A DNA stretch of 64,000 nucleotides, from positions 558,001 to 622,000 of the forward strand of contig NZ_CP014855.1 of assembly GCF_002214385.1 (NCBI RefSeq), written 5' to 3'. Below the pieces are notes generated by a model. The model saw only the letters and a program-made list of their open reading frames with translations. It made no database searches and was not told where the DNA came from. Positions 1 through 64,000 of the stretch are shown piece after piece (position 1 is the stretch's first letter; each line of letters begins with the position of its first letter). The translations under genes and the position numbers were made by a program. Source of the stretch: Thermococcus gorgonarius. GTDB taxonomy: Archaea; Methanobacteriota_B; Thermococci; Thermococcales; Thermococcaceae.

Positions 1-1
1 A

Positions 2-613
2 AAGATCCGCCTGACCGTCCTGCTCGGCGGTGCCACCGGAGTCGGAAAGTCAACGATAGCAACTGAACTGGCTTTCAGACTTGGAATAAGGAGCATCATA
101 GGAACGGACACTATAAGGGAAGTCATGAGAAAGATTATAGCCCAGGAACTGCTACCGGATATCCATGTATCATCTTTTATGGCCGAAAAAGTTGTAAAGG
201 TTCCAAAAAACGCTGATCCACTTATCTACGGCTTCGAGACCCAGGTAAAGCACGTCTCTGTTGGAATAAAGGCCGTACTTGAGAGGTCCAGGAGAGAGGG
301 GCTTAATGCCATAATAGAGGGCATCCACGTGGTTCCCGGCTTTGTAATGCCCAGAGAAAACGAGTTCATGTACATAATAACCGTCCCCGGAAGGGATCAT
401 TTGATTGCCCACTTCTATGAGAGGGCCCGCTATTCCCAGAGGGACGCTGAAAAGTACGTAAAGAACGTCGACAGGATACTTCGCATTCAGGAGTACATCG
501 TGAGCACGGCCAAGGAATACGGGATTCCCATAATAGAAAACATAGAGCCCGAAAGAACGGTCTCCTCAATAATCAACGACATAATAAGCAGGCTGGAAAA
601 AGAGGAAGTTTAG
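2..613 (+). CDS. 2-phosphoglycerate kinase, 5'-truncated by the window edge
   Basis: The frame is open from base 2, so the start lies upstream. The visible 203 residues begin just before a P-loop (GGATGVGKST, about residues 9-18 of the visible part) and continue with IIGTDTIREVMR, typical of the P-loop kinase 2-phosphoglycerate kinase. In methanogens this enzyme makes 2,3-bisphosphoglycerate, the precursor of cyclic 2,3-diphosphoglycerate; in Thermococcales the role is less clear, and I infer only the reaction. The kinase domain seems complete at its C-terminus. Its stop overlaps by four bases the stop of the convergent phosphoesterase gene. Confidence 0.8.
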   Translation, partial: KIRLTVLLGGATGVGKSTIATELAFRLGIRSIIGTDTIREVMRKIIAQELLPDIHVSSFMAEKVVKVPKNADPLIYGFETQVKHVSVGIKAVLERSRREGLNAIIEGIHVVPGFVMPRENEFMYIITVPGRDHLIAHFYERARYSQRDAEKYVKNVDRILRIQEYIVSTAKEYGIPIIENIEPERTVSSIINDIISRLEKEEV

Positions 614-2109
614 GTCTTTCTCTTCCATATTCCGAGGAGCTTTTTGCTGCCCCACGTTGACTGAACCTCCCAGACCACGACCATGTCCGTGTATATGTCT
701 ATAAGGTTGAAGCTGTTCCCAAAGGGGTTTCTGTGGAGCTCCCAGCTGATCGAGCCCGAGTTTACTATCGGCGTATCCTCTATCTTGACCCCGTAGGCGT
801 TTCCGCCGTGGCCCGTTAGAACGAGTTCAGTTTTTTCATCCGTTAGAACCTTCAGGACGTCTCCGCCATCCTCGAGAAAACCGACTTCCCTGCTCTTGGG
901 TATGGGTATGACGTTGTGATGGAGAGCCACGATCCTGAACTTCCCCTCGTAGTCCTGCAGGAGTTTTTTGAGCTTTTTCTGCCCCATTCTGCCAACTACT
1001 CCTATGGGTGTCTCGTACTGGGCGCTGAGGACGGGAATGATAACGATGTCTCCCATCTCGAGAACCTCTGGTTCGCCGAAGTACTCCTGGAAAAGCTCGT
1101 AGCCCAGGTAGGTTATGTCGTTGTGACCGGGGATCACCACGGTTTGGGCATTGATCCTTTGGTAGTATTCGTAGGCCTTTTCGTAATAGCGCTCTATTCC
1201 CGCATCGACGATATCCCCGTTGTGGATAACCAAGTCGGGCTTTAATCTGTCATTGATCGTTCTAATGGCGTTCTCCAGCGTTTTTCTTCTGAAGTAGACC
1301 CTGTCAGAAACGTTGCTCTCACTCACCTGCACTATGCGGAGGATTCTTTTTCCGCTGGGAACGAATATCTTTGGCTTCACCGGAGTGTGCTCCTTGCTGA
1401 CTTCGTCCCCTGTTACGCGCCTTATGGTCACCTTTACCTTACCGTTTTCGTGAAGTTCTATTATGTTGTAGCTGTTGACATCGCCCCTCCTCGTCTTTTT
1501 GCAGGAAGTACAGCCGGCGTTGTCTATAATCAAATCCTCAACGCGATAGACGTTGGGAACATGCTTGTGGCCGCAGGTGTAGATGGTGACTTCGTTCCTC
1601 AAGAGAAGGTCGAGGACGTCGCCTGCGTTGAAGAGGACGTTGCGCTCCCTTCCGGTGTCGGGAAGGGGGACGAGGTGGTGGTGAGCAGCGACTATCTTGA
1701 ACCTTCTGTCGGAGTACTCTTCGAGCTTCTCCTTAAGCCATCGGAATTTATGGCCGCCTATTCTGCCGTCGCTCAAGTCCGGAATCGTTGAATCCACCCA
1801 TATGACGACTCCATCCTTGAATTCATAAACGCCGTTGAGTGGACCGATGAATTCCTCAAAGAGCTTGTAGCCGACGTTTCTAACGTCGTGGTTTCCAGGA
1901 AGAACGACGAGGGGCTTTTTTATTTTCTTGAGCTGATATGCTGCTTGCTCGTACTCCTCGCGAAGGCCCTGATTGGTTATGTCCCCTGTGTGGATGACAA
2001 AATCGAAGTTTCCCCTGTTGATCTCTTCCACTATGAGGTCGAAAGCGTAGCTCTTAAAAGCCCCTTCGTTGGTTATGTGGGTGTCACTTATGTGGGCTAT
2101 CCTTATCAT
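610..2109 (-). CDS. Tandem calcineurin-like metallophosphoesterase, second domain degenerate
   Basis: A 499-residue protein with two metallophosphoesterase folds in tandem. Domain 1 (about 1-245) has the full metal-ligand set: DTH near residue 8, GDITNQG, GNHD, HHH and GHKH. Domain 2 (about 255-495) has the same outline, but the first motif is SES, GNHD has become GHND and GHxH has become GHGG, so it probably binds metal poorly or not at all. The start at 2109 is chosen because GGAGTGAT lies four bases upstream; GTG 2118 and ATG 2115 have no spaced site. It overlaps the stop region of the CBS gene upstream and is probably co-transcribed with it. The substrate cannot be inferred. Confidence 0.85.
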   Translation of the reverse strand: MIRIAHISDTHITNEGAFKSYAFDLIVEEINRGNFDFVIHTGDITNQGLREEYEQAAYQLKKIKKPLVVLPGNHDVRNVGYKLFEEFIGPLNGVYEFKDGVVIWVDSTIPDLSDGRIGGHKFRWLKEKLEEYSDRRFKIVAAHHHLVPLPDTGRERNVLFNAGDVLDLLLRNEVTIYTCGHKHVPNVYRVEDLIIDNAGCTSCKKTRRGDVNSYNIIELHENGKVKVTIRRVTGDEVSKEHTPVKPKIFVPSGKRILRIVQVSESNVSDRVYFRRKTLENAIRTINDRLKPDLVIHNGDIVDAGIERYYEKAYEYYQRINAQTVVIPGHNDITYLGYELFQEYFGEPEVLEMGDIVIIPVLSAQYETPIGVVGRMGQKKLKKLLQDYEGKFRIVALHHNVIPIPKSREVGFLEDGGDVLKVLTDEKTELVLTGHGGNAYGVKIEDTPIVNSGSISWELHRNPFGNSFNLIDIYTDMVVVWEVQSTWGSKKLLGIWKRKT

Positions 2110-2114
2110 GGCCA

Positions 2115-2525
2115 TCACTCCGTGGCTATGGCGGTTTCAAGCTTCCTTCTGCTGGCCTCAAGGAGATCGCTTATGGAGAAGATTCCGACTATCTTTCCAC
2201 CCTCTTCTATGAGAACGTGCTTGATGCCCTTCTTCGAAAGGACGTCCAGAACCTCGCCCAGAGTGGCCGTTGAAGGAACCGTGACGAGATCTTTGGTCAT
2301 TATCTCCCTCACGGGTGTTGTGTTGGGCAGGCCCGGGATGACGAGCCTCTTTATTATGTCCCCCTTGGTGAGGAAGCCAACGACGTTCCCCTCGTCGTCA
2401 ACGACGACCAGAGAACCTATGTCAAACTCGGCCATTATCTCGCCGGCCCTCTTTACAGTATCTTCGGGCTTAACCCCTATCAACTTCTTCTTCATGTAGA
2501 CCTTGATAGGGGCCTTTAGATCCAT
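2115..2525 (-). CDS. Two-CBS-domain protein
   Basis: A 136-residue protein made of a CBS (Bateman) pair: APIKVYM...VVVDDEGNVVGFLTKGDI and PVREIMTKDLVTVP...IVGIFSISDLLE. Such stand-alone pairs bind adenine nucleotides or SAM and act as sensors. There is no fused catalytic domain. The start at 2525 has GGTGGTGAT four bases before it; the longer reading from 2537 would absorb this site. The gene sits directly upstream of the double phosphoesterase (stop/start within 10 bases), so it may regulate that enzyme; that link is inference. Confidence 0.85.
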   Translation of the reverse strand: MDLKAPIKVYMKKKLIGVKPEDTVKRAGEIMAEFDIGSLVVVDDEGNVVGFLTKGDIIKRLVIPGLPNTTPVREIMTKDLVTVPSTATLGEVLDVLSKKGIKHVLIEEGGKIVGIFSISDLLEASRRKLETAIATE

Positions 2526-2566
2526 GGAAATCACCACCTGTGCTTATGCTTCGAAAGTATAAAACT

Positions 2567-3364
2567 CTACCCCAGAATCAGCTCCTGAACGCTGAATTTT
2601 TCCCCTTCGAGGTCGATCTCAATGTAAAAGGCAGTACCGTTGACGGCGTTTCTCCAGTTGGCCCTGTGGTAAAGTTCAAGCGTTGACGATGCAACGGCAA
2701 AGAGGTTTTCTTCGCTTAAAACGATCTGCCTTACGTACTCCCAGTTCTCTCTTCTGAGGAGGTATTCGGGCTTTGAATAAGCTGTGACGAACCCGGTTAT
2801 TGAGTCCGGAGTTAAGAAAAGCGCCCCCGTGTTGAAGCTGGTTTTTGTCGTCCTTTTGATCTCTGAATAGTACTTTAAGAGGTCTTCTTTGGATACTGAC
2901 TCCAGCTTTCTGCAGAGGTATGCACCAAAAACGTAGCTATCGGAGGTGTGTTTAAGATCGTCTTCGCTGAACTCTGCCAGTTTGATGATTTCGTCCTTAT
3001 TTAGATCTCCGTTGTGGTATAGCCAGAAGGAAAAGCCCCTTCTAGTGGAAAAAGCAAAGGGCTGAGCGTTGAAGATTCCTTTGGTTCCCTGGCTGGCCGC
3101 CCTTGAATGGGCCAGAAGAACCACGAAGCCATCGAGTGAAGTCTCAAGCTTTCCAACGCCCTCTTCGTCCTCGAAAACCGGCTTCTCGGAGCGGTAATGG
3201 TCTACAGACCCTTTCCTTAAGAGGACGTAGCCCCAGCCGTCGGCGTGGGCCCTGCCTTTTCCCCTGGCTTCTTTATATGGATCGTTCTCCGAGGCGTCGA
3301 TGAATGCCTTCAATAAGGCTCGAATCCTCTTCCCTTCCCCAACTCCAAAAAGAACCCGGCACAT
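2567..3364 (-). CDS. Class II glutamine amidotransferase
   Basis: A 265-residue protein that begins MCRVLFG, placing the nucleophilic cysteine at residue 2 after methionine removal, as in N-terminal nucleophile glutamine amidotransferases. Other family marks are HADGWGY, LLAHSRAASQG and YHNGDL. The length fits the YafJ/GatB1-like stand-alone class, with no synthetase domain attached, so it releases ammonia from glutamine for an unknown partner or acts on a gamma-glutamyl compound. An in-frame extension to 3412 exists but would bury Cys2, so I start at 3364. It is followed by the CBS gene after 41 bases. Confidence 0.85.
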   Translation of the reverse strand: MCRVLFGVGEGKRIRALLKAFIDASENDPYKEARGKGRAHADGWGYVLLRKGSVDHYRSEKPVFEDEEGVGKLETSLDGFVVLLAHSRAASQGTKGIFNAQPFAFSTRRGFSFWLYHNGDLNKDEIIKLAEFSEDDLKHTSDSYVFGAYLCRKLESVSKEDLLKYYSEIKRTTKTSFNTGALFLTPDSITGFVTAYSKPEYLLRRENWEYVRQIVLSEENLFAVASSTLELYHRANWRNAVNGTAFYIEIDLEGEKFSVQELILG

Positions 3365-3460
3365 GGTGTTCACCGGAGATAATAGTAAAAGCCTGCCAAA
3401 AACCTTTGCCAAAACCCTTTTTAGGGAGTTACCCCGAGTAACTATTTGGTAGGTGAGTCA

Positions 3461-4399
3461 ATGGAGGACGTCAAGACTTCCGTTCCCAAGGAAGTTGGTG
3501 TTTCAATCTCACCGGAGGTTAAGAACCTCAGCAACATAGCGGCCAGCATAATGAGGATTCTCAAGAAGATAAACGCCCACAGGAGCCTTTACGAAAGCAA
3601 TGAGGAGGCGGTAAAGCAGCACTTAATCGGGGAGATAATGACCTCTCTTGGCTGGGAGTGGGACAACCCCGAGGAAGTCAGGCCGGAATGGAGAACCGAC
3701 GAGGGCAGGGCCGATTACGCTATAATCCTTGGGGGAGAGACAATAGCCTATCTGGAGGCCAAGAACCTTGGAGTGAACATTCTGAAGAGGGAAGAGCCCC
3801 TCAGACAGCTGGCAAAGTACTGCTTCTCCACGGGCGTAAGGTACGGGATACTGACCAATGGGGCCGCTTGGATAGTCGTTAAGGCCTTTGAAGTGGGTTC
3901 CAGTTTGAGGGAGAGAATACTGGTTTCGGTAGATCTTCTAAACGAACCGCCTATGAAGGCCGCCCTCAAGCTTTCCCTCCTGGAAAAGAACAGAATAACT
4001 GAAATAGAGAGGATTTCCTCCCTTCTAAAGGCACTGGAGCTGAGCTTTATGGGGCTGCTCAAAGAGGGCTATCCCCCAGAGGCCCTTTTTGAATACCTTA
4101 AAGTTAATAAGGGAAAGAGAATCGTACCGGTTTATCTCCTGGAGGGACACGAAAGCCCGAAGGCGGCTTACGTCTACGACAACGGCTGGAAAATGCTTCC
4201 CCTGCCAGAAAGAACTATGAAGGGTGTTCTTCTGGCGGTTCTCCTGTACATGGGCAAGAAGGCTTTCGGTAACGAGAAGAGGGAGATAATGGCGGCATAC
4301 GAACAGCTCAAGAGGATTCCCATTGAGGAGAAGAAGGCCCATGAGATACTGATCAAGCTTGACGAGGAGAAAAAACTCAACATTTCGGTGGAACTATGA
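3461..4399 (+). CDS. PD-(D/E)XK protein of the HsdR N-terminal type
   Basis: A 312-residue protein. Residues about 35-165 match the N-terminal nuclease domain of type I restriction R subunits: a helix with VKQHLIGEIMTSLGW, then GRADYAIIL and the E-x-K motif YLEAKNLG, and later GVRYGILTNGAAW. No helicase motor or methyltransferase partner lies nearby, so this is not a complete type I system. The C-terminal 130 residues are unassigned. The start at 3461 follows GGTGAG by three bases. The stop overlaps the start of the JAMM protease (ATGA), so the two are translationally coupled. It may be a nuclease used in repair or defence; function unknown. Confidence 0.75.
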   Translation: MEDVKTSVPKEVGVSISPEVKNLSNIAASIMRILKKINAHRSLYESNEEAVKQHLIGEIMTSLGWEWDNPEEVRPEWRTDEGRADYAIILGGETIAYLEAKNLGVNILKREEPLRQLAKYCFSTGVRYGILTNGAAWIVVKAFEVGSSLRERILVSVDLLNEPPMKAALKLSLLEKNRITEIERISSLLKALELSFMGLLKEGYPPEALFEYLKVNKGKRIVPVYLLEGHESPKAAYVYDNGWKMLPLPERTMKGVLLAVLLYMGKKAFGNEKREIMAAYEQLKRIPIEEKKAHEILIKLDEEKKLNISVEL

Positions 4400-4797
4400 G
4401 GCTCATCATAAAGCGGAAAGACCTCGAAAAGATTCTCAAACTGGCTGAGAATAGCGAGATCGAAGTCTGCGGCTTTTTATTGGGGAAAAATAGCGATGGG
4501 GCGGTTCTAGTTGAGACGGTTCGTGAAACCGCCAACAGGCTTAACTCTCCCGTGGAGTTTGAAATAGACCCCCCTGAAATCGCTGAGGTTCTGGACGAGG
4601 CCGAAAAGATGGGCCTTGAAATCGTCGGAATTTTTCATTCCCACTTAGGCTGTCCACCTGTCCCTTCCGAAAAAGATTTTAAGGGGATGGAACTGTGGCG
4701 AAACGTCTGGCTCATAGTTACTTCCTCTGGGGATTTCCGGGCATGGGTTCTGAGGGGAGAGAACCTGGGAGAGGTAGAGATAGAGGTCACCTCTTGA
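4396..4797 (+). CDS. JAMM/MPN+ metalloprotease
   Basis: A 133-residue single-domain JAMM protein. The zinc site is complete: E within EVCGFLLG (about residue 22) and the HSH-x7-S-x2-D motif (HSHLGCPPVPSEKD, about 77-90). The size and layout match archaeal JAMM desampylases such as the one studied in Pyrococcus furiosus, which release ubiquitin-like SAMP proteins. The gene starts inside the stop codon of the nuclease-like gene, so the two are made together. Its last 11 bases overlap the convergent HypE-like gene. Desampylation is inferred from the family. Confidence 0.85.
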   Translation: MRLIIKRKDLEKILKLAENSEIEVCGFLLGKNSDGAVLVETVRETANRLNSPVEFEIDPPEIAEVLDEAEKMGLEIVGIFHSHLGCPPVPSEKDFKGMELWRNVWLIVTSSGDFRAWVLRGENLGEVEIEVTS

Positions 4798-5776
4798 ACA
4801 CCTTCCACAGCTCATCCGATCTGGGCCTTGGGAAGGGCCGTTCTTCGCCGTTTACCACCGCCACCCTCTTCTTCTCCGCCAGGAACTCACCTATTACTGC
4901 CGCGTTTATTCCCCTGGAGGCGAGTCTCTCAACGAGAGCCCTGGCATGGTCCCTCTTTACAGCTATCAGCAGTGATCCGGAACCAAGCAAAGCCAGAGGA
5001 TTTAAGTCGTAGAACTTGCATATCGCCATTGTCTCTTTTCTGATGGGGATCTTTTCTGGGTAAACCCTTATCCCCAAACCTGAGGAATCCGCCATCTCGT
5101 GGAGGCCGTTCGCTATTCCACCTTCCGTCGGGTCGTGCATGGCATTAACTCCGAATTCAGCAGCTACTATCGCCTCGGGGACGATACTTATGTAATCCAG
5201 AAGAGAAGCCGCCCTTTCAACGAAGTCCCGCCCAAAGACATCCTCCAGTTCCTTTCTATTCTCTCTGGCTATTATGGAAGTCCCTTCCAGGCCGGCCCAC
5301 TTGGTCATCACTATTGCATCTCCCGGCTTTGCATTGTTCGGCCTTATTGGGTTCCCCTCTTTCTCTCCCAGCATCGTTCCAACCACTATGGGCCTGTCGA
5401 GGCCGGGGGTAACCTCGGTATGCCCACCCACGATAGAAATGCCAAGCTTTTTAGCTTCCCTGTCGATGTCTCTCATAATCCTTACCGGAAGTTCTTCGTC
5501 GGAGTTTTCTGGCAGGAGTATCGTTACCAGGAACCATCTGGGCCTCGCTCCGGAAACGGCTATGTCGTTGGCGTTGACGTGAACGGCGTAAAAGCCTATA
5601 TCCTCGACTGCTCCGGTTATTGGATCGGTTGATGCCACCACAACCTTGTCCCCAAAAGAGATTGCCGCAAAGTCTATTCCAATTCCCGGCCCCACCAGAA
5701 CCCTCTCATCCTCCGAACCCAGTGTCCTGAAGAGCTTTTCCAGAATCTCGGAAGGGACTTTCCCGGCTGGAAGCAT
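4787..5776 (-). CDS. AIR synthase/HypE-like protein
   Basis: A 329-residue protein of the PurM/HypE/ThiL fold. Recognisable parts are GIGIDFAAI and ASTDPITGA near the N-terminus, NANDIAVSGARPRW, VGGHTEVTPGLDRP, MHDPTEGGI and LLGSGSLL. These are ATP and metal binding motifs of the family. It lacks the C-terminal cysteine that carries the carbamoyl group in true HypE, and no hydrogenase genes are near, so it is a HypE paralogue of unknown substrate. Start 5776 is preceded by GAGGGAG; the upstream ferritin-like gene stops 10 bases before. Confidence 0.8.
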   Translation of the reverse strand: MLPAGKVPSEILEKLFRTLGSEDERVLVGPGIGIDFAAISFGDKVVVASTDPITGAVEDIGFYAVHVNANDIAVSGARPRWFLVTILLPENSDEELPVRIMRDIDREAKKLGISIVGGHTEVTPGLDRPIVVGTMLGEKEGNPIRPNNAKPGDAIVMTKWAGLEGTSIIARENRKELEDVFGRDFVERAASLLDYISIVPEAIVAAEFGVNAMHDPTEGGIANGLHEMADSSGLGIRVYPEKIPIRKETMAICKFYDLNPLALLGSGSLLIAVKRDHARALVERLASRGINAAVIGEFLAEKKRVAVVNGEERPFPRPRSDELWKVFKR

Positions 5777-5786
5777 GACTTCTCCC

Positions 5787-6323
5787 TCATGAACCCTTTT
5801 CCTGCTGGAGGGAGGAGAGGACTTCCTCCAAATTCCTTGCCCTTTCAAGCCCCACTTCCGAAAGACTGCGGAGAAGTTCCTTTACTTTTTCGTTTTCGCT
5901 TTTTTCCATCAGATACTGATAGATCTCAGCGGTGAGCTTTTCGGCCCCAATCATATGTTCGAGGATCTCCTCGAGATTCCCACTGTAGGCCAGCTCCCTA
6001 AGGCGATCTTCAGAAAGCTGGACTTCCAGAAAGTGACCTCCAGAATCGGCGGGATTTTTCCCGGGAAACTCCTTTCTAAAGGTTTCGAGGAGCCTTTCCG
6101 CATTCCCAACGCTTTCCTCGTACATAACCTTGAAAAGCCTGGTTACCCTCTGATCCCAGACGGCATCCTTGCTCAAGAGGCGAAGTGTGTTGTACATCTC
6201 CGCTTTCTTCATCTCCTGGTTGATGATGTATGACAGCAGGGCTTTGTAGTCCAAACCCTCGATCTCTTCTATTGACCCCCCGAGCGTTTCCCTTTCCCCC
6301 TGCCCGTATCTAGGTGTGGCCAT
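5787..6323 (-). CDS. Ferritin-like four-helix protein with lost diiron ligands
   Basis: A 178-residue, all-helical protein of rubrerythrin/ferritin-like type. Helix A carries NQEMKKAEMY. Helix B reads YEESVGNAERL where active rubrerythrins usually have E-x-G-H, so both the glutamate and the histidine of ExxH are changed. The fourth helix, GLERARNLEE, also has no ligand histidine. It may therefore be a structural or regulatory relative without a metal centre. Start 6323 follows AAAGGTGAT. It is between ABCE1 (80 bases upstream) and the HypE-like gene (10 bases downstream), probably one operon. Confidence 0.6.
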   Translation of the reverse strand: MATPRYGQGERETLGGSIEEIEGLDYKALLSYIINQEMKKAEMYNTLRLLSKDAVWDQRVTRLFKVMYEESVGNAERLLETFRKEFPGKNPADSGGHFLEVQLSEDRLRELAYSGNLEEILEHMIGAEKLTAEIYQYLMEKSENEKVKELLRSLSEVGLERARNLEEVLSSLQQEKGS

Positions 6324-6403
6324 CGTATCACCTTTGGACTTTTCGGGGCTTAGCCTTATTTCGTTTTCCTTTCCGTTTGAAATAAAAGGGCAGAAGAAGA
6401 CCA

Positions 6404-8176
6404 TCAGACGTAGTAGTACTCACCCCTCTCCTTCTGCTCCCTGTCCTTAACGCTTCCCTCTTTGTTGGCCCTCGGCCTTCCCGTCTCAGGATCCCTGCGG
6501 AAGGTTATTTCAACGCTGGCCAGGAACCTGTTCATTCCCTCGCGCATTCCCATCGGGGGTAAAGCTTTTCCGTGCTTTCCTGGCTCGCCCTCGAAGACTA
6601 TCAGCCTGTCGCTTAGATAATCAACCATCATGACGTCGTGCTCGACTATTAGAGCGGTCTTCTCGTTCTTGGCTATCAGCGAGCGTATGGCCTTCGAAAC
6701 AGCAAGCCTCTGCTCGACGTCGAGGTGAGCTGAGGGCTCATCGAGGAGGTACAGGTCAGCATCCCTGAGCAGGCAGGCCGTTATGGCAACGCGTTGCAAC
6801 TCACCACCGCTAAGCTCGCTGACTTTCCTGTCGTAGAGGTCAGGAATGCTGAGCGGGTTCAGAAGTTCGGTCTTGTAGAAGTTGCTCATGAGCTTGGCAG
6901 CATCGATTTTGCTCAAGAGATCGTAAACGGTTCCCTCGTAGTCCGTCTTGATGTACTGGGGCTTGTAGGAAACGGTCAGCGACCAGTCAACTTCGCCCTC
7001 GGTGGGCTTCTCAACTCCGGCGAGCATCTTGACGAAGGTCGTCTTACCTATGCCGTTCGGACCAACTATGCCAACGACCTCGCCGACGTAGAGCTCTCCT
7101 CCTTCGGCTTCAAGCCTGAAAGTCCCGTAGTCCTTTACGAGCCTCGGGTACTGGACGAGTATCTCGCCTTCTCCGCTCTTCCTTTCGCTTCTCTTCGTGA
7201 AGCTTATCTCAAAGGGCCTGAAGCGGACGTTTTCGTCCCTCAGGTAGCCCCTGAGAAACTCGTTTATCCCGTTCCTCGTGCTCTTCGGCTGGGAGAAGAT
7301 ACCGTACGCTCCCGGCTTGCCGTAGACGACGTGGATTATGTCGCTCATATAATCCAGAAGGGCCAAGTCGTGTTCAACCGTGAGGACGTTCTTTCCGCTT
7401 TCGGCGAGCTTCCTTATGGTCTTCGCTATCCTGAGCCTCTGCCTTATGTCGAGGTAGCTCGACGGCTCGTCGAAGAAGTAGAAGTGGGCATCCCTTAACA
7501 GGGCGGCCGCTATGGCAACCCTCTGAAGCTCACCGCCCGAGAGCTGTTGTATCTCTCTGTCAAGGACGTTTTCAAGCTCCAGCTCCTTAACGACCTCCTC
7601 GAACTTTCCGCTTTCATCGGCCTTCTTCAGCAGGTCCCTCACCTTTCCCTTCACCGCCTTCGGGATGAGGTCGACGTACTGCGGCTTGACGATCGGCCTT
7701 ATCTCGCGGTTCTTGAGCTTTTCAAAGTAGTTTTGAAGTTCGTTGCCGCGGAAGGCCCTTATCACATTGTCCCAGGAGTCGTTATCGCCGCAGAGGTTCG
7801 GGAGGAGCTGGCCGGAGAGTATCTTAACGGCCGTCGTCTTACCGGTTCCGTTCGGTCCGAGAACGCCAACAACCATGCCCTCCTTCACAACCGGGAGGCG
7901 GTAGAGGACGAAGGAGTTAATGCCATAGCGGTGGACGCAGTCCTCGTCGAGTTGCTCCGGCAGGTTGACGATGGTTATGGCGTTGAAGGGGCACTTGTGA
8001 ACGCAGATTCCACAGCCGGTACAGCTCGCCTCTTGGATGATTGGCCTATAGTTTTCTTCGTCTATGATTATCGCTTCTCCACCCATTCGATTGACGGGAC
8101 AGACCCTTTCGCACAGGAAGTGTCCGCATTTATCGGGATTGCACTTGTCGTAATCGATGACCGCTATCCTTGCCAT
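6404..8176 (-). CDS. ABCE1/Rli1 ribosome recycling ATPase
   Basis: A 590-residue protein. The N-terminal 75 residues hold two ferredoxin-type 4Fe-4S sites with eight cysteines (including CGHFLCERVCP and CTGCGICVHKCP). Two ABC domains follow: GPNGTGKTT with LSGGELQRVAIA and FDEPSSYLD, then GPNGIGKTT with LSGGELQRVAIT and LDEPSAHLD. This is the universal archaeal/eukaryotic factor that splits 70S/80S ribosomes after termination, working with aPelota or aRF1. Start 8176 follows GGTGAGA. It is divergent from tiaS, with about 84 bases between the two. Confidence 0.97.
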   Translation of the reverse strand: MARIAVIDYDKCNPDKCGHFLCERVCPVNRMGGEAIIIDEENYRPIIQEASCTGCGICVHKCPFNAITIVNLPEQLDEDCVHRYGINSFVLYRLPVVKEGMVVGVLGPNGTGKTTAVKILSGQLLPNLCGDNDSWDNVIRAFRGNELQNYFEKLKNREIRPIVKPQYVDLIPKAVKGKVRDLLKKADESGKFEEVVKELELENVLDREIQQLSGGELQRVAIAAALLRDAHFYFFDEPSSYLDIRQRLRIAKTIRKLAESGKNVLTVEHDLALLDYMSDIIHVVYGKPGAYGIFSQPKSTRNGINEFLRGYLRDENVRFRPFEISFTKRSERKSGEGEILVQYPRLVKDYGTFRLEAEGGELYVGEVVGIVGPNGIGKTTFVKMLAGVEKPTEGEVDWSLTVSYKPQYIKTDYEGTVYDLLSKIDAAKLMSNFYKTELLNPLSIPDLYDRKVSELSGGELQRVAITACLLRDADLYLLDEPSAHLDVEQRLAVSKAIRSLIAKNEKTALIVEHDVMMVDYLSDRLIVFEGEPGKHGKALPPMGMREGMNRFLASVEITFRRDPETGRPRANKEGSVKDREQKERGEYYYV

Positions 8177-8260
8177 TCTCACCACCGGGCTTAGCTGAGG
8201 CGGGTTCTTTTAAAGGCTTGCGGGCGGTTGATTTTTAAACTCAACCTCAACCTTCCTTCG

Positions 8261-9556
8261 ATGATAATCCACATCGGAATAGACGACACCGATTCACCCA
8301 ACGGCATGTGCACAACCTACCTTGGGGCCCTCCTCTACAGGGAACTGTCCATGTTAGCCGAGCCTCTCGATCTGCCGAGGCTTATAAGGCTCAACCCCAA
8401 CATTCCCTACAAGACGAGGGGAAACGGGGCAGTTGCCATTAGCTTTGAAGCCGAAGAAGAGCTAATCCCCGACATCAAGAATACAGTCCTGTTCTACGTG
8501 AGCCAGCTGGCCGATTTTGAGCACGAGAACACCAACCCGGGCGTCGTCTTCTTCGAGGGCGAGATTCCGGAGGAGCTGAGGGAGTTTTCCCTTAAAGCTT
8601 TGAGGGAGCACGTTACCATCGAAGAGGCCGAGAGAGTTGCTGAAGATGCTGGAGCCGAGTACTTCAAGTTCAAGCTCGGCAGGGGGATTATAGGCTCTCT
8701 AGCGGCGATAGGCTATCCGCTTGAGAGGTTCACCTACGAGCTTTTAGCATACCGCGAGCCCGAAAACTGGGGGAAGCCGAGGAGAGTGAATTCGGAGAGC
8801 GTTTTTTTAGCGGACAAATGGGCTTATCCATTCAGCTACGACAACGTCGATCCCCAAAAGAGAACCGTCCTCATAACGCCGCACGGCAAGGACCCCGTTC
8901 TTGCGGGGATCAGGGGAATTGACAGGGCTAAAGTCCTTCAGGTCTTTGAGATGGTTGAGTTCGAAGAGCCCGTCGCTTTCTACCAGCTCTATAAGACCAA
9001 CCAGAACACCGACGACCACTTAGTCCCGAAGAAAATAGGCGAGCTCAAACTCTACGACAGTGCTATCGTTCGCGGTAGGGTTGCTTCGCCCTACTGGGAG
9101 CGCGGGAGGCACGTTTTCTTCGAGCTTGAGGACGAGACCGGAAAAATCAGGGTAGCGGCCTTTGAGCCGACCAAGAAGTTCCGCAACTACGTGAGAAAGC
9201 TCCTTCCCGGTGATGAGATCATAGCCGCCGGGGGCGTTAAGGAACACGAGGGCGTTCTAACGCTCAACCTCGAGAAGTTTTACCCGGTTAAACTCGTTCC
9301 CAAGATCGAGTATAAAAAGCCTAACTGTCCCAGATGTGGCGGAACGATGAAGAGTAAGGGCGACTACCTCAAATGCAAGCGCTGTGGCTTCAAGATGCCC
9401 AAAAAGCTCATACCCATCGAGATTCCACGTGATTTGGAGAGGAAGATCTACGAGGTTCCTCCCGATGCAAGAAAGCACCTCTCCAGGCCACTAGTTCTTC
9501 CCGGAGGGGAGGACGGGCTGTTGGAAGCACTCAGTAAAAGCCATAAGGGAAAATAA
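8261..9556 (+). CDS. tiaS: tRNA(Ile2) 2-agmatinylcytidine synthetase TiaS
   Basis: A 431-residue protein starting [16 protein letters not shown], the hallmark of TiaS. The enzyme attaches agmatine to C34 of the CAU-anticodon isoleucine tRNA using ATP, so that it reads AUA. After the catalytic and TCKD regions comes an OB-like fold (about 285-345) and a zinc ribbon with CPRCGG and CKRCG (about 355-385). The start has no clear binding site but lies about 30 bases from a TTTTTAAA promoter element, consistent with a leaderless or short-leader mRNA. This is a core archaeal function. Confidence 0.95.
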
Positions 9557-9580
9557 ACAATTGTGATTGGGTGCTTTAAA

Positions 9581-10564
9581 TTGAACCAGAAATCCCGGAT
9601 AAAGCTCTTCGCTTACTCTCCTTTGAAGCTCGTTGAGAAGACTCTTAAAAGTCCGGAGGAAATAAAAGAGTACGCTGATTATCCCGTGGTCTGGGTCAAC
9701 GTCAACGGTATGGAGGGGCTTGAGGTTCTTGAAGAACTCGGTTTCTCGGGGTTTTTTGTCCGGGTTCTTCGGCGCTTTCGGGGTTCCAAAGCGATTGTTC
9801 TGCAGGATCAAATTCTGCTAATGGCCCACCAGGTCTACCGCGTTGAGAGGGGTCTCAAAAAGGAGAAAACCGCGTTCCTTCTCAAGGGCAACCTCGTGGT
9901 GACGATACAGGAGAGGCCAGGGGATGTATTCAACAGGATCCGCGAGAAGATTAGAAACGAGGGCAGCGTCCTCAGAAACTCCGGGCCGGATTACCTGTTC
10001 TGTGCTCTCCTAGATGCCACGGTTGAGAACTACGTTCCCATAATTGAGGAAATCAGCACTTCAGTTGAGAGGCTCGAGGACATGGTCTTGAAAAGGACTG
10101 ATCGGGAGCTTCTGAGGCACATTCAGAGCATCAGACGGCAGACGTTTTTCCTCAGGAGGGCTATTTTTCCACTCCTTGAAAGCTTTAGGAAAATCCGCGT
10201 TGAGGGATCGGCGCTGTTTGGAGAGAACGCCAAAATCTACCTCGAAGACCTATCCAGCCACGTTCTGGAAGTTCTCGATCTGATAGAAAGCCAGAGGGAC
10301 ATGGCAGACGGCCTTTTGGATATCTATTACTCATCGATCTCCCTGAGAACCAACGAGATAATGGGCATACTCACGGTAGTTTCCACGATCTTCATACCCC
10401 TCACTTTCATAACCGGACTCTACGGCATGAACTTCAATCCAGAGGCTTCGCCCTACAACATGCCCGAGCTGAACTGGTACTACGGCTATCCGGCGGTTCT
10501 GCTCCTAATGCTGGCCATAGCCGTTGGGATGCTGGTGTATTTCAGGAGAAAGGGGTGGATCTGA
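9581..10564 (+). CDS. corA: CorA-type magnesium transporter
   Basis: A 327-residue protein (336 if GTG 9563 were used). It has a long acidic/helical cytoplasmic part and two C-terminal transmembrane helices (about 265-288 and 300-322) joined by the YGMNF signature, the selectivity loop of CorA pentamers. The C-terminus ends with basic residues. It carries Mg2+, perhaps Co2+ or Ni2+, into the cell down its gradient. I prefer TTG 9581, seven bases after GGGTG, over GTG 9563, but this is uncertain. It lies 24 bases after tiaS. Confidence 0.9.
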   Translation: MNQKSRIKLFAYSPLKLVEKTLKSPEEIKEYADYPVVWVNVNGMEGLEVLEELGFSGFFVRVLRRFRGSKAIVLQDQILLMAHQVYRVERGLKKEKTAFLLKGNLVVTIQERPGDVFNRIREKIRNEGSVLRNSGPDYLFCALLDATVENYVPIIEEISTSVERLEDMVLKRTDRELLRHIQSIRRQTFFLRRAIFPLLESFRKIRVEGSALFGENAKIYLEDLSSHVLEVLDLIESQRDMADGLLDIYYSSISLRTNEIMGILTVVSTIFIPLTFITGLYGMNFNPEASPYNMPELNWYYGYPAVLLLMLAIAVGMLVYFRRKGWI

Positions 10565-10615
10565 ACTCTTTTGGGTGTTCAATATTGTTTTAAACCCCGC
10601 CTCAAACTCACAACC

Positions 10616-11545
10616 ATGCTCGAAAAGCTCTTCAGCCTCGGCTACTCCAAGACCTTCGCTGAAAGATATTACCAGCTCTGGGGAGAGAGGGCACTGGCGA
10701 TAGCCGAGGCCATGGAAAAGCCCCTACCGAGGTGCTTCCGCGTTAATACCCTCCGCATCGAGGTGCCGAAGCTCACCAAGCTCCTCAACAAGAAGGGCTT
10801 CCAGTTTAAACGAGTTCCCTGGGCCAGGGAAGGCTTCTGCCTCACTCGCGAGCCCTTCTCGATAACCTCAACGCCGGAATACTTAAGCGGTCTTCTCTAC
10901 ATCCAGGAGGCCAGCTCGATGTATCCCCCCGTTGCCCTCGACCCCAAGCCAGGTGAAACCGTTGCCGACATGGCGGTAGCGCCGGGAGGAAAAACCTCTT
11001 ACCTCGCCCAGCTGATGGAGAACGAGGGCATTATTTACGCCTTCGACGTCGGCGAGGAGAGGTTAAAGGAGACGAGGCTTAACCTTTCGCGCCTCGGCGT
11101 TACGAACACGGTCCTTTTCCACAGATCTTCCCTTTACATAGACGAGCTCGGCGTTGAGTTCGACAAAATCCTTCTCGATGCACCCTGCACCGGCTCCGGG
11201 ACGATACACAAGAACCCTGAGAGAAAGGCCAACAGGACGATGGAGGACGTTAAGTTCTGCCAGGGCCTCCAGATGAAGCTCCTTGAGAAGGGTTTGAGCG
11301 TGCTTAAGAAGGGCGGAATCCTCGTCTACTCCACCTGCTCCCTCGAGCCGGAGGAGAACGAGTTCGTTATCCAGTGGGTTCTCGACAACTTCAACGTGGA
11401 ACTGCTCCCGCTCCGCTACGGCGAGCTGGCCTTAACCAAGCCCTTTGGAATTGAGTTAAGCGAAGAGATAGCAAAGGCGAGGCGCTTCTATCCCGACAGG
11501 CACGGGACGAGCGGCTTCTTCGTTGCGAAAATCAAAAAGCTCTGA
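10616..11545 (+). CDS. RsmB/NSUN-family RNA m5C methyltransferase
   Basis: A 309-residue SAM-dependent enzyme. It has the N-terminal RNA-binding segment (PRCFRVNTL), the SAM site VAPGGKTSYLAQ, motif IV DAPCTGSG with one catalytic cysteine and motif VI STCSLEPEEN with the second. It belongs to the archaeal NSUN/aTrm4 class that methylates cytosine C5 in tRNA; rRNA substrates cannot be excluded from sequence. The start follows an AT-rich promoter (TGTTTTAAACC) closely, so the message has a very short leader. The next gene converges, with one base between stops. Confidence 0.88.
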   Translation: MLEKLFSLGYSKTFAERYYQLWGERALAIAEAMEKPLPRCFRVNTLRIEVPKLTKLLNKKGFQFKRVPWAREGFCLTREPFSITSTPEYLSGLLYIQEASSMYPPVALDPKPGETVADMAVAPGGKTSYLAQLMENEGIIYAFDVGEERLKETRLNLSRLGVTNTVLFHRSSLYIDELGVEFDKILLDAPCTGSGTIHKNPERKANRTMEDVKFCQGLQMKLLEKGLSVLKKGGILVYSTCSLEPEENEFVIQWVLDNFNVELLPLRYGELALTKPFGIELSEEIAKARRFYPDRHGTSGFFVAKIKKL

Positions 11546-11546
11546 G

Positions 11547-12521
11547 TCAGTCCTCAGATTCCTTGACAAGCTTTTCCTCGATTTCCCTGAGCTTTTTAAG
11601 GACGTCTTCGCTGAGGTGTTTCTCCAGCTCTTCCCTGGCGGCCTTCGCCAGCTCGAACTTCGAGTCGTACTTTCCGAGCGACGTCCAGTGTATCTTCTTG
11701 CCCTCGACGAATACATCTATGTCGCACAAACGCTTGTAGCCGGAGTACTCGATGCCCTTGAGGAGAAACTTGACGCGCTCGGGCTTCTCCCACGTCAGGA
11801 GCTTGAGTTTGTAAACTGGAACGCGCATGAAGGGCCTCGGATAATCCCAGTCCCAGCCCTCCCCGACTACGAAGCCGAGGTCTAAATCCTCGATAACCAT
11901 CATGAGCCTCGCGATGTTCTCCTCGTAGCGCTTTTCCGTGTCGTAGATTTTTATCGTCAGTTCGTTCCACTCGGGAAGGAGCTTGAAGAGAAGCAAAGGC
12001 GCGTCGATGCTGAGTTCGCGGTAGACATGGAGGAAGCCCCTCCGTATCAGCACGGCACCCTCGATTTCTTCGGGCCCAATAGGGCAGCTGAGCCTTTTCT
12101 TTGTGACTCCAATGACTGTATCGCCGGCTTCGCCCTCATCGAGGGCATCTTTGAGGGACATGACTTCTCCACCGTACTTTTCGGCTATGAACCCTAGGGC
12201 TTCCTCAACCTTCTCTGGAACGCGGAGGAATATGAGCGTGCTCTCCACGTGAACCTTCTCCACGGGGAGGTTTTGGTTTATCACGGTGCTTATGACGTAT
12301 GCTGCTCCGTGCTTTATCAGGAACCCCGTCTTGGGCGGGAGGGTCTTCTTTATCCACTCGTCGGTGACGAATAGAACCGTCTCGAACTCACTGCTCTCCC
12401 TTATCGCCTCTTCCGTCGGCATCTCCCTGACGGAGAATATCTCCCCTATCGCCTTCTTAACAGCTTCCGGATGGGCAGTCCTGAGGAAGATTATGGACGG
12501 CCCGAAGCGCATAAACCTCAT
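11547..12521 (-). CDS. Conserved hypothetical protein, Thermococcales type
   Basis: A 324-residue soluble protein that I do not recognise. It shows alternating beta/alpha segments, a glycine-rich middle (GDTVIGVTKKRLSCPIGPEE) and a charged helical C-terminus of about 45 residues. There is no signal peptide, membrane span or catalytic motif. ATG 12521 is used because GGAGGGG lies six bases upstream and the codon overlaps the TGA of the phosphoesterase gene, so the two are translationally coupled. It may work with that enzyme. Confidence 0.75.
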   Translation of the reverse strand: MRFMRFGPSIIFLRTAHPEAVKKAIGEIFSVREMPTEEAIRESSEFETVLFVTDEWIKKTLPPKTGFLIKHGAAYVISTVINQNLPVEKVHVESTLIFLRVPEKVEEALGFIAEKYGGEVMSLKDALDEGEAGDTVIGVTKKRLSCPIGPEEIEGAVLIRRGFLHVYRELSIDAPLLLFKLLPEWNELTIKIYDTEKRYEENIARLMMVIEDLDLGFVVGEGWDWDYPRPFMRVPVYKLKLLTWEKPERVKFLLKGIEYSGYKRLCDIDVFVEGKKIHWTSLGKYDSKFELAKAAREELEKHLSEDVLKKLREIEEKLVKESED

Positions 12522-13093
12522 CACAAACCCCTCCAGAGCTTGTAACCTCTATCCATATCGGTTCCAACGGGGTAGTCAATCCTCACAATCCTTCCGCTGG
12601 GGAGGAAGAGGAAGTTAACGCCGAGGACCGCGTTTAGCCCCTTTGGAACGACCTTAAAGTTATGGCCGTAGAGCTTGAAGTCCGCCTCAACGCCGGCAAC
12701 ATCCTCCCAGCTGTGCCCGAGGGCCAGCCTCACTCCTTCTATCTCCACAACAGTGCCCGGCTCAACGACGGCGTCTCCAAAGAACTCCCTAACCATTTCC
12801 GGGTCATCTTCGTTGCCCGGGACGATGTAAAGCTTAGCACCGGAGTTTTTCAGGATTCTCGCCAGCTTTCTTAGTCCAGCTCGGTAAAGGGGGAGGAGTT
12901 CGGGCTTCCTCTCTAGCTTGACGTTGTCCACCAGATCGCCCGTATGGACAATTACCTCCGGCCTGAACTCGTCAATCAACTTCCCTAGAAAGGAGTAAAC
13001 GCTCTCCGGCGTATCACCTATGTGCATGATGAGCGTCTCCTCTGAGGAAGAGCGTAGTTTTCTGAGCTTTCTCCTTCGCATGAACCCCAGCAT
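12521..13093 (-). CDS. Calcineurin-like metallophosphoesterase
   Basis: A 190-residue single-domain phosphoesterase of the YfcE/MJ0936-like class. Motifs: MHIGDTPES (the first aspartate motif, with the usual DxH altered to D-T-P), VHTGDLVDN, VPGNEDDPE (in place of GNHD), LALGHSW and LYGHNFK. The altered first and third motifs suggest a modified metal site. Start 13093 follows AAGGTGC by eight bases. It is upstream of and coupled to the hypothetical gene at 11547-12521. The substrate is unknown. Confidence 0.8.
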   Translation of the reverse strand: MLGFMRRRKLRKLRSSSEETLIMHIGDTPESVYSFLGKLIDEFRPEVIVHTGDLVDNVKLERKPELLPLYRAGLRKLARILKNSGAKLYIVPGNEDDPEMVREFFGDAVVEPGTVVEIEGVRLALGHSWEDVAGVEADFKLYGHNFKVVPKGLNAVLGVNFLFLPSGRIVRIDYPVGTDMDRGYKLWRGL

Positions 13094-13206
13094 TACGGAA
13101 GCACCTTGGTATGTTATGTTGGACGTAAGAGGCTTTAAAGGTTCCACTCGGAAGAAAAGTTCGTGGGATATCTGAGCAGTTTAAAAACGGTTAAAAGGAA
13201 AGCGCT

Positions 13207-15227
<2,021 letters not shown>

Positions 15228-15323
15228 GGCTCCCGCCGTATCCCGAATTACCGTGGTGGTTAAAAAGTTTTGGACGGGAAACGTTAAAAGTTCCCCTCCC
15301 AAATCGGGGCGGGAGCTGACGTG

Positions 15324-17240
15324 ATGGAGTACTTCCCCTACAAGATCCTTAGACCTCATCAGAAGGAGTTCATAGAGCTCGTTAACGAAGCGGTTAGAAG
15401 CGGTCGTAATCTAATAATCGAAGCCCCCACCGGCTTTGGAAAGACAATCAGCGTTCTGGCCGGTGTTCTGCCCTATGCAAAGGAGATGGGCTACAAGGTC
15501 CTCTATCTTGCAAGAACTCACAGGCAGATGGATCGGGTCATAGAAGAGCTTAAGGAGATCAACAAAAAGACTTCCGTTTCCGGAGTCGAGCTCAGGAGCA
15601 GAAAAGAGCTCTGCCTTCACAACTACCTTAGAGAATACACCACCGACGCGTACACTGCCATGGTCGTCTGTAAGAATCTGAAGAAAAGCGGAAAGTGTCA
15701 GTTCTACGAGAACGAGAAAAAGAAAAGAGAGGAGTTTGAGGAGGTCGCGAAGTTCTTTCTGAGTGAACCGGCCCACCCGGCGGAGATACTCGATTATGCA
15801 GAAACCCTTGAGTTGTGTCCCTATGACCTTACCCGGAAGGTAGCGGAGAAAGCCGACGTTATCGTGGCCAGCTACCTCTACATGATCTCACCAGGGATTA
15901 GGGAGGCGTTTTTAGAAGGCCTGGGCCTTACATACTCGGATCTTATCGTGATCTTTGACGAGGCCCACAACCTTCCCGATCAGGCCATCTCGGCTTTAAG
16001 CGACAGACTGAGCATTCACACGGTAAACAGGGCTATAAAGGAGGCGGATGAGTACCGAGAGAACGAAATAGCGAATTTCCTCAGCATCTTCGGGAAAGGA
16101 CTTGAGTTGCTTTACTCGGAGAAATTCTCGGACAGGGAAGTCTCGGAGGTTCCTATACCTCCGGAGAGCATCTTTGCCCATCTTATGAACGTCCTCGGGA
16201 TTGACGCACGCTATCTGATAAAGACCCTTAACGAGATGGTAGCTGTGGGGGACTCCATAAGGGAATACAGGATCGAGAAAAACCAGCCGCCTAGAAGTTA
16301 CATCGGCAGGGTCGGTGAATTTCTTCTTCTCTGGTTCTCTCTGATCGGTAGGGATGACTATCTGTTTTTGATGACCAGAGAAAAGGGCCTGAGCCTTGAA
16401 CTGGTTGCCCTTGATCCATCGAAGGCCCTGACCTTTGTAAGAGAGGTTCAGAGCGCAATCTTCATGTCTGGAACATTAACTCCCCTGGAGGCCTTTAGGG
16501 ACGTTATGGGAATTGAGAACTCAATGCTGAAGAAGTTCCCGAGGATGGTAAAGCGAGAGAACGCACTGGTTCTCGTTGCAAGGGATGTCTCCACGAGGGG
16601 AGAGGAAAGATCCCTTAAAACTTACAGGAAGATGGTGGACTACATCGTCGAAGCTGTCAGGATAATACCGAAGAACGTTGGTGTCTTCACAGCCTCCTAC
16701 GAAGTCCTCCAGGGACTTCTCTCGGCTAATCTCCAGGTGAAGCTGGAGGAAACTGGAAAGGCCGTCTTCATTGAGAAGCAGGGTGCATCCTCCAAGGAGA
16801 ACGACCTCATGATAGCCCAGTTCAAAGCACATTCCAAAACCAACGGAGCCGTTCTGCTTGGAGTTATGGGCGGGCGGAACAGCGAGGGGCAGGACTACAG
16901 CGGGGACGAGATGAACGGCGTCGTTCTGGTCGGTCTTCCGTATGCGAGGCCAACGCCCAGAATCGAGGCCCAGGTGAGGTACTTCGAAGCAAAGTTCCCG
17001 GGCAAGGGCAGGTACTACGGTTATTATTTGCCCGCCCACAGAAAGCTCGTTCAAGCTGCTGGGAGGGTTCATCGTTCCGCCGAGGAGAAGGGCTCGATAA
17101 TCATCCTGGACTACCGTGCCCTCTGGAGAAGCGTGAGAAAAGACCTGCCCGACTGGCTCGGAGAGGGCATGAAGCCCGTTGATCTAGCTAAGATGAAGTT
17201 CTATCTCAAAAAGTTCTGGGCTAACAACAAGGGTCAGTAA
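15324..17240 (+). CDS. xpd: XPD/Rad3-family iron-sulfur DNA helicase
   Basis: A 638-residue superfamily 2 helicase. Walker A is APTGFGKT (about 34-41), motif II is DEAH in FDEAHNLP, and motif VI is QAAGRVHRS. Between motifs Ia and II four cysteines lie in ELCLH, VVCKNLKKSGKC and LELCPYD, the 4Fe-4S cluster of XPD, FancJ and DinG. Archaeal XPD unwinds DNA 5' to 3' and is linked to repair. The start ATG 15324 follows GGGAGCTGAC; GTG 15321 is the alternative. It is divergent from the small membrane protein. Confidence 0.93.
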   Translation: MEYFPYKILRPHQKEFIELVNEAVRSGRNLIIEAPTGFGKTISVLAGVLPYAKEMGYKVLYLARTHRQMDRVIEELKEINKKTSVSGVELRSRKELCLHNYLREYTTDAYTAMVVCKNLKKSGKCQFYENEKKKREEFEEVAKFFLSEPAHPAEILDYAETLELCPYDLTRKVAEKADVIVASYLYMISPGIREAFLEGLGLTYSDLIVIFDEAHNLPDQAISALSDRLSIHTVNRAIKEADEYRENEIANFLSIFGKGLELLYSEKFSDREVSEVPIPPESIFAHLMNVLGIDARYLIKTLNEMVAVGDSIREYRIEKNQPPRSYIGRVGEFLLLWFSLIGRDDYLFLMTREKGLSLELVALDPSKALTFVREVQSAIFMSGTLTPLEAFRDVMGIENSMLKKFPRMVKRENALVLVARDVSTRGEERSLKTYRKMVDYIVEAVRIIPKNVGVFTASYEVLQGLLSANLQVKLEETGKAVFIEKQGASSKENDLMIAQFKAHSKTNGAVLLGVMGGRNSEGQDYSGDEMNGVVLVGLPYARPTPRIEAQVRYFEAKFPGKGRYYGYYLPAHRKLVQAAGRVHRSAEEKGSIIILDYRALWRSVRKDLPDWLGEGMKPVDLAKMKFYLKKFWANNKGQ

Positions 17241-17278
17241 ATCTTGACTTCTGTATGTGAAGTTTTTTGTGCTATGAC

Positions 17279-17340
17279 GAAAAATATTTAAGGTAGAATG
17301 TCGAACTCTAAATACCCCCACAACCAAATGGGGGAGAACG
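17279..17340 (+). promoter_or_regulatory. Promoter and hairpin leader of the ABC operon
   Basis: An AAAATATTTAA element (about 17281-17292) serves as TATA box. About 25 bases later a six-pair inverted repeat, CCCCCA at 17315-17320 with TGGGGG at 17329-17334 and an eight-base loop, overlaps the purine-rich GGGGGAG that would be the ribosome binding site of the 18-codon frame at 17341. If transcribed, this hairpin could hide that site. Confidence 0.4.
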
Positions 17341-17397
17341 ATGAGAAAAGCGGCCGTGGTGTTGCTGGCCCTTGTGTTCTTGGAGGTGGTTCTGTGA
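17341..17397 (+). CDS. Possible 18-aa hydrophobic leader peptide
   Basis: An ATG preceded by GGGGGAG opens an 18-codon frame coding MRKAAVVLLALVFLEVVL, which looks like a truncated signal peptide. Its TGA overlaps the GTG start of the following secreted protein (GTGA at 17394-17397), and GGAGG in its own end forms that gene's binding site. It may be a coupling leader peptide, or the remnant of an older start region. The call rests on layout only. Confidence 0.3.
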   Translation: MRKAAVVLLALVFLEVVL

Positions 17398-18396
17398 GGA
17401 AAGCCCTTCTCCTGCTCTTCCTTTTTGCACTTCCCCTGGCTTCCGCCGCTCCTCCCTGGTTCAAGCCCGGTGCCTACCTGTCTTACCACGCCTTGGATCC
17501 CGCCGGGAGGAATCTAGCTGTCTATCACTGCAACGGCACCTACTTTTTGATATCCGGTGTCTCCGAGGTCACGGTCAACTTCTCTGTGCTTGAGGTGTAC
17601 GAAAACCGCGCGAGGGTTAGGGTTGAGCTGGTTCTTGTACCGGCCCTTAAAAACGAGTCCTCCGTTCGCCCAGGCCTTAGGATAACCTTCCTGTCCGGAT
17701 CCGAAGGTTCCTGCGGGTTCTGGGGGGATGGGGAGGAGTTAAATGGGACGGTTTACGGGAACGAGGGAGGGAAGCTTATTAACGTGACCACGATCATTGT
17801 GTACCACCCCCTGACCTTCAGCGGCACTTACCTGGTGAACCTTGAGGACGGCACGGTCTACGGAAGCGATGGGAGACCCCTCGGGCACACGGCCCTCTGG
17901 GGCCTCTACGAGCTTAAGCCGGGCGACGTTTTCACCTACGTCAACGGAACTCCTGTGAGGGTCGTCAGGAACAACAACGTTGATTACGACCTGATAACAT
18001 ATTGGAAAACATTCCAGCGCCCCAACGGCAACTTGGTGACCAACTGGACTCACGTCGTCTTGCCCTTCTACGAGACCCACTTCATGGGCGTCTACTACTA
18101 CAAGCCGGCCCTCGACATTACAGGGGTCATCATGGACGCCCCCCCCGGATATTAAAGTGATAGACATAGCCTCGCTCTCGGTTCAGGACGTTGAGGCGGA
18201 GCGCTACAACCTGGCCCACAGGGATGAGCTCATTAGCGGAAAGCTCAGGGTGATTCGCCCCTCGGGGCTGAGCCTCTACGATACCAACATCGAGGTGGAT
18301 GGGGTGTACGTTAAGGGTGAGGCTCCTAAAACGCCGCTAGTCTACGTCTTTCTGGCCTCGCTGGTTCTTCCGCTTGTTGCCTACGTGAGGAGGTGA
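17394..18396 (+). pseudogene. Secreted membrane-anchored protein interrupted by a C8-tract frameshift
   Basis: GTG 17394 follows GGAGGTGGT and starts a Sec signal peptide (VRKALLLLFLFALPLASAA). A Gly/Asn-rich extracellular domain follows with many N-x-S/T sites. At 18139-18146 eight cytosines put the frame into TAA at 18153. Removing one C (seven Cs) reads through into the frame at 18157-18396, which continues naturally (PPDIKVIDIAS) and ends in a transmembrane anchor (VYVFLASLVLPLVAYV) and RR. The joined protein would be about 333 residues. It is either a sequencing error, a true mutation or a slippery site. It heads an ABC export-type operon. Function unknown. Confidence 0.75.
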
Positions 18397-18400
18397 TAGC

Positions 18401-19159
18401 TTGAGAGGACTGCTCAAATGGGAGCTCTCCGAGCACCTGAGGGTTTCGATGCTTGTGATCGGGATCCCCGTCCTGCTCATGGTTTTGGTTTCCGATCTTC
18501 TGAGCTATGCCCGGGCGTTCTCCTATTCAAGCGGCGGCTCGCTTGGGGTGGAGATCTCCGAGTGGTCGGTTTCCCATAGCCCCACCGGCCAGGTTATACT
18601 GTCAGTCTTCGGGATAAACCATTTCTGGATCCTCCTCTTGATCCTGATAGTCATCATGGGCGTGATGGTCTTCCGTGCCGACAGGGAGGGCGGCTACGCA
18701 CAGGCAATATTCACCCTTCCGCTTTCGAAGGGAAAGGTCTTCGGGATCAAGTTCGCGGTACTGCTCATATACTCGCTTCTCCTGCTCTACCTCCCCGTTT
18801 TCCTCTTCCTCGCGACCGCCTTTGCAAGCGTCCCCGACCTGTTCTCGGAACTCCTCGGCTGGGCGGACTTCAGGAACCTCCTTGTGTTCGCCCTGTACTT
18901 CGCACTTTACTCGTCTGCCCTCTCCGCGCTCGTCTCCCTCGTCCTCCCGAACTCGTCTCAGGCAATAATGGTGGCCTTCATACTGCTCCTCCTTCCCAGC
19001 CTCCTCGGTATAGGTCTCCCGCCCTTCAGCTTTGTAAGCGCCATCCCCAAACATCTGAACGCGGTCTTCAGCCCCGGGTACATACTTCAGGGACTGATAG
19101 TCCCCGGGATCCTCATGCTGCTTTCCCTGATACTGACCGAGAGGAGGGATGTGGTTTGA
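18401..19159 (+). CDS. ABC-2 type transporter permease
   Basis: A 252-residue integral membrane protein with about six spans (around 15-35, 68-88, 110-135, 155-180, 185-205 and 225-245). The pattern VMVFRADREGG...FTLPLSKGKVFGIKF after the second span is typical of ABC-2 permeases. TTG 18401 is used since GGAGGTGAT lies just upstream, overlapping the previous gene's end. It pairs with the ATPase at 19617. Such systems export or move lipids, peptides or antibiotics; the substrate is unknown. Confidence 0.85.
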   Translation: MRGLLKWELSEHLRVSMLVIGIPVLLMVLVSDLLSYARAFSYSSGGSLGVEISEWSVSHSPTGQVILSVFGINHFWILLLILIVIMGVMVFRADREGGYAQAIFTLPLSKGKVFGIKFAVLLIYSLLLLYLPVFLFLATAFASVPDLFSELLGWADFRNLLVFALYFALYSSALSALVSLVLPNSSQAIMVAFILLLLPSLLGIGLPPFSFVSAIPKHLNAVFSPGYILQGLIVPGILMLLSLILTERRDVV

Positions 19160-19620
19160 AGCGCTTCCTGGCTGGGATACTCCTCTCCCTCATCCTCTCA
19201 GCCCTGGCACTCGCGGCAGTTTATCCTTTGAAGTCGGGCGCCTCAATAACAACTCCTCCCGTTCGGGTGAGCAGAGCCGAGGGAAGTAACTACACAGTCC
19301 ACAACAGTCTCTCCCTCCACATCCCCGCATGGTCCAGGGTCAACCTCACGTGCGGCGACGGTACTGGGGAGCTCTACGTCTACAACGTCTTTACGGGAAA
19401 GGTCGTTTTTAAGGCTCCAATCTACGGGAGTTTGAAGGCCAGCTTTCCCGTCCCCTATGAAGGCACCTATTCCATCGACTTCCGTGGGAACGGTTCTGCC
19501 ACCTGCAGTCTCGTGGTCACAGACTTCCACGCTCCCCTCAAAACCCAAAAGAGGTATTCCCTGATCGGGATTCTCTCCTCGGTGTTACTCTCGCTCCTGC
19601 TGTGGAGGTGGTATGGGTGA
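19156..19620 (+). CDS. Exported protein with C-terminal anchor
   Basis: A 154-residue protein starting at TTG 19156 (four-base overlap with the permease). Residues 1-21 form a signal peptide (FLAGILLSLILSALALAA), the middle about 100 residues are beta-rich with several N-x-S/T sites and two cysteines, and residues 135-151 form a transmembrane helix ending WRWYG. It resembles in layout the frameshifted first gene: an outward-facing domain tethered to the membrane. Probably an accessory subunit of the ABC system. Confidence 0.75.
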   Translation: MKRFLAGILLSLILSALALAAVYPLKSGASITTPPVRVSRAEGSNYTVHNSLSLHIPAWSRVNLTCGDGTGELYVYNVFTGKVVFKAPIYGSLKASFPVPYEGTYSIDFRGNGSATCSLVVTDFHAPLKTQKRYSLIGILSSVLLSLLLWRWYG

Positions 19621-20282
19621 TAAAGGCCGTTGAGCTCAGGAAGTATTTTGGTAGTATAAAGGCCTTGGATGGTCTGACGGTGGATATGCCAAAGGGCGTT
19701 AACCTTGTGGTTGGGCCGAACGGTGGGGGTAAGAGCACGTTTTTCAAAATAGCCGCGGGAGTTTACAGGCCGACGGGGGGTAAAATCAGAGTTCTTGGAA
19801 AAGATCCCTGGGTCGATGCAGATTTCAAGAGGAAAGTGGGCGTTTCCTTTGATCCTGCGGCGTTTCCACCCCTGATGAGCGGCAGGGAATGGCTCTCACT
19901 GTTTGCCGAGTACAGGGGAGGGAGTGTGAAGGATGTAGCCGACCTTTTGGAGCTTGATTTTCTTGACAGAAGGGTTAGGGAGTATTCTTCCGGAATGAGG
20001 AAGAAGCTCAGTCTCGCCCAGGCTTTTCTGGGGGATCCAGAGCTCATAATGCTGGACGAACCGCTGGCGAACCTCGACTTTGACTCCATGGGAAAAGTAG
20101 TGGAGGTGATAGATGAGTTTAGGGATGGCTCGAGCTTCCTTCTGATCAGCCATATATGGGAACCCCTGCTTCCTGTCGTGGACAGGATTTACCTCATCAG
20201 CAACGGAAAGCTCGTTGCCCAGGGCGGGCGGGATGAGATGGCCGGGAGGCTAAAGGCCATTTACTCCCTCAGCGAACCGTGA
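19617..20282 (+). CDS. ABC transporter ATP-binding protein
   Basis: A 221-residue ATPase. Walker A is GPNGGGKST (about 33-41), the signature is YSSGMRKKL, Walker B is LIMLDEP and the switch histidine is in LISHIW. GTG 19617 follows GGAGGTGGT and overlaps the stop of the preceding gene by four bases. With the permease at 18401 it forms an ABC-2 system, flanked by two anchored exoproteins. The last 14 bases overlap the convergent Ig-like gene. Confidence 0.92.
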   Translation: MIKAVELRKYFGSIKALDGLTVDMPKGVNLVVGPNGGGKSTFFKIAAGVYRPTGGKIRVLGKDPWVDADFKRKVGVSFDPAAFPPLMSGREWLSLFAEYRGGSVKDVADLLELDFLDRRVREYSSGMRKKLSLAQAFLGDPELIMLDEPLANLDFDSMGKVVEVIDEFRDGSSFLLISHIWEPLLPVVDRIYLISNGKLVAQGGRDEMAGRLKAIYSLSEP

Positions 20283-20631
20283 ATTCCTTCTCAACCCTTA
20301 CCCTTGCACCTTTGACGTAGGCAAACTTGACTACCCTGTACTCCCCCGGAGTGAGTTCAACCGGGATCCTCTGCTCAACGGTTTCACCCGGTATGAGAAC
20401 GATCCTTTTTTCCAGAAAGACGAGGCCCAAGTTAAGCTTTTGCCAGAAGCCCACATACTCATAGAGTTCAACTTCGTTCGTTATCTCGACTTTGGCTAAG
20501 TTGGGGTTGCTTATTCGGAGAACTATCCCACCCTTCCTGGGAATGACCTCTATTTCAAGCTCAACTTGAGGAGGGGATCCATAGGGAATCACGCCAAATT
20601 TATCTTCATCGGGTACCTTTACAATCTTCAT
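20269..20631 (-). CDS. Ig-like beta-sandwich protein
   Basis: A 120-residue protein without signal peptide, predicted to be mostly beta. LIPGETVEQRIPVELTPGEY followed by RVVKF resembles the closing strands of the small bacterial/archaeal Ig-like domain that appears in surface or regulatory proteins. I infer fold only. It starts with ATG 20631 in a poor ribosome-binding context and is expressed towards the ABC operon. The sRNA on the same strand lies 39 bases upstream. Confidence 0.6.
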   Translation of the reverse strand: MKIVKVPDEDKFGVIPYGSPPQVELEIEVIPRKGGIVLRISNPNLAKVEITNEVELYEYVGFWQKLNLGLVFLEKRIVLIPGETVEQRIPVELTPGEYRVVKFAYVKGARVRVEKEFTVR

Positions 20632-20669
20632 CTACAGCCCTTTCTTGTAAGTTACCATAAATGTTTCGC

Positions 20670-20737
20670 TGTGCCCCCGGGGAGCGAAGCGGGATCACGG
20701 CTCGCCGGACGCTCACCCGCCGCGGTTTCCCGGGGGC
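20670..20737 (-). ncRNA. H/ACA-like guide sRNA with K-turn
   Basis: A GC-rich 68-base island between two genes. Read on the minus strand, a perfect nine-pair lower stem (20737-20729 with 20681-20673) is followed at once by ACA (20672-20670). Above it is an internal loop with AAACCGCG on the 5' side and UUCGCUC on the 3' side, then a GCGGG/CCCGC stem (20720-20716 with 20693-20689) capped by UGA and GUGAU strands that form a kink-turn with tandem G-A pairs and a U-U pair. The upper stem ends 16 bases before ACA, the usual spacing. This fits a box H/ACA pseudouridylation guide. Hand-folded, not tested. Confidence 0.75.
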
Positions 20738-20772
20738 GTTTGGAATTTTGGGTTATGCCTTGAAAAGTTTTT

Positions 20773-21612
20773 TCACTTCATGAGCGAATAAACCCCGTAT
20801 GCGGCCAGCAGGAGAAGACGGATGGTTTTATACGCTTCTTCAACTGTTTCTGAACTAAACTTTATCCTTTTTCCGTCCAGTCTTTCAACGAAAGGCAATA
20901 GCTCTGCTGCATCTGCCATGTGGCTTCCCAGGAATCTGATCTCAACTTCCATCGGCTTTTCTGTTGTTAAGGGTTTTGTCTCGCCTTCCTCGAACTTTAA
21001 CACGGCTTCGGTTATTCCGGCGGTTAGAAGGGCTTTAACCTTGACCATGCTGGGACTCCTCGAGGAGTACCGCGTGATCGAATCCTTGAGTGGAACCCCC
21101 ACAGCCCAGGGGGCATAAGTTTTCACGTCGGTTTCAATGAGAGCTCTGTCCCCAGCCACCAGGATTACCGGAATACCCTTCTCGCCCAGAAGGTAGGAAT
21201 TCAGCAGGAACTCGCTTACTTCTACGCCGTTTACCTTTATCCAGTCGACGGTAGAGCTGCTGTACGTATGATCAAAGGAGGTCCTTTGGGTTCCTGCTCT
21301 GGCGTGATAGCCCAAGAAGATGGCCGCGTCACTACCTTCGGCACCTTCAACCATTCCAAGGGGTCTTGGGGATCCTCTGACCAGCTCGACGTACTCGGGC
21401 ATTTCCTCGGGGATAACGGTTATCATGGGCCCGTGGCCGTCGGCAACCACGACTTCATCGAAGCCGTTGTCATAGAGAGCGTTTGCCGCGATCTTCACGA
21501 TCTCCGTGGCGATTCTTCTGGCTTCGTTGTAGAGTGGAGTGCCCGGCCGCAGGTGGAGTGGAGAAACTATGTACGGCAAACCCTCAAGGTCTATGGACAC
21601 AAAGGCCCTCAT
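20773..21612 (-). CDS. M55-family D-aminopeptidase (DppA-like)
   Basis: A 279-residue protein starting MRAFVSIDLEGLPYI, with the D-x-E metal motif at residues 8-10, DGHGPM, LGYHARAGT and the HTYSSS segment, all family markers of zinc peptidases that act on D-amino acid or other dipeptides and form ring decamers. It ends in a hydrophobic helix. It is followed upstream by the YjbQ-family gene (three bases apart on the same strand), so the two are co-transcribed. Confidence 0.85.
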   Translation of the reverse strand: MRAFVSIDLEGLPYIVSPLHLRPGTPLYNEARRIATEIVKIAANALYDNGFDEVVVADGHGPMITVIPEEMPEYVELVRGSPRPLGMVEGAEGSDAAIFLGYHARAGTQRTSFDHTYSSSTVDWIKVNGVEVSEFLLNSYLLGEKGIPVILVAGDRALIETDVKTYAPWAVGVPLKDSITRYSSRSPSMVKVKALLTAGITEAVLKFEEGETKPLTTEKPMEVEIRFLGSHMADAAELLPFVERLDGKRIKFSSETVEEAYKTIRLLLLAAYGVYSLMK

Positions 21613-21615
21613 CCC

Positions 21616-22047
21616 TCACTCCTCCGGGAGTTCCTGGCAGGGACAGAGCATGACCAGGACTTTTCTATGCCTTGGTCCGTCCAGTTCCACAAAAAGGATT
21701 CTCTGCCATGTTCCAAGCAAAAGCTCTCCCTCATCTACGGGTATGACCAGCTCGGAGTTCAAAAGGAGAGAGGCTCTGAGATGGCTGTGGGCGTTGTTGT
21801 CTATTCTGTCGTGGAGGTAGCCCTTTCCCTTCGGTATCAGCTCTTTCATCTTTGACTTGAAGTCCTGGAGAAGGCCTCTCTCGGGTTCGTTTATCATCAA
21901 CCCGGTGGTAGTGTGCTTCGTGAACACCAGTGCTATGCCGTGCTTCATTTTTCCTTCCCAGACTTTCCGCTGAACCTCGTCCGTTATGTCGATTATCTGG
22001 AACCTCTCCTTTGTGGGAACCTCTATCGTGAAAATCAACCCTGTCAC
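21616..22047 (-). CDS. YjbQ/UPF0047 family protein
   Basis: A 143-residue protein with the family signatures VFTKHTTTGLMINEPE, YLHDRIDNNAHSHLRASLL and GTWQRILFVELDGPR. Members have been linked to weak thiamine-phosphate synthase activity, but their real role is unsettled. The start may be GTG 22047 or TTG 22038; GGGTGAC precedes the latter. It is the first gene of a pair with the M55 peptidase. Confidence 0.88.
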   Translation of the reverse strand: MTGLIFTIEVPTKERFQIIDITDEVQRKVWEGKMKHGIALVFTKHTTTGLMINEPERGLLQDFKSKMKELIPKGKGYLHDRIDNNAHSHLRASLLLNSELVIPVDEGELLLGTWQRILFVELDGPRHRKVLVMLCPCQELPEE

Positions 22048-22088
22048 CCTAACTGAATAGAAGAAAAGGGGATTAAACCCTTTCGGCC

Positions 22089-22385
22089 TCAGAGTGTTTT
22101 GAGCAGTTCCTCGAGGATCTCCCTTGAGGTCTTAACGCCGTCCTGAACCAAGTACCTCAGAATAACGGCCAGCTCATAAGCCCTGAGTAATCTCTCGTAG
22201 TCTTGGTCTGAGGTCTTTGAGAGAACCTCCTTTCTGAGGGTGGAATATATCTCCCCAACGGCGTCTCTGAAGAGGACTTCCTCTCCGATAAGCTTTCCCT
22301 CGAGTAGTGCCTTTGTAAGATCCCTCACGTAATCCAGAGGATCATCCTCATGCCTTCTTCCCATTAAGCCCCTTAGCCGTTCCAT
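22089..22385 (-). CDS. Small helical protein, unknown
   Basis: A 98-residue all-helical, charged protein (LTKALLEGKLIGEEVLFRDA...). No motif is recognised. It overlaps by 38 bases the end of the large helical-repeat gene upstream, in another frame, which suggests tight coupling. No membrane helices. Confidence 0.65.
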   Translation of the reverse strand: MERLRGLMGRRHEDDPLDYVRDLTKALLEGKLIGEEVLFRDAVGEIYSTLRKEVLSKTSDQDYERLLRAYELAVILRYLVQDGVKTSREILEELLKTL

Positions 22386-23646
22386 TCGCGATCACCTTTT
22401 TCTCTATCTCGGTGTCCGCCGCACTGAGGAGGATCTCAGCCATGAGAATCGAGGAGAACCTCCTATCCCTGACCTCTAGGGCAACGTCTATTGCCCTTGA
22501 GACATTCCCAAGCTTCAAGAGACTGTGTGCTATGTCCGCCAGGGCTATTGAACGGAGGCGTTCGCTCCGTATCCTCTCGGCAACCCTCATGGCCCCTTCA
22601 ACGTCACCGCGAAGAAGAGAATACCTCACCATCTTCACCATTACTTCCTCGTTTCCAGTACGCTCCCAGATGGCCCTTACTACCTCCCAGTCGCCATCCT
22701 CTGGCTTCTCCAGGAACCTGTTCATAACTGCCTTCCCGACTACGGCAGCTTCCCTGTCGTTTAGGGTACGAATAAAGTCCGCCAGGTGCTTTGGAGAAAC
22801 ATCAAGAAGCCTGAGTGAAGCTTCAACCAAAAGCTCTTTTCCATCAAGCTTTCTTATGAGATCTGCGGCTTCAAAGGGCTCCCCGGTAAGGGCAAACGCT
22901 ATGGCCAGCTCAATTTTGAAATCTTCTCCAAACTTTTCAACGAGCTCCTTTGATAGCTCCTTTAGAGGAATCACGTACCTCTCCAAAACCCCATACTCTT
23001 TCAGGAAGAAGAGGGCCTCCTTAAAGGCGTACTTTGCCCACTCCCTGAGTCCGATCTCTTTTATGACGTTTATCCCATTTTCGTAGCTCCCCATAAGGAA
23101 GTAGGACTTCATTATCTCTATTAAAGCCTTTGAACGGAAGGGCTCGGAGTGTATCATCTCAAGTGCCATTTTGCTCTTTCTGATTCTGTAGGCGACTTTT
23201 ACTTTTTCTGACCCTATTAGGGCTGTATTTCTGCGGATTATCTGGAGCAGGACTGCATCCCTCAACCCCTCAGACTTTATCTCGCTGGCATAATAAATGG
23301 CCTCGTTTATCTCCCCCAGGCCGAGCATGTACCTGGCCGCCAGGGCCATTAGCTCATCCCTAATCGGAGCGGGCAAACTTTTTGAGTCCTCAACAACGCG
23401 CTGATAAACTTTCTTCGACGTCTTCAGGCCGGATTTTGCCATTGAGTATCCGATGGAGAGAAGAGCTTTCATGACCTTTACAGGGTCTTCTATATTCTTT
23501 GACGTCTCAATAGCCTTGATAAAAACGAACTTGAACCTCTTGTCGTTGATTTTAGCCAGCCTCTCGGCGATTTTCGCGTAGGTGGTTGCCCTCAGGTAGG
23601 GGTCGGGGATAGTTTCAACAGTTTCAATGATTTCATCTATTACCAT
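22348..23646 (-). CDS. Alpha-helical (TPR/HEAT-like) repeat protein
   Basis: A 432-residue, fully helical protein with repeating units of about 35 residues, for example ALADIAHSLLKLGNVSRAI, in which small residues recur as in TPR or HEAT hairpins. Such solenoids serve as binding platforms; no enzyme motif is present. Related multi-repeat proteins are common in Thermococcales and lack a known role. ATG 23646 opens after AT-rich DNA shared with the divergent methyltransferase gene. Confidence 0.75.
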   Translation of the reverse strand: MVIDEIIETVETIPDPYLRATTYAKIAERLAKINDKRFKFVFIKAIETSKNIEDPVKVMKALLSIGYSMAKSGLKTSKKVYQRVVEDSKSLPAPIRDELMALAARYMLGLGEINEAIYYASEIKSEGLRDAVLLQIIRRNTALIGSEKVKVAYRIRKSKMALEMIHSEPFRSKALIEIMKSYFLMGSYENGINVIKEIGLREWAKYAFKEALFFLKEYGVLERYVIPLKELSKELVEKFGEDFKIELAIAFALTGEPFEAADLIRKLDGKELLVEASLRLLDVSPKHLADFIRTLNDREAAVVGKAVMNRFLEKPEDGDWEVVRAIWERTGNEEVMVKMVRYSLLRGDVEGAMRVAERIRSERLRSIALADIAHSLLKLGNVSRAIDVALEVRDRRFSSILMAEILLSAADTEIEKKVIANGTAKGLNGKKA

Positions 23647-23735
23647 TAGCGATACCCCCGGAATTTTATTTCGGAATTAGGGTTCTTAATATTATCGTCC
23701 CAAATGCTTTTAAAAGGGCGAGTAAAGCTTTTTCT

Positions 23736-24836
23736 ATGTACGCAGTAATCTTTGGCAAAAATCCAGACCTTAGTGAGGCCGAATTTTATTCATTCAGCAG
23801 GAGATTCGGCCTTAAAGTTCGACCAATCGAGTCCAGTCGTCACTGGTTGTTATTCGATTCATCACCGGACGTTGAAAGGCAATTCTACTGGCTCGGCGGC
23901 TCCCTCAAGCTCGTGAGAATAGTTGGCGAAGGCGAAGAGGCTATCAAAGACCTTGAATACTCCAAAATCTTCACGGTCAGCCTCTACGGAAGGAGCGACT
24001 GGAAGCTCTGGAGGAAGCTGGGAAGCGAGATAAAGAGGCACTTCAAGGAAGAAGGGCCGGCTAAGTTCTTCAAGCCCGCCAAGGTTTATTCGATGCCTGC
24101 GGAGCTCATCCTGAAGGGCTTTCCAGAAGTTAAGGACTTCGTCTTCCTCTTTAGGGATGACGGAAGCTTTCTCGTCGGCGAGACCGTTAAAGTGACCGAC
24201 CCATTCGAGCTGAAGAAGCTCGACGTCGAGAGGCCGGTTCAGAAGCCAATCCTCTCGATCCCGCCAAGGCTTGCGAGGATAATGGTGAACCTGACGGAAG
24301 TAAGAAAAGGCAGCTTCCTGGATCCTTTCTGCGGAATTGGGACGGTGGTTCAGGAGTTCGTCCTTCAAGGTTTGAACGCCTATGGGAGCGACCGCGATCC
24401 GGAGCAGATACGGGCGGCAAAGAAGAACCTCACCTGGCTCAGGAAGGAGTTCAGGCTTAAAAACTCGGCCCATTTAGAGGTCTGCGACGCGAGGAAGTTA
24501 AAACGCTGTTTTAGACAGAGGTTCAACGCCATAGTGACGGAACCCTATCTTGGGAAGCCCCTCCGGAGAAACCCGAGCAGGGGGGAGGCAATTAAACTCG
24601 CCAACGAGCTCGACCGGTTCTACTATTCGGTCTTCGAGAGCTTTGCCGATGTTCTCAAGAGAAATGGAAAGGTCGTCTTCGTCTTCCCGGCTTACAAGCT
24701 GAGCGACGGTGGGATATACAGAAAAGAGAGGAAGTGGCTCGGAAAGCTCGGCTTCGAGGTTCTGGGGAGATACACGGACTACGAGGAGAGGCACCGCTTA
24801 ATCAGGGACATCCACGTGCTGAGGTACAGGGGTTAA
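23736..24836 (+). CDS. Trm11-like RNA N2-guanosine methyltransferase
   Basis: A 366-residue protein: an N-terminal THUMP-like RNA-binding region (about 1-160) and a C-terminal Rossmann methyltransferase. The SAM motif is FLDPFCGIGTVVQE, followed by GSDRDPEQI, and the catalytic motif is TEPYLG, typical of the TrmG10/Trm11 group that makes m2G or m2,2G at position 10 in tRNA. Whether it is the main tRNA enzyme or a paralogue cannot be told from sequence. Its stop overlaps the convergent toxin gene by four bases. Confidence 0.8.
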   Translation: MYAVIFGKNPDLSEAEFYSFSRRFGLKVRPIESSRHWLLFDSSPDVERQFYWLGGSLKLVRIVGEGEEAIKDLEYSKIFTVSLYGRSDWKLWRKLGSEIKRHFKEEGPAKFFKPAKVYSMPAELILKGFPEVKDFVFLFRDDGSFLVGETVKVTDPFELKKLDVERPVQKPILSIPPRLARIMVNLTEVRKGSFLDPFCGIGTVVQEFVLQGLNAYGSDRDPEQIRAAKKNLTWLRKEFRLKNSAHLEVCDARKLKRCFRQRFNAIVTEPYLGKPLRRNPSRGEAIKLANELDRFYYSVFESFADVLKRNGKVVFVFPAYKLSDGGIYRKERKWLGKLGFEVLGRYTDYEERHRLIRDIHVLRYRG

Positions 24837-25192
24837 CCAACGCCGAACGTCCGTTTCAGGATCTCCTTAACTTCATCCATCTTCTCGGGGCCAATCTCCC
24901 CAATGCTCTTGATAATGAGCGATTTTTTGACCGTAAAAACAGAAGAACAGTCTATGAAGCTCTTATTCTTGAGCTTACCCCGAAGGAGGTCTTTCTGCTC
25001 AAGTTCAACCTGAAATTCCTCAAAGTGTGGGCTTCCGGTTATTTTGAGCACTATCAAATCGTCGCTTACCTTGTTTAGCTCATCGGAGCTGACAACCAGT
25101 ACTGGACGGAGCTTCTCTCCCAGGTAGTCTGTGAAGGGAAGCCCCAAGAGGAGTATCTCACCCTGCCTAAAATTCGAAGAGCTCCTCGGCAT
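24833..25192 (-). CDS. MazF/PemK-like toxin
   Basis: A 119-residue protein. FRQGEILLLGLPFTDYLGEK...RPVLVVSSDE is the N-terminal barrel motif of MazF-type RNA endonucleases (arginine in K-x-R-P-V-L-V), and IDCSSVFTVKK fits the later active-site strand with S/T. ATG 25192 lies inside the end of the antitoxin gene, 26 bases of overlap, after GGAGGGGGAGG. Gene order (antitoxin first, overlapping toxin) is the classic toxin-antitoxin layout. Toxicity is inferred. Confidence 0.8.
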   Translation of the reverse strand: MPRSSSNFRQGEILLLGLPFTDYLGEKLRPVLVVSSDELNKVSDDLIVLKITGSPHFEEFQVELEQKDLLRGKLKNKSFIDCSSVFTVKKSLIIKSIGEIGPEKMDEVKEILKRTFGVG

Positions 25193-25355
25193 CCTCCCCC
25201 TCCTGCAGGAGCTTGAGGTATCCAAGCTCTTTCATCGCGTCCCTAACTTCAACCTTCTCGATCAGCAGCTTAATCCGTGAACCAGGGGGTATGTTCAGTT
25301 TTTTGAGTGGAATTATCACATCACCGCGGTAGATGGCAACTATCTCCTCAGGCAT
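25167..25355 (-). CDS. AF2212-type antitoxin
   Basis: A 62-residue protein of the DUF104/AF2212 family, seen in VAIYRGDVIIPLKKLNIPPG followed by SRIKLLIE, a swapped-hairpin or SpoVT/AbrB-like beta domain. The acidic C-terminus (EGEDAEELFEF) would bind the toxin. AF2212-like antitoxins are usually paired with VapC PIN toxins; here the partner is a MazF-like protein instead. The first gene of the pair, 41 bases from its upstream neighbour, with TTTTAAA in the gap as promoter. Confidence 0.8.
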   Translation of the reverse strand: MPEEIVAIYRGDVIIPLKKLNIPPGSRIKLLIEKVEVRDAMKELGYLKLLQEGEDAEELFEF

Positions 25356-25396
25356 GATTAAAAATTAGAGGATCCGCTTTTAAACGTTTGGAGCTG

Positions 25397-25825
25397 TTAC
25401 CCAATGAGCCTCTCGTGTTCCTGCTTTATGCACCTGTGTGCCACAGCTGTGAGTCCGGCCTCTTTGGCTTTCTTAAAGGCATCCCGGTTATAGGTGTTGA
25501 ACTGGAACCACACGACCTTGGCGCCCTTCTCTATCGCCTGCTCCACGTAATCCATCGTGAACTCCGGGCGGACGAAGAGGTCGACTATCTCAACTTCATC
25601 CGGGATATCGAGGACGCTTGGGTAACACTTCCTTCCGAGGACTTCTTCATAGCGGGGGTTTACAGGGTAGACCTCGTAGCCCTTCTCTAGGAGATACCGC
25701 ATCACCCTGTTGGCGTCGCGCTCCGGTTTTGGAGAAGCTCCCACGAGGGCTATCTTCCTGTACTTCGTGAGTATTTCCTTGATTTCCTCATCGCTAAGCC
25801 TGTCAACGGGCATTATCCTTACCAT
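25397..25825 (-). CDS. CoA-binding domain protein
   Basis: A 142-residue single Rossmann domain. IALVGASPKPERDANRVMRY, YPVNPRYEEVLGRKCYPSV and EIVDLFVRPE are the standard marks of small CoA-binding proteins related to the N-terminal domain of acyl-CoA synthetases. It lacks the succinyl-CoA ligase and ATP-grasp parts. GGTGGTAAG precedes the ATG. Possibly a carrier or sensor of CoA esters. Confidence 0.88.
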   Translation of the reverse strand: MVRIMPVDRLSDEEIKEILTKYRKIALVGASPKPERDANRVMRYLLEKGYEVYPVNPRYEEVLGRKCYPSVLDIPDEVEIVDLFVRPEFTMDYVEQAIEKGAKVVWFQFNTYNRDAFKKAKEAGLTAVAHRCIKQEHERLIG

Positions 25826-25893
25826 CTTACCACCAGCCTGCTTTCCACCTCAAGGTTTAAAGGAATAACCCTCCAAGAATTTCCGGTGGTGCA

Positions 25894-26331
25894 ATGGCCC
25901 TCTACGAGGAGAAGGTTTCGAGCAGGGGCTTCAGGATTTTTCTGATCTTAGCAGCGCTGCCGATGCTCTTCGGCCTCTATGCGACCTACATGGCCGGTGA
26001 GGGCTTTGAGTTCATGCTCATCACAGCGCTTCTCGTCGTGCTCGTGTTGGTAGATGCTATGGAGCTGAGGATCGAGATAGACGAGCGCGAGGTGAGGATA
26101 CGGGGGCCAATCGGGCTCATCACCAGAAAGACAGTCAGGATAGAGAACATCGCGAGCTTCTCCGTCGCGGAGGGCTGGATGAGCTGTTCTGGAGCAGTCC
26201 ACTTCAGTCTCCCAGCCAAGGGCTGCGTAATGCTGAGGCAGAAAAAGGGGTGGACGGTTTCTTTCACGACGAACCATCCCGAGGAGGTTGCCCGGATTCT
26301 GGCGATGCTCGGCGTTCCACGAGAACCTTAG
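25894..26331 (+). CDS. Membrane protein with PH-like domain
   Basis: A 145-residue protein. Two short transmembrane helices (about 12-30 and 38-54) are followed by a beta-rich cytoplasmic part (IDEREVRIRGPIGLITRKTV...FTTNHPEEVARIL), like the bacterial PH domain (YdbT/DUF304 type). GGTGGTGC precedes the start. The final 68 bases overlap the convergent NfeD gene. Function unknown. Confidence 0.7.
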   Translation: MALYEEKVSSRGFRIFLILAALPMLFGLYATYMAGEGFEFMLITALLVVLVLVDAMELRIEIDEREVRIRGPIGLITRKTVRIENIASFSVAEGWMSCSGAVHFSLPAKGCVMLRQKKGWTVSFTTNHPEEVARILAMLGVPREP

Positions 26332-26683
26332 TCCCCTTCACCCCTACCACCACTACCTTCTCTCCCCTTTTTGCGGTTCCTTTTATACACTCGGCGCTCC
26401 AAAGCTCACCGTTAATCTTCACGAGGCCTTCTGGAGCTAAATCCTCAACCACCACGGCGGTTTTCCCGATCAGACTCTCGGGGCCCGTTCGGGGCCTGGC
26501 GCTGAGGCCGCCGCGCAGGACGAAGGGAGCGATGAGAAAGTCCTTGACCAGAAGGATGCCTATGATGACCGCCACCGCCCAGAGGGGAACCGCAACCCCG
26601 AATCTCGGAAGTACAATAAGAATGAAGAGGCCCACAGCGATTTCGTCCGCCGCCAGCGCGAGGAGCGTTATGAGGTTCCTCAT
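26264..26683 (-). CDS. NfeD-like membrane protein
   Basis: A 139-residue protein with two transmembrane helices (about 2-25 and 30-50) and a C-terminal OB fold (LIGKTAVVVEDLAPEGLVKI, VVVVGVKGTKVLVE) of the short NfeD class. Members partner with stomatin-like proteins or proteases, none of which is adjacent here. ATG 26683 overlaps the stop of the metallopeptidase gene (TAATG) after GGTGGTGGG; ATG 26701 would give six more residues. It overlaps the convergent gene end by 68 bases. Confidence 0.8.
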   Translation of the reverse strand: MRNLITLLALAADEIAVGLFILIVLPRFGVAVPLWAVAVIIGILLVKDFLIAPFVLRGGLSARPRTGPESLIGKTAVVVEDLAPEGLVKINGELWSAECIKGTAKRGEKVVVVGVKGTKVLVERRASPESGQPPRDGSS

Positions 26684-27327
26684 TACCCACCACCAAGCCA
26701 TCTCCAGTATGGATTCAGCTCGATGATGCTCCACCACTTCTTGAGCTCTTTTCTGGCTTCCCTGTAGTCTGGATAAAAGCGCCCGACGAGGTTCCAGAAC
26801 TCCTTTGAGTGGTTCATGTACTTCAGGTGGGCCAGCTCGTGAACCACCACGTATTCCCTGAGCTCGGGCGGGACGGAAACGAGGCGGACGTTGAAGTTAA
26901 TGTTCCCCCTGGGAGAGCAGCTTCCCCACCTGCTTCGCTGGTGCCTGATGAATACCTTCTTTGGGGAAACGCCCATCTCTCTGGAGTATTCGTTGACTAA
27001 AGCCAGTATCCTGGGTCTGAGATATGACTTAAGCTCGGCGATGGCCTCGTCTGGATAGGCTGAGAAGACGACTGTTCTGAACTTCTCGTGCACCCTGGTC
27101 TTTCTCCCGCGGATGACCTTGTATGGCTCCCCGTCTATGGGAAACCCCGACCCGGTTCTCTCGCGGAGGTTTTTAATCTCGGCGAGCTTGGCCTCAAGCC
27201 ACCCCTTATGGCGCTCCACAAAGGACTCAACGTCAAAGCCTTCGGGTGCGGTAACGACTACCCTGCCGTCAGGCTTCACCTCAATCCGCGCGTACCTGAC
27301 GGGTCTTCTCCTGATTTCCAAGTCCAT
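26683..27327 (-). CDS. YgjP/DUF45-type metallopeptidase
   Basis: A 214-residue protein with the zinc motif VVHELAHLKYMNHSKEFW and the following PDYREARKEL, preceded by RHQRSRWGSCS, hallmark of the SprT-like YgjP/DUF45 family (wrpA). It is annotated as a metal-dependent hydrolase; substrates are unknown. Start 27327 follows GGTGATGGG; a longer frame to 27402 would overlap the divergent radical SAM gene. It is coupled to the NfeD gene downstream. Confidence 0.85.
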   Translation of the reverse strand: MDLEIRRRPVRYARIEVKPDGRVVVTAPEGFDVESFVERHKGWLEAKLAEIKNLRERTGSGFPIDGEPYKVIRGRKTRVHEKFRTVVFSAYPDEAIAELKSYLRPRILALVNEYSREMGVSPKKVFIRHQRSRWGSCSPRGNINFNVRLVSVPPELREYVVVHELAHLKYMNHSKEFWNLVGRFYPDYREARKELKKWWSIIELNPYWRWLGGG

Positions 27328-27364
27328 CCCATCACCTTTTAAGGGAATCTGACAACTTGAACTT

Positions 27365-28165
27365 ATGAACCTTCGGGTTATCGAGAAAAAGGCCAAAAGC
27401 ATTTACACCCGCTCGAGGATTCCCGGCGTCGATTGGACAGTGAATCAGTACGTCGGCTGCACCTTCGCCTGCAAATACTGCTACGCCAAGTTCATGGCGA
27501 AATGGAGAGACTACGGCGAGTGGGGCACCTGGGTGGAAGTTAAGACCAACGCACCCGAGCTGGCCAGAAAGCGCGTTAAAGGGAGCGTTGTCATGTCCAC
27601 GGTTAGTGACCCGTACCAGCCGATAGAAGCGGAGCTAAAGCTGACGAGGCGGATTCTCCAGTATATGGACAAGAGGAACGAGCTCTCCATCCTGACGAAG
27701 TCGCCGCTTGTTACGAGGGACATTGAGCTCTTTAAACTCTTCCGCTCGATAGAGGTGGGTTTAACGATAAACGGCTTCACGGGAAGAGAGAAGAGGCTCT
27801 TCGAACCGCTGACGCCTGTTCACGGGGCGAGGGTGAGCGCACTAAAGGAGCTGAAGGAAGCCGGGCTGAGGACGTACGTCTTTGTTAGCCCGATAATCCC
27901 GGGAATAACGGACGTCTTCGCGATAGTCGAGGACACGAGAGACTTTGCGGACTACTACTTCTTCGAGGTTCTGAACCTTCGGGCGGCGGGAAGGGAGTTT
28001 CAGGCCCTGCTCAAAGAGGGGTACCCGGAAAGCTCCGAGGCTCTGACCGACCGCGGGAAGTTCGGGGAGTTTCTGCGGAAGCTGAAGGAAGAGATAAAAG
28101 GCCTTGGGGTAAAGGCGGAGGGGATAGAGACTCACCAGAGGGGGTGGGAGTTCCTTAAGCTGTAG
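27365..28165 (+). CDS. Radical SAM protein, SplB-like
   Basis: A 266-residue radical SAM enzyme with the cluster motif CTFACKYCYAKF (about residues 33-44). The segments STVSDPYQPIE and TKSPLVTRDI are typical of the spore photoproduct lyase-like archaeal subfamily. It has no helicase or DNA-binding part, so spore photoproduct repair is unlikely; the substrate is unknown. A second, paralogous partial gene lies at the end of the window. Confidence 0.88.
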   Translation: MNLRVIEKKAKSIYTRSRIPGVDWTVNQYVGCTFACKYCYAKFMAKWRDYGEWGTWVEVKTNAPELARKRVKGSVVMSTVSDPYQPIEAELKLTRRILQYMDKRNELSILTKSPLVTRDIELFKLFRSIEVGLTINGFTGREKRLFEPLTPVHGARVSALKELKEAGLRTYVFVSPIIPGITDVFAIVEDTRDFADYYFFEVLNLRAAGREFQALLKEGYPESSEALTDRGKFGEFLRKLKEEIKGLGVKAEGIETHQRGWEFLKL

Positions 28166-28194
28166 TTGGAGTTGTTTCCACGTCTTTGTCTCAG

Positions 28195-29223
28195 TCACAG
28201 CATCTTTAATGAGATCCCGTAGGGCTCATCCTCCTTCCTCTCGGCACCGAGTATCTCATCGAATTCATACTCCTCACGAATACCCAGGAGGATCTCGACC
28301 TCCTTTGGTGTAAGCACTGGCTTTCTCCAGTTTTCGTAGTCATCTACTGGAACCCTCGGACAGGCAACTACAACGTAAGCATCAAAATCGAAGCCTTCCA
28401 GGGCAGAATAGCTTACGTAGTCCATGGCTATAAGTCTGGCGTACTTTCCGTGCTCTCTGAGAAGATTAATGATCTTCCTCGCCTCCGCCAGTCTGAGCTG
28501 TCCCTTTTTTGTACTTATGACGACCCCGAATTTCTCTGCGTCCATGGCCTTGACTATCTGGCCCCATCTTTTTCTGACCAGCCTTTCCGCGTCTTCGTTT
28601 ATCCAGATGGCATCGCCGGAATAGGGGTTTACAGCGAGAGTGGGTTTTTTCGTGGCAATTGCCACGCCTATCGGGTGGAAGTAACCGGCCCCGACAAAGA
28701 GAGCCCCTTCCGCTTCCACCTTGGCGGCCGAGAAGTTGCAGCCTAAAACCTGTCCCGGCCAGCTTACCCTGGAATCTCCCCTGCCAATCAGGACTTCAAA
28801 GCCCTTCTCCTCGAGAAAGCGGCACATTCTCTCAAGATGGAGTATGTGCTGGGCGGTGGTAACCAGGGCTATCCTCTTCCCCAGCTTTCTTATCTCACCG
28901 AGGTTTTTCTCGAGGGCGGGGATTGGATCAACTTTTGCAAAAGCCGGGACGAAGATCGTTGGAACCTCCAGGTGTAGCGTCATGTAGCTATGTCCCAGGT
29001 GTATAAGCGCGTCGCATCCAAGCAGTTTGGCCTTTGAATCAGCGGGATCACACGCCCCATAGTTGATGTCCCCGTTTATTATGACCTCTATACCTTTGGC
29101 TTCAAGAAAATCGGCAAGTTCTTGGGCTTCTTTTTTAAGACCCTCTGGCGTTTGTATAAGGACCCTTTTTGAGCCAATCTCGCGGAGCCTTTCCACTATC
29201 TCATCGAAGGGTATCTCGTGCAT
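28195..29223 (-). CDS. dph2: Diphthamide synthase subunit Dph2
   Basis: A 342-residue protein with three cysteine sites, [21 protein letters not shown] and [12 protein letters not shown], which bind the single 4Fe-4S cluster. The archaeal homodimer uses SAM non-classically to add a 3-amino-3-carboxypropyl group to the histidine of elongation factor 2. ATG 29223 follows GGTGGTGAA. It is divergent from rpsO, and its own TATA box is about 29257-29265 (TTTAAA on both strands). Confidence 0.95.
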
Positions 29224-29280
29224 TTCACCACCAGGTTCTTCAACAGTGGGGGGGTTTAAATGGGCTCCGGTCGGGCAAAC

Positions 29281-29356
29281 CTTTTTAAATCCCATCTCGA
29301 TTCCCTACGCGGAGGGGCGGCTGGCGGGAGCTGGCCGTCACCGGGAGGTGAAGGAA
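29281..29356 (+). promoter_or_regulatory. rpsO promoter and structured leader
   Basis: CTTTTTAAAT at 29281-29290 is the TATA box; a start site near 29311 is expected. The leader then holds two abutting perfect hairpins: eight pairs at 29318-29325/29330-29337 with a GGGA tetraloop, containing tandem U-G/G-U pairs, and five pairs TCACC/GGTGA at 29338-29342/29347-29351, also with a GGGA loop, which includes the ribosome binding site GGAGGTGA. Layout suggests translational control of S15. The pairing is exact in the sequence; regulation is inferred. Confidence 0.6.
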
Positions 29357-29812
29357 ATGGCAAGGATACACGCGAGAAAGAGGGGTAAGTCTGGATCAAA
29401 AAGGCCTCCAAGGACCGCTCCACCCGCCTGGGTTGAGTATACCGCGGAGGAAGTTGAAGGACTCGTTGTAAAGCTCAGGAAAGAGGGCTACAGCACTGCC
29501 ATGATCGGAACGATCCTGAGGGATCAGTACGGAATCCCGAGCGTCAAGCTCATCACGGGTAAGAAGATAACCAAGATACTTGAGGAGAACGGTCTTGCCC
29601 CGGAAATCCCGGAGGATCTGATGTTCCTCATCAGGCGCGCAGTGAACCTGAGGAAGCACCTGGAGCAGCACCCGAAGGACAAGCACTCCATGAGGGGACT
29701 TCAGCTCATCGAGAGCAAGATCAGAAGGCTCGTCAAGTACTACAGAAGAACCGGAAAACTGCCGCCGAAGTGGCGCTACGATCCGGAGCAGGCCAAGCTC
29801 CTGGTCCGCTGA
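29357..29812 (+). CDS. rpsO: 30S ribosomal protein S15 (uS15)
   Basis: A 151-residue protein. It has the archaeal N-terminal extension [20 protein letters not shown], then the S15 core ([42 protein letters not shown]). It binds the central domain of 16S rRNA early in small-subunit assembly. The leader carries hairpins described separately. It is the first gene of the rpsO, GAN, pcc1, rps3ae cluster conserved in Thermococcales. Confidence 0.98.
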
Positions 29813-29843
29813 TCCCTTTCCTTCTTCTTACCGGTGATGCCCC

Positions 29844-31277
29844 GTGGATAAGGGTGCCTTCTTAGAGCGGGCCAGGGAAGGGGCCGAACTGATAAAGATG
29901 CATATCGAGTTAGGTCACACGATAAGGCTGATCTCCCATCGCGACGCAGACGGCATCACTGCCGGTGCCATTCTTGCCAAGGCCGTGGCAAGGGAAGGTG
30001 GGGCCTTCCAGCTGAGCATCGTCAAGCAGGTCAGTGAAGACCTTCTCAAAAAGCTCGCGGGTGAGAACAGGGAGATATACGTTTTCAGTGACCTTGGCAG
30101 CGGCTCGATGGAGCTAATAGAGAAATACCTCGGCGACGCAACGGTTGTTGTGGCCGATCATCATCCACCCGAGAAGGAAAGCTTTTCAAACGACTCTCAC
30201 CTCCTCGTCAACCCCGTTCCATTCGGTGCCAACAGCGTTCGAGATCTGAGCGGTTCAGGTGTTGCCTACTTCGTTGCCAGGGAGATGAACGATGCCAACA
30301 GGGATATGGCATACATAGCGATAGTTGGCGCAGTTGGTGACATGCAGGAAATAGACGGCCAGTTCCACGGCATGAACCTTGAAATCTTGGAGGACGGGAA
30401 GAAGCTCGGAATCCTGGAAGTCAGGAAAGAGCTGAGGTTGTTCGGAAGGGAGAGCAGGCCCCTCTACCAGATGCTTGCTTACTCAACTAACCCCGAGATC
30501 CCGGAAATAACTGGAGACGAAAGAAAAGCCATAGAATGGCTCCGCTCCCAGGGCTTCGACCCAGAAATGAGGTATTGGCAGCTCAGAGAAGAGGAGAAGA
30601 GAAAGCTCCACGATGCCCTGGTTCTTTACCTCATAAAGCACGGCGCCCCAAAGGAGACCATAGATAGGCTCATTGGAGACGTTGTGATAAGCCCACTCTA
30701 TCCGGAAGGCGACCCCAGGCACGAGGCCAGGGAGTTTTCTACCCTCTTAAACGCCACTGGGAGACTCAACGAGGGGACTTTGGGAGTAGCTATCTGCCTT
30801 GGGGATGAGGATGCCTACAAGAGGGCAGTTAAAATGCTCGAAGACTACAAGAGAGAGCAGATTGAGGCAAGAAAGTTCATAATCCAGAACTGGAGCATGG
30901 TCAACGAAAGTGATCACGCCTACGTCTTCTACGCAGGAAAGAACATTAGGGACACACTCGTTGGGATAGCTGCCAACATGGCCATAAACGCCGGTCTTGC
31001 AGATCCAGAAAAACCAGTAGTTGTCTTGGCCGACAGCGATGAAGACGAGAACCTGGTGAAGGGCTCTGCCAGAACCACTGAGAAAGCCCTCGCCAAGGGC
31101 TACCACCTTGGCGAAGCCTTGAGAGAAGTCGCGGAGAAGCTTGGAGGAGAGGGTGGAGGTCATGCTATAGCCGCTGGGATTCGCTTCCCGAAGGGCAAAA
31201 TCGATGAGTTCATCAGGCTCTTCAATGAGGCACTGGCAAGGCAGCTCAGGGGGGAGCAGGGTGAAGATCAGGGTTGA
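29844..31277 (+). CDS. RecJ-like nuclease GAN (DHH family)
   Basis: A 477-residue DHH phosphoesterase: [29 protein letters not shown], then DHHA1 with [12 protein letters not shown]. This is the archaeal Cdc45/RecJ-like GINS-associated nuclease, a 5'-3' ssDNA exonuclease bound to the replisome. Start GTG 29844 follows GGTGATGCCCC. Its position after rpsO and before pcc1 matches Thermococcus kodakarensis. The DHH motif is intact, so it should be active. Confidence 0.93.
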
Positions 31278-31521
31278 GGCCGAGATAGTCTGGCACTACG
31301 GTGATGCCAGAAAAGCTGAGGCAATCGCAAGGGCAGTTCAGGTGGACAACGAGGGCATACCAGAAAGCCTAAAGAAAAGTTTAAATTTGGAAACCCGATG
31401 GGATGATGGAACCGTCAGGACAAAGGTTAAATACTCGGGGGAGATTGATACACTCATCAAGGCGCTTGATGATCTTGTGTTTTCGGTCAAAATCGCCGAG
31501 GAAATGACTGAAAAGGTGTGA
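31261..31521 (+). CDS. pcc1: KEOPS complex subunit Pcc1
   Basis: An 86-residue protein of the Pcc1 fold: [30 protein letters not shown] and [21 protein letters not shown]. Pcc1 dimerises within KEOPS (Kae1, Bud32, Cgi121), which makes t6A37 in tRNA. GTG 31261 overlaps the end of GAN by 17 bases after GGGGAGCAG. The other subunits are not in this window. Confidence 0.85.
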
Positions 31522-31536
31522 AGTGGAGGTGTTAAG

Positions 31537-32136
31537 ATGGCGAAAGCTAATCCGAGAAGGGTCTCGGCTGCAAAGGACAAGTGGAAGCTTAAGGAGTGGT
31601 ACGTGGTTTACGCTCCCGACTTCTTCGGGAGTAAGGAGATAGGCCTAACCCCTGCGGACGATCCGGAGAAGGTTATAGGCAGGGTCGTTGAGACCACGCT
31701 CAAGGACCTCACCGGGGACTTCACCAAGGGGCACGTCAAGCTCTACTTCCAGGTCTACGACGTCAAGGGCCAGAACGCCTACACCAAGTTCAAGGGCCAC
31801 ACGTTGGCCAGGAGCTACATTCGTTCACTCGTCAGGAGGAGGACTACCCGCGTTGATGGAATCTTCAACGTCACAACCAAGGACGGTTACAAGCTCCGCG
31901 TCATGGGCATGGTCATCGCCTATAGAAGGATTCAGACCAGCCAGGAGAGGGCCATAAGGAAGATAATCCAGGACATTATCTACAAGAAGGCCGAGGAGCT
32001 CAACTTCGCGGACTTTGTCCTCCAGTCTGTCAACGGTCAGATAGCGAGCGAGATAGCCAAGGAAGCCAGGAAGATATACCCGATTAAGCGCGCCGAGGTC
32101 AGGAAGATCAAGGTTCTCGCCGAGCCCGAGGCCTGA
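31537..32136 (+). CDS. rps3ae: 30S ribosomal protein S3Ae (eS1)
   Basis: A 199-residue protein with the eS1 marks [44 protein letters not shown] and a basic C-terminus ([14 protein letters not shown]). Found in archaea and eukaryotes, not bacteria. The ATG lies 15 bases after pcc1, with GGAGGTG six bases upstream. Last gene of its cluster. Confidence 0.98.
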
Positions 32137-32200
32137 TGGCCTCATCCAATGCTTTTTATTATCTCACCAAGCTTCTCTCTGCTTGTTCTCTTCCATAACC

Positions 32201-32240
32201 CTTAAATACTTCTGCCACAACATTTAGATGGAAATCTAAA
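32201..32240 (+). promoter_or_regulatory. M42 peptidase promoter with palindrome
   Basis: CTTAAATACTT (about 32202-32212) is a likely TATA box. A perfect seven-pair inverted repeat, TTTAGAT at 32223-32229 and ATCTAAA at 32234-32240, separated by GGAA, lies where transcription should begin, 15 bases before the start codon. It could be an operator or, if transcribed, a hairpin with a GNRA loop. Confidence 0.4.
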
Positions 32241-32254
32241 CGGAGGCGAAAGCC

Positions 32255-33292
32255 ATGGTGAACCTCGAACTGCTTAAGAAAATCGTTGAAGCCCCCGGCG
32301 TTTCTGGATACGAGTTCCTGGGAATCAGGGACGTTGTAATAGAAGAACTGAAGGACTACGTTGACGAGATAAAGGTGGACAAGCTCGGAAACGTTATAGC
32401 TCACAAGAAGGGAAGCGGGCCAAAGGTTATGATAGCGGCCCACATGGACAAGATAGGCGTTATGGTGAACCACATAGACAAGGAGGGCTACCTCCACGTC
32501 GTTCCGGTTGGAGGCGTTGACCCAAGAACCCTCGTTGCCCAGAGAATTCGCTTCTTCACCGAGAAGGGCGAGCGCTTTGGTGTTGTCGGCCACATACCAC
32601 CGCACCTCCAGAAGCCCGAGGACAGGAAGAAAGCGGCCGACTGGGACACCATCGTCGTTGACATTGGTGTTGACAGCAAGGAGGAAGCTGAAGAGCTTGG
32701 CTTCCGCGTTGGCACGGTAGGAGAGTTCGCCCCTGCCTTCGTCCAGCTCAACGAAAACCGCATAGCCACGCCCTATCTTGATGACCGCGTCTGTCTCTAC
32801 GCCATGATTGAAACTGCCAAGGCCCTCGAGAACCACGAAGCCGATATCTACTTCGTTGCCAGCGTCCAGGAGGAGGTTGGCCTCAGGGGAGCCAGGGTTG
32901 CCAGCTACGCAATCGACCTCGAGATAGGCATTGCCATGGACGTAACCTTCGCCAAGCAGGTCGGCGACAAGGGTAAGATAGTGCCAAAGCTCGGCGGCGG
33001 GCCGGTTATGGACGTAGGGCCCAACATCAATCCAAAGCTCAGAGCCTTTGCCGATGAAGTTGCCAAGAAGTACGAGATACCGCTTCAGGTCGAGGCTTCT
33101 CCAAGGCCAACCGGAACGGACGCCAACATAATGCAGATCAACAGAGAGGGGGTTGCCACGGCCGTTCTCAGCATACCGATAAGGTACATGCACAGCCAGG
33201 TCGAGACAGCTGATTTGAGGGACATTGACCTCACGATAAAGCTTGCCAAGCACATCCTTGAGGAGCTCAGGCCGATGGATTTAACTCCCTGA
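32255..33292 (+). CDS. M42 family aminopeptidase (TET-type)
   Basis: A 345-residue dinuclear zinc peptidase: [11 protein letters not shown] (His, Asp), TPYLDDRVC, the catalytic pair in [17 protein letters not shown] and [11 protein letters not shown]. Family members form 12-subunit tetrahedral particles that trim peptides after the proteasome; deblocking and several residue preferences occur among paralogues, so specificity is not assigned. GGAGGCGAAAGCC precedes the ATG. A palindrome lies over its promoter. Confidence 0.93.
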
Positions 33293-33342
33293 CTTTTCTT
33301 CCCCTCGAAAACTTTATTGGCTTCTCTCTCCAATCTTAGTTG

Positions 33343-33903
33343 ATGCCGGTGATACTGATAGTCCCTATCGGTGAGGTTAAGAATACCATCCTGGAGACAG
33401 TGTCCAACTTCGTGGGGGTCTATTACTCTCGCTTTGGCCTTTCCACCAGGATACTCCCGGAGATCCCTGTGGAGCCCTTTTCCCGCGCCTTCAATCCAAT
33501 AAGGGGGCAGTACCTCGGGCGGGTTTTTCTGCCGACCCTGGCAAGTCTCAGGAAGAAAGTTGGGGGAAAGGCAGTTCTTGGCATTACAGGGCTCGACCTC
33601 TACGAGGAGGGGTTAAACTTCATCTTTGGGTTAGCTAATCCATCACTTAAGGCGGCCATAATATCCCTCCACAGGTTAAGACCTGAATTCTATGGTGAGG
33701 AACCGGATGAAGAGCTTTTAAAGGAGAGGGCCATTAAGGAAGCCATGCATGAGCTCGGCCACGTCTTTGGGCTGGGGCACTGCCCAGATCCAAGGTGCGT
33801 TATGCACTTTTCCAACTCGATACTAGATACTGACCTTAAAAGTCCCCTCTACTGCTCCACCTGTGCGGAGAAGCTGTCCAAAAACCTGGAGGTGTTGGTG
33901 TGA
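33343..33903 (+). CDS. amzA: Archaemetzincin
   Basis: A 186-residue metalloprotease with the extended metzincin motif HELGHVFGLGH (His-Glu and two further His) directly followed by the archaemetzincin cysteine core, CPDPRCVMHFSNS and YCSTC, which binds a second zinc. Prokaryotic members are thought to be small stand-alone proteases. ATG 33343 gives the natural MPVILIVPIGEV N-terminus. Its stop overlaps the next start by four bases (GTGTGATAG at 33898-33906). Confidence 0.95.
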   Translation: MPVILIVPIGEVKNTILETVSNFVGVYYSRFGLSTRILPEIPVEPFSRAFNPIRGQYLGRVFLPTLASLRKKVGGKAVLGITGLDLYEEGLNFIFGLANPSLKAAIISLHRLRPEFYGEEPDEELLKERAIKEAMHELGHVFGLGHCPDPRCVMHFSNSILDTDLKSPLYCSTCAEKLSKNLEVLV

Positions 33904-34448
33904 TAGAGGTGGAACTGAAGGGCTACGCCGACGAGAAAATCTTTGAAAGGGTCCGGGAAAAGTACAAGCTCCTGAGGAGGGAGTACCACGAGGACACGTA
34001 CTTCCAGCATCCCTGTAGGGATTTCTCCAAAACCGACGAGGCACTCAGGATAAGGGTGAAGCGCTTTAACGGGCACTTTGAGGCCTTCATGACCTACAAG
34101 GGACCGAAGCTTGACAGGGAATCAAAGACCAGGAAGGAGATAGAGGTTGAGCTGACCGATCCGGACAAGTACGCTGAAATACTGGAACGTCTGGGCTTTG
34201 TTGAGGTGCTCACGATTACCAAGGTACGTGAAAAGTACTACGTTGAGAAGGGCGTCGTCATAGCTCTTGACGAAGTGGAAAACATCGGAAAGTTCATCGA
34301 GATCGAAACCCTTGTTGAGGATCAGGAGAAAATTGAGGAGGCTGTAGAGCACCTCAGGGCAATTCTGGAGGAGCTGGGTGTTAAACATTTTGAACGGAGG
34401 TCTTACCTTGAACTCTTGATGGAGCGATCCAAGAATGGGGATTCTTGA
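33900..34448 (+). CDS. CyaB-like CYTH domain protein
   Basis: A 182-residue CYTH protein: the N-terminal IEVELKGYAD has the E-x-E-x-K type metal and phosphate motif, then RIRVKRF, MTYKGPK, RKEIEVEL, EKYYV and VVIALDEVENIGKFIEIE. Archaeal relatives are called class IV adenylate cyclase or thiamine/triphosphate phosphatases; activity on cAMP is not proven for Thermococcus. GTG 33900 overlaps the archaemetzincin stop, implying co-translation. Confidence 0.88.
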   Translation: MIEVELKGYADEKIFERVREKYKLLRREYHEDTYFQHPCRDFSKTDEALRIRVKRFNGHFEAFMTYKGPKLDRESKTRKEIEVELTDPDKYAEILERLGFVEVLTITKVREKYYVEKGVVIALDEVENIGKFIEIETLVEDQEKIEEAVEHLRAILEELGVKHFERRSYLELLMERSKNGDS

Positions 34449-34632
34449 CGATCTTTTCGGTTTAAGAGGGGGAGCTGAAAAATTAGATCTCGATAGGTTA
34501 GAAGTACCCTATACTGAAATCCGGTTAGCTCGGGTCAGTTTGAGGGAGCACTCTCCGAGCTTTTCAAGCTCGGGACTTTTTGGCAACTCTTTCGCGGAGG
34601 GCATAAGCTTGGCAGAAATTCTAATGGAATGA
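34435..34632 (+). CDS. Small unrecognised protein (65 aa)
   Basis: A 65-codon frame beginning MGILDDLFGLRGGAEKLDLD. The start overlaps the CYTH gene by 14 bases, with no convincing binding site. No motif. A perfect terminator-like hairpin lies inside the frame, which argues that either the transcript usually stops there or the frame is not a gene. It ends right at the convergent trkH stop. Doubtful. Confidence 0.35.
   Translation: MGILDDLFGLRGGAEKLDLDRLEVPYTEIRLARVSLREHSPSFSSSGLFGNSFAEGISLAEILME
34555..34581 (+). terminator. Hairpin followed by T run
   Basis: CCGAGCTT at 34555-34562 and AAGCTCGG at 34566-34573 form a perfect eight-pair stem with a TTC loop, followed after three bases by TTTTT (34577-34581). 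It follows the archaemetzincin-CYTH gene pair and faces trkH. In Thermococcales the T run itself usually stops transcription; the hairpin may add to it. It is inside the doubtful 65-codon frame. Confidence 0.45.
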
Positions 34633-36105
34633 TCACTTTCTCACCCTCATCATGGCCACTAGGCTGACCACGAACACGAGGACTGAGAATATCTCCAATC
34701 TGCCCACCCACATCAGGGTTATCAGGAGGACTTTAACGTCGCTGGGCAAAAGCGGAGAAGTTATCCCAACGCTCAGGCCCACGTTGCCTTGAGCCGATGC
34801 GGCTTCAAAAAATGCGTCCACCAGAGATACCTTAAGGCGAACCATCATATAGATGGTTCCGAAGAGAAGGAAGGCCAGGTATGTTATCACAAAGCCTGTG
34901 ACCTCCTGGAGATCCTCGGCTGTGAAGACGTAGTTTTGAACCTTCCTTTTTATGACAGCACCCCTGGGAAGTATCGACTGCTGAATGGTCCACTTCAGGC
35001 TTTCGTACATCAGGGTGAAACGGATCAGCTTTATGCCGCCTGCTGTGCTTCCTGCGCCTCCTCCAATGACCATCAGCAGACCGAGTAAAAACTTGCCCAG
35101 TTCGGGGTACTTTGAGAGATCTGAGATACTGAAACCCGTACATGAAATTGCTGAAACAGCATGGAACACAGCCTGTCTAAGGGAATCGCCAATAGAATCA
35201 CCATACTGAACGAGACCGTAGGCTATGAGCGATATTGCTGGAACGAGAAAGAGGAACATGTATCTGACCTGGACGTCGTCAAAAAACGGGCCTATGCGCT
35301 TTTCTTTAAACACCTTGTAGTGAACTGTGAAATTGACTGCACCCATGATCATCAAGAAGATCGTAATGGCCTCTATGCTCATGCTGTGGAAGTACCCTAT
35401 GCTCGCATCGTGGCTGCTCATACCACCAGTTCCCAGGCCGGTCATTGCGTGGGTAATTGCATCGAAGAGCTCCATGCCGTTTACGTAGTACAGATAGGTG
35501 CCGATTAAGGTGAGAACCAAGTATATCTGGAATATAACCTTGGCTGTGTTGACCAGGTTGGGCAGAATTCTCTCGCTTCTGGCCTCTGCCCGATAAAGCC
35601 TGGCAGCGGCAACTCCGGGGCGGATCAAAATGGAGAGGGCAACGAGAACTATTCCTATCCCGCCAAGCCATTGCATCCATGCCCTCCAAAAGAGCAAAAC
35701 GTGTGGGTAGCTCTCCAAGTTGCTCATCATCGTCAAACCAGTCCCAGTCCACGCGCTCATGCTCTCAAAGTATGAATCCACAAAGCTCATGTGGGCTATT
35801 TTAATGAAGGGAACAACGCTTACCAGTGATGCGAAGAGCCATATAAACGCGGCCGAGATCATCGCCTGTCTAAGGTTTACGTCCTCTATCCTCTCCTGTT
35901 GCCTGGAAAGCCATGCCCCCAGGATAATGTTGATAAAACCTGGAACAGCGAAGTAGGGGACGTACTTCACCTCCGATGGATAGAACCATGTGAGAAGGAC
36001 CGGAAACAGGTAAGCTATGCCAACGCCCTCAAGTATCGCGCCTATCAGATTCTGAACGACGAAGAGATCTTCGGTTGAGTTAATGTACCTCCTGAATTCT
36101 AACAT
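34633..36105 (-). CDS. TrkH/KtrB-type potassium transporter
   Basis: A 490-residue membrane protein with four membrane-pore-membrane repeats. The pore glycines are seen in SAWTGTGLTMM, AMTGLGTGGMSSHD, ISCTGFSISDL and SAQGNVGLSVG. WMQWLGGIGIV and GAGSTAGGIKLIR are typical TrkH segments. The protein imports K+ (or Na+). Its usual regulatory partner, a TrkA protein, is not adjacent, although two PhoU/TrkA-C proteins occur at 51-52 kb. A TTTAA promoter lies between this gene and the divergent methionine aminopeptidase. Confidence 0.93.
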   Translation of the reverse strand: MLEFRRYINSTEDLFVVQNLIGAILEGVGIAYLFPVLLTWFYPSEVKYVPYFAVPGFINIILGAWLSRQQERIEDVNLRQAMISAAFIWLFASLVSVVPFIKIAHMSFVDSYFESMSAWTGTGLTMMSNLESYPHVLLFWRAWMQWLGGIGIVLVALSILIRPGVAAARLYRAEARSERILPNLVNTAKVIFQIYLVLTLIGTYLYYVNGMELFDAITHAMTGLGTGGMSSHDASIGYFHSMSIEAITIFLMIMGAVNFTVHYKVFKEKRIGPFFDDVQVRYMFLFLVPAISLIAYGLVQYGDSIGDSLRQAVFHAVSAISCTGFSISDLSKYPELGKFLLGLLMVIGGGAGSTAGGIKLIRFTLMYESLKWTIQQSILPRGAVIKRKVQNYVFTAEDLQEVTGFVITYLAFLLFGTIYMMVRLKVSLVDAFFEAASAQGNVGLSVGITSPLLPSDVKVLLITLMWVGRLEIFSVLVFVVSLVAMMRVRK

Positions 36106-36181
36106 ACGACACCGGAATAGAGCAGGTGGAGGAAAATAAAAGGTTTTCGAACAAAAAAGTTTAAGGGTTAGGGGATCCTAA

Positions 36182-37087
<906 letters not shown>

Positions 37088-37215
37088 GCCTGAGTTTTGT
37101 CTTCTTCCCATTATCTGGTTTGATGCCTCTGTTCTGGTTGAGGGTGAAAATGCATTTAGTTTGATTGCATGCAACTTAAGAGAAGTGGGGAAGGAACAGA
37201 CCTTGGGCTCGGCGA

Positions 37216-37302
37216 TGGCGCCGGGGCAGGGATTTGAACCCTGGTGGGCGGACGCCCACGGGATCTCGAGTCCCGCGCCTTCCCAGGCTAGGCTACCCCG
37301 GC
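37216..37302 (-). tRNA. tRNA-Ser (CGA)
   Basis: Minus-strand cloverleaf: acceptor GCCGGGG (37302-37296) pairs with CCCCGGC (37226-37220), discriminator G and an encoded CCA (37218-37216). The anticodon loop CTCGAGA gives anticodon CGA (codon UCG). The long variable arm GTGGGCGTCCGCCCAC (class II tRNA) and the T arm with GGTTCAAATC confirm serine. No intron. A TTTATAAA box at 37332-37339 on the same strand sits about 35 bases upstream of the 5' end. Confidence 0.97.
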
Positions 37303-37505
37303 GCTTCCCATTGGTAGGGGCTTGATTGAGTTTATAAATTTTTAGTCTGAGTCTGTGGCCAGGCTCTGCTTAAAATTGTGCTGGTATAGTTAGTTTGTGG
37401 GAGACAATTTCGATTACAGATTCCTGATTTTTTGAACAGGATCATGTAAATCCGCCCGCGAAAAATTTATTAACCTATTTTTACTAAAACCTCGCGGATT
37501 GCAAA

Positions 37506-37530
37506 GGTTTAAATCCTTAGACGTCCTAAG
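37506..37530 (+). promoter_or_regulatory. Promoter and palindrome of the CBS/HPF-like gene
   Basis: GGTTTAAATCC (37507-37515) is a TATA box. CTTAG at 37516-37520 and CTAAG at 37526-37530 form an inverted repeat around ACGTC, between the TATA box and the start codon. A wider repeat, AATCCGC at 37449-37455 and GCGGATT at 37494-37500, flanks the AT-rich DNA just upstream. Both could bind a regulator. The remaining 250 bases between the tRNA and this gene hold nothing else that I can call. Confidence 0.35.
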
Positions 37531-37554
37531 AAAAAAATGAAAGGAGGTGACAGC

Positions 37555-38727
37555 ATGGTCGGAATTCTGGTGCAGGAGGTTATGACAGACAGGTTCCAGA
37601 AGATAGACATCGACGCCCCGCTTTCTGAGGCGATAGGCATATTCGAGAAGGAGGACCCGGATCTGATTCTCGTGTTCGATGGGAACCTGTACAAGGGTGT
37701 TCTGACTCAGGATCTGATAATTAGATCCCACCTCAAATGGGATCCTACCAAGGCCAAGGTTAGGGATGTTTACAAGCCTGCCCCGGTTATTAAACCAGAT
37801 GATGACCTCAGCAGGGCTGCAAAACTCATGCTTGAAGTTGATCTAAGGTCGCTTCCCGTTGGCGAATCAAAAGCCGAGATAATCGGTGTCGTAAACGATA
37901 TGGCCGTTCTCGAAAGGGTTGCCCAAGAAAAGTTTGGAAAGGATAAGGTTGAAGACTACATGACAAAGGACGTTATAACCCTCACACCTGAGGACACCGT
38001 GGCAAAGGCTCTCGCTACGATGAGGGATCACGCTATCTCCAGGATACCCATAGTCAACGAGGAAGGCAAACTGGAAGGCCTGGTTACCCTTCACGATTTG
38101 ATAATACGCTTTATCAAACCCCGCTTTAAGGCCCAGTACGGTGAAGTTGCCGGTGAGAAGATACCGCCCTTCAGCATGCCCCTGCGCGATGTGATGATAA
38201 AGGGCGTGATAACCATACTCCCCGATGCTACCGTTAGGGAAGCCGTTGCCACAATGAAGGACAACGACATCGACGGGCTGGTGGTCGTCAACGAGGACAA
38301 CAAAGTTGTTGGAGTGCTCACCGTCAAGGACCTCCTCCTGCCCATATCAAAGATGACAGAAAAGGAGGCTCGCTTTTACCTCCAGCTCGGCGGTGACGCT
38401 TCAATTCTCAGCGACTTTACCAGGGAGAGGATAATCAGCGACATCAAAAGATTCGTTGACGGCTACGAGGATCTGCTTGGCCAGGAGGGCATAATATACC
38501 TCTACATCCGCAGGTTCAAGGAGAAGTTCAGAGGAGTTCACCTATATCAGGCAAGGATGAGGATAGTCACTGACAGAGGAGTCTTCGTGGCCACCGGTGA
38601 GACCTGGGGTGCCATTCAGGCCGTCCACGATGCTCTCCGTGCCATTGAGAGACAGCTCCTCCAGAAGGCTGAGCTTGAGAAGGACATAAGGTACGCCAAG
38701 AGGTTCCTTGAGAAGCTTGAGTTCTGA
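37555..38727 (+). CDS. Four-CBS protein with HPF-like C-terminal domain
   Basis: A 390-residue protein with four CBS motifs in two Bateman pairs (each with a V-x-D-x-M or similar start and a GV/IPI...LVT.HDLI end, about residues 1-265). The C-terminal part (about 295-390) ends with VHLYQARMRIVTDRGVFVAT and AIQAVHDALRAIERQLLQKA, which resembles the last strand and helix of S30AE/HPF ribosome hibernation factors. A ribosome-stalling role controlled by adenylates is a plausible inference. GGAGGTGACAGC precedes the ATG. An older start at 37537 would include the binding site. Confidence 0.8.
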   Translation: MVGILVQEVMTDRFQKIDIDAPLSEAIGIFEKEDPDLILVFDGNLYKGVLTQDLIIRSHLKWDPTKAKVRDVYKPAPVIKPDDDLSRAAKLMLEVDLRSLPVGESKAEIIGVVNDMAVLERVAQEKFGKDKVEDYMTKDVITLTPEDTVAKALATMRDHAISRIPIVNEEGKLEGLVTLHDLIIRFIKPRFKAQYGEVAGEKIPPFSMPLRDVMIKGVITILPDATVREAVATMKDNDIDGLVVVNEDNKVVGVLTVKDLLLPISKMTEKEARFYLQLGGDASILSDFTRERIISDIKRFVDGYEDLLGQEGIIYLYIRRFKEKFRGVHLYQARMRIVTDRGVFVATGETWGAIQAVHDALRAIERQLLQKAELEKDIRYAKRFLEKLEF

Positions 38728-38779
38728 CCTCTTTCTTTAACCTTTGCTAACTTTTGCGCGGATTGGAAAAAGAATTGAA

Positions 38780-39712
38780 TCAAAGCTCCACGCCATAAAA
38801 AAGGAGGGCCAAATAGACTGCGTAGAGGGCAAGGAAATAAGCCCCAACGTACCTGTTTATCCCCCCTGTTTTTTTGAGAGAGGCTATCATCGGGATCATT
38901 GCGAAAAGAACCAGGGCTATTGTCAGCACTGAGGCTCCAGTCTGGAGGGGCCTTATGAGGGAAGCTATTCCGAGAACAACGAGGGCATTCATGATGTTTG
39001 CCCCTATTATGTTGCCGATGCTTATGCTCCCGCGCTCCCTTATGGCTCCATAGAGGGCGTTGGTCATCTCCGGGAGGGATGTCCCTATTGCCACTACCGT
39101 TGCTCCAACCACGAAGTCAGAGACGCCGAGAGCCTGGGCGATGTTCTTGCCACCAAAGACTACCATCTCGGCACCGCCCACGAGGAAGAGACCGAGAACG
39201 ACGAGAAGAACGTAGTCGATAATTCCAACTCCTCCCATGGGCTCCCAGTCAACTCCACTCCTTACGTGTTTCCTCAACAGCCAGCGGAGGTACACTGCAT
39301 AGGCGAGGAGAAGTAGAAATCCATCGAGCCTGCTCAACGTTCCGTCAATCGATAGAGCTATGAGAATGATTAACGAGGCAAGCATTATGAGGGAGTTCTC
39401 ATAGGCGGAGGGGCCTGCTTTTAAAGGCTTAATCATGGAGGCAAGACCGAGAATCAGGGCGATGTTGGCGAATATGCTTCCGAGGGCGTTTCCAAGGGCT
39501 ATCCCATTGACCCCCTGATAACTTGCCAAAGCACTGGTAGTTATCTCTGGCAACGTTGTTGAGAGGCTCACGAGAACGATGCTTATAACAAGTGGTGAGA
39601 CACCTGCCCTTCTTGCCACCTCGATTATTTTATCCGACAGCTTATCCCCTGCGAGAACGAGAATTGCGAGTCCGGCCAGTATTGACAGCGACCAGATTGC
39701 AAACTCAATCAT
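38780..39712 (-). CDS. Calcium/sodium antiporter (CaCA family)
   Basis: A 310-residue membrane protein with two inverted halves of about five spans. The two alpha-repeats carry SLSTTLPEITTS...GNALGSIFANI and AIGTSLPEMTNA...GNIIGANIMN, the ion-binding glutamates and asparagines of this family. It exchanges Na+ or H+ against Ca2+ or another cation. ATG 39712 follows GTGAGGAAA. It is divergent from apgM. Confidence 0.93.
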   Translation of the reverse strand: MIEFAIWSLSILAGLAILVLAGDKLSDKIIEVARRAGVSPLVISIVLVSLSTTLPEITTSALASYQGVNGIALGNALGSIFANIALILGLASMIKPLKAGPSAYENSLIMLASLIILIALSIDGTLSRLDGFLLLLAYAVYLRWLLRKHVRSGVDWEPMGGVGIIDYVLLVVLGLFLVGGAEMVVFGGKNIAQALGVSDFVVGATVVAIGTSLPEMTNALYGAIRERGSISIGNIIGANIMNALVVLGIASLIRPLQTGASVLTIALVLFAMIPMIASLKKTGGINRYVGAYFLALYAVYLALLFYGVEL

Positions 39713-39765
39713 TTTCCTCACCAGAAGTGCGTCTAGAGGGTCCTTTTAAAAGGTTGTCCAGCAAA

Positions 39766-39801
39766 CTTATTAAACTGGTGGCCTAATCACCCTCGGTGAT
39801 A
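39766..39801 (+). promoter_or_regulatory. apgM promoter with Thermococcales glycolytic motif
   Basis: ACTTATTAAAC (about 39767-39777) is the TATA box. AATCAC-CCTCG-GTGATA at 39785-39801 matches the TATCAC-N5-GTGATA glycolytic motif in 11 of 12 fixed bases. The motif is bound by Tgr/TrmBL1; when it lies downstream of the TATA box, as here, it represses glycolytic genes when sugar is absent. The site also overlaps the ribosome binding sequence GGTGAT. Confidence 0.8.
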
Positions 39802-39804
39802 GAC

Positions 39805-41040
39805 ATGAAGCAGAGGAAAGGATTGCTCATAATTCTCGACGGCCTTGGCGACAGGCCGATCAAAGAGTTCGGCGGGAAGACGCCGCTCGAATACGCTAAC
39901 ACGCCGAACATGGATAAGCTTGCCAAGATGGGAATCCTTGGGCAACAAGACCCGATAAAGCCCGGACAACCGGCGGGAAGCGATACCGCTCACCTTAGCA
40001 TTTTCGGCTACGACCCCTACAAAGTCTACCGTGGAAGGGGCTTCCTCGAGGCCCTTGGTGTTGGTCTCGACCTCAGCGAGGACGACTTAGCTTTCCGCGT
40101 CAACTTCGCCACCATCGAGAACGGCATCATAACCGACAGGCGCGCGGGCAGGATAAGCACCGAGGAGGCCCACGAGCTGGCGAAGGCCATTCAGGAGAAC
40201 GTCAAGATACCGGTTGATTTCATCTTCGTCGGAGCAACTGGTCACAGGGCCGTACTCGTTCTCAAAGGCATGGCCAAAGGCTACCGCGTCGGCGAGAACG
40301 ACCCCCACGAGGCCGGTAAGCCGCCTCACCCCTTCACCTGGGAGGATGATGAGAGTAAGAAAGTGGCGGAAATCCTTGAGGAGTTCGTTAGAAAGGCCCA
40401 CGAGGTTATCGACAAACACCCGATAAACGAGAAGCGCAGGAAGGAAGGAAAGCCGGTTGCCAACTACCTCCTTATCAGGGGCGCTGGCACTTATCCGAAC
40501 ATCCCGATGAAGTTCACCGAGCAGTGGAAGGTCAAGGCGGGAGCGGTTATAGCGGTCTCGCTCGTTAAGGGTGTCGCGAGGGCGATAGGCTTCGACGTTT
40601 ACACGCCAGAGGGGGCAACGGGTGAGTACAACACCGATGAGATGGTCAAGGCGAGGAAGGCAGTTGAACTGCTCAAAGAGTACGACTTCGTCTTCCTGCA
40701 CTTCAAGCCGACCGACGCGGCCGGCCACGACAACAACCCCAAGCTCAAGGCGGAGATGATAGAGAAGGCTGACAGGATGATAGGCTACATCATGGACAAC
40801 ATCGACCTTGAAGATGTCGTCATAGCGATAACCGGCGACCACTCAACGCCATGCGAAGTGATGAACCACAGCGGCGACCCGGTTCCGCTTCTCATCGCTG
40901 GCGGCGGCGTTAGACCGGACCACACCGAGGCCTTTGGCGAGCGCGAGTGCATGCGCGGCGGCCTCGGAAGGATAAAGGGCCACGACATCGTTCCGATTAT
41001 GATGGACCTGATGAACCGCTCGGAAAAGTTCGGGGCCTGA
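39805..41040 (+). CDS. apgM: 2,3-BPG-independent phosphoglycerate mutase (archaeal type)
   Basis: A 411-residue alkaline-phosphatase-superfamily enzyme: LIILDGLGDRP, GQPAGSDTAHLSI with the nucleophilic serine, KPTDAAGHDNN and ITGDHSTPCEV (metal ligands). It interconverts 3- and 2-phosphoglycerate in glycolysis/gluconeogenesis. Start 39805 is four bases after GGTGAT. Its promoter carries the glycolytic motif. Convergent 3' end with the cobQ remnant. Confidence 0.97.
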   Translation: MKQRKGLLIILDGLGDRPIKEFGGKTPLEYANTPNMDKLAKMGILGQQDPIKPGQPAGSDTAHLSIFGYDPYKVYRGRGFLEALGVGLDLSEDDLAFRVNFATIENGIITDRRAGRISTEEAHELAKAIQENVKIPVDFIFVGATGHRAVLVLKGMAKGYRVGENDPHEAGKPPHPFTWEDDESKKVAEILEEFVRKAHEVIDKHPINEKRRKEGKPVANYLLIRGAGTYPNIPMKFTEQWKVKAGAVIAVSLVKGVARAIGFDVYTPEGATGEYNTDEMVKARKAVELLKEYDFVFLHFKPTDAAGHDNNPKLKAEMIEKADRMIGYIMDNIDLEDVVIAITGDHSTPCEVMNHSGDPVPLLIAGGGVRPDHTEAFGERECMRGGLGRIKGHDIVPIMMDLMNRSEKFGA

Positions 41041-41079
41041 AGGCCCTATCTTCGTTCTTCATCTCCCTTTCAACTTCCT

Positions 41080-41621
41080 TCAGCGCCCTAACAGGCATTT
41101 CGTTGCTCTTGGTGAAGGCAAGACTCTATTGAGGTCTATGTCGGTGACGAAGATAACTTTGGCTCCCGCGTGCTTTGCCACGCGCGTGTTAGCTATGTCG
41201 TAATCTTTCAGGTTTATCTCCACCGGACTGCCGGCACCTTCGATCATGACGAGGTCGTGCCTCTCCTTCAGCTCGTCTAGAACCTTCATCGCCTTTCGGA
41301 ACAGCTCCTCCTTCCGCGAGAGCATGTAGTCCTTGGCGGAGACGCTTCCGATAGGTTTTCTCATAAAGACGACCTGGCTTCTCATGTTCCCTCAGGCTTG
41401 AGCAGAATCGGATTGAACTTCACGCTCGGCCTCTTTCTGCAGGCTATTGCCTGGAGGTATTGGGCACGGCTTATCTCGCCGCCTTCGATGCTCGGGGCGG
41501 AGTTAAGGCTCATGTTCTGGCTCTTGAAGGGAACAACGTCGTAGCTGAGGTTCGAGAAGATTCTACAGAGTGCGGTAACTAGGAGAGACTTGCCGGCGCC
41601 TGATGATGTCCCCTGAACCAT
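41080..41621 (-). pseudogene. cobQ: Cobyric acid synthase (CobQ) remnant
   Basis: The frame 41621-41382 starts [20 protein letters not shown] (the P-loop of CobQ) and ends after NPILLKPEG, where one A is missing; the next frame (ATG 41385) continues MRSQVVF...[17 protein letters not shown] with [20 protein letters not shown]. Family identity is clear. After VTDID the expected RGG and the remaining two thirds of the protein are gone; 17 unrelated codons reach a stop at 41080. Just upstream of the first ATG, GKAL follows GAG where intact CobQ has ATG. So the gene has lost its start, one base and its C-terminus. Confidence 0.85.
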
Positions 41622-41703
41622 CAACGCTTTCCCCTCTTCCCACCGGGGAACGTTTGTCGAAGGCCATATAAACCCTTGGATAAAACCTCCAGCGGTGATT
41701 GGA

Positions 41704-42708
41704 ATGGAGAGCCTCTTCCTGCTCGTTTTGGGGAACACCGAGATAAGCACCATCCCGGGAATAAGCGTCGCCGGGGCAACACCCGAACTCACGAAGCTCA
41801 CCCCGGTCGCCGATGCCGAGTACCTCTTTCACGAGAAGCCCTTGACCATTGACGTGATTCCCGTAACGCCCGAGGGCCATCCGACTCCTGCCATAATCAC
41901 AAAGGCCGCGAGGGAGCTGGCGAACTTTCCGGTTCTGGTTGTGAGGGGCGGGACTTACTTTGCTCCCCTTGTGCCCCACGTCCACATCAGCAACGCCGTC
42001 GGGAGGGACTTCAGGAAAGGACCGGCTTTGCCAGAGTTTGGGGAGATAATCAAACGCGCCAAACTTCTCGGAGAAGAGCTGAACAAGTCCCCAATCAGAG
42101 AGCTTGTCATAGGCGAATCAACGCCTGGAGGGACTACCACCGCCCAAGCGGTTCTCTGGGCGCTTGGTTATGATGCCAAAACTTCCTCGGCCTCGCCGGA
42201 CAATCCACAGAGCCTCAAGGAGAGAGTAATTACCGAGGCCTTTCAGAGGGCGGGAATAGAAAAGGGCCAGCTGAGGGACAACCCGCTCGGGGCCTTGAGG
42301 CAGTTCGGCGACCCGATGATGGCGACTGTCTTTGGATTATCCCTCGGCTTCAGGAAGGAGATAGTTCTGGCCGGTGGGACGCAGATGCTCGCCGTTGCGG
42401 CCCTTCTGAAAGCCCTCGACGAAGACCTGAGCCGCTTCATGATAGCAACGACTAAGTGGGTGGTTAAAGACAGGAGCGCAACCTTCTTAGACACGGCGAA
42501 GGAGATAGGAATAATAACCTACGCAGCCGATTTAGACTTCTCGAAGAGCGAGTTCAAGGGATTGAGGGACTACGAGCGCGGTTACATCAAGGAAGGTGTC
42601 GGTGCTGGAGGGGCTACCTGGCTCGCGGTTAAGGCTGGATTCTCGCCGGAAGACGTGAGCAGGAAAGTGGAAGAGCTTTACAGAAGGCTGATGAACATGG
42701 CCAAGTGA
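41704..42708 (+). CDS. CobT-like nicotinate-nucleotide phosphoribosyltransferase family protein
   Basis: A 334-residue protein of the archaeal UPF0284/TIGR00303 family: [55 protein letters not shown] and [13 protein letters not shown]. It is distantly related to CobT and is thought to activate the lower ligand of cobamides in archaea. ATG 41704 follows GGTGATT; its TATA box is ATATAAACC near 41666. It is divergent from the cobQ remnant, so this is what is left of a cobalamin locus. Confidence 0.85.
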
Positions 42709-42819
42709 ACGGCTAACCCCGCGCATTCTTTTGTGTTTTTACAAATTCCAGCAGTTGACAAAATACGCTCAAAAAGTTTTTATAATTCCTTGCTGGTCTA
42801 ATGTAAGAGGTGACGGTGC

Positions 42820-43320
42820 ATGGATGAAAAGGGAAAAGCCCTCGTTGGGATTCTCCTCAGCCTGCTGTTGCTGGCGTCGATCATACTCCGAGATGCATGG
42901 ATCCTCGGAGAATCCAGTGATGTGGTCTTTTTAACGTCGTTCTTCGTCTACGTTCTCCTGCTGCCCTGGGTGACCGGGGATCGGGAGGAGAAGACATTCA
43001 TACTCTTAATCGGGGCGATGGTACTGATGGCACCGGCCATGGACACATTGTTCTCCCAGCCGGGGGCACCCGACAATTGGGAGTTCGGTTTCTCGGTTGT
43101 TGATTTTCTGCTCCTTTCCGGCTCCGGAATTCTCTACTACCATGCACTGCTGGGGATATCCCGTAAAACCAAGATTGAGGCGTTCCGGATCCAGGGGTTC
43201 CTCTATCTCATCGCAACGGTGGGCTCAGTGACCCTGCTCGGAATCCTTGGATGGGTGGGATGGGTCTTAGGTGTTCCTGTTTCGCATATCCTCCACTACC
43301 GCGCCGTTGGGGGAAAGTGA
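42820..43320 (+). CDS. Membrane protein, unknown
   Basis: A 166-residue protein with about five hydrophobic spans (around 8-25, 33-50, 58-75, 88-107 and 125-150). The short cytoplasmic loops contain charged residues (GDREEKT, SRKTKIEAFR). No family is recognised. GAGGTGACGGTGC precedes the ATG and TTTTTATAATT near 42776-42786 is the promoter. Its last 25 bases overlap the convergent cbiZ gene. Confidence 0.7.
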   Translation: MDEKGKALVGILLSLLLLASIILRDAWILGESSDVVFLTSFFVYVLLLPWVTGDREEKTFILLIGAMVLMAPAMDTLFSQPGAPDNWEFGFSVVDFLLLSGSGILYYHALLGISRKTKIEAFRIQGFLYLIATVGSVTLLGILGWVGWVLGVPVSHILHYRAVGGK

Positions 43321-43901
43321 ACCCCCTTTCCTTCCCACTTCTTCAGACTCTCTTCAAGCGCCTTTCTCACGGCCTTTCCGATGTTTATCCCGAGTTCAGT
43401 GGCAGTTCCCGCCCACTCCTTCTCTCCCTCGAAGGCAAAGACCCCAATGCCATCGCTCGTCGTCCCGGTGGCGTTGTAGCCGAGCCGCAAAAGGGTGTAA
43501 GTTTTGGCTTCGGTCGCCGTCATTATAGCGTTGGCCATCGCGCCGACCGTTAAGCCTTCTTCAATGACGAGGACGATGTTTATCGTCCCCGGCCTCCACG
43601 GCGGTGGGACTTCTCCTGCTATAGCAGGATTGGTTATTCCCGCTGTTACGTAGGCTGTAACGCTCCCGCTTTTGGCAGTAGAGAGAATCTTTCCTATGTC
43701 CGCGGCAGTCATGAAACCGACGAACTCCCTTAACCCGCGCTCCCGTTCGAAGGCCAGGCAGTCCGCCTTGTAGTCGCCGGAGTAGTTCTTCGGGACCATC
43801 ATGAAGAAGAAGCCGTTCGCAGTGGTTAGGCCTCCCCTATGGGGCGCGTTGCTGAGAGCAATCCGTGGGGTAGAAAAATGAAGTATGAAGTGTTCCTCCA
43901 T
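43296..43901 (-). CDS. cbiZ: Adenosylcobinamide amidohydrolase CbiZ
   Basis: A 201-residue protein with the CbiZ marks RIALSNAPHRGGL, VGFMTAADI, VTAYVTAGITNPA, GTINIVLVIEEGLT and ATGTTSDGIGVF. CbiZ cuts the aminopropanol tail from salvaged adenosylcobinamide to give cobyric acid. ATG 43901 follows GGAGATGAGGAAC. This salvage enzyme is intact although the cobQ upstream is dead. Confidence 0.93.
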   Translation of the reverse strand: MEEHFILHFSTPRIALSNAPHRGGLTTANGFFFMMVPKNYSGDYKADCLAFERERGLREFVGFMTAADIGKILSTAKSGSVTAYVTAGITNPAIAGEVPPPWRPGTINIVLVIEEGLTVGAMANAIMTATEAKTYTLLRLGYNATGTTSDGIGVFAFEGEKEWAGTATELGINIGKAVRKALEESLKKWEGKGVHFPPTAR

Positions 43902-44066
43902 GTTCCTCATCTCCAGATTCACGAGCTTTAACTCAACGTTTCCTTTTGCTTTTTAATGCCTTTTGGAGTCCTTGTTCCCTCATCAATGCATCGAATTTGA
44001 CTTCGATGATAACTTTGGATACGGTATTTATACCCCCTCGAACTTAAAACCTATTGGGGGTGTCAA

Positions 44067-44213
44067 ATGGAGACCATACCAACGGGCATAGGGAGCTTGA
44101 TAGGACTTTGAGTGGTGGTTTCAGCAGAGGTTCGACGGTTTTAATAGCCGGAAATCTAGGGACAGGTAGGACCCACCTTATGCGTCATGCCCTCCACAAC
44201 AACATGAAGACCC
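44067..44213 (+). pseudogene. KaiC/RadA-like ATPase fragment
   Basis: Starting ATG 44067 reads METIPTGIGSL, then hits TGA at 44109-44111; shifting by one base restores DRTLSGGFSRGSTVLIAGN followed by LGTGRTHL, the start of a KaiC-type ATPase whose Walker A would be G-x-G-T-G-K-T (K is R here). One base seems to be lost after GGGAGC. The homology stops near NNMKTQ (44213), where an unrelated fragment begins. It has a promoter-like TATTTATACC at 44024-44033. Dead gene. Confidence 0.75.
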
Positions 44214-44340
44214 AAAGAGCTTGTTGGAGAGGAGATAAAGGAGTTTGAGAGGGAGGAGATATTCGTCATCAGCAAGGTCTGGCCGACCTAATTTGGCTAT
44301 ACTAAGACTAAGAAGGCGGCGAGGACAATCGCGAAGAGTT
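44214..44340 (+). pseudogene. Aldo-keto reductase fragment
   Basis: The bases read ELVGEEIKEFEREEIFVISK followed by VWPT, a stop, then FGYTKTKKAARTIAK. This is a close copy of residues about 68-113 of the intact aldo-keto reductase at 48176-49012 (EELVGEAIKDFEREEIFIIS, KVWPTHFGYSEAKKAARAS). Only about 42 codons remain, with an in-frame TAA. It directly abuts the KaiC-like fragment, as if a deletion or recombination joined the two. Confidence 0.75.
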
Positions 44341-44383
44341 GTAGCCTTCTATCCCTTCTGCCCCTTTTGAAAAGTGTTACCAA

Positions 44384-44430
44384 AAACTTTATAAACCCAT
44401 CATGCATATGTAATGTTGAACTTACATATG
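44384..44430 (+). promoter_or_regulatory. Promoter and 9-bp inverted repeat of the DUF2202 operon
   Basis: CTTTATAAAC at 44388-44397 is a strong TATA box. CATATGTAA at 44405-44413 and TTACATATG at 44422-44430 are perfect inverted arms, eight bases apart, so the operator covers the expected start site (about 44418). A repressor bound here would block initiation. The ArsR-type regulator encoded downstream (46952-47257) is a natural candidate, by inference. Confidence 0.6.
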
Positions 44431-44445
44431 AAGAGGTGAAGACAC

Positions 44446-45282
44446 ATGAGGAAAACGTTGGTTGGATTCGGACTGCTGGTGCTGGGCCTCTTTGGCCTGG
44501 TGCTCGGAGGGGCCGCGGCCTATATGGGCACCCCGGGGGCAAACCCTGAGGCACCCCGGCTATACCAGAGCAACTATACCACATACTACGCGCCGCTCAG
44601 TGAGGAGGAGGCCAGCGGGTTGCTCTACATGGTTGAGGAGGAGAAGCTCGCGAGGGACGTATATCTAACGCTCTACGAGCAGACGGGTCTCGAAGTCTTT
44701 GAGCGCATATCAAACAGCGAACAGGCCCACATGGACGCGGTTCTGTCTCTGATAGAGAAGTACAACCTGACGGCACCGGACACTCTAAGCGAGGTCGGCG
44801 TCTTCCAGAACGAGGAGCTTCAGGCCCTCTACGACCAGCTGGTCGAGCAGGGAAGCAAGAGCGTTGAGGATGCTCTCAAGGTCGGAGCACTCATAGAGGA
44901 GACCGACATAAAGGACCTTGAGGACTGGATTGCCAGGACCGACAATGAGGACATAAAGACCGTTTACAGCAACCTCATGGCGGGCAGTGAGAACCACCTC
45001 AGGGCTTTCGTGAGGAACCTTGAGGCGCAGGGAGTGAGCTACACCGCCCAGGTGCTCCCGGGGGAGCAGGTTGACGAGATACTCAGCGGAGAGACCGGCC
45101 ACAACGGACATGGGAAGATGATGGCCGGAGAGAAGCACGGCCACGGGAAAGGCACTGGGCACATGGGGGGCATGAACGGCAAGAACGGAGGTCAGAAAGC
45201 TCAGAAAGGAGTGCGGATGGGCCCCGCTGACGGTAGCGGGCCCCTTCGCGATGGGAGCTGCGGAATGAACATCGGGGGCTGA
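44446..45282 (+). CDS. Exported DUF2202 ferritin-like protein with His/Met-rich tail
   Basis: A 278-residue protein. A hydrophobic N-terminal segment (about 5-26, LVGFGLLVLGLFGLVLGGAA) is a signal or anchor. Residues 45-205 form a DUF2202 four-helix domain with EEEKLARDVY, NSEQAHMDAV and GSENHLRAF, the E and ExxH ligands of a diiron centre. The last 70 residues are low complexity with many His, Met, Gly and Lys (HGKMMAGEKHGHGKGTGHMG), a likely metal-binding tail, ending in DGSCGMN. GAGGTGAAGACAC precedes the ATG. First gene of the operon. Confidence 0.8.
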   Translation: MRKTLVGFGLLVLGLFGLVLGGAAAYMGTPGANPEAPRLYQSNYTTYYAPLSEEEASGLLYMVEEEKLARDVYLTLYEQTGLEVFERISNSEQAHMDAVLSLIEKYNLTAPDTLSEVGVFQNEELQALYDQLVEQGSKSVEDALKVGALIEETDIKDLEDWIARTDNEDIKTVYSNLMAGSENHLRAFVRNLEAQGVSYTAQVLPGEQVDEILSGETGHNGHGKMMAGEKHGHGKGTGHMGGMNGKNGGQKAQKGVRMGPADGSGPLRDGSCGMNIGG

Positions 45283-45347
45283 TGCCTCCATTCTCTTTCC
45301 ATCAATGGAGACCGATGTTAAGGATGGGTATATCTGGAGGGATGAAA

Positions 45348-45521
45348 ATGCCGAGAGGGTTCGGAGGACCCGTTATGAGAGGTTCATTCCTAAGGAGAAG
45401 AGGCTTTGGCTGGTGGTGGCTCGGTCCCTTTGCGTTCATCCTCATATTCGCGAGGATTGCCCTGCTGGCACTGCCGCTGATCGTGCTGGCACTCATGCTC
45501 TACGCCTTAGTTAGGGGGTGA
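45348..45521 (+). CDS. Small membrane protein (57 aa)
   Basis: A 57-residue protein starting MPRGFGGPVMRGSFLRRRGF, a Gly/Arg-rich head, then one hydrophobic helix (about 27-55, rich in Leu, Ile and Ala), ending VRG. GGAGGGATGAAA precedes ATG 45348. It lies in the operon between the first DUF2202 gene and the DUF4405 gene. Function unknown, perhaps a membrane partner of these. Confidence 0.65.
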   Translation: MPRGFGGPVMRGSFLRRRGFGWWWLGPFAFILIFARIALLALPLIVLALMLYALVRG

Positions 45522-45526
45522 AAAAG

Positions 45527-45571
45527 ATGACACTCTGCGTTGGAAAGTGTCCACCGGAGGTGATTCCATGA
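45527..45571 (+). CDS. Possible 14-aa peptide with C-x3-C
   Basis: ATG 45527 after GGGGGTGAAAAAG opens a 14-codon frame, MTLCVGKCPPEVIP, whose TGA overlaps the ATG of the next gene (ATGA at 45568). The two cysteines, three residues apart, would suit metal or redox chemistry. It may be a coupling peptide only. Evidence is the strong binding site and overlap. Confidence 0.25.
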   Translation: MTLCVGKCPPEVIP

Positions 45572-46200
45572 AGGCCTCCGCACTGCTGAGGGGAATAATT
45601 GACTTCCTGCTCCTGATAACCTTTGTGGTGATTGGAGTCACGGGGATCGGGCTTTACCTTGCCCCAAGCGGAAGAATAGCTGAGTCTATAGGATGGACTT
45701 TCCTTGGACTCGACAAAGAGACACTAACCGCGATCCACACATACTTCGGCTTCGTCATGATTGGTCTGGTAGCGCTGCACCTCATAATAGGCTTCAAGAG
45801 CATGGTCACAATGCTGCGCATAGGTTTCAAAAGGTCAAAGATTAAGGGAATAGCTGTGCTCCTGATTCCTCTCCTGCTGATTGGAGCAGGGTACCAGGTC
45901 TTTGCTTACTACACAGGTGAGGGTAACTCTGAAGTCGGTACCAGTGACAACTACCACACCGTGGAGAACAGCACGGTCTACATAACGGGCACGATGATGA
46001 AGTACTACACTGTACAGGAGCTGGCTGACAACTACGGTGTTCCCGTCGATGCCCTGATTGAAGAGCTCTCCAAGAGAGGAATCGACGTTTCTCCCGACGA
46101 GAAGCTCGCCGAGATAGAATACGAGTACGGCCTTGACAGGGAGGAGTTCAAGGCCATGCTGGAGGAGATTATAGTCTCTATAAGGGGTGATGGAGGATGA
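45568..46200 (+). CDS. DUF4405-type membrane protein
   Basis: A 210-residue protein with three to four transmembrane helices in the first 120 residues. One helix carries two histidines 14 apart (AIHTYFGFVMIGLVALHLI), which in cytochrome b561-like relatives of this family bind heme. The outside loop has N-x-S/T sites. The final 60 residues form a soluble helical domain (KYYTVQELADNYGVPVDALI). GGAGGTGATTCC precedes ATG 45568. Cytochrome function is doubtful as Thermococcales usually lack heme synthesis. Confidence 0.7.
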   Translation: MKASALLRGIIDFLLLITFVVIGVTGIGLYLAPSGRIAESIGWTFLGLDKETLTAIHTYFGFVMIGLVALHLIIGFKSMVTMLRIGFKRSKIKGIAVLLIPLLLIGAGYQVFAYYTGEGNSEVGTSDNYHTVENSTVYITGTMMKYYTVQELADNYGVPVDALIEELSKRGIDVSPDEKLAEIEYEYGLDREEFKAMLEEIIVSIRGDGG

Positions 46201-46886
46201 AAAGGCTAAGCGCCTTGATTGTTGTGGCCCTCGTTCTGGGGGCGGTTATTGTGGGAGGTTGTATAACCGGTACGGAGACAGGAACAGCGACACCATCTGG
46301 AGGGCCGCCAGAGGACAGGGGATATGGTCAAAAGACGGCCTCATCAACGGGCACTGTTGACGTCTCCACCCTACCCGCAGAAAACCTGAGCCCAGACGAG
46401 GTAGAGGGCATACTCTACATGCGCGAGGAGGAAAAGCTCGCTAGGGACGTATATCTAACACTCTACAACGCCACGGGACTGAAGATATTCGAAAACATAG
46501 CGAGGAGCGAGCAGACTCACATGGACATGGTGCTCCAACTCATCGAGAAGTACAACCTTACCGACCCGGCAGAGGGCAAGGCCGTCGGAGAGTTCACGAA
46601 TCCAGAACTTCAGGCCCTCTACGACCAGCTCGTTTCCAGGGGCGAGACGAGTGATGTTGAAGCCCTGAAGGTCGGCGCCCTGATCGAGGAGGTTGACATA
46701 AAAGACCTCGAGGAGTGGCTCTCAAGGACAGACAACGAGGATATACGGCTCGTGTTCAAGAACCTGATGGCCGGTAGCGAGAACCATTTAAGGGCATTCA
46801 CCAGGACGCTGGCCAACAGTTACGGTGTTGAGTACTCTCCTCAGGTACTGAGTGTGGAGCGGTACCGCTCCATAATAGAGAGCTGA
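46197..46886 (+). CDS. DUF2202 ferritin-like lipoprotein
   Basis: A 229-residue paralogue of the protein at 44446. The N-terminus is a lipoprotein signal with lipobox VGGC (Cys about 22), then a Thr/Gly/Ser linker and the DUF2202 domain (EEEKLARDVY, RSEQTHMDMV, GSENHLRAF). The diiron ligands E and ExxH are kept in each half. It is anchored outside the cell and has no His/Met tail. ATG 46197 overlaps the DUF4405 stop by four bases. Confidence 0.85.
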   Translation: MKRLSALIVVALVLGAVIVGGCITGTETGTATPSGGPPEDRGYGQKTASSTGTVDVSTLPAENLSPDEVEGILYMREEEKLARDVYLTLYNATGLKIFENIARSEQTHMDMVLQLIEKYNLTDPAEGKAVGEFTNPELQALYDQLVSRGETSDVEALKVGALIEEVDIKDLEEWLSRTDNEDIRLVFKNLMAGSENHLRAFTRTLANSYGVEYSPQVLSVERYRSIIES

Positions 46887-46951
46887 CGGAAAGCTTTTAT
46901 TCCCATTACCTTTCTTATCCCTAGAGTTTCGCTTACACGTGCATCAGTGTG

Positions 46952-47257
46952 ATGGCAATGATCCAGAGCGTCGATGAGCTTGTGGCAATCGGGGAGGCCC
47001 TCTCGAACCCGATAAGGGTCAAGGTACTTAGGATGCTCTGCGAAAAGGAGTGGTACGTCTATGAGCTGGCAAAGGAGCTCGGCATATCGAGGCAGCTCCT
47101 CTACCTCCACCTGAAGAAGCTCGAGAAGGCCGGCCTCATCGAGAGTGAGCTTCGCCTTGAGCCCGGCGACCCGAGGGCCAAGAAGTACTACAGGGCGAGG
47201 CAGTTCAACATCCTCATCAACAACGACGTGATAAAAAACCTGAAGGAGGAGGTTTGA
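46952..47257 (+). CDS. ArsR-family transcription regulator
   Basis: A 101-residue winged helix-turn-helix protein: ALSNPIRVKVLRMLCEKEWY, then ELAKELGISRQLLYLHLKKL and EKAGLIESELRLEPGDPRAK. There is one cysteine (LRMLCEKEW) in the helix that carries metal ligands in ArsR/SmtB (ELCVCDL motif), but not the full site. It follows the DUF2202 lipoprotein by 65 bases and may have its own promoter. A likely local repressor binding the inverted repeat at 44405-44430. Confidence 0.85.
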   Translation: MAMIQSVDELVAIGEALSNPIRVKVLRMLCEKEWYVYELAKELGISRQLLYLHLKKLEKAGLIESELRLEPGDPRAKKYYRARQFNILINNDVIKNLKEEV

Positions 47258-47280
47258 AGATGCCGTGGGGAGGTGAGCAC

Positions 47281-47469
47281 ATGCAGACCCCAAGCGGGTG
47301 GATAAGCATAATCCTCGGTCTGATAATCCTCGTGGTGCTTATCTTCGCGTTCTACCAGGTGAACAAGGCCTTAAACGACTTCAAAGTCGAGGTTGAGAGG
47401 CTCAAGAACGCCCTCGAGGAGACGCGGAAGAACACCGAGGAAATCAGAAAGAAGCTCGAAGAGGTCTGA
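47281..47469 (+). CDS. Small membrane protein with coiled coil (62 aa)
   Basis: A 62-residue protein: one transmembrane helix (about 7-28, ISIILGLIILVVLIFAFY) and a charged coiled-coil tail (LNDFKVEVERLKNALEETRK). ATG 47281 after GGGGAGGTGAGCAC is preferred over ATG 47260. It begins 23 bases after the regulator and probably shares its transcript. Role unknown. Confidence 0.7.
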   Translation: MQTPSGWISIILGLIILVVLIFAFYQVNKALNDFKVEVERLKNALEETRKNTEEIRKKLEEV

Positions 47470-47475
47470 ATTCGC

Positions 47476-48081
47476 TCAAAGGCCAAGCCGCTCCACGAGC
47501 TCCCTAAGCTTTTCTTTCCCGTTTCCCAGCAGAGGCTCTCCGTGCGCCGGTAAGAGGTTCTCGAAGTCAACCTCAAGGAGCTCCCTTATTCTTCTCCTGT
47601 TCATCTCCGGGTCGAGGGAGTACTGGTGCGGCACCTCCTCAAGCTTTCCCCCGCGCTCGATGACGAGGTCGCCGACGAAGAGGCTTTTGCTCTTCTCATC
47701 GAGGAGGCAGATGCTCCCCCGCGTGTGGCCCGGTTTGTGGAGAACCCTAAAGCCCTCGAAGACATCCCCATCCTTGAGCTTCACATCGGGCTCAAGTCCC
47801 GTCTTCTCCTTTATGAGTTCCACCTCGTCCACGTGGGCGGCCACAACGGCGTTTGTCCTCTCCTTCAGGCACTTCAGCGAGCCGGTGTGGTCGAGGTGGC
47901 CGTGGGTGAGGACTATCGCCGTCAGGGGCTTTCCAATTTCTTCAACGGCATCGAGTATCTTCCCGCAGGTGGTGTCCATGCCTGTATCCACCGCCACGAG
48001 GTGATCTCCCCTGTCAACGAGGTAAACGCTAACGAACGTATCAAATATCCGGTGAATTCCGGGAAGGACTTCCTCATGCAT
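47476..48081 (-). CDS. MBL-fold metallo-hydrolase
   Basis: A 201-residue metallo-beta-lactamase fold hydrolase: LTHGHLDHTGS gives the H-x-H-x-D-H zinc motif, with HKPGHTRGSICL, FVGDLV and PAHGEPLL completing the sites. The substrate is not assigned. Start 48081 follows GGTGGGTTTC; three codons upstream is an alternative. It is divergent from the aldo-keto reductase, sharing a 94-base promoter region. Confidence 0.85.
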   Translation of the reverse strand: MHEEVLPGIHRIFDTFVSVYLVDRGDHLVAVDTGMDTTCGKILDAVEEIGKPLTAIVLTHGHLDHTGSLKCLKERTNAVVAAHVDEVELIKEKTGLEPDVKLKDGDVFEGFRVLHKPGHTRGSICLLDEKSKSLFVGDLVIERGGKLEEVPHQYSLDPEMNRRRIRELLEVDFENLLPAHGEPLLGNGKEKLRELVERLGL

Positions 48082-48175
48082 GAAACCCACCTCATTCAGG
48101 TTTTCATCTTAACCCTAAAATCCTTTTCGGATAAACTTATTAAGCCAGACTTCGAAGTGGTTTATAGGTGATGGC

Positions 48176-49012
48176 ATGAAGAGTGTTCCTATTTTTGACG
48201 ACCTGAAGAGAATAGGCGATGACAAGGTTACCGCCATAGGCATGGGCACGTGGGGCATCGGTGGCTACGAGAGTCCCGACTACTCGAGGGATAGGGAGAG
48301 TATTGAAGTCCTCAGGTACGGCCTTGAGCTCGGAATAAATCTCATCGATACCGCTGAGTTCTACGCTGCCGGCCACAGCGAAGAGCTCGTCGGAGAGGCC
48401 ATAAAGGACTTTGAACGCGAGGAGATATTCATCATAAGCAAGGTCTGGCCGACTCACTTCGGCTACAGCGAGGCCAAGAAAGCCGCAAGGGCGAGCGCGA
48501 AGAGGCTTGGAACCTACATAGACCTCTACCTCCTCCACTGGCCCGTTGACGACTTTGGAAAGATAGAGGAGACCCTTCACGCGCTGGAGGAACTCGTTGA
48601 CGAGGGGCTCATACGCTACATAGGCGTGAGCAACTTCGATCTAGAACTGCTCAAGCGCTCCCAGGAGGCGATGAGGAAGTACGAGGTCGTTGCCAACGAG
48701 GTCAAGTACTCCCTCAAAGACCGCTGGCCCGAGACAAGTGGCCTTCTCGACTACATGAAGAAGGAGAAGATGGCGTTGATAGCATACACACCGCTGGAGA
48801 AGGGAACTTTGGCTAAAAACGAGTGCCTCGCCGAGATTGGGAAAGCCTACGGAAAAACGGCCGCCCAAGTAGCTTTGAACTACCTGATATGGGAGGAGAA
48901 CGTCGTGGCGATACCAAAGGCCGGAAGCAAGGCCCACCTTGAGGAGAACTTCGGTGCCATGGGATGGCGCCTCTCGAAGGAGGATAGGGAGAAGGCAAGG
49001 AGGTGTGTTTGA
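48176..49012 (+). CDS. Aldo/keto reductase
   Basis: A 278-residue TIM-barrel oxidoreductase. Motifs: NLIDTAEFYAAGHSEELVGE (with catalytic Asp and Tyr), SKVWPTHFG (Lys), YLLHWPVDDF (His) and IPKAGSKAHLEEN (NADP site). Its stop overlaps the start of the tungstoenzyme gene (TGATG), so the two are made together, which points to linked aldehyde/alcohol metabolism. A fragment of a second copy is at 44214. Confidence 0.93.
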   Translation: MKSVPIFDDLKRIGDDKVTAIGMGTWGIGGYESPDYSRDRESIEVLRYGLELGINLIDTAEFYAAGHSEELVGEAIKDFEREEIFIISKVWPTHFGYSEAKKAARASAKRLGTYIDLYLLHWPVDDFGKIEETLHALEELVDEGLIRYIGVSNFDLELLKRSQEAMRKYEVVANEVKYSLKDRWPETSGLLDYMKKEKMALIAYTPLEKGTLAKNECLAEIGKAYGKTAAQVALNYLIWEENVVAIPKAGSKAHLEENFGAMGWRLSKEDREKARRCV

Positions 49013-50868
49013 TGTACGGTTACCACAACAGGATTGCACGTGTCAACCTGACTGAGGGGAAGGTAACCTATGAAGAACTGCCGGACGAGGTCATAAGGAA
49101 GTTCATAGGTGGAAAGGGTCTCGGCTACTACCTGATTTACCGCGAGGTTCCGCCGGGGACAGACCCCCTCAGCCCGGCCAACAAGTTCGTCTTCGCACCG
49201 GGTGGCATGACCGGTCTCGTCCCGGGTTCAAGCAAGGTAATAGCGGTGAGCAAGAGCCCGGAGACGAGGCTCATCAGCGACTCCAGCGGAGGAGACGCCT
49301 TCGGTCCAAAGCTGAAGGGACACTTTGACGCGCTAATAATTGAGGGAAAGAGCGAAGAGCCGGTCTATCTGTACGTCCACGACGGAAAGGTTGAGATTCT
49401 CTCCGCGGAGCACCTCTGGGGGAAGGGCAACTACGAGGTCGCCAAGGAAATCTGGAAGGAACATCCGACTGCGAGCATGGCGATGATAGGGCCGGCCGGC
49501 GAAAAAATGAGCAGGATAGCCAACGTTGTTTACGACACGGAGAGGGCAAGCGGTAGAGGTGGACTTGGAGCGGTGCTTGGGAGCAAGAAGGTTAAAGCCG
49601 TCGTCGTTGAACCGGGAGAGAAGCCGAAGGTGGCCAACCCGGAGGAGTTCCAGAGACTGTGGCAGGAGTACTACAACGAGTTCGCGACGAATCCAAAGTA
49701 CGAACACACGAGGAACTACGGAACCACTGACGGCATGAGGGGTTCCGCCTCCGTTGGAATGAGTCCAGCCTACAACTTCTCAAGGCCCTACATTCCCGAC
49801 GAACTAGCATCAAAGCTCGCCGGCGACGAGGTCAAGAAGTATGAGGTTGAGCCAGAATGGTTCGTCCATGGCAAGAGCTGCCCCATAAAGTGCGCCCGCT
49901 ACGTTGAGGTAGAATACAAGGGCAGGAAAATCCGCGTAAAGCCCGAATACGAGAGCATAGCGATGCTCGGCGCCGCTACAGGTGTCTTCAACTTTCCAGC
50001 GGTGGCATACTTCAACTGGCTCGTCAACAACCTCGGCCTGGACAGCATAGCGACTGGAAACACGATAGCCTGGCTCTTTGAGATGGTTGAGAAGGGCCTT
50101 ATAGGCGAAGACGAGATAGGCTTTCCGGTCAAAGGCTTTGGCGACGAAGAGGCGGAGGAGAAGCTTATCAAGCTAATGGCAGAGAGGAAGGGCATCGGCG
50201 CAATCCTTGCCGATGGTGTGAAGAGGGCCTGTGAGAGGCTTGGCAGGGGGTGTGAGTTCGCCGTCCACGTCAAGGGAATGGAGGCACCGGCATGGGACCC
50301 GCGCGGTAGGAGAACATACGCGTTGAGCTACGCGACAGCCGACGTTGGAGCGAGCCACCTCCGCGGCTGGCCGAGGCCGCACCAGTTGCCAAACCAGGGG
50401 CCAGCTAAAGAGCTCGTGCCTTCCCTCATTGAGAGCAGGGACGAGAGCTACATCACCGACATGCTCGGAACCTGCAAGTTCGTGCCCTACAAGCTCGAAG
50501 ACCTCGCGAGGCTCTACTCCATCGTGACGGGTGAAGAGTGGACGGTTGAAGAACTTCGCAGAAGGGCATGGGGCGTTGAGAGCATCGCCAGAATTCACGA
50601 TGCACTCGACTGGGTTACGCCTCCGCTCGACGATACCATTCCGCCGCGCTGGTGGGAGCCTGAACCGGATGGGCCTGCAAAGGGCAACGCGGCCTTCATA
50701 GACTACAACGACTTCCTTGAGGCGAGAAGGGAGTTCTACAGGCTGAGGGGCTGGCACGAAGAGCTCGGCGTCCCACTGCCGGAGACAATGGAAGAGCTTG
50801 GCCTTCCTGAGTTTAAGGAAGACGCTGAGAGGGCTTTGGAAGTTGTAAAGAAGAGGATGGGGCTTTGA
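49012..50868 (+). CDS. AOR-family tungsten aldehyde oxidoreductase, WOR4-like
   Basis: A 618-residue tungstopterin enzyme starting MYGYHNRIARVNLTEGK, with FIGGKGLGYYL, SDSSGGDAFGPKLKG and ERASGRGGLGAVLGSKKVKA. Typical AOR and FOR proteins bind a 4Fe-4S cluster with C-x2-C-x3-C plus a later Cys. Here only C-x3-C occurs (KSCPIKCARY, about residue 294-298; the first Cys is replaced by Gly) plus the later GTCKFVPY. P. furiosus WOR4, as I recall, has about three irons per subunit and this fits. Substrate unknown. ATG 49012 overlaps the stop of the aldo-keto reductase. Confidence 0.85.
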   Translation: MYGYHNRIARVNLTEGKVTYEELPDEVIRKFIGGKGLGYYLIYREVPPGTDPLSPANKFVFAPGGMTGLVPGSSKVIAVSKSPETRLISDSSGGDAFGPKLKGHFDALIIEGKSEEPVYLYVHDGKVEILSAEHLWGKGNYEVAKEIWKEHPTASMAMIGPAGEKMSRIANVVYDTERASGRGGLGAVLGSKKVKAVVVEPGEKPKVANPEEFQRLWQEYYNEFATNPKYEHTRNYGTTDGMRGSASVGMSPAYNFSRPYIPDELASKLAGDEVKKYEVEPEWFVHGKSCPIKCARYVEVEYKGRKIRVKPEYESIAMLGAATGVFNFPAVAYFNWLVNNLGLDSIATGNTIAWLFEMVEKGLIGEDEIGFPVKGFGDEEAEEKLIKLMAERKGIGAILADGVKRACERLGRGCEFAVHVKGMEAPAWDPRGRRTYALSYATADVGASHLRGWPRPHQLPNQGPAKELVPSLIESRDESYITDMLGTCKFVPYKLEDLARLYSIVTGEEWTVEELRRRAWGVESIARIHDALDWVTPPLDDTIPPRWWEPEPDGPAKGNAAFIDYNDFLEARREFYRLRGWHEELGVPLPETMEELGLPEFKEDAERALEVVKKRMGL

Positions 50869-50926
50869 AGTTCTATTCTCTTTCCATTTTCCGGATTCTG
50901 CACTCTTTCCCCCGTACTCCAGCGTT

Positions 50927-51241
50927 TTAGCAACTGTTTCGCGATTGGGAATAACCCTGCCACCATATGTCTAGAACCCGTATGTTCAGCCGAAGCGTGA
51001 TTCTGTCCCCTAATTCTGGGGGTATCTTTATGATGGCATCCTCTCTCACGCTTTCAACCTCGATTGGTCCCTTAGAGTCCACAAAGAACCTGATCATTAG
51101 CCCTCTACTGAATAAGGATTTTCTGGACGTTTTCATTCGGCAGATGAGGTAACGGTAGCCCTTGGCTTCCCTTTTTGAATTCCAGCAGGAGAGGTTGGCA
51201 CAGTAGAGGGCGCTTCCGTTTTGAGACCACAATACCACCAT
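50927..51241 (-). CDS. Hypothetical protein (104 aa), probably leaderless
   Basis: A 104-residue frame with no recognised motif. It has three cysteines in the first 35 residues (ALYCANLSCWNSK, YLICRMK), then basic and beta-rich parts (VESVREDAIIKIPPEL). TTGTATAAG lies about 30 bases upstream of ATG 51241, which would give a leaderless transcript. The space from 50869 to 50926 shows nothing else. Confidence 0.5.
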   Translation of the reverse strand: MVVLWSQNGSALYCANLSCWNSKREAKGYRYLICRMKTSRKSLFSRGLMIRFFVDSKGPIEVESVREDAIIKIPPELGDRITLRLNIRVLDIWWQGYSQSRNSC

Positions 51242-51289
51242 AGGCTTAGGGTCAGACTTTCTTATACAAACAAGGGAAACTAAACAGGA

Positions 51290-51871
51290 TCAGTCCTCTT
51301 CTTCCTCAACATCTTCTCCCGCGAGTTTCCTGAGCTTGTCGAGGTCAGAGCTGACGGCTATTAGAGTATCACCCTCAAGGATCACGTCATCCTTGCCCGG
51401 GTTGTATATGTACCTTGTTCCACGCTTTATGGCCAGTATTCTCGTTCCAATCTTGCTCGGAAGTTTGAGCTGTTTCAGGTTCTTTCCTATGAGTACTGAG
51501 CCCGGCCTGACGGTTACCCTTCCGAGCTCTTCCTCGGTATCTTCCATTATCTTTCTGATAATTGGGTGCGGCTCTATGTCCCTGAGGATTATATCGGCTA
51601 TTCCATAGGCGGCATCGCTGATGCGCTCGTTTATATCGGCCAAGTCGATTATACTCAAGAGGCTCTCTGGGTCTTCTTCGTGCTTGGCCGCCCTAAGGGC
51701 GAGCTTTTTGACCTTCAATGTGAGGTCGTCCATCTTTTCCTCGAGCAGGTAAACCTCTTCGGCTATCTCCTCACTGTTGTACATGACTGATGAAAAGGCC
51801 AGGTCTATCATCAGGGCCGAGAGGTCCTTCATCTCAACCAGGCAGTTCCTTATCTCATCGAATTCACTCAT
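51290..51871 (-). CDS. PhoU/TrkA-C domain protein (second copy)
   Basis: A 193-residue protein: an N-terminal helical PhoU-like part (about 1-105, MKDLSALMIDLAFSSVMY) and a C-terminal RCK_C/TrkA-C domain (about 110-185, VRPGSVLIGKNLKQLKLPSK, GTRILAIKRGTRYIYNPG). Such proteins regulate cation channels or transporters by binding a ligand. The ATG overlaps the end of its paralogue by eight bases with GGTGATGTCC before it. It is part of the locus with an MgtE-like channel. Confidence 0.88.
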   Translation of the reverse strand: MSEFDEIRNCLVEMKDLSALMIDLAFSSVMYNSEEIAEEVYLLEEKMDDLTLKVKKLALRAAKHEEDPESLLSIIDLADINERISDAAYGIADIILRDIEPHPIIRKIMEDTEEELGRVTVRPGSVLIGKNLKQLKLPSKIGTRILAIKRGTRYIYNPGKDDVILEGDTLIAVSSDLDKLRKLAGEDVEEEED

Positions 51872-52469
51872 TGGACATCACCTTGATAACTCCCCGGGCT
51901 ATCTCCTTGAGGTAGTCCAGAGCCGTTCTCGTTCCCCTTCCGATGATTATGTCCCCGGGCATTATCTTCGTGTCCTCGTCGGGGTCGAATATCCACCTCT
52001 TCCCCCTTCTTATGGCAATAACCCAGACGCCGGTATTTGTGGAGAGATCGAGCTCATCAAGGCTTTTTCCAACGAGAATCGAATTCGAGGAAACAACTAT
52101 TCTTCCGATAGTTTCCTCACTTTCAAGGATGACCTCCGTTATTAGGGGGTGAATCTTCTCTTCCAGAACCATTTTTGCCAGATCGGCGGCGGCGTTTGAT
52201 ATATCGTCTATTGAGCGGGCCATCTGGAGAATAGAGGTTATCTGTTCGGCTTCCTTCATGTTTCTAGCCGCCAGAACGGCCCTTACCATCAGGTGGTAGT
52301 TTAAGATGTCCAGGTACTCCTCAAGCTCGAGTACTTCCTCGGCTATTTCCTTCTCTTTGAAGAGTGCAGCCGAATATGCGAGATCAACCATCAGCTCGGC
52401 GGTATTCTTCATCTCAACGAATATATCCTTGACGTTCTTTGGAACCTCGACTTCGTCCCACTCTTCCAC
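51864..52469 (-). CDS. PhoU/TrkA-C domain protein (first copy)
   Basis: A 201-residue paralogue of the next gene, same two-domain plan: PhoU-like helices (VKDIFVEMKNTAELMVDLAY) and a TrkA-C domain (VVSSNSILVGKSLDELDLST, GVWVIAIRRGKRW). GTG 52469 follows GGTGAGCAGGGA. The pair faces the divergent MgtE-type transporter across 114 bases containing the promoters (TTTTATTTAATTT). The two subunits probably form a hetero- or homodimer that gates that channel. Confidence 0.88.
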   Translation of the reverse strand: MEEWDEVEVPKNVKDIFVEMKNTAELMVDLAYSAALFKEKEIAEEVLELEEYLDILNYHLMVRAVLAARNMKEAEQITSILQMARSIDDISNAAADLAKMVLEEKIHPLITEVILESEETIGRIVVSSNSILVGKSLDELDLSTNTGVWVIAIRRGKRWIFDPDEDTKIMPGDIIIGRGTRTALDYLKEIARGVIKVMSNE

Positions 52470-52583
52470 TCCCTGCTCACCACATGGGGAAAAGCGACAA
52501 ATTTTATTTAATTTTCGCCCTCGAAAAGCTTAATACCCCTAAACGATATGATTCTTGGGTGGAGGGAATGGATATGGGGAGTG

Positions 52584-53777
52584 ATGGCAGTGATCGGCGA
52601 GGAAATCAGGGAGGAGCTGAGAGAGAAGGTCAAGGAAGCCTACAGGGTTACGCTACCGTCCCTGTTCACGTCTCAGGTATTCGGCCTCTTCGGCGGCACG
52701 TTTCTGGGCAAGTACTTTGAGGTAATAAGGAAGCAGTTCCCAGGTTTACTCGTCGTTCTCCCGGGCATAATGGGCCTCCGCGGGAACGTTTTTGGTTCTA
52801 TGGCCTCGCGCTTCTCCACGATGCTCTACCTCGGTGAGCTTGAGCCGTCCATCCGTAACAAGAAGATCCTCAAGGAGATAGTTCTAAGGATGCTCATCTC
52901 CCTCATTCCGATTTTCCTCCTCTGGGCCATCGGAGTTGCAACTGGAATAAAGAAGAACGCCCTCGATGTCTTATTCATAGTCATCACATCGACGATACTG
53001 GTCTCATTCATACTGGGCTACTTCACTTCCTTCGTGACGATATTTGCCTTCAGAAGGGGCACCGACCCGGACAGCGTTGCGGCACCGCTCGTCGCTTCAA
53101 TGGGCGACTTCCTCACCGTTCCTTCGCTCGTCCTCTTCATCCTCCTAATAGGCAGGTCTCCAGAGACTTTCAGGCTCTTCAACTACGCCATGATAATCCT
53201 CTTTCTGGCGGTGGCTGCGATAAGCAGGATCAGAAAGGCGGAGTTCCTTGAACTTAGGCAGGTCTTCATAACGATAACCGGCCTCGCGCTCCTCTCCACA
53301 ATATCGGGTTCGCTCCTTGCCAAGTTCAGCAACGTTATTCAGGCGTCGGTGATACTGAGCTTTATCTATCCGGCACTCTTAAGCTCTTTCGGCAATTACG
53401 GCTCGATTATAGCGGCTAAGACTTCCACCAAGCTCCACCTTGGTGAGATAGAGAGCTTCCTCTGCCCGAAGGCCTTTACCGACGTTTTAGCGCTCTTCAC
53501 AACTGCCCCTGTTATAGGGCTGACCAAGATACTCATCGGCGGCGCTCTAATGACCCTCATCACTGGAACCCCCATTCCGCGCTCCGCTTATCTGGTGGTC
53601 CTGACCTATCCCTTTATGGCGCTCTTCATAATGTTCTATGCTTACACCCTCTCCTACGTTATGTTCAGATACAACATCGACCCTGACCACGTCGCTATTC
53701 CGCTCATCTCGAACAACAGCGATATCTTTGGAACGCTTTACGTTGTCCTGATGGCCAAGCTGATGGTGGGTGGTTGA
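52584..53777 (+). CDS. MgtE/SLC41-type divalent cation transporter
   Basis: A 397-residue membrane protein with two MgtE channel domains in tandem. The first has LLVVLPGIMGLRGNVFGSMASR with PDSVAAPLVASMGDFLTV; the second has ASVILSFIYPALLSSFGNYG with PDHVAIPLISNNSDIFG. These two-half proteins without the CBS/N domain resemble eukaryotic SLC41. Start could be ATG 52584 or GTG 52590 (GGAGTGAT lies four bases before the latter). Its regulators are probably the divergent PhoU/TrkA-C pair. Confidence 0.87.
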   Translation: MAVIGEEIREELREKVKEAYRVTLPSLFTSQVFGLFGGTFLGKYFEVIRKQFPGLLVVLPGIMGLRGNVFGSMASRFSTMLYLGELEPSIRNKKILKEIVLRMLISLIPIFLLWAIGVATGIKKNALDVLFIVITSTILVSFILGYFTSFVTIFAFRRGTDPDSVAAPLVASMGDFLTVPSLVLFILLIGRSPETFRLFNYAMIILFLAVAAISRIRKAEFLELRQVFITITGLALLSTISGSLLAKFSNVIQASVILSFIYPALLSSFGNYGSIIAAKTSTKLHLGEIESFLCPKAFTDVLALFTTAPVIGLTKILIGGALMTLITGTPIPRSAYLVVLTYPFMALFIMFYAYTLSYVMFRYNIDPDHVAIPLISNNSDIFGTLYVVLMAKLMVGG

Positions 53778-54545
53778 ATGATAGGCCTGTCGATGACGGC
53801 TTACAACGAAAAAACCCTCAAAAGCTTTGAGGAATGGGTTAAAGCCGCCAGGGAACTCGGCTTCGACTTCATCGAACTCGTGAGCGAGTGGCCACACTAC
53901 TTAACCCGTGACAATATCTCTTTCTTCCGGGAAGTCCTCGGCTCGTACGGGATGAAGGCCACTGTGCATGCCCCCTTCAGCGACCTCAACATAGCTTCTT
54001 TCAACGAGCGCATAAGAAAAGCTTCGCTGGAGATAATCCGCGATACTATAGAGCTCTCAGCGGAGCTTGGGGCACTGGCCGTGACCATCCATCCCGGCCA
54101 CTGCTCGCCGGTGAGCGTGAAGAACAGGGGAGAATACCTCCAAATCCACAGAGAATCCCTCCGGAGGATAGCCCGCTGGAGTGAGGAGTACGGCGTGAAG
54201 GTCGGCGTCGAGAACATGCCTCGCTTTCCCATCCTCGACGCCCAGAACTGCGACAGGCTGGCCGAGATAATCGAGGGCATCGAGATTCGAGTTACCTTCG
54301 ACGTTGGACATCTCAACACGACGACGAGAAACTTCGACCGCTTTTTGGGGCTTTTCGGAAGGAGAATAGTCCACGTCCACCTCCACGACAACTCTGGAAA
54401 CAAGGACGAACACCTCCCGGTCGGAGACGGGATCGTCCCCTGGAAAGAGGTTCTCCCAAAGCTGCCTCCTGTGACGAGGGCCCTTGAAGTGAACGACCTT
54501 GAATCTGCCCGGAGAAGCCTCGAATTTCTGAAAAGCCTGCATTGA
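53778..54545 (+). CDS. Sugar phosphate isomerase/epimerase-like TIM barrel
   Basis: A 255-residue protein of the AP endonuclease 2/xylose isomerase fold: VHAPFSDLNIASF, TIHPGHCSP, VGVENMPRF, VTFDVGHLNTT and VHVHLHDN carry metal ligands. Related enzymes include endonuclease IV and sugar isomerases; the reaction is not clear. ATG 53778 directly follows the stop of the MgtE gene, so they are one operon. Confidence 0.8.
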   Translation: MIGLSMTAYNEKTLKSFEEWVKAARELGFDFIELVSEWPHYLTRDNISFFREVLGSYGMKATVHAPFSDLNIASFNERIRKASLEIIRDTIELSAELGALAVTIHPGHCSPVSVKNRGEYLQIHRESLRRIARWSEEYGVKVGVENMPRFPILDAQNCDRLAEIIEGIEIRVTFDVGHLNTTTRNFDRFLGLFGRRIVHVHLHDNSGNKDEHLPVGDGIVPWKEVLPKLPPVTRALEVNDLESARRSLEFLKSLH

Positions 54546-54648
54546 TGGACGTTTCAGTTCATTGGGGTGCAGTTTTTACAAAACGCAACTCTTTTATACA
54601 TCCGGAATGAATTTTCCCCGAAAAGCAGTTTCTGGCGGAGGGATACCA

Positions 54649-56073
54649 ATGGCGGAAAGGATAGTGGAAGAAATGAGGCCCTTCTTCGACCCGAAGGCGG
54701 TCGCTATCATCGGTGCAACCAACAAGAAGGGAAAGGTTGGAAACGTCATTTTTGAGAACTTCAGGATGAACAAGGAGCGCGGAATCTTCAAGGGCAACAT
54801 CTACCCCGTGAACCCCAAGCTCGACGAGATTGAGGGCTATAAGGTTTATCACAGCGTTAAAGAGCTTCCGGATGACACCGATCTGGCAGTTATCTCGATA
54901 CCTGCCCCGTTCGTGCCCCAGACCATGAGGGACATCGCGGAGAAGGGCATCAAGGCCGTTATCATCATCACTGGAGGTTTTGGCGAGCTCGGCGAGGAAG
55001 GAAAGAAGCTTGAACGTGAAATCTATGAGATAGCGAAGGCCAACGGAATACGAGTTATAGGCCCCAACTGCGTTGGCGTTTACGTCCCAGATACGGGCGT
55101 TGACACCGTCTTCCTGCCCGAGGAGAAGATGGACAGGCCAAAGAGCGGGCCGATAGCCTTCGTCAGTCAGAGTGGTGCCTTCGCCGCTGCCATGCTCGAC
55201 TGGGCCGCGATGGCCGGAATAGGAATAGGCAAGATGGTTAGCTACGGCAACAAGCTCGACGTTGACGACGCTGACCTGATGGACTACTTCCTCCACGACG
55301 ACGAGATAAACGTCGTCACCTTCTATATCGAGGGCGTTAAGGACGGAAGGAAGTTCATGGAGGCCGCCAAGAGGATAACCAAGGTCAAGCCCGTCATCGC
55401 TTTGAAGAGCGGAAGGACCGAGTACGGTGCTAAAGCCGCATCAAGCCACACCGGTTCGCTCGCTGGAGCAGATGCGATTTACGATGCAGTCTTCAAGCAG
55501 ACGGGCATAATCAGGGCAGAAGACTTCGAGCACATGTTTGACCTGGCGAAGGCCTTTGCGGCACTCAAGCACAAGCTCCCGAAGGGAGATAGGATAGGCA
55601 TCATCACCGACGGCGGTGGAGCTGGAGTTATGGCCAGCGATGCAGTCGCTAAATTCGGCCTCAAAATGGCAGAACTTAGCGAAGAAACCAAGAAGTTCCT
55701 GAAAGAGAGGTTCCCACCGCACGCGGTCGTTGGAAACCCGACGGACGTTGTTGGAGACACCGACGCCGAGAGGTACAGGCTTGCCATCGAGGCCTTTACA
55801 AAGGACCCGAACGTCGACGCGATACTCGTTATAGTCCTCTTCCAGGTGCCGCTCTTGGAGGAGGATAAGATAATTGACATTCTCGCCGAATACCAGAAGA
55901 AGAGCGACAAGCCGATAGTAGCGGTAGCGATGGGTGGAAGGAAGACCGACCGCTACGCGAGAATGCTTGAGGAGAGGGGAGTTCCGGTCTATCCGACCCC
56001 TGAAAGGGGAGTTAGGGCCCTGGCCGGTCTCGTGAGGTATGCTGAATACCTCCGCAAGGTTGAGGGGGAATGA
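54649..56073 (+). CDS. ADP-forming acyl-CoA synthetase, alpha subunit
   Basis: A 474-residue protein: CoA-binding domain (FFDPKAVAIIGATNKKGKVG), VIGPNCVGVY, SQSGAFAAAM, the active-site phosphohistidine segment SSHTGSLAGA and TDGGGAGVMASDA. With the beta subunit it turns acyl-CoA, ADP and phosphate into acid, CoA and ATP, the main step of substrate-level ATP formation in Thermococcales. GGAGGGATACCA precedes ATG 54649; CTTTTATAC at 54591-54599 is the promoter. Which acyl isoform is unknown. Confidence 0.92.
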   Translation: MAERIVEEMRPFFDPKAVAIIGATNKKGKVGNVIFENFRMNKERGIFKGNIYPVNPKLDEIEGYKVYHSVKELPDDTDLAVISIPAPFVPQTMRDIAEKGIKAVIIITGGFGELGEEGKKLEREIYEIAKANGIRVIGPNCVGVYVPDTGVDTVFLPEEKMDRPKSGPIAFVSQSGAFAAAMLDWAAMAGIGIGKMVSYGNKLDVDDADLMDYFLHDDEINVVTFYIEGVKDGRKFMEAAKRITKVKPVIALKSGRTEYGAKAASSHTGSLAGADAIYDAVFKQTGIIRAEDFEHMFDLAKAFAALKHKLPKGDRIGIITDGGGAGVMASDAVAKFGLKMAELSEETKKFLKERFPPHAVVGNPTDVVGDTDAERYRLAIEAFTKDPNVDAILVIVLFQVPLLEEDKIIDILAEYQKKSDKPIVAVAMGGRKTDRYARMLEERGVPVYPTPERGVRALAGLVRYAEYLRKVEGE

Positions 56074-56076
56074 TGT

Positions 56077-56802
56077 ATGAGCAGGGAGGAGGCACTCAAA
56101 GTTATTGAGTCCGTCCTGTCCCAGGACAGGACGGCCATGGTCGAGTACGAGGCCAAGCAGGTTTTGAAGGCCTACGGCCTGCCCGTCCCGAACGAGAAGC
56201 TTGCCAAGACCCTCGACGAAGCTTTGAAGTACGCCGAGGAGATCGGCTATCCGGTTGCCCTCAAACTCATGTCCCCGCAGATTCTCCACAAGAGCGATGC
56301 AAAGGTCGTTATGCTCAACATAAAAACGCCTGAGGAGCTCAAGCAGAAGTGGGAGGAGATACACGAGAACGCGCGCAAGTATAGACCAGATGCGGAAATC
56401 CTCGGCGTCCTCATAGCCCCAATGCTCAGGCCCGGCAGGGAGGTAATCATAGGCGTCACCGAAGACCCGCAGTTCGGCCACGCGATAATGTTCGGTCTCG
56501 GTGGCATTTTCGTCGAGGTTCTGAAGGACGTGACCTTCCGCATAATTCCGATAACCGAGCGCGACGCGAAGAAGATGATAACGGAGATAAAGGGCTACCC
56601 GATTTTAGCGGGAGCGCGCGGTGAGGAGCCGGCCGACATAGAGGCAATAGTCAACCTCCTGCTTAAGGTTAGCGAGCTGGTCAATGACCTCAGTGACTAC
56701 ATAAAGGAGATGGACCTCAACCCGGTCTTCGTCTACGAGAAGGGCAAGGGTGCGGTAGTTGTTGACGCGAGGATCATCCTTAAGGTTCCCGAGAAGAAAT
56801 AG
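56077..56802 (+). CDS. ADP-forming acyl-CoA synthetase, beta subunit
   Basis: A 241-residue ATP-grasp domain: EYEAKQVLKAYGLPVPNEKL, GYPVALKLMSP, ILHKSDAKVV, GREVIIGVTEDPQFGHAIMF and GLGGIFVEVLKD, and MDLNPVFVYEKG. It transfers phosphate to ADP from the alpha subunit's phosphohistidine. It begins three bases after the alpha stop. In several Thermococcales acetyl-CoA synthetases the subunits are encoded apart; here they are adjacent. Confidence 0.92.
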   Translation: MSREEALKVIESVLSQDRTAMVEYEAKQVLKAYGLPVPNEKLAKTLDEALKYAEEIGYPVALKLMSPQILHKSDAKVVMLNIKTPEELKQKWEEIHENARKYRPDAEILGVLIAPMLRPGREVIIGVTEDPQFGHAIMFGLGGIFVEVLKDVTFRIIPITERDAKKMITEIKGYPILAGARGEEPADIEAIVNLLLKVSELVNDLSDYIKEMDLNPVFVYEKGKGAVVVDARIILKVPEKK

Positions 56803-56870
56803 CAGAAATGAGCGCGGAATACAGGGAGAGGTGCGCTTAATCCTTCTTCTTTTTTGAAATTAAAAAGAAC

Positions 56871-57041
56871 TCAACCAAAAATGCTCGAACCGAAGAGGTG
56901 CAGGAAAATCTCAAACGCAACCAGTATCAACGTGAGCGCAATAACCCCCTTTGGGCTGACCTTAATGGCCCTCGTGTCCTCATCAAAGAACCTCATTAAG
57001 CCCGCTCCGGTTGGTGGGAGAGTCGTTTTATCCTTTGCCAT
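56871..57041 (-). CDS. Preprotein translocase subunit Sec61-beta
   Basis: A 56-residue protein, MAKDKTTLPPTGAGLMRFFD followed by EDTRAIKVSPKGVIALTLIL, one C-terminal transmembrane helix (about 32-52), ending SSIFG. The cytosolic PPTGAGLMRFFDEDT segment is the archaeal SecG/Sec61-beta signature; it joins SecY and SecE in the membrane channel. Missed easily because of length. GGGGATAGGT precedes ATG 57041. It stands alone between the acyl-CoA synthetase and TIP26-like genes. Confidence 0.93.
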   Translation of the reverse strand: MAKDKTTLPPTGAGLMRFFDEDTRAIKVSPKGVIALTLILVAFEIFLHLFGSSIFG

Positions 57042-57157
57042 ACCTATCCCCTCGTCCTTTGTACTGATGTCTCGATAAGCGTTGTTCCCACGGACGTTTT
57101 TAAGCTTTTCCGGGAAGGTTTATTAACGTTCCTCCTTTATAGCCACTGGTGGGAAGC

Positions 57158-57826
57158 ATGGACTACGGGAGCCTCAGCCCAAGGACAAAAAGGGTTTACG
57201 CTCAGGTTAGATACCTGGATGACTACCACTGGAACATAGAGGGAGAAACCATACACGGCACCCACAAAAAGAGCGGTATCAAGGTCACGGTTATGACCGC
57301 AGACAACAAGGAGCAGGCCATAAAAATCGCCGAGGAACTGGAGCCCGAGGGGATTGTGATAATAGCGGTCCCCGAGAAGGGCGTCTTCTCAGTTCACAAT
57401 GGAGTGTTCATAATGACATATAAGTATGCCAGGGCAACCCTGAGCGACATAAACGACCACATAGTGTGGAAGGGTTTCAAAGTTGAAGAGGACAACGGAA
57501 GACTCACTCAGAGGGATTTTTATGAGTACCTGGGTGGCAGGTTAATAGATCACATCAAACAGAACGCAGTAATTGGCCAGGACTACGTCTTCTGGCAGTT
57601 CTACAAGTGCGAAGAATGCGGCAAATATGTTGACATAGACAACCTGGAGTTCCATCTTAAGGGACACGGTATTAAACTTCACGAGAAGAACGAGGAGGTC
57701 TACGAGATCCTCGAGCTGAACTTTGGGGACGGCAAAGTCTACGATAAGTTCGGAAAGGAGGTTCCCATTTCAGCTTTCAGCGAAGAAACCCGGGAATTCC
57801 TTGAAGAAACACTGAAAAAGGAGTGA
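57158..57826 (+). CDS. TIP26-like TBP-interacting protein
   Basis: A 222-residue protein starting [20 protein letters not shown]. The N-terminal half is alpha/beta, then [20 protein letters not shown] and a zinc-finger-like segment ([21 protein letters not shown]-x2-C...H-x3-H). From memory it resembles T. kodakarensis TIP26, which binds TBP and blocks its binding to TATA DNA. GGTGGGAAGC precedes ATG 57158. Its stop abuts the convergent DUF835 gene. Confidence 0.7.
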
Positions 57827-58924
57827 TCAGAGGGAAAACTCCCTTTCCAGTATTCTTCTTTCCCTTTCGTCGAAGACGTTTTTGTTTACAACCACCGCTA
57901 AAACACTTTCTTTTGTTGTTACTGTATCCTTAACAGCAAAGAGGAATTTCATCGTCGGTTCGAAGCCAACCTCTGACTTCAGGTACTCGAGGGCGTCTAT
58001 ATAGACTATCCTGTAGCCGTTTTCCAGTTCTCTGGTTATCAAATCCTGGAGTATCCCAAGCTTTGACGGACTTATGGCTATTACACGGGGTTTCTCCAGA
58101 ATGAGGCCTTCTTTTGTCCTTGTAAGCCAGAACACCAGGGAACCCTCAGAGAACTTTTCAGCGGCTCTTTCGGGGTCGGTCCTTGTTACCACTATCATAT
58201 CGTTCCTGAAGAAGTGTGGGTATTTTGACAAAAGCTCCTCCTCGCTGGAAAACAGATAGGCTCCAAGCGGCGGCACGTTCGATACCGACGTTTTCTTCGG
58301 CTTTACCACAGGATAGAATACAAAGGCGAACGCTCCAACAGCGGCCACTATTCTGCCCAGGGCTGCCGCGGAGAAAGCAAAGGTTGAATACCAGTCCACC
58401 TGCCTTCCAAAGGGGTAGGTAAGGTTGAGAAGACCGACTATCGAGAGACCTATGGGAAACAGTCTGTCCCAAAACCTCTCCCCTATTATGCGCTTCCAGA
58501 GGATATAGGACAGAAGGAGCAAACTTCCACCAAGGACAAAAGATGGAAAACTGTTTTCGAGTACGAAGTTGTTCCCGAGTATATTTGCCGCCACTGCAAA
58601 CAGCCATAGATACGAGGCCACAAGAAGTATCGATACAATAAGGGCATGTTTAAACTTGATCTTTCCATTCTTAAGGCAGAGGGAGCCCCAAACAACTGAG
58701 ACACCTATCAAAAAACTCGGTACTAGCGACGCAACATCGTAGACCTCGTCCGGTATCTTGATTCCGAGGGGGTTCAGTATGTAGGCCTCAATGTCAAGGG
58801 CGCCAATTAAAAAAGCTGCCGAGAGTAATACCCATCCCTGGTTCTTTGTTTGGTAGGCCTTGTAGGCCACGGCCCCAAAAAGAACCCACCTTGAAAGAAA
58901 GTTGATGAGTGCAATCCATTCCAT
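57827..58924 (-). CDS. Membrane protein with DUF835 domain
   Basis: A 365-residue protein: seven transmembrane helices in the first 210 residues and a soluble DUF835 domain (about 235-365: VVTRTDPERAAEKF, SLVFWLTRTKEGLILEKPR, NGYRIVYIDALEYL). DUF835 proteins are abundant in Thermococcales and resemble ATPase/sensor domains, with unknown roles. Its ATG touches the stop of the GlmU-like gene, so the two are one operon. Possibly a sensor linked to cell-surface synthesis. Confidence 0.8.
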   Translation of the reverse strand: MEWIALINFLSRWVLFGAVAYKAYQTKNQGWVLLSAAFLIGALDIEAYILNPLGIKIPDEVYDVASLVPSFLIGVSVVWGSLCLKNGKIKFKHALIVSILLVASYLWLFAVAANILGNNFVLENSFPSFVLGGSLLLLSYILWKRIIGERFWDRLFPIGLSIVGLLNLTYPFGRQVDWYSTFAFSAAALGRIVAAVGAFAFVFYPVVKPKKTSVSNVPPLGAYLFSSEEELLSKYPHFFRNDMIVVTRTDPERAAEKFSEGSLVFWLTRTKEGLILEKPRVIAISPSKLGILQDLITRELENGYRIVYIDALEYLKSEVGFEPTMKFLFAVKDTVTTKESVLAVVVNKNVFDERERRILEREFSL

Positions 58925-60187
58925 CTAAACCACCTTCCTTAATACCTTCTCTTGTCTCAGCAACACTAAAGTTTCTGGTGGGACGTTCTTGTCCACAACA
59001 ACGCCGGGCCCTATCAGGGAGTTGCTCCCAATCTTCCTGCCAGGATAGATGCTGACGTTAATCCCGGTTTTGACGTTGTGGCCGATTATAGCGCCGAGTT
59101 TATGCCGCCCGCTGTCTTCGAGCTTTCCTTTGATCTCTACCTTGATGTTGCCCCTGTCGTGTCTGAGGTTGGCTGTTATAGTTCCCGCGCCAAGGTTTAC
59201 GTTCTCACCTATTATGGAATCGCCGACATAGTTGAGATGTGGTGCATTGGAGTTGTCCATTATTATGGAGTTTTTGACCTCAACTGCGTTTCCGATATGG
59301 CAGTTGTCGCCTATGCTCGTGTGGGGCCTTATAAAGCAGTTCGGACCTATCCTTGAGTTTCTCCCTATTTTCACCGGCCCAATTATGTACGAGCCGCTCC
59401 TTACCACGGTTCCTTCCCCTATCTCAACGGGGGGTATTATTACGGCGCCTTCCTCCACCTCTCCCTTTATTTCATGCCCCAGCTTCGTCTTGAGCAGGTA
59501 TTCGTTGAGCTCGAGGAGGTTCCACGGCCTGCCGATGTCGTTCCAGTAACCCTCGTAAACTGCGTAGACAACGTTCTTTCCGGCTTTTATCATGCGGTTA
59601 ATGGTGTCCGTTATCTCGTACTCTCCCCTCTCGCTCAGCGGTGTGGATTTGATGAATCTAAAGACTTCAGGGGTGAATACGTAGAGGCCGAGGTTCGCAT
59701 AACCTGGAATTTTCCCCGGTTTTTCGGTTATCCTTTCGACTTTGGCTCCATTAACTTCAACTTTCCCGAAGTGACTCAGGTCATCGAAATTCTTTACCAG
59801 AATGGCCGCATCGGCATTGTGCTTTCTGAAAGTGGATACGAGTTCCTTGACTCCCTCTTTTTCGAGGTATATGTCCCCGTTCGCCACTATGAACTCTTCG
59901 TCCATAACGTATTTCTCGGCGCTTTCTATAGCTTTCGCAGTTCCATCCCCCGGAAGCTGTTCGACGTAAGTCACTGGTTTCCCGTGAAACTCATCACCGA
60001 GGACTTCAATCAGCTTCTCCTTTTTGTACCTTACAATGATCACGAATTCATCAACGAAGGGGTCGAGATTCTCCATTATGTACTCTATTATGGGCCTGTT
60101 GGCTACCTTAAGAGTCACCTTGGGCCTGTCGTCGGTTAGGGGCTTGAGCCTCTCTCCTTTTCCTGCCGCCAGGACAACGCCTTTCAT
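58925..60187 (-). CDS. Bifunctional GlmU-like sugar-1-phosphate nucleotidyltransferase/acetyltransferase
   Basis: A 420-residue protein. Residues 1-230 are a nucleotidyltransferase: MKGVVLAAGKGERLKPLTDD, GDGTAKAIESA, ANGDIYLEKE and TEKPGKIPGYANLG. The remainder is a left-handed beta-helix of hexapeptides (IGRNSRIGPNCFIRPHTSIG) with KLGAIIGHNVKTGINV, the acetyltransferase end. In archaea such proteins make UDP-GlcNAc (or UDP-GalNAc) from amino-sugar-1-phosphate. First gene after the UppP-like one (four bases apart). Confidence 0.9.
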   Translation of the reverse strand: MKGVVLAAGKGERLKPLTDDRPKVTLKVANRPIIEYIMENLDPFVDEFVIIVRYKKEKLIEVLGDEFHGKPVTYVEQLPGDGTAKAIESAEKYVMDEEFIVANGDIYLEKEGVKELVSTFRKHNADAAILVKNFDDLSHFGKVEVNGAKVERITEKPGKIPGYANLGLYVFTPEVFRFIKSTPLSERGEYEITDTINRMIKAGKNVVYAVYEGYWNDIGRPWNLLELNEYLLKTKLGHEIKGEVEEGAVIIPPVEIGEGTVVRSGSYIIGPVKIGRNSRIGPNCFIRPHTSIGDNCHIGNAVEVKNSIIMDNSNAPHLNYVGDSIIGENVNLGAGTITANLRHDRGNIKVEIKGKLEDSGRHKLGAIIGHNVKTGINVSIYPGRKIGSNSLIGPGVVVDKNVPPETLVLLRQEKVLRKVV

Positions 60188-60191
60188 AAGC

Positions 60192-60902
60192 TCACCTCCA
60201 GAGTATTGAGATTAGTGATATTAAAGCGTAACCCCCGAGGAATTTTTTTCCGTATGCTGCGAGCTTTAGGAGGGAGTGTATAATTATCAAAGAGAGAAAG
60301 AACGATACCGAGGACACGATTATTCCCTCGATCCCCACAAGACCTGACTCTTTGAGTAGTACAGCCCTAAGGGCAAAGTACGCGGGAGAGGCTAAGAGAC
60401 TGGCCCTAACGGCATCTCTTGCATCACTTTCTATTATTGAAGCCGTTATTAAAGAAGTCAGGCCTCTTGAAAAACCGGGCGATGAAAGACCCTGGGCGGT
60501 TCCTACCAGAAAGGACAGAGAAAAGTCCTTGATGTCATCCGGTAAATTAAGGAGGGCCCCTTTAAGAGTGCCCAGAATCAACAGTACGACACCCGATGCA
60601 ACATCCGCGATAATGAGTGTTTGGACGTCGAGAGTTCCTAGAGTTTCCCCGAGGGGGTAGCCTATTACAAGCGTGAAAAGTGATGAGTACAGAAAGATTT
60701 TTGACCAGCTTCTCTCATTTCGGGTTATTAAATCCCTCGGAAGCAGGCCTATTTCCCTCTGGAAGTAAAAGATACCCGCAAAGGTCACCCCAACATAGAT
60801 GGGGAAGAGGTAGGCCTCCTCAAGAGCAATCTCGGGACTAGTTGGGAGCCACGCCAGAACCGTTCCAAGTACTGCTTTGAAGACCAGCTGTAGGTAGCTC
60901 AA
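60192..60902 (-). CDS. UppP/BacA-like polyprenyl diphosphatase
   Basis: A 236-residue membrane protein with about seven spans. The family motifs are present but altered: AWLPTSPEIALEE for LPISSSGHL with EE downstream, and SSPGFSRGLTSLITA for PGxSRSGAT. UppP releases phosphate from polyprenyl diphosphate; archaea use a dolichyl carrier for glycosylation. TTG 60902 is the start after GGTGGT. Adjacent to GlmU-like, suggesting lipid-linked sugar synthesis. Confidence 0.8.
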   Translation of the reverse strand: MSYLQLVFKAVLGTVLAWLPTSPEIALEEAYLFPIYVGVTFAGIFYFQREIGLLPRDLITRNERSWSKIFLYSSLFTLVIGYPLGETLGTLDVQTLIIADVASGVVLLILGTLKGALLNLPDDIKDFSLSFLVGTAQGLSSPGFSRGLTSLITASIIESDARDAVRASLLASPAYFALRAVLLKESGLVGIEGIIVSSVSFFLSLIIIHSLLKLAAYGKKFLGGYALISLISILWR

Positions 60903-61025
60903 TCTTATACCACCTTTAAACTATCTCCACATAGAAAAAAAATAAAGTTTTCGAAGTGCTTCCGAGAGTTTTTTATATTTTCATACCAAATAGGTTTGGA
61001 AAGCAATCTTAATTGTGTGAAATTC

Positions 61026-61238
61026 ATGGGACTTGGTACGATAGTTGAAAGCCTCAACAAGTACGGGGTCTTCCCGGCAAACTTGGACTTTCTGATCGTT
61101 GTGGTATTCCTGCTGTTAGTGATAGCGGGGATCACCAGTCAGCTGAGCGTTGGCAAGATAATGACCCTGATACTGCTGTTTTTTGCCCTTCTGGCGATGT
61201 GGTTTGGCTACGAGATCGCTAAGGATTTGGGTAAGTGA
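61026..61238 (+). CDS. Small membrane protein (70 aa)
   Basis: A 70-residue protein, MGLGTIVESLNKYGVFPANL, with two hydrophobic helices (about 20-40 and 45-65) and a short charged end (EIAKDLGK). No motif. TTTTTTATATTTT at 60970-60982 is the promoter; GTGAAATTC precedes ATG 61026. The function is unknown. Confidence 0.65.
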   Translation: MGLGTIVESLNKYGVFPANLDFLIVVVFLLLVIAGITSQLSVGKIMTLILLFFALLAMWFGYEIAKDLGK

Positions 61239-61315
61239 TTTTCCTTTTCCTTCAGGCATATTTTTAAAGTCGCGGGTACACTCTTCTCGTGCGAGAGAAA
61301 TGAGGGGTGAGTTGT

Positions 61316-62398
61316 ATGAGGAATCCTTTTGAGAAAATGCCAACGGTGCTTACCGCTGATGAGCTCATAGACAAAGCCTTCAGGCGGGCTGAGAAAGCTG
61401 CTTCCGCCTTTACACCTCAGGGCGGAAAAGTAACAAAGGCGAGACAGAGGGAGGAACTGAGGATAAGGACTGTTTCCAACGTTGTGAGGGACAACCTAAA
61501 GAAAATACTCGACAGAACACCAGGGGTTTCTACCCTGCCGAAGTTTTATCAGGAGCTCGTGGATACATTGGTTGACAGGGATCAGTTCCACCGTTCGCTA
61601 GCAAGGGTTAACTGGGCGATAAAGACCATCCGAAACCTTGAACAGAGGTACGTGGAAAAGATTCGCTTTGAGAGGGATTCCCTGGGGATAGCAAAGTTGA
61701 GGAGGCAGTTTTACGGCAGGGTGGCAGATATACTGAAGAGCATCAACGACGATCTTGAATACCTGAACAAGGCCAGAAACGTGCTAAAGGAACTCCCGGT
61801 AGTGGATCTTGAGCTGCCGACCGTGGTGATAGCGGGTCATCCCAACGTTGGGAAGAGCACTCTTTTGCGGGCCCTAACCAATGCAAAACCTGAAGTGGCC
61901 AGCTACCCCTTTACCACTAAAGGCATCAACGTTGGCCAGTTTGAGGAGCACTATCTCAGATACCAGGTGATAGACACCCCGGGTCTCCTTGACAGGCCGC
62001 TCAGTGAGAGAAACGAAGTGGAGAAGCAGGCTATATTGGCTCTGAAACACCTTGGGGATGTTATAATCTACATCTTTGATCCAAGTGAGTACTGTGGCTT
62101 CCCGATAGAAGAGCAGATGCACCTGTTTGAGGAGATTCATTCAGAGTTTGGCGAGTTTCCCTTTGTGGTGGTTCTCAACAAGACGGACATAGCGGAGGAA
62201 GAAAAAATTCAGAGGGTAGAAGAGTTCATCAGGAAGAAGGGCCTCAGGCCCATCAGGATATCGGCTTTAACTGGATCTGGTCTGGATGAGCTAAAGAAAA
62301 CAGTAGTCGAACTGGTCAGGCCAAAGGCTGAAGAGCTCGCCAGGAAGATAATGGAAAAGGAACTGGAAAAATTCCGGGATGGGAGCAATTTTGTCTGA
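61316..62398 (+). CDS. Nog1-type GTPase
   Basis: A 360-residue protein of the archaeal NOG1 family. The N-terminal 160 residues form a helical bundle (FEKMPTVLTADELIDKAFRR), then the G domain: GHPNVGKSTLL (G1), PFTTKGINVGQ (G2), VIDTPGLLDRPL (G3), LNKTD (G4) and ISALTGSGL (G5). Eukaryotic Nog1 acts in 60S assembly; an archaeal role in large-subunit biogenesis is expected. ATG 61316 follows GGGGTGAGTTGT. Confidence 0.92.
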   Translation: MRNPFEKMPTVLTADELIDKAFRRAEKAASAFTPQGGKVTKARQREELRIRTVSNVVRDNLKKILDRTPGVSTLPKFYQELVDTLVDRDQFHRSLARVNWAIKTIRNLEQRYVEKIRFERDSLGIAKLRRQFYGRVADILKSINDDLEYLNKARNVLKELPVVDLELPTVVIAGHPNVGKSTLLRALTNAKPEVASYPFTTKGINVGQFEEHYLRYQVIDTPGLLDRPLSERNEVEKQAILALKHLGDVIIYIFDPSEYCGFPIEEQMHLFEEIHSEFGEFPFVVVLNKTDIAEEEKIQRVEEFIRKKGLRPIRISALTGSGLDELKKTVVELVRPKAEELARKIMEKELEKFRDGSNFV

Positions 62399-62403
62399 GT
62401 TCC

Positions 62404-63057
62404 TCAGAGGCCAAAGGCTCCTTTGACTCCGTTTATTATCATCTGGACGGCCATCGAGGTCAGTATCAGACCCATCATCCTGGTCATCACCTTGATGCCG
62501 ACCCTTCCAAGCCTCTTTTGTATCCTGTTCGAGGAGCAGAGGATCAGCCAGACGGTTAGCCCTATCGCCACGATGCTCGCCAGCACCGTGAGCTTCTTGG
62601 GAATCTGGCCGCTCTTGGCCATGTAGAGCATCACCGTTGTTATCGCGCCGGGGCCGGAGATGAGCGGTATCGCCAGCGGTATTATAGCGACCTCCTCCAG
62701 CGTGACCACTTCCTCACTGAACTCCTCAGTTTCCTCCGTACTTATCTTGACCGTCGAGAGCTTTCCGGAGAGCATCTCCATGGCCATCTTGAAGAGCAGT
62801 ATGCCGCCGGCTATGGCGAAAGCGTCAGTGCTTGAGCCGAAGAACTTGAATATCCACTCACCGATGAGAGCGAAGACGACGAGCGTTATCACTACGGCTA
62901 TAGAGGTCTTCGTCGCTATCTCGCGCCTTTCACGCCAGCTGAGGTCGTGGGTGACGCTCAGGAAAACAGGCACGGCTCCAACCGGGTTCGTTATCGCGAA
63001 CAGGCCGCCGTAAAGGATAATGAAATACTTCAGGTACTCAATCACGAGGCCCACCAT
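62404..63057 (-). CDS. MarC/SnatA-family membrane transporter
   Basis: A 217-residue protein with six transmembrane helices. The pattern LFAITNPVGAVPVFLSVTHD and the repeat PLAIPLISGPGAITTVML identify the MarC family (UPF0056). SnatA from Thermococcus sp. KS-1 carries small neutral amino acids, so this is probably an amino acid transporter; bacterial MarC has unclear roles. The stop lies five bases after the convergent Nog1 gene's stop. Confidence 0.9.
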   Translation of the reverse strand: MVGLVIEYLKYFIILYGGLFAITNPVGAVPVFLSVTHDLSWRERREIATKTSIAVVITLVVFALIGEWIFKFFGSSTDAFAIAGGILLFKMAMEMLSGKLSTVKISTEETEEFSEEVVTLEEVAIIPLAIPLISGPGAITTVMLYMAKSGQIPKKLTVLASIVAIGLTVWLILCSSNRIQKRLGRVGIKVMTRMMGLILTSMAVQMIINGVKGAFGL

Positions 63058-63085
63058 ACCGGCCGGATAACAAAGAGTTAAAAAG

Positions 63086-63496
63086 CTAATCCTCTCTCAC
63101 TATCTCAAAGGAATAGGCCAGCTTTGCCCCACTGAGCTTTATGTGGGCGCTTGCGGAGCAGTACTTGTCCTGGCTCAGCTCTATGGCCCTTTTGGCCTTT
63201 TCCTCACTTACATTGCCGTGGATCTTGTAGTGCAGGTGAACCTTGCTGTAAATCCTCGGGTACTCCTCGCGCCTCTCACCGCTTATCTCGACCTCAAGGC
63301 CTTCTATAGGTTCGCGCATTTTTTTGAGTATCATTACCACATCGTAGGCTGTACAGCCGGCAACGCTCAGAAGCAGGAGCTTCATCGGACTTATGCCACC
63401 CTCTCCAAGTATTACGGAGCACTTGTCACCCTCGATGTGTCCTATGAACTGATAATCCTTAAACCATTCTACTTTTCCCTTAACTGGCTCTGACAT
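63086..63496 (-). CDS. OsmC/Ohr-family protein
   Basis: A 136-residue protein with two cysteines of the OsmC peroxidase family: SVAGCTAYDVVMIL and DKYCSASAH. SPMKLLLLSV and HLHYKIHG are also conserved. It reduces organic hydroperoxides or similar compounds. ATG 63496 follows GGTGATGGTGAC; 63508 is an alternative. It is divergent from the radical SAM gene, with a GATTTAAATGG promoter element shared between them. Confidence 0.88.
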   Translation of the reverse strand: MSEPVKGKVEWFKDYQFIGHIEGDKCSVILGEGGISPMKLLLLSVAGCTAYDVVMILKKMREPIEGLEVEISGERREEYPRIYSKVHLHYKIHGNVSEEKAKRAIELSQDKYCSASAHIKLSGAKLAYSFEIVRED

Positions 63497-63555
63497 TTTT
63501 GTCACCATCACCAGTTCAAAAAGGGATTTAAATGGATTTTCCCAAACTACACTCG

Positions 63556-64000
63556 ATGTACATAAGACCGTTTGACCCCTGGAAGTCGAAGCTCTGCACA
63601 TGTCCATTCAAATACACACTAAACGTCTACACAGGCTGCGACCACGCCTGCGTTTACTGTTATATAACCAGTTACATACCCAATGCATTTCGCGTGAGGA
63701 TTAAGGAAGGACTTCTTCAGAAGCTTGAGAGAGAACTGCGGAACTTCGATAGAAGGTTTATAATAGCCCTCTCGTATTCTTCCGATCCGTATCCAACCAT
63801 CGAGCGTGAGCTGGGAATAACTAGAAAGGTCCTGGATCTGTTCAGGCGTTATGGTGTGCGCTGTCTTCTTCTCACAAAGTCGAACATCTTCGAGCGCGAT
63901 ATCGATATACTGAGCGAGCTGAAGTGCGCAGTGGGGATAACGGTAACTACCATCGACGAAAAGAAGGCAAAACTTCTTGAGCTCAATGCACCTTCCCCGA
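63556..64000 (+). CDS. Radical SAM protein, SplB-like, 3'-truncated by the window edge
   Basis: The visible 148 residues begin MYIRPFDPWKSKLCTCPFKY, carry the radical SAM motif GCDHACVYCYIT (C-x3-C-x2-C, about 31-38) and SYSSDPYPTIERE and LLTKSNIFERDI. It is a paralogue of the gene at 27365-28165 but with extra cysteines (LCTC) before the cluster, possibly a second cluster. Leaderless or near-leaderless: TTTAAATGG lies 25-30 bases upstream. The C-terminal part is outside the window. Confidence 0.88.
   Translation, partial: MYIRPFDPWKSKLCTCPFKYTLNVYTGCDHACVYCYITSYIPNAFRVRIKEGLLQKLERELRNFDRRFIIALSYSSDPYPTIERELGITRKVLDLFRRYGVRCLLLTKSNIFERDIDILSELKCAVGITVTTIDEKKAKLLELNAPSP

Follow-up and report, generated by a model that had tools for sequence, protein, structure and literature searches.

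In bacteria, ribosomal proteins that control the translation of their own mRNAs are well known, but archaeal cases are few. Bacterial S15 leaders comprise Ec, Gk, Rr and Tt types, the first three of which reportedly carry a GU/GC motif like that of 16S rRNA helix 22; this motif is one of two S15 contacts in the rRNA and part of several bacterial S15 leaders (PMC4684408). In archaea, the predictions of Eckert and Weinberg (2020) include S15 leaders of Halobacteria and Methanomicrobia, which precede the same operon as studied here (rpsO, recJ, rps3ae) and are described as resembling the multistem junction of the rRNA (PMC7247131). The statement of the original prediction that no archaeal version was described is therefore wrong. 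Rfam 14 took in the r-leaders that this study had newly identified (PMC7779021). The archaeal L7Ae leader contains a kink-turn, and translation control by the encoded protein has been proposed for it (PMC5539422, PMC6298567). We found no S15 leader described for Thermococcaceae or DPANN lineages in the open-licence literature.

The window analyzed here is a stretch of 64,000 nucleotides of the Thermococcus gorgonarius genome (contig NZ_CP014855.1, positions 558,001 to 622,000). Its rpsO gene is followed by DHH/RecJ-like and S3Ae genes (Pfam), the gene content of the leader targets in Halobacteria and Methanomicrobia. We propose that the element ahead of rpsO acts in cis as a leader RNA with which the operon mRNA begins and through which S15 limits its own synthesis, and we assign this reading a probability of about 0.68. 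S15 as the ligand, repression as the outcome and the direction of the switch are what we infer. The features are collected in Table 1; in the text, positions are abbreviated to the final two digits of their window coordinate (14 = 29314).

Table 1. Features of the rpsO locus and its leader, in window coordinates
Feature	Position	Strand	Basis
TATA box TTTTTAAA	29282..29289	+	sequence; 24 nt ahead of G29314
Transcription start region, predicted	29309..29313	+	inferred from TATA spacing
5′ GG, invariant; candidate partner C29341-C29342 in alternative fold	29314..29315	+	all 93 distinct leaders
Hairpin 1 (H1), 10 pairs; inner 8 pairs 29318-29337; loop 29326-29329	29316..29339	+	sequence, fold, conservation, compensatory changes vs DPANN
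GGC, 5′ strand of helix-22-like motif (G.U, G-C, C-G)	29323..29325	+	same pairs as own 16S helix 22
GCU, 3′ strand of helix-22-like motif	29330..29332	+	G30 C31 U32 invariant in 93 distinct leaders
Hairpin 2 (H2) core A40-U49, C41-G48, C42-G47; extendable here to 29338-29351	29340..29349	+	sequence, fold, DPANN counterpart
Shine-Dalgarno GGAGGTG	29344..29350	+	sequence; kept in all but one of 116 Thermococcaceae loci
rpsO, ribosomal protein uS15, 151 aa	29357..29812	+	Pfam PF08069 + PF00312
DHH/DHHA1 family gene (RecJ-like), downstream of rpsO	29844..31277	+	Pfam
Pcc1 family gene, downstream of rpsO	31204..31521	+	Pfam PF09341
Ribosomal protein S3Ae gene, downstream of rpsO	31537..32136	+	Pfam PF01015

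Read directly from 24 nt past the TATA box, the leader sequence is GGGGCGGCTGGC-GGGA-GCTGGCCGTCACC-G-GGAGGTG-AAGGAA-ATG. The element begins, as originally predicted, at the expected transcript start, which is itself predicted from the TATA spacing. Of the 116 Thermococcaceae loci, 86 have 22-26 nt between the TATA box and G14 and another 29 have 32-35 nt; in 20 of the 21 DPANN loci described below, the distance is 21-27 nt. From this spacing, the mRNA start is expected at the element or within about ten bases of it. No S15 start position was found in passages of the main texts on T. kodakarensis and T. onnurineus transcription starts. The loci with the longer spacing (L002, L006 and others) contain about ten extra bases and a common ATTGGC motif, and the mRNA of this group may start further upstream. 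The divergent open reading frame (28195-29295, minus strand) is diphthamide-synthesis-like by eye; its listed ATG would overlap the rpsO promoter, and an ATG at 29223, behind GGTGGTGAA, looks likelier. Elsewhere in the window, Rfam matches correspond to a Pab160 H/ACA RNA (20670-20737, minus strand) and a tRNA (37219-37302, minus strand).

Both hairpins originally noted can be read in the sequence. The first is a perfect eight-pair hairpin (29318-CGGCTGGC-GGGA-GCTGGCCG-29337), which extends via G29317.U29338 and G29316-C29339 to ten pairs, so that H1 pairs 16-25 with 30-39. The second is a perfect five-pair hairpin (TCACC-GGGA-GGTGA, 29338-29351), the GGTGA of which overlaps the Shine-Dalgarno sequence. 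H2 pairs 40-42 with 47-49 and is extendable in this species to 38-42 with 47-51; the outer T-A pair is missing in most relatives, which have GGTGT or similar there. The minimum-energy fold of the predicted 46-nt transcript (29311-29356) consists of two tandem hairpins of 9 and 4 pairs, with a stability corresponding to z = -3.5 (0 of 200 shuffles as good).

H1 and H2 compete for 29338-29339. According to the energy calculation for T. gorgonarius, three folds lie within 0.3 kcal/mol: (a) an eight-pair H1 with a five-pair H2, (b) a ten-pair H1 with a three-pair H2, and (c) an extended H1 in which GG(14,15) is paired with CC(41,42) and A40 bulges out. Over 60 distinct Thermococcaceae leaders, the extended state is predicted to dominate, with a mean P(15-41) of 0.83 at 37 °C, while the H2 pairing that hides the ribosome site has a mean of 0.07 in the ligand-free ensemble. 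The original prediction that H2 hides the ribosome binding site thus holds for one predicted state, but this state is only one of two that compete and is a minority in most relatives. Both alternative partners of CC, the 5′ GG and the Shine-Dalgarno GG, are conserved.

The rpsO loci were gathered by protein similarity; the 116 Thermococcaceae loci include duplicates between collections and represent 72 distinct leader/protein combinations. The element precedes rpsO in every one of the 116 loci read, with the consensus GGGRCGGYYGGC-N4/5-GCTRRYCGTCRCC-N1-3-GGAGGKG ending 5-7 nt ahead of the ATG (116/116 loci). The arms are near-invariant and the loops differ in sequence and length, the GGGA loop of H1 not being conserved. 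In whole-genome searches, covariance model R2 matched 91 of 94 Thermococcaceae genomes, at a single site in all but two, which have a second copy. R2 gave no match in other families of the same phylum, nor in two other archaeal phyla (a search without a positive control there). A match in a 23S-like stretch of L156 (E 0.024) looks like chance. In one genome of another Thermococcaceae genus, the promoter together with the leader is present a second time, partly altered, some 1.2 kb ahead of rpsO (L198:652-680; G068:C1:514251-514279); by eye, the two small genes behind this copy resemble an antitoxin/PIN-toxin pair. A second copy in one draft genome (L199:57-85; G006:C23) lies at the extreme contig end and is probably an assembly or strain duplicate.

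A hairpin without any ligand, which would passively shield the mRNA from 5′-to-3′ decay or tune the translation rate, possibly depending on temperature, is a rather unlikely explanation of these data. It agrees with an element that begins at the predicted 5′ end and with a predicted stability that drops steeply between 60 and 90 °C (the values there are extrapolations); moreover, S15 is reported to be among the most-read protein genes in T. kodakarensis on sulfur (PMC4247193). Passive stems, however, need neither an invariant GG/CU core nor an invariant GG and CC, and the element is unique in T. gorgonarius, where no other gene carries it.

Among 38 leaders outside Thermococcaceae, two DPANN leaders (L036 and L047) have the same core. 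The combined core pattern, which was written after seeing these two, has an expected count of 0 over 2000 shuffled sets. Model R1, built including both leaders, and the later model R2 found 19 further DPANN genomes, giving 21 in total. All 21 matches of these genome-wide searches are located upstream of the S15 gene, 18 directly and three with one intervening open reading frame (L166:1559-1972, L193:1525-1983 and L195:1566-1901); the proteins of L166 and L195 have no Pfam match. The DPANN leaders have a ten-pair H1 with the GG/CU core, the invariant 5′ GG, and RCC directly after H1. Their H2 is a longer hairpin with the same start position as Thermococcal H2 and with compensatory changes; in 18 of 21 it starts within RCC, and its end lies at the ribosome site or ahead of it in those leaders that adjoin rpsO. 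The four basal H1 pairs keep pairing with a sequence other than the Thermococcal one, pair 20-35 changes from G-C to A-U, and pair 21-34 from C-G to U-A or U-G. Position 40 of H2 pairs as A-U, G-U or G-C, and most DPANN have a C.U mismatch at 22-33.

The link to S15 comes from helix 22. In the organism's own 16S rRNA (locus L156), this helix contains GGC...GCU, forming G.U, G-C and C-G, the same pairs in the same order as leader positions 23-25/30-32; we take this site to be the place of E. coli 666-668/738-740. Strands (GGC and GCU(GG)) and pair order are thus shared, but the rRNA motif runs into a purine internal loop, whereas the leader motif continues as U.G and C-G pairs. By a rough estimate, a three-pair match in a ten-pair stem arises by chance at a few percent and is not rare. 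Across the 93 distinct leaders, positions 24, 30, 31 and 32 never vary and only two lack a G at 23, the GG/CU core being the least variable part of the H1 stem. This selective conservation of the motif pairs is a stronger argument than the three-pair match itself. The stem was originally said to hold GG/CU twice by symmetry; both copies are present (G29323 G29324/C29331 U29332 and G29333 G29334/C29321 U29322), but the second is not conserved in relatives.

In 12 DPANN genomes with a readable 16S rRNA, the rRNA pair 666-740 is G.U in three, A-U in six and G-C in three, and 11 of the leaders retain their G.U pair; no coevolution between this leader pair and the rRNA pair was seen in DPANN. The apparent mimicry of helix 22 is exact only in the lineage of the window. 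The variation of the 666-740-equivalent pair in DPANN 16S rRNA (L200-L213) occurs at an S15 contact described as conserved in bacteria.

A G.U pair that is kept in the leader but not in the rRNA of DPANN would also agree with an rpsO-operon leader RNA that binds another ligand, such as S3Ae, which is encoded in the same presumed operon, or a general RNA binder (L7Ae, for example). The open reading frame between leader and rpsO in three DPANN genomes points in the same direction. We nevertheless regard another ligand as unlikely: nothing separates the element from rpsO in 18 of 21 DPANN genomes or in any Thermococcaceae locus read, and the helix 22 pairs are an S15 site. As to L7Ae, no kink-turn (a 3-nt bulge beside tandem G.A pairs) could be read in the leader sequence, nor was there an Rfam match.

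Covariation was evaluated against a null in which substitutions were redistributed along the S15 tree, independently per column (2000 simulations). For H1 over both groups, the fraction paired is 0.977 against 0.853 in the null (1 of 2000 simulations), and the double changes also exceed nearly all 2000 simulations. Within DPANN alone, both-side changes in H1 amount to 13 cells against 1.9 (0/2000), with 33/2000 for the fraction paired, while H2 has 23 cells against 2.8 (0/2000), its partners being assigned by folding, which favours H2. The compensatory changes that the original prediction proposed to look for are accordingly significant across Thermococcaceae and DPANN and within DPANN, but not in Thermococcales alone: the value within Thermococcaceae is 181/2000, because the element is too conserved there. 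No single pair is significant either in an R-scape-like test with a simulated tree null (best E 0.37), since there is too little variation in Thermococcaceae and the deep split is dominant; helix-level statistics were used instead.

Changes that are compensatory as RNA pairs, including G-U, argue against a DNA-level site, i.e. an operator or chromatin element in the stretch that separates rpsO from the divergent dph2-like gene. Such a site would fit a near-palindrome between divergent genes, but the loop length varies, the element is downstream of the promoter and the DPANN copies follow different upstream genes, making it very improbable. Hairpins arising by chance in a GC-rich start region, for which only the general ease of GC-rich RNA folding speaks, are already contradicted by conservation (116/116 loci, z = -3.5, and genome-wide matches essentially only at rpsO).

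Returning to autoregulation by S15, the simplest mechanism that can be proposed is the following. S15 without 16S rRNA to bind would dock on H1 via the G.U/G-C motif, a presumed copy of the helix 22 contact, and would hold H1 and H2 stacked end to end. CC 29341-29342 would then pair with the Shine-Dalgarno GG and close the ribosome site, whereas without S15 it would pair with the 5′ GG 29314-29315 and leave the site open. This model needs S15 to raise the site-hiding pairing above its 7% ligand-free average. Alternatively, the extended form may be the one bound by S15, whose bulk would then obstruct the ribosome. The leader is about 45 nt long and occurs throughout Thermococcaceae, including the genetically tractable Thermococcus kodakarensis, and the proposed contact comprises three base pairs; binding, switching and repression are therefore directly testable.

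A DPANN-only model, used as an independent homology test, did not find the leader of the window and picks up only some Thermococcal leaders (best E 0.014). In the S15 protein tree, proteins group with their own lineages, with no sign that the DPANN copies came from Thermococcales. Thermococcal and DPANN leaders have layout and core in common and may be of common descent. We tentatively consider one ancient archaeal S15 switch common to Thermococcales and Woesearchaeota-type DPANN, a possibility we rate below even odds, in which the mRNA begins with an S15-binding hairpin, the invariant CC chooses between the first two Gs of the element and the ribosome-site GG, and the helix 22 contact is the trigger. 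If homologous, the DPANN form would make this an unusually old ribosomal leader; if convergent, it would show again how readily S15 leaders arise.

Compared with known systems, the element has in common with the L7Ae leader that it precedes an archaeal ribosomal-protein gene, a different one, and that control by the encoded protein is proposed. With bacterial S15 leaders it shares the position ahead of rpsO and the GU/GC motif, but it has no apparent pseudoknot or three-way junction and no Rfam match, and it is located at the extreme predicted 5′ end of the mRNA. In Rfam 15, the leader of the window had no match at gathering score and, at E up to 5, only one chance lncRNA match; three DPANN loci likewise had none. 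The presence of the Halobacteria/Methanomicrobia S15 families in Rfam 15 is inferred from PMC7779021. The predicted folds of the window's leader contain no multistem junction, only tandem hairpins or one extended hairpin. The element is, on present sequence evidence, a putative S15 leader form distinct from those predicted in other archaea and absent from Rfam 15. It shares with the Halobacteria/Methanomicrobia leaders the genes of the presumed operon and S15 as the predicted ligand, and may like them mimic the S15 site in 16S rRNA; by their description, however, those leaders mimic the multistem junction, whereas the Thermococcal leader consists of tandem hairpins with a likeness to the stacked G-C/G-U pairs.

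Follow-up and report, generated by a model that had tools for sequence, protein, structure and literature searches.

The operon at positions 44446-47469 of a 64,000-nt stretch of Thermococcus gorgonarius DNA (NZ_CP014855.1, positions 558,001 to 622,000; this whole stretch is hereafter the window) is, on balance, probably the core of a Thermococcales-specific regulon for iron/redox protection at the cell surface, repressed by an ArsR-type regulator. The computation directly provides the gene set, its linkage and conservation, a shared operator with its position in the promoter, and the genes that bear this operator. Indeed, a 26-bp operator at a fixed promoter position unites several uncharacterised protein families in a single regulon in 62 of 94 Thermococcales genomes, thus turning a known but little-studied cluster into a defined regulon whose function is directly testable through one regulator and one DNA site. 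The shared operator and the regulon appear to be new here, while the gene set itself is already known.

Organization of the operon and its earlier description

All genes of the operon lie on the + strand. They are preceded by a BRE/TATA promoter element, ccaaaaacTTTATAAA (44380..44395, + strand), which stands at a fixed distance upstream of the operator in most loci, and by the operator itself (44405..44430, no strand), recognised by a repeat search and by its occurrence across genomes. The first gene (44446..45282) encodes an exported ferritin-like DUF2202 protein of 278 aa (PF09968, 8.5e-61) with a hydrophobic N-terminus and a tail rich in His, Met and Gly. It is followed by the gene for a 57-aa membrane protein (45348..45521), whose MPRGFGGP start is conserved across loci, and by a 14-codon micro-ORF, MTLCVGKCPPEVIP (45527..45571), which encodes a C-x3-C peptide, recurs in other loci and ends in a stop codon that overlaps the start codon of the next gene (ATGA). 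This next gene (45568..46200) encodes a cytochrome-type membrane protein of the DUF4405 family (PF14358, 6.7e-16; 59 bits, with the cut-off at 26.7) with a helical C-terminal domain. The operon then continues with a second ferritin-like DUF2202 protein, a lipoprotein with its lipobox at Cys22 (46197..46886; PF09968, 1.9e-58), an ArsR-type winged-helix regulator (46952..47257, with GTG 46949 as an alternative start; HTH_5, E 1.7e-13) and a membrane protein with a cytosolic-type coiled coil (47260..47469), called from ORF reading and conservation.

A sequence-only reading of the same DNA had proposed this one-strand run with its short gaps and overlaps, and every gene that it listed was found again: the exported ferritin-like protein with its tail, the ferritin-like lipoprotein, the possible C-x3-C peptide and the DUF4405 protein with two histidines 14 apart in one helix, which are His57 and His71 in a predicted helix. 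The coiled-coil membrane protein is likewise present; the length of 62 aa given for it holds from ATG 47281, which is preceded by a good Shine-Dalgarno sequence, and becomes 69 aa from ATG 47260.

The same reading took the combination of genes to be undescribed, yet it has been on record since 2015, without a name. Indeed, Makarova et al. described the neighbourhood CL1_0239-CL1_0246 of Thermococcus CL1 (arCOG04002, arCOG03957), which has the same genes, namely DUF4405, two ferritin-like proteins, ArsR, and small secreted and coiled-coil proteins, with an AOR and an oxidoreductase nearby as in the window (PMC5898192). In the passage on this neighbourhood, DUF4405 is read as half a cytochrome b561 and iron-dependent electron transfer is put forward as a hypothesis, and the passage holds neither the operator and the regulon nor the micropeptide and the long operon forms (PMC5898192). 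No follow-up of this description was found in the literature searched. A study of iron stress in T. kodakarensis names two ferritin-like genes and reports only the FeoA/FeoB operons as upregulated (PMC12827226), the ferritin-like genes being ones that could not be matched to the DUF2202 family.

Conservation in the Thermococcales

The gene set is a conserved, Thermococcales-wide operon. PF09968 has matches in 60 of 94 Thermococcales genomes, commonly in pairs ~1.5-2 kb apart, and mapping of the window proteins onto the fetched loci shows that the order DUF2202, 57-aa protein, DUF4405, DUF2202, ArsR and coiled coil recurs in several genera, with the second DUF2202 gene and the 57-aa gene as optional members. 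The set therefore stays together in the comparison of gene neighbourhoods that the sequence-only reading had suggested; its picture of a single outward-facing gene set with its own regulator and with ferritin-like proteins agrees with the conserved order and the export signals, and the set also holds a membrane protein of cytochrome type. Since the order is kept in many divergent genomes, the ferritin-type residues and both histidines are invariant or nearly so, and the C-x3-C micro-ORF recurs with mostly synonymous changes among its close versions, the arrangement is more than a product of chance.

In other lineages the operon has a longer form. It opens with an exported ~155-aa protein that has a stretch rich in His and Met, DUF4405, another coiled-coil protein and a cell-wall-binding-repeat protein; these are followed by DUF2202 in one or two copies, by a ~101-aa protein and by the 57-aa protein, with ArsR and the coiled coil at the end. 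Several loci (L129, L132, L135) keep DUF2202, ArsR and the coiled coil without DUF4405. A general partnership of DUF2202 and DUF4405 across prokaryotes was considered and discarded, as adjacency was seen in Caldisericum only among 16 genomes checked outside the Thermococcales. Aldehyde:ferredoxin oxidoreductase and aldo-keto reductase genes lie in the neighbourhood of the operon, and in 22 of 60 loci the latter comes next in the same orientation.

A shared operator at a fixed promoter position

The operator, CATATGTAA-N8-TTACATATG, is a perfect 9-8-9 inverted repeat of 26 bp just behind the TATA box, for which shuffling predicts 0.01 chance matches per window (up to 3 mismatches). At up to two mismatches it occurs in 62 of 94 Thermococcales genomes, with 1-5 sites per genome, compared with a single genome for the reversed control pattern; at one mismatch it was found in none of 21 genomes of the same class outside the Thermococcales. 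In most loci it stands exactly 41 nt upstream of the first gene, and long operons hold two operators, one ahead of the gene for the exported protein or DUF4405 and the other ahead of DUF2202. A TATA match begins 14-18 nt upstream of the repeat in 81 of 97 site/orientation rows, and several of the other rows are opposite-strand readings of these sites. A repeat placed downstream of an archaeal TATA box lies over the expected transcription start, which is the usual position for a repressor. Repression is thus proposed, since the operator follows the TATA box and covers this expected start. As far as the literature search reached, the operator appears to be new.

Nearly all promoter-associated sites in the fetched loci, i.e., those with a TATA-like box upstream, precede recognised families (101 of 105): DUF2202 in 67 cases, exported ~150-155-aa proteins in 20, DUF4405 in 9, ~102-105-aa proteins in 4 and another exported protein in 1. 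The other four look like opposite-strand readings, a missed start codon or a truncated contig. Further sites lie directly upstream of the start codon of a ~105-aa gene. The exported ~155-aa, soluble ~101-aa and ~105-aa proteins of the regulon gave no Pfam match above cut-off; the first two have a C-terminal domain in common, and the exported ~155-aa proteins also carry H/M/G-rich stretches.

The ArsR regulator and its coiled-coil neighbour

The presence of the operator parallels that of the regulator: ArsR and operator are both present in 59 of the 94 genomes and both missing from 30, while 2 have ArsR only and 3 the operator only, a link that consists of co-occurrence in related genomes, so that p-values overstate its independence. 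In the operator-only genomes the operon lies at the end of short contigs (G048, G047) or the contig ends ~80 bases past the site (G057); the two ArsR-only cases are G010, a 77% complete genome whose operon lies where a contig begins, and G063, with no more than a partial ArsR match. Three genomes (G015, G030, G093) carry ArsR and the operator and have no DUF2202, and thus the operator tracks ArsR rather than DUF2202. Save for one weak match in L102, no separate operator was found before the ArsR or the cell-wall-binding gene. The suggestion that the system has its own switch gains support from this shared operator, which the sequence-only reading had not contained.

The ArsR gene adjoins the coiled-coil gene in 60 of 60 loci, and nine gene combinations, some arising from contig ends, are found upstream of the pair; in four loci the pair lies beside the cell-wall-binding gene alone. 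The regulator has no invariant Cys (5 of 53 sequences have Ser or Val in place of C30), its sole invariant His, H53, falls within the predicted DNA-binding region, and the alignment lacks the conserved Cys/His metal-binding residues of ArsR/SmtB metal sensors. These data speak against the earlier idea that it senses metal or redox state through the usual residues. SurR and MsvR are redox-sensing archaeal regulators that, as is proposed for the window protein, act as ArsR-type repressors, MsvR also controlling an adjacent oxidative-stress operon (PMC9426492). However, they sense through cysteines, whereas the window ArsR has no invariant one and is always accompanied by the membrane coiled-coil protein. 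It is conceivable, if doubtful, that ArsR and this neighbour constitute a novel two-part switch, in which a repressor without a ligand site would be released by a membrane-tethered partner reporting on the surface, and which would control an extracytoplasmic ferritin-like/cytochrome protection system.

The DUF2202 ferritin-like proteins

The two DUF2202 proteins of the window match the family profile PF09968 with 204.9 and 197.3 bits, against a curated cut-off of 22. The model of the fold, a four-helix ferritin-like one, aligns with MJ0754 of Methanocaldococcus jannaschii at Z 29 and then with Dps and bacterioferritins at Z 16-19 over 133-148 residues (VIA-align). MJ0754 (PDB 3q4n, 3q4o, 3q4q, 3q4r) has 57-58% domain identity and the same fold; unlike it, the window proteins are exported or lipid-anchored and twinned, and one has a tail of metal-binding type. 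Beyond MJ0754, the DUF2202 profile gave no convincing match among PDB sequences. A structure of the family has been solved, yet in the literature searched for DUF2202 and MJ0754 no paper names it.

Residues E66, E92, H95, E151 and H184 are conserved, and we take them to correspond to E18, E51, H54, E94 and H130 of bacterioferritin, a mapping made via aligned ranges. DUF2202 would in this way retain five of the six bacterioferritin-type ligand positions (the E, ExxH, E, ExxH set). The helix-D Glu, presumably E127 of bacterioferritin, is replaced by an invariant Ser181, so that ferroxidase activity is not assured. The tail contains 7% H, 9% M and 25% G, compared with 1%, 3% and 7% in the remainder of the protein; it is short or missing in several genomes, while the ferritin-type residues are invariant.

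The DUF4405 protein and the heme question

H57 and H71, 14 residues apart, are kept in 37 of 37 DUF4405 proteins and are the only conserved histidines. With two such residues only, a monomer cannot form a bis-His heme site, whereas a dimer could. The structure model reached a pTM of 0.43, and Foldseek returned nothing at E ≤ 0.001 against the PDB; weak similarities to b6f and to the cytochrome b of hydrogenases were below significance and were discarded as evidence. DUF4405 and FezC are heme-b cytochromes, and FezC has been modelled with heme sites built by homodimerisation (PMC11334425). The FezC/DUF4405 cytochromes of ferrosome and flavinylation loci are, like the window protein, small membrane proteins with a His pair (PMC11334425). 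Compared with these, the window protein, a putative heme protein, has an extra helical C-terminal domain, and its locus lacks the Fez transporter and ApbE. Indeed, the scan of genes at the window locus showed no FezB-type transporter, and ApbE (PF02424) had no match in the genome, with positive controls; a flavinylation link was rejected on this ground.

It is puzzling that a conserved protein of cytochrome type should occur in an archaeon without detectable ferrochelatase. Ferrochelatase (PF00762) gave no match in the T. gorgonarius genome and is present in 19 of 94 Thermococcales, and AhbD had no match above the curated cut-off in any Thermococcales genome, including T. gorgonarius. Heme would thus need uptake or an unrecognised route of synthesis.

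Proposed mechanism and alternative explanations

We infer that an ArsR dimer binds the inverted repeat and represses the operon, and that an envelope or redox signal, perhaps relayed by the coiled-coil membrane partner, would release it. Outside the membrane, the DUF2202 pair, of which the first has an N-terminal signal segment and the second is a lipoprotein, would bind Fe or a different divalent metal and may consume peroxide or O2 at the ferritin-like site. A DUF4405 dimer could hold heme between its His57/His71 pairs, as proposed for FezC, and move electrons across the membrane, while the His/Met/Gly-rich tails may bind additional metal.

The composition of these tails, and the similar stretches in the exported ~155-aa proteins, would also suit a surface sink for soft metals (Cu, Ag, Ni, Zn), in which toxic metal would be bound by the tails and the C-x3-C peptide, with the ferritin-like domains as non-redox sponges; one MJ0754 structure was indeed solved with Zn2+. 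We consider this rather unlikely, given that several genomes have a short tail or none, against invariant ferritin-type residues, that the operon has no efflux pump or metal chaperone, that ArsR is devoid of metal-site residues and that the DUF4405 His pair would be left unexplained. Another alternative is an extracytoplasmic electron-transfer chain for metal reduction or redox balance, with DUF4405 as membrane cytochrome and DUF2202 as redox partners instead of protective enzymes, a hypothesis already raised in the passage on Thermococcus CL1 (PMC5898192) and consistent with the roles of DUF4405 elsewhere (PMC11334425) and with the oxidoreductase genes nearby. Such a chain is unlikely, however, as several loci lack DUF4405, neither ApbE nor ferrochelatase was found in the genome, and only 22 of 60 loci have the reductase genes downstream in the same orientation.

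Two further alternatives concern the control of the regulon. The operator might belong to another regulator that shares the distribution of ArsR, which would fit a link drawn from co-occurrence and synteny and the lack of a site immediately upstream of the ArsR gene; nevertheless, the site accompanies ArsR even where DUF2202 is absent, is missing from 30 genomes without ArsR and heads the very operon that contains ArsR, making this quite unlikely. Very unlikely, in turn, is a cell-envelope stress regulon with surface maintenance as its common theme and the ferritin-like proteins as one arm: the pairs of ArsR and coiled coil beside the cell-wall-binding gene alone, and the operators upstream of exported uncharacterised proteins, would be in keeping with it, but 67 of 105 sites precede DUF2202 genes and no operator was found upstream of the cell-wall-binding gene.

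The putative micropeptide upstream of DUF4405

The C-x3-C micro-ORF is found upstream of the DUF4405 gene in 22 loci. Its five distinct close versions differ by 19 synonymous and 6 non-synonymous pairwise codon differences, counted in the part before the Shine-Dalgarno sequence only and over pairs that are not independent.

Related modules and variants in Thermococcales

Beyond the operon, a second module is present in two of the fetched loci (L085, 7948-9769; L206, 3058-3890), where it consists of an exported protein of about 265 aa, a mini-DUF4405 protein of 87 aa and a convergently encoded DUF2202 lipoprotein. In L206, an operator-like site lies in front of the gene for the related exported protein of this module. 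The exported protein of about 150 aa with the H/M/G-rich stretch is also encoded alone elsewhere in the genomes (L198-L204 and L209), where its gene has its own operator, the putative ArsR target, and is usually divergent from a conserved gene of 66 aa.

The DUF2202 genes themselves vary. Two domains are fused back to back at L079 (5514-6911) and L090 (4800-6152), in both cases as a single open frame of about 470-490 aa. In some genomes, DUF2202 genes carry in-frame stops (L135, L141, L142 and L143), which suggests that the system is decaying in parts of the order.

Ferrochelatase (PF00762) was found in 19 of the 94 Thermococcales genomes, all from one genus (for example G041, contig C1, 143099-143968), and in several of these an AhbD-like radical-SAM match lies about 5-6 kb away. 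Its presence had no obvious correspondence with that of the operon.

A gene fragment and a possible gene remnant upstream of the operon

Just upstream of the operon, at approximately 44214-44300 of the window, part of an aldo-keto reductase gene is present; it is 75% identical to the intact gene at 48176-49012 and points to an earlier duplication or rearrangement. A short ORF at 44054-44248 carries a P-loop-like stretch, GGFSRGSTVLIAGNLGTGRTHLM, and appears to be what is left of a gene for a KaiC/RecA-type ATPase.
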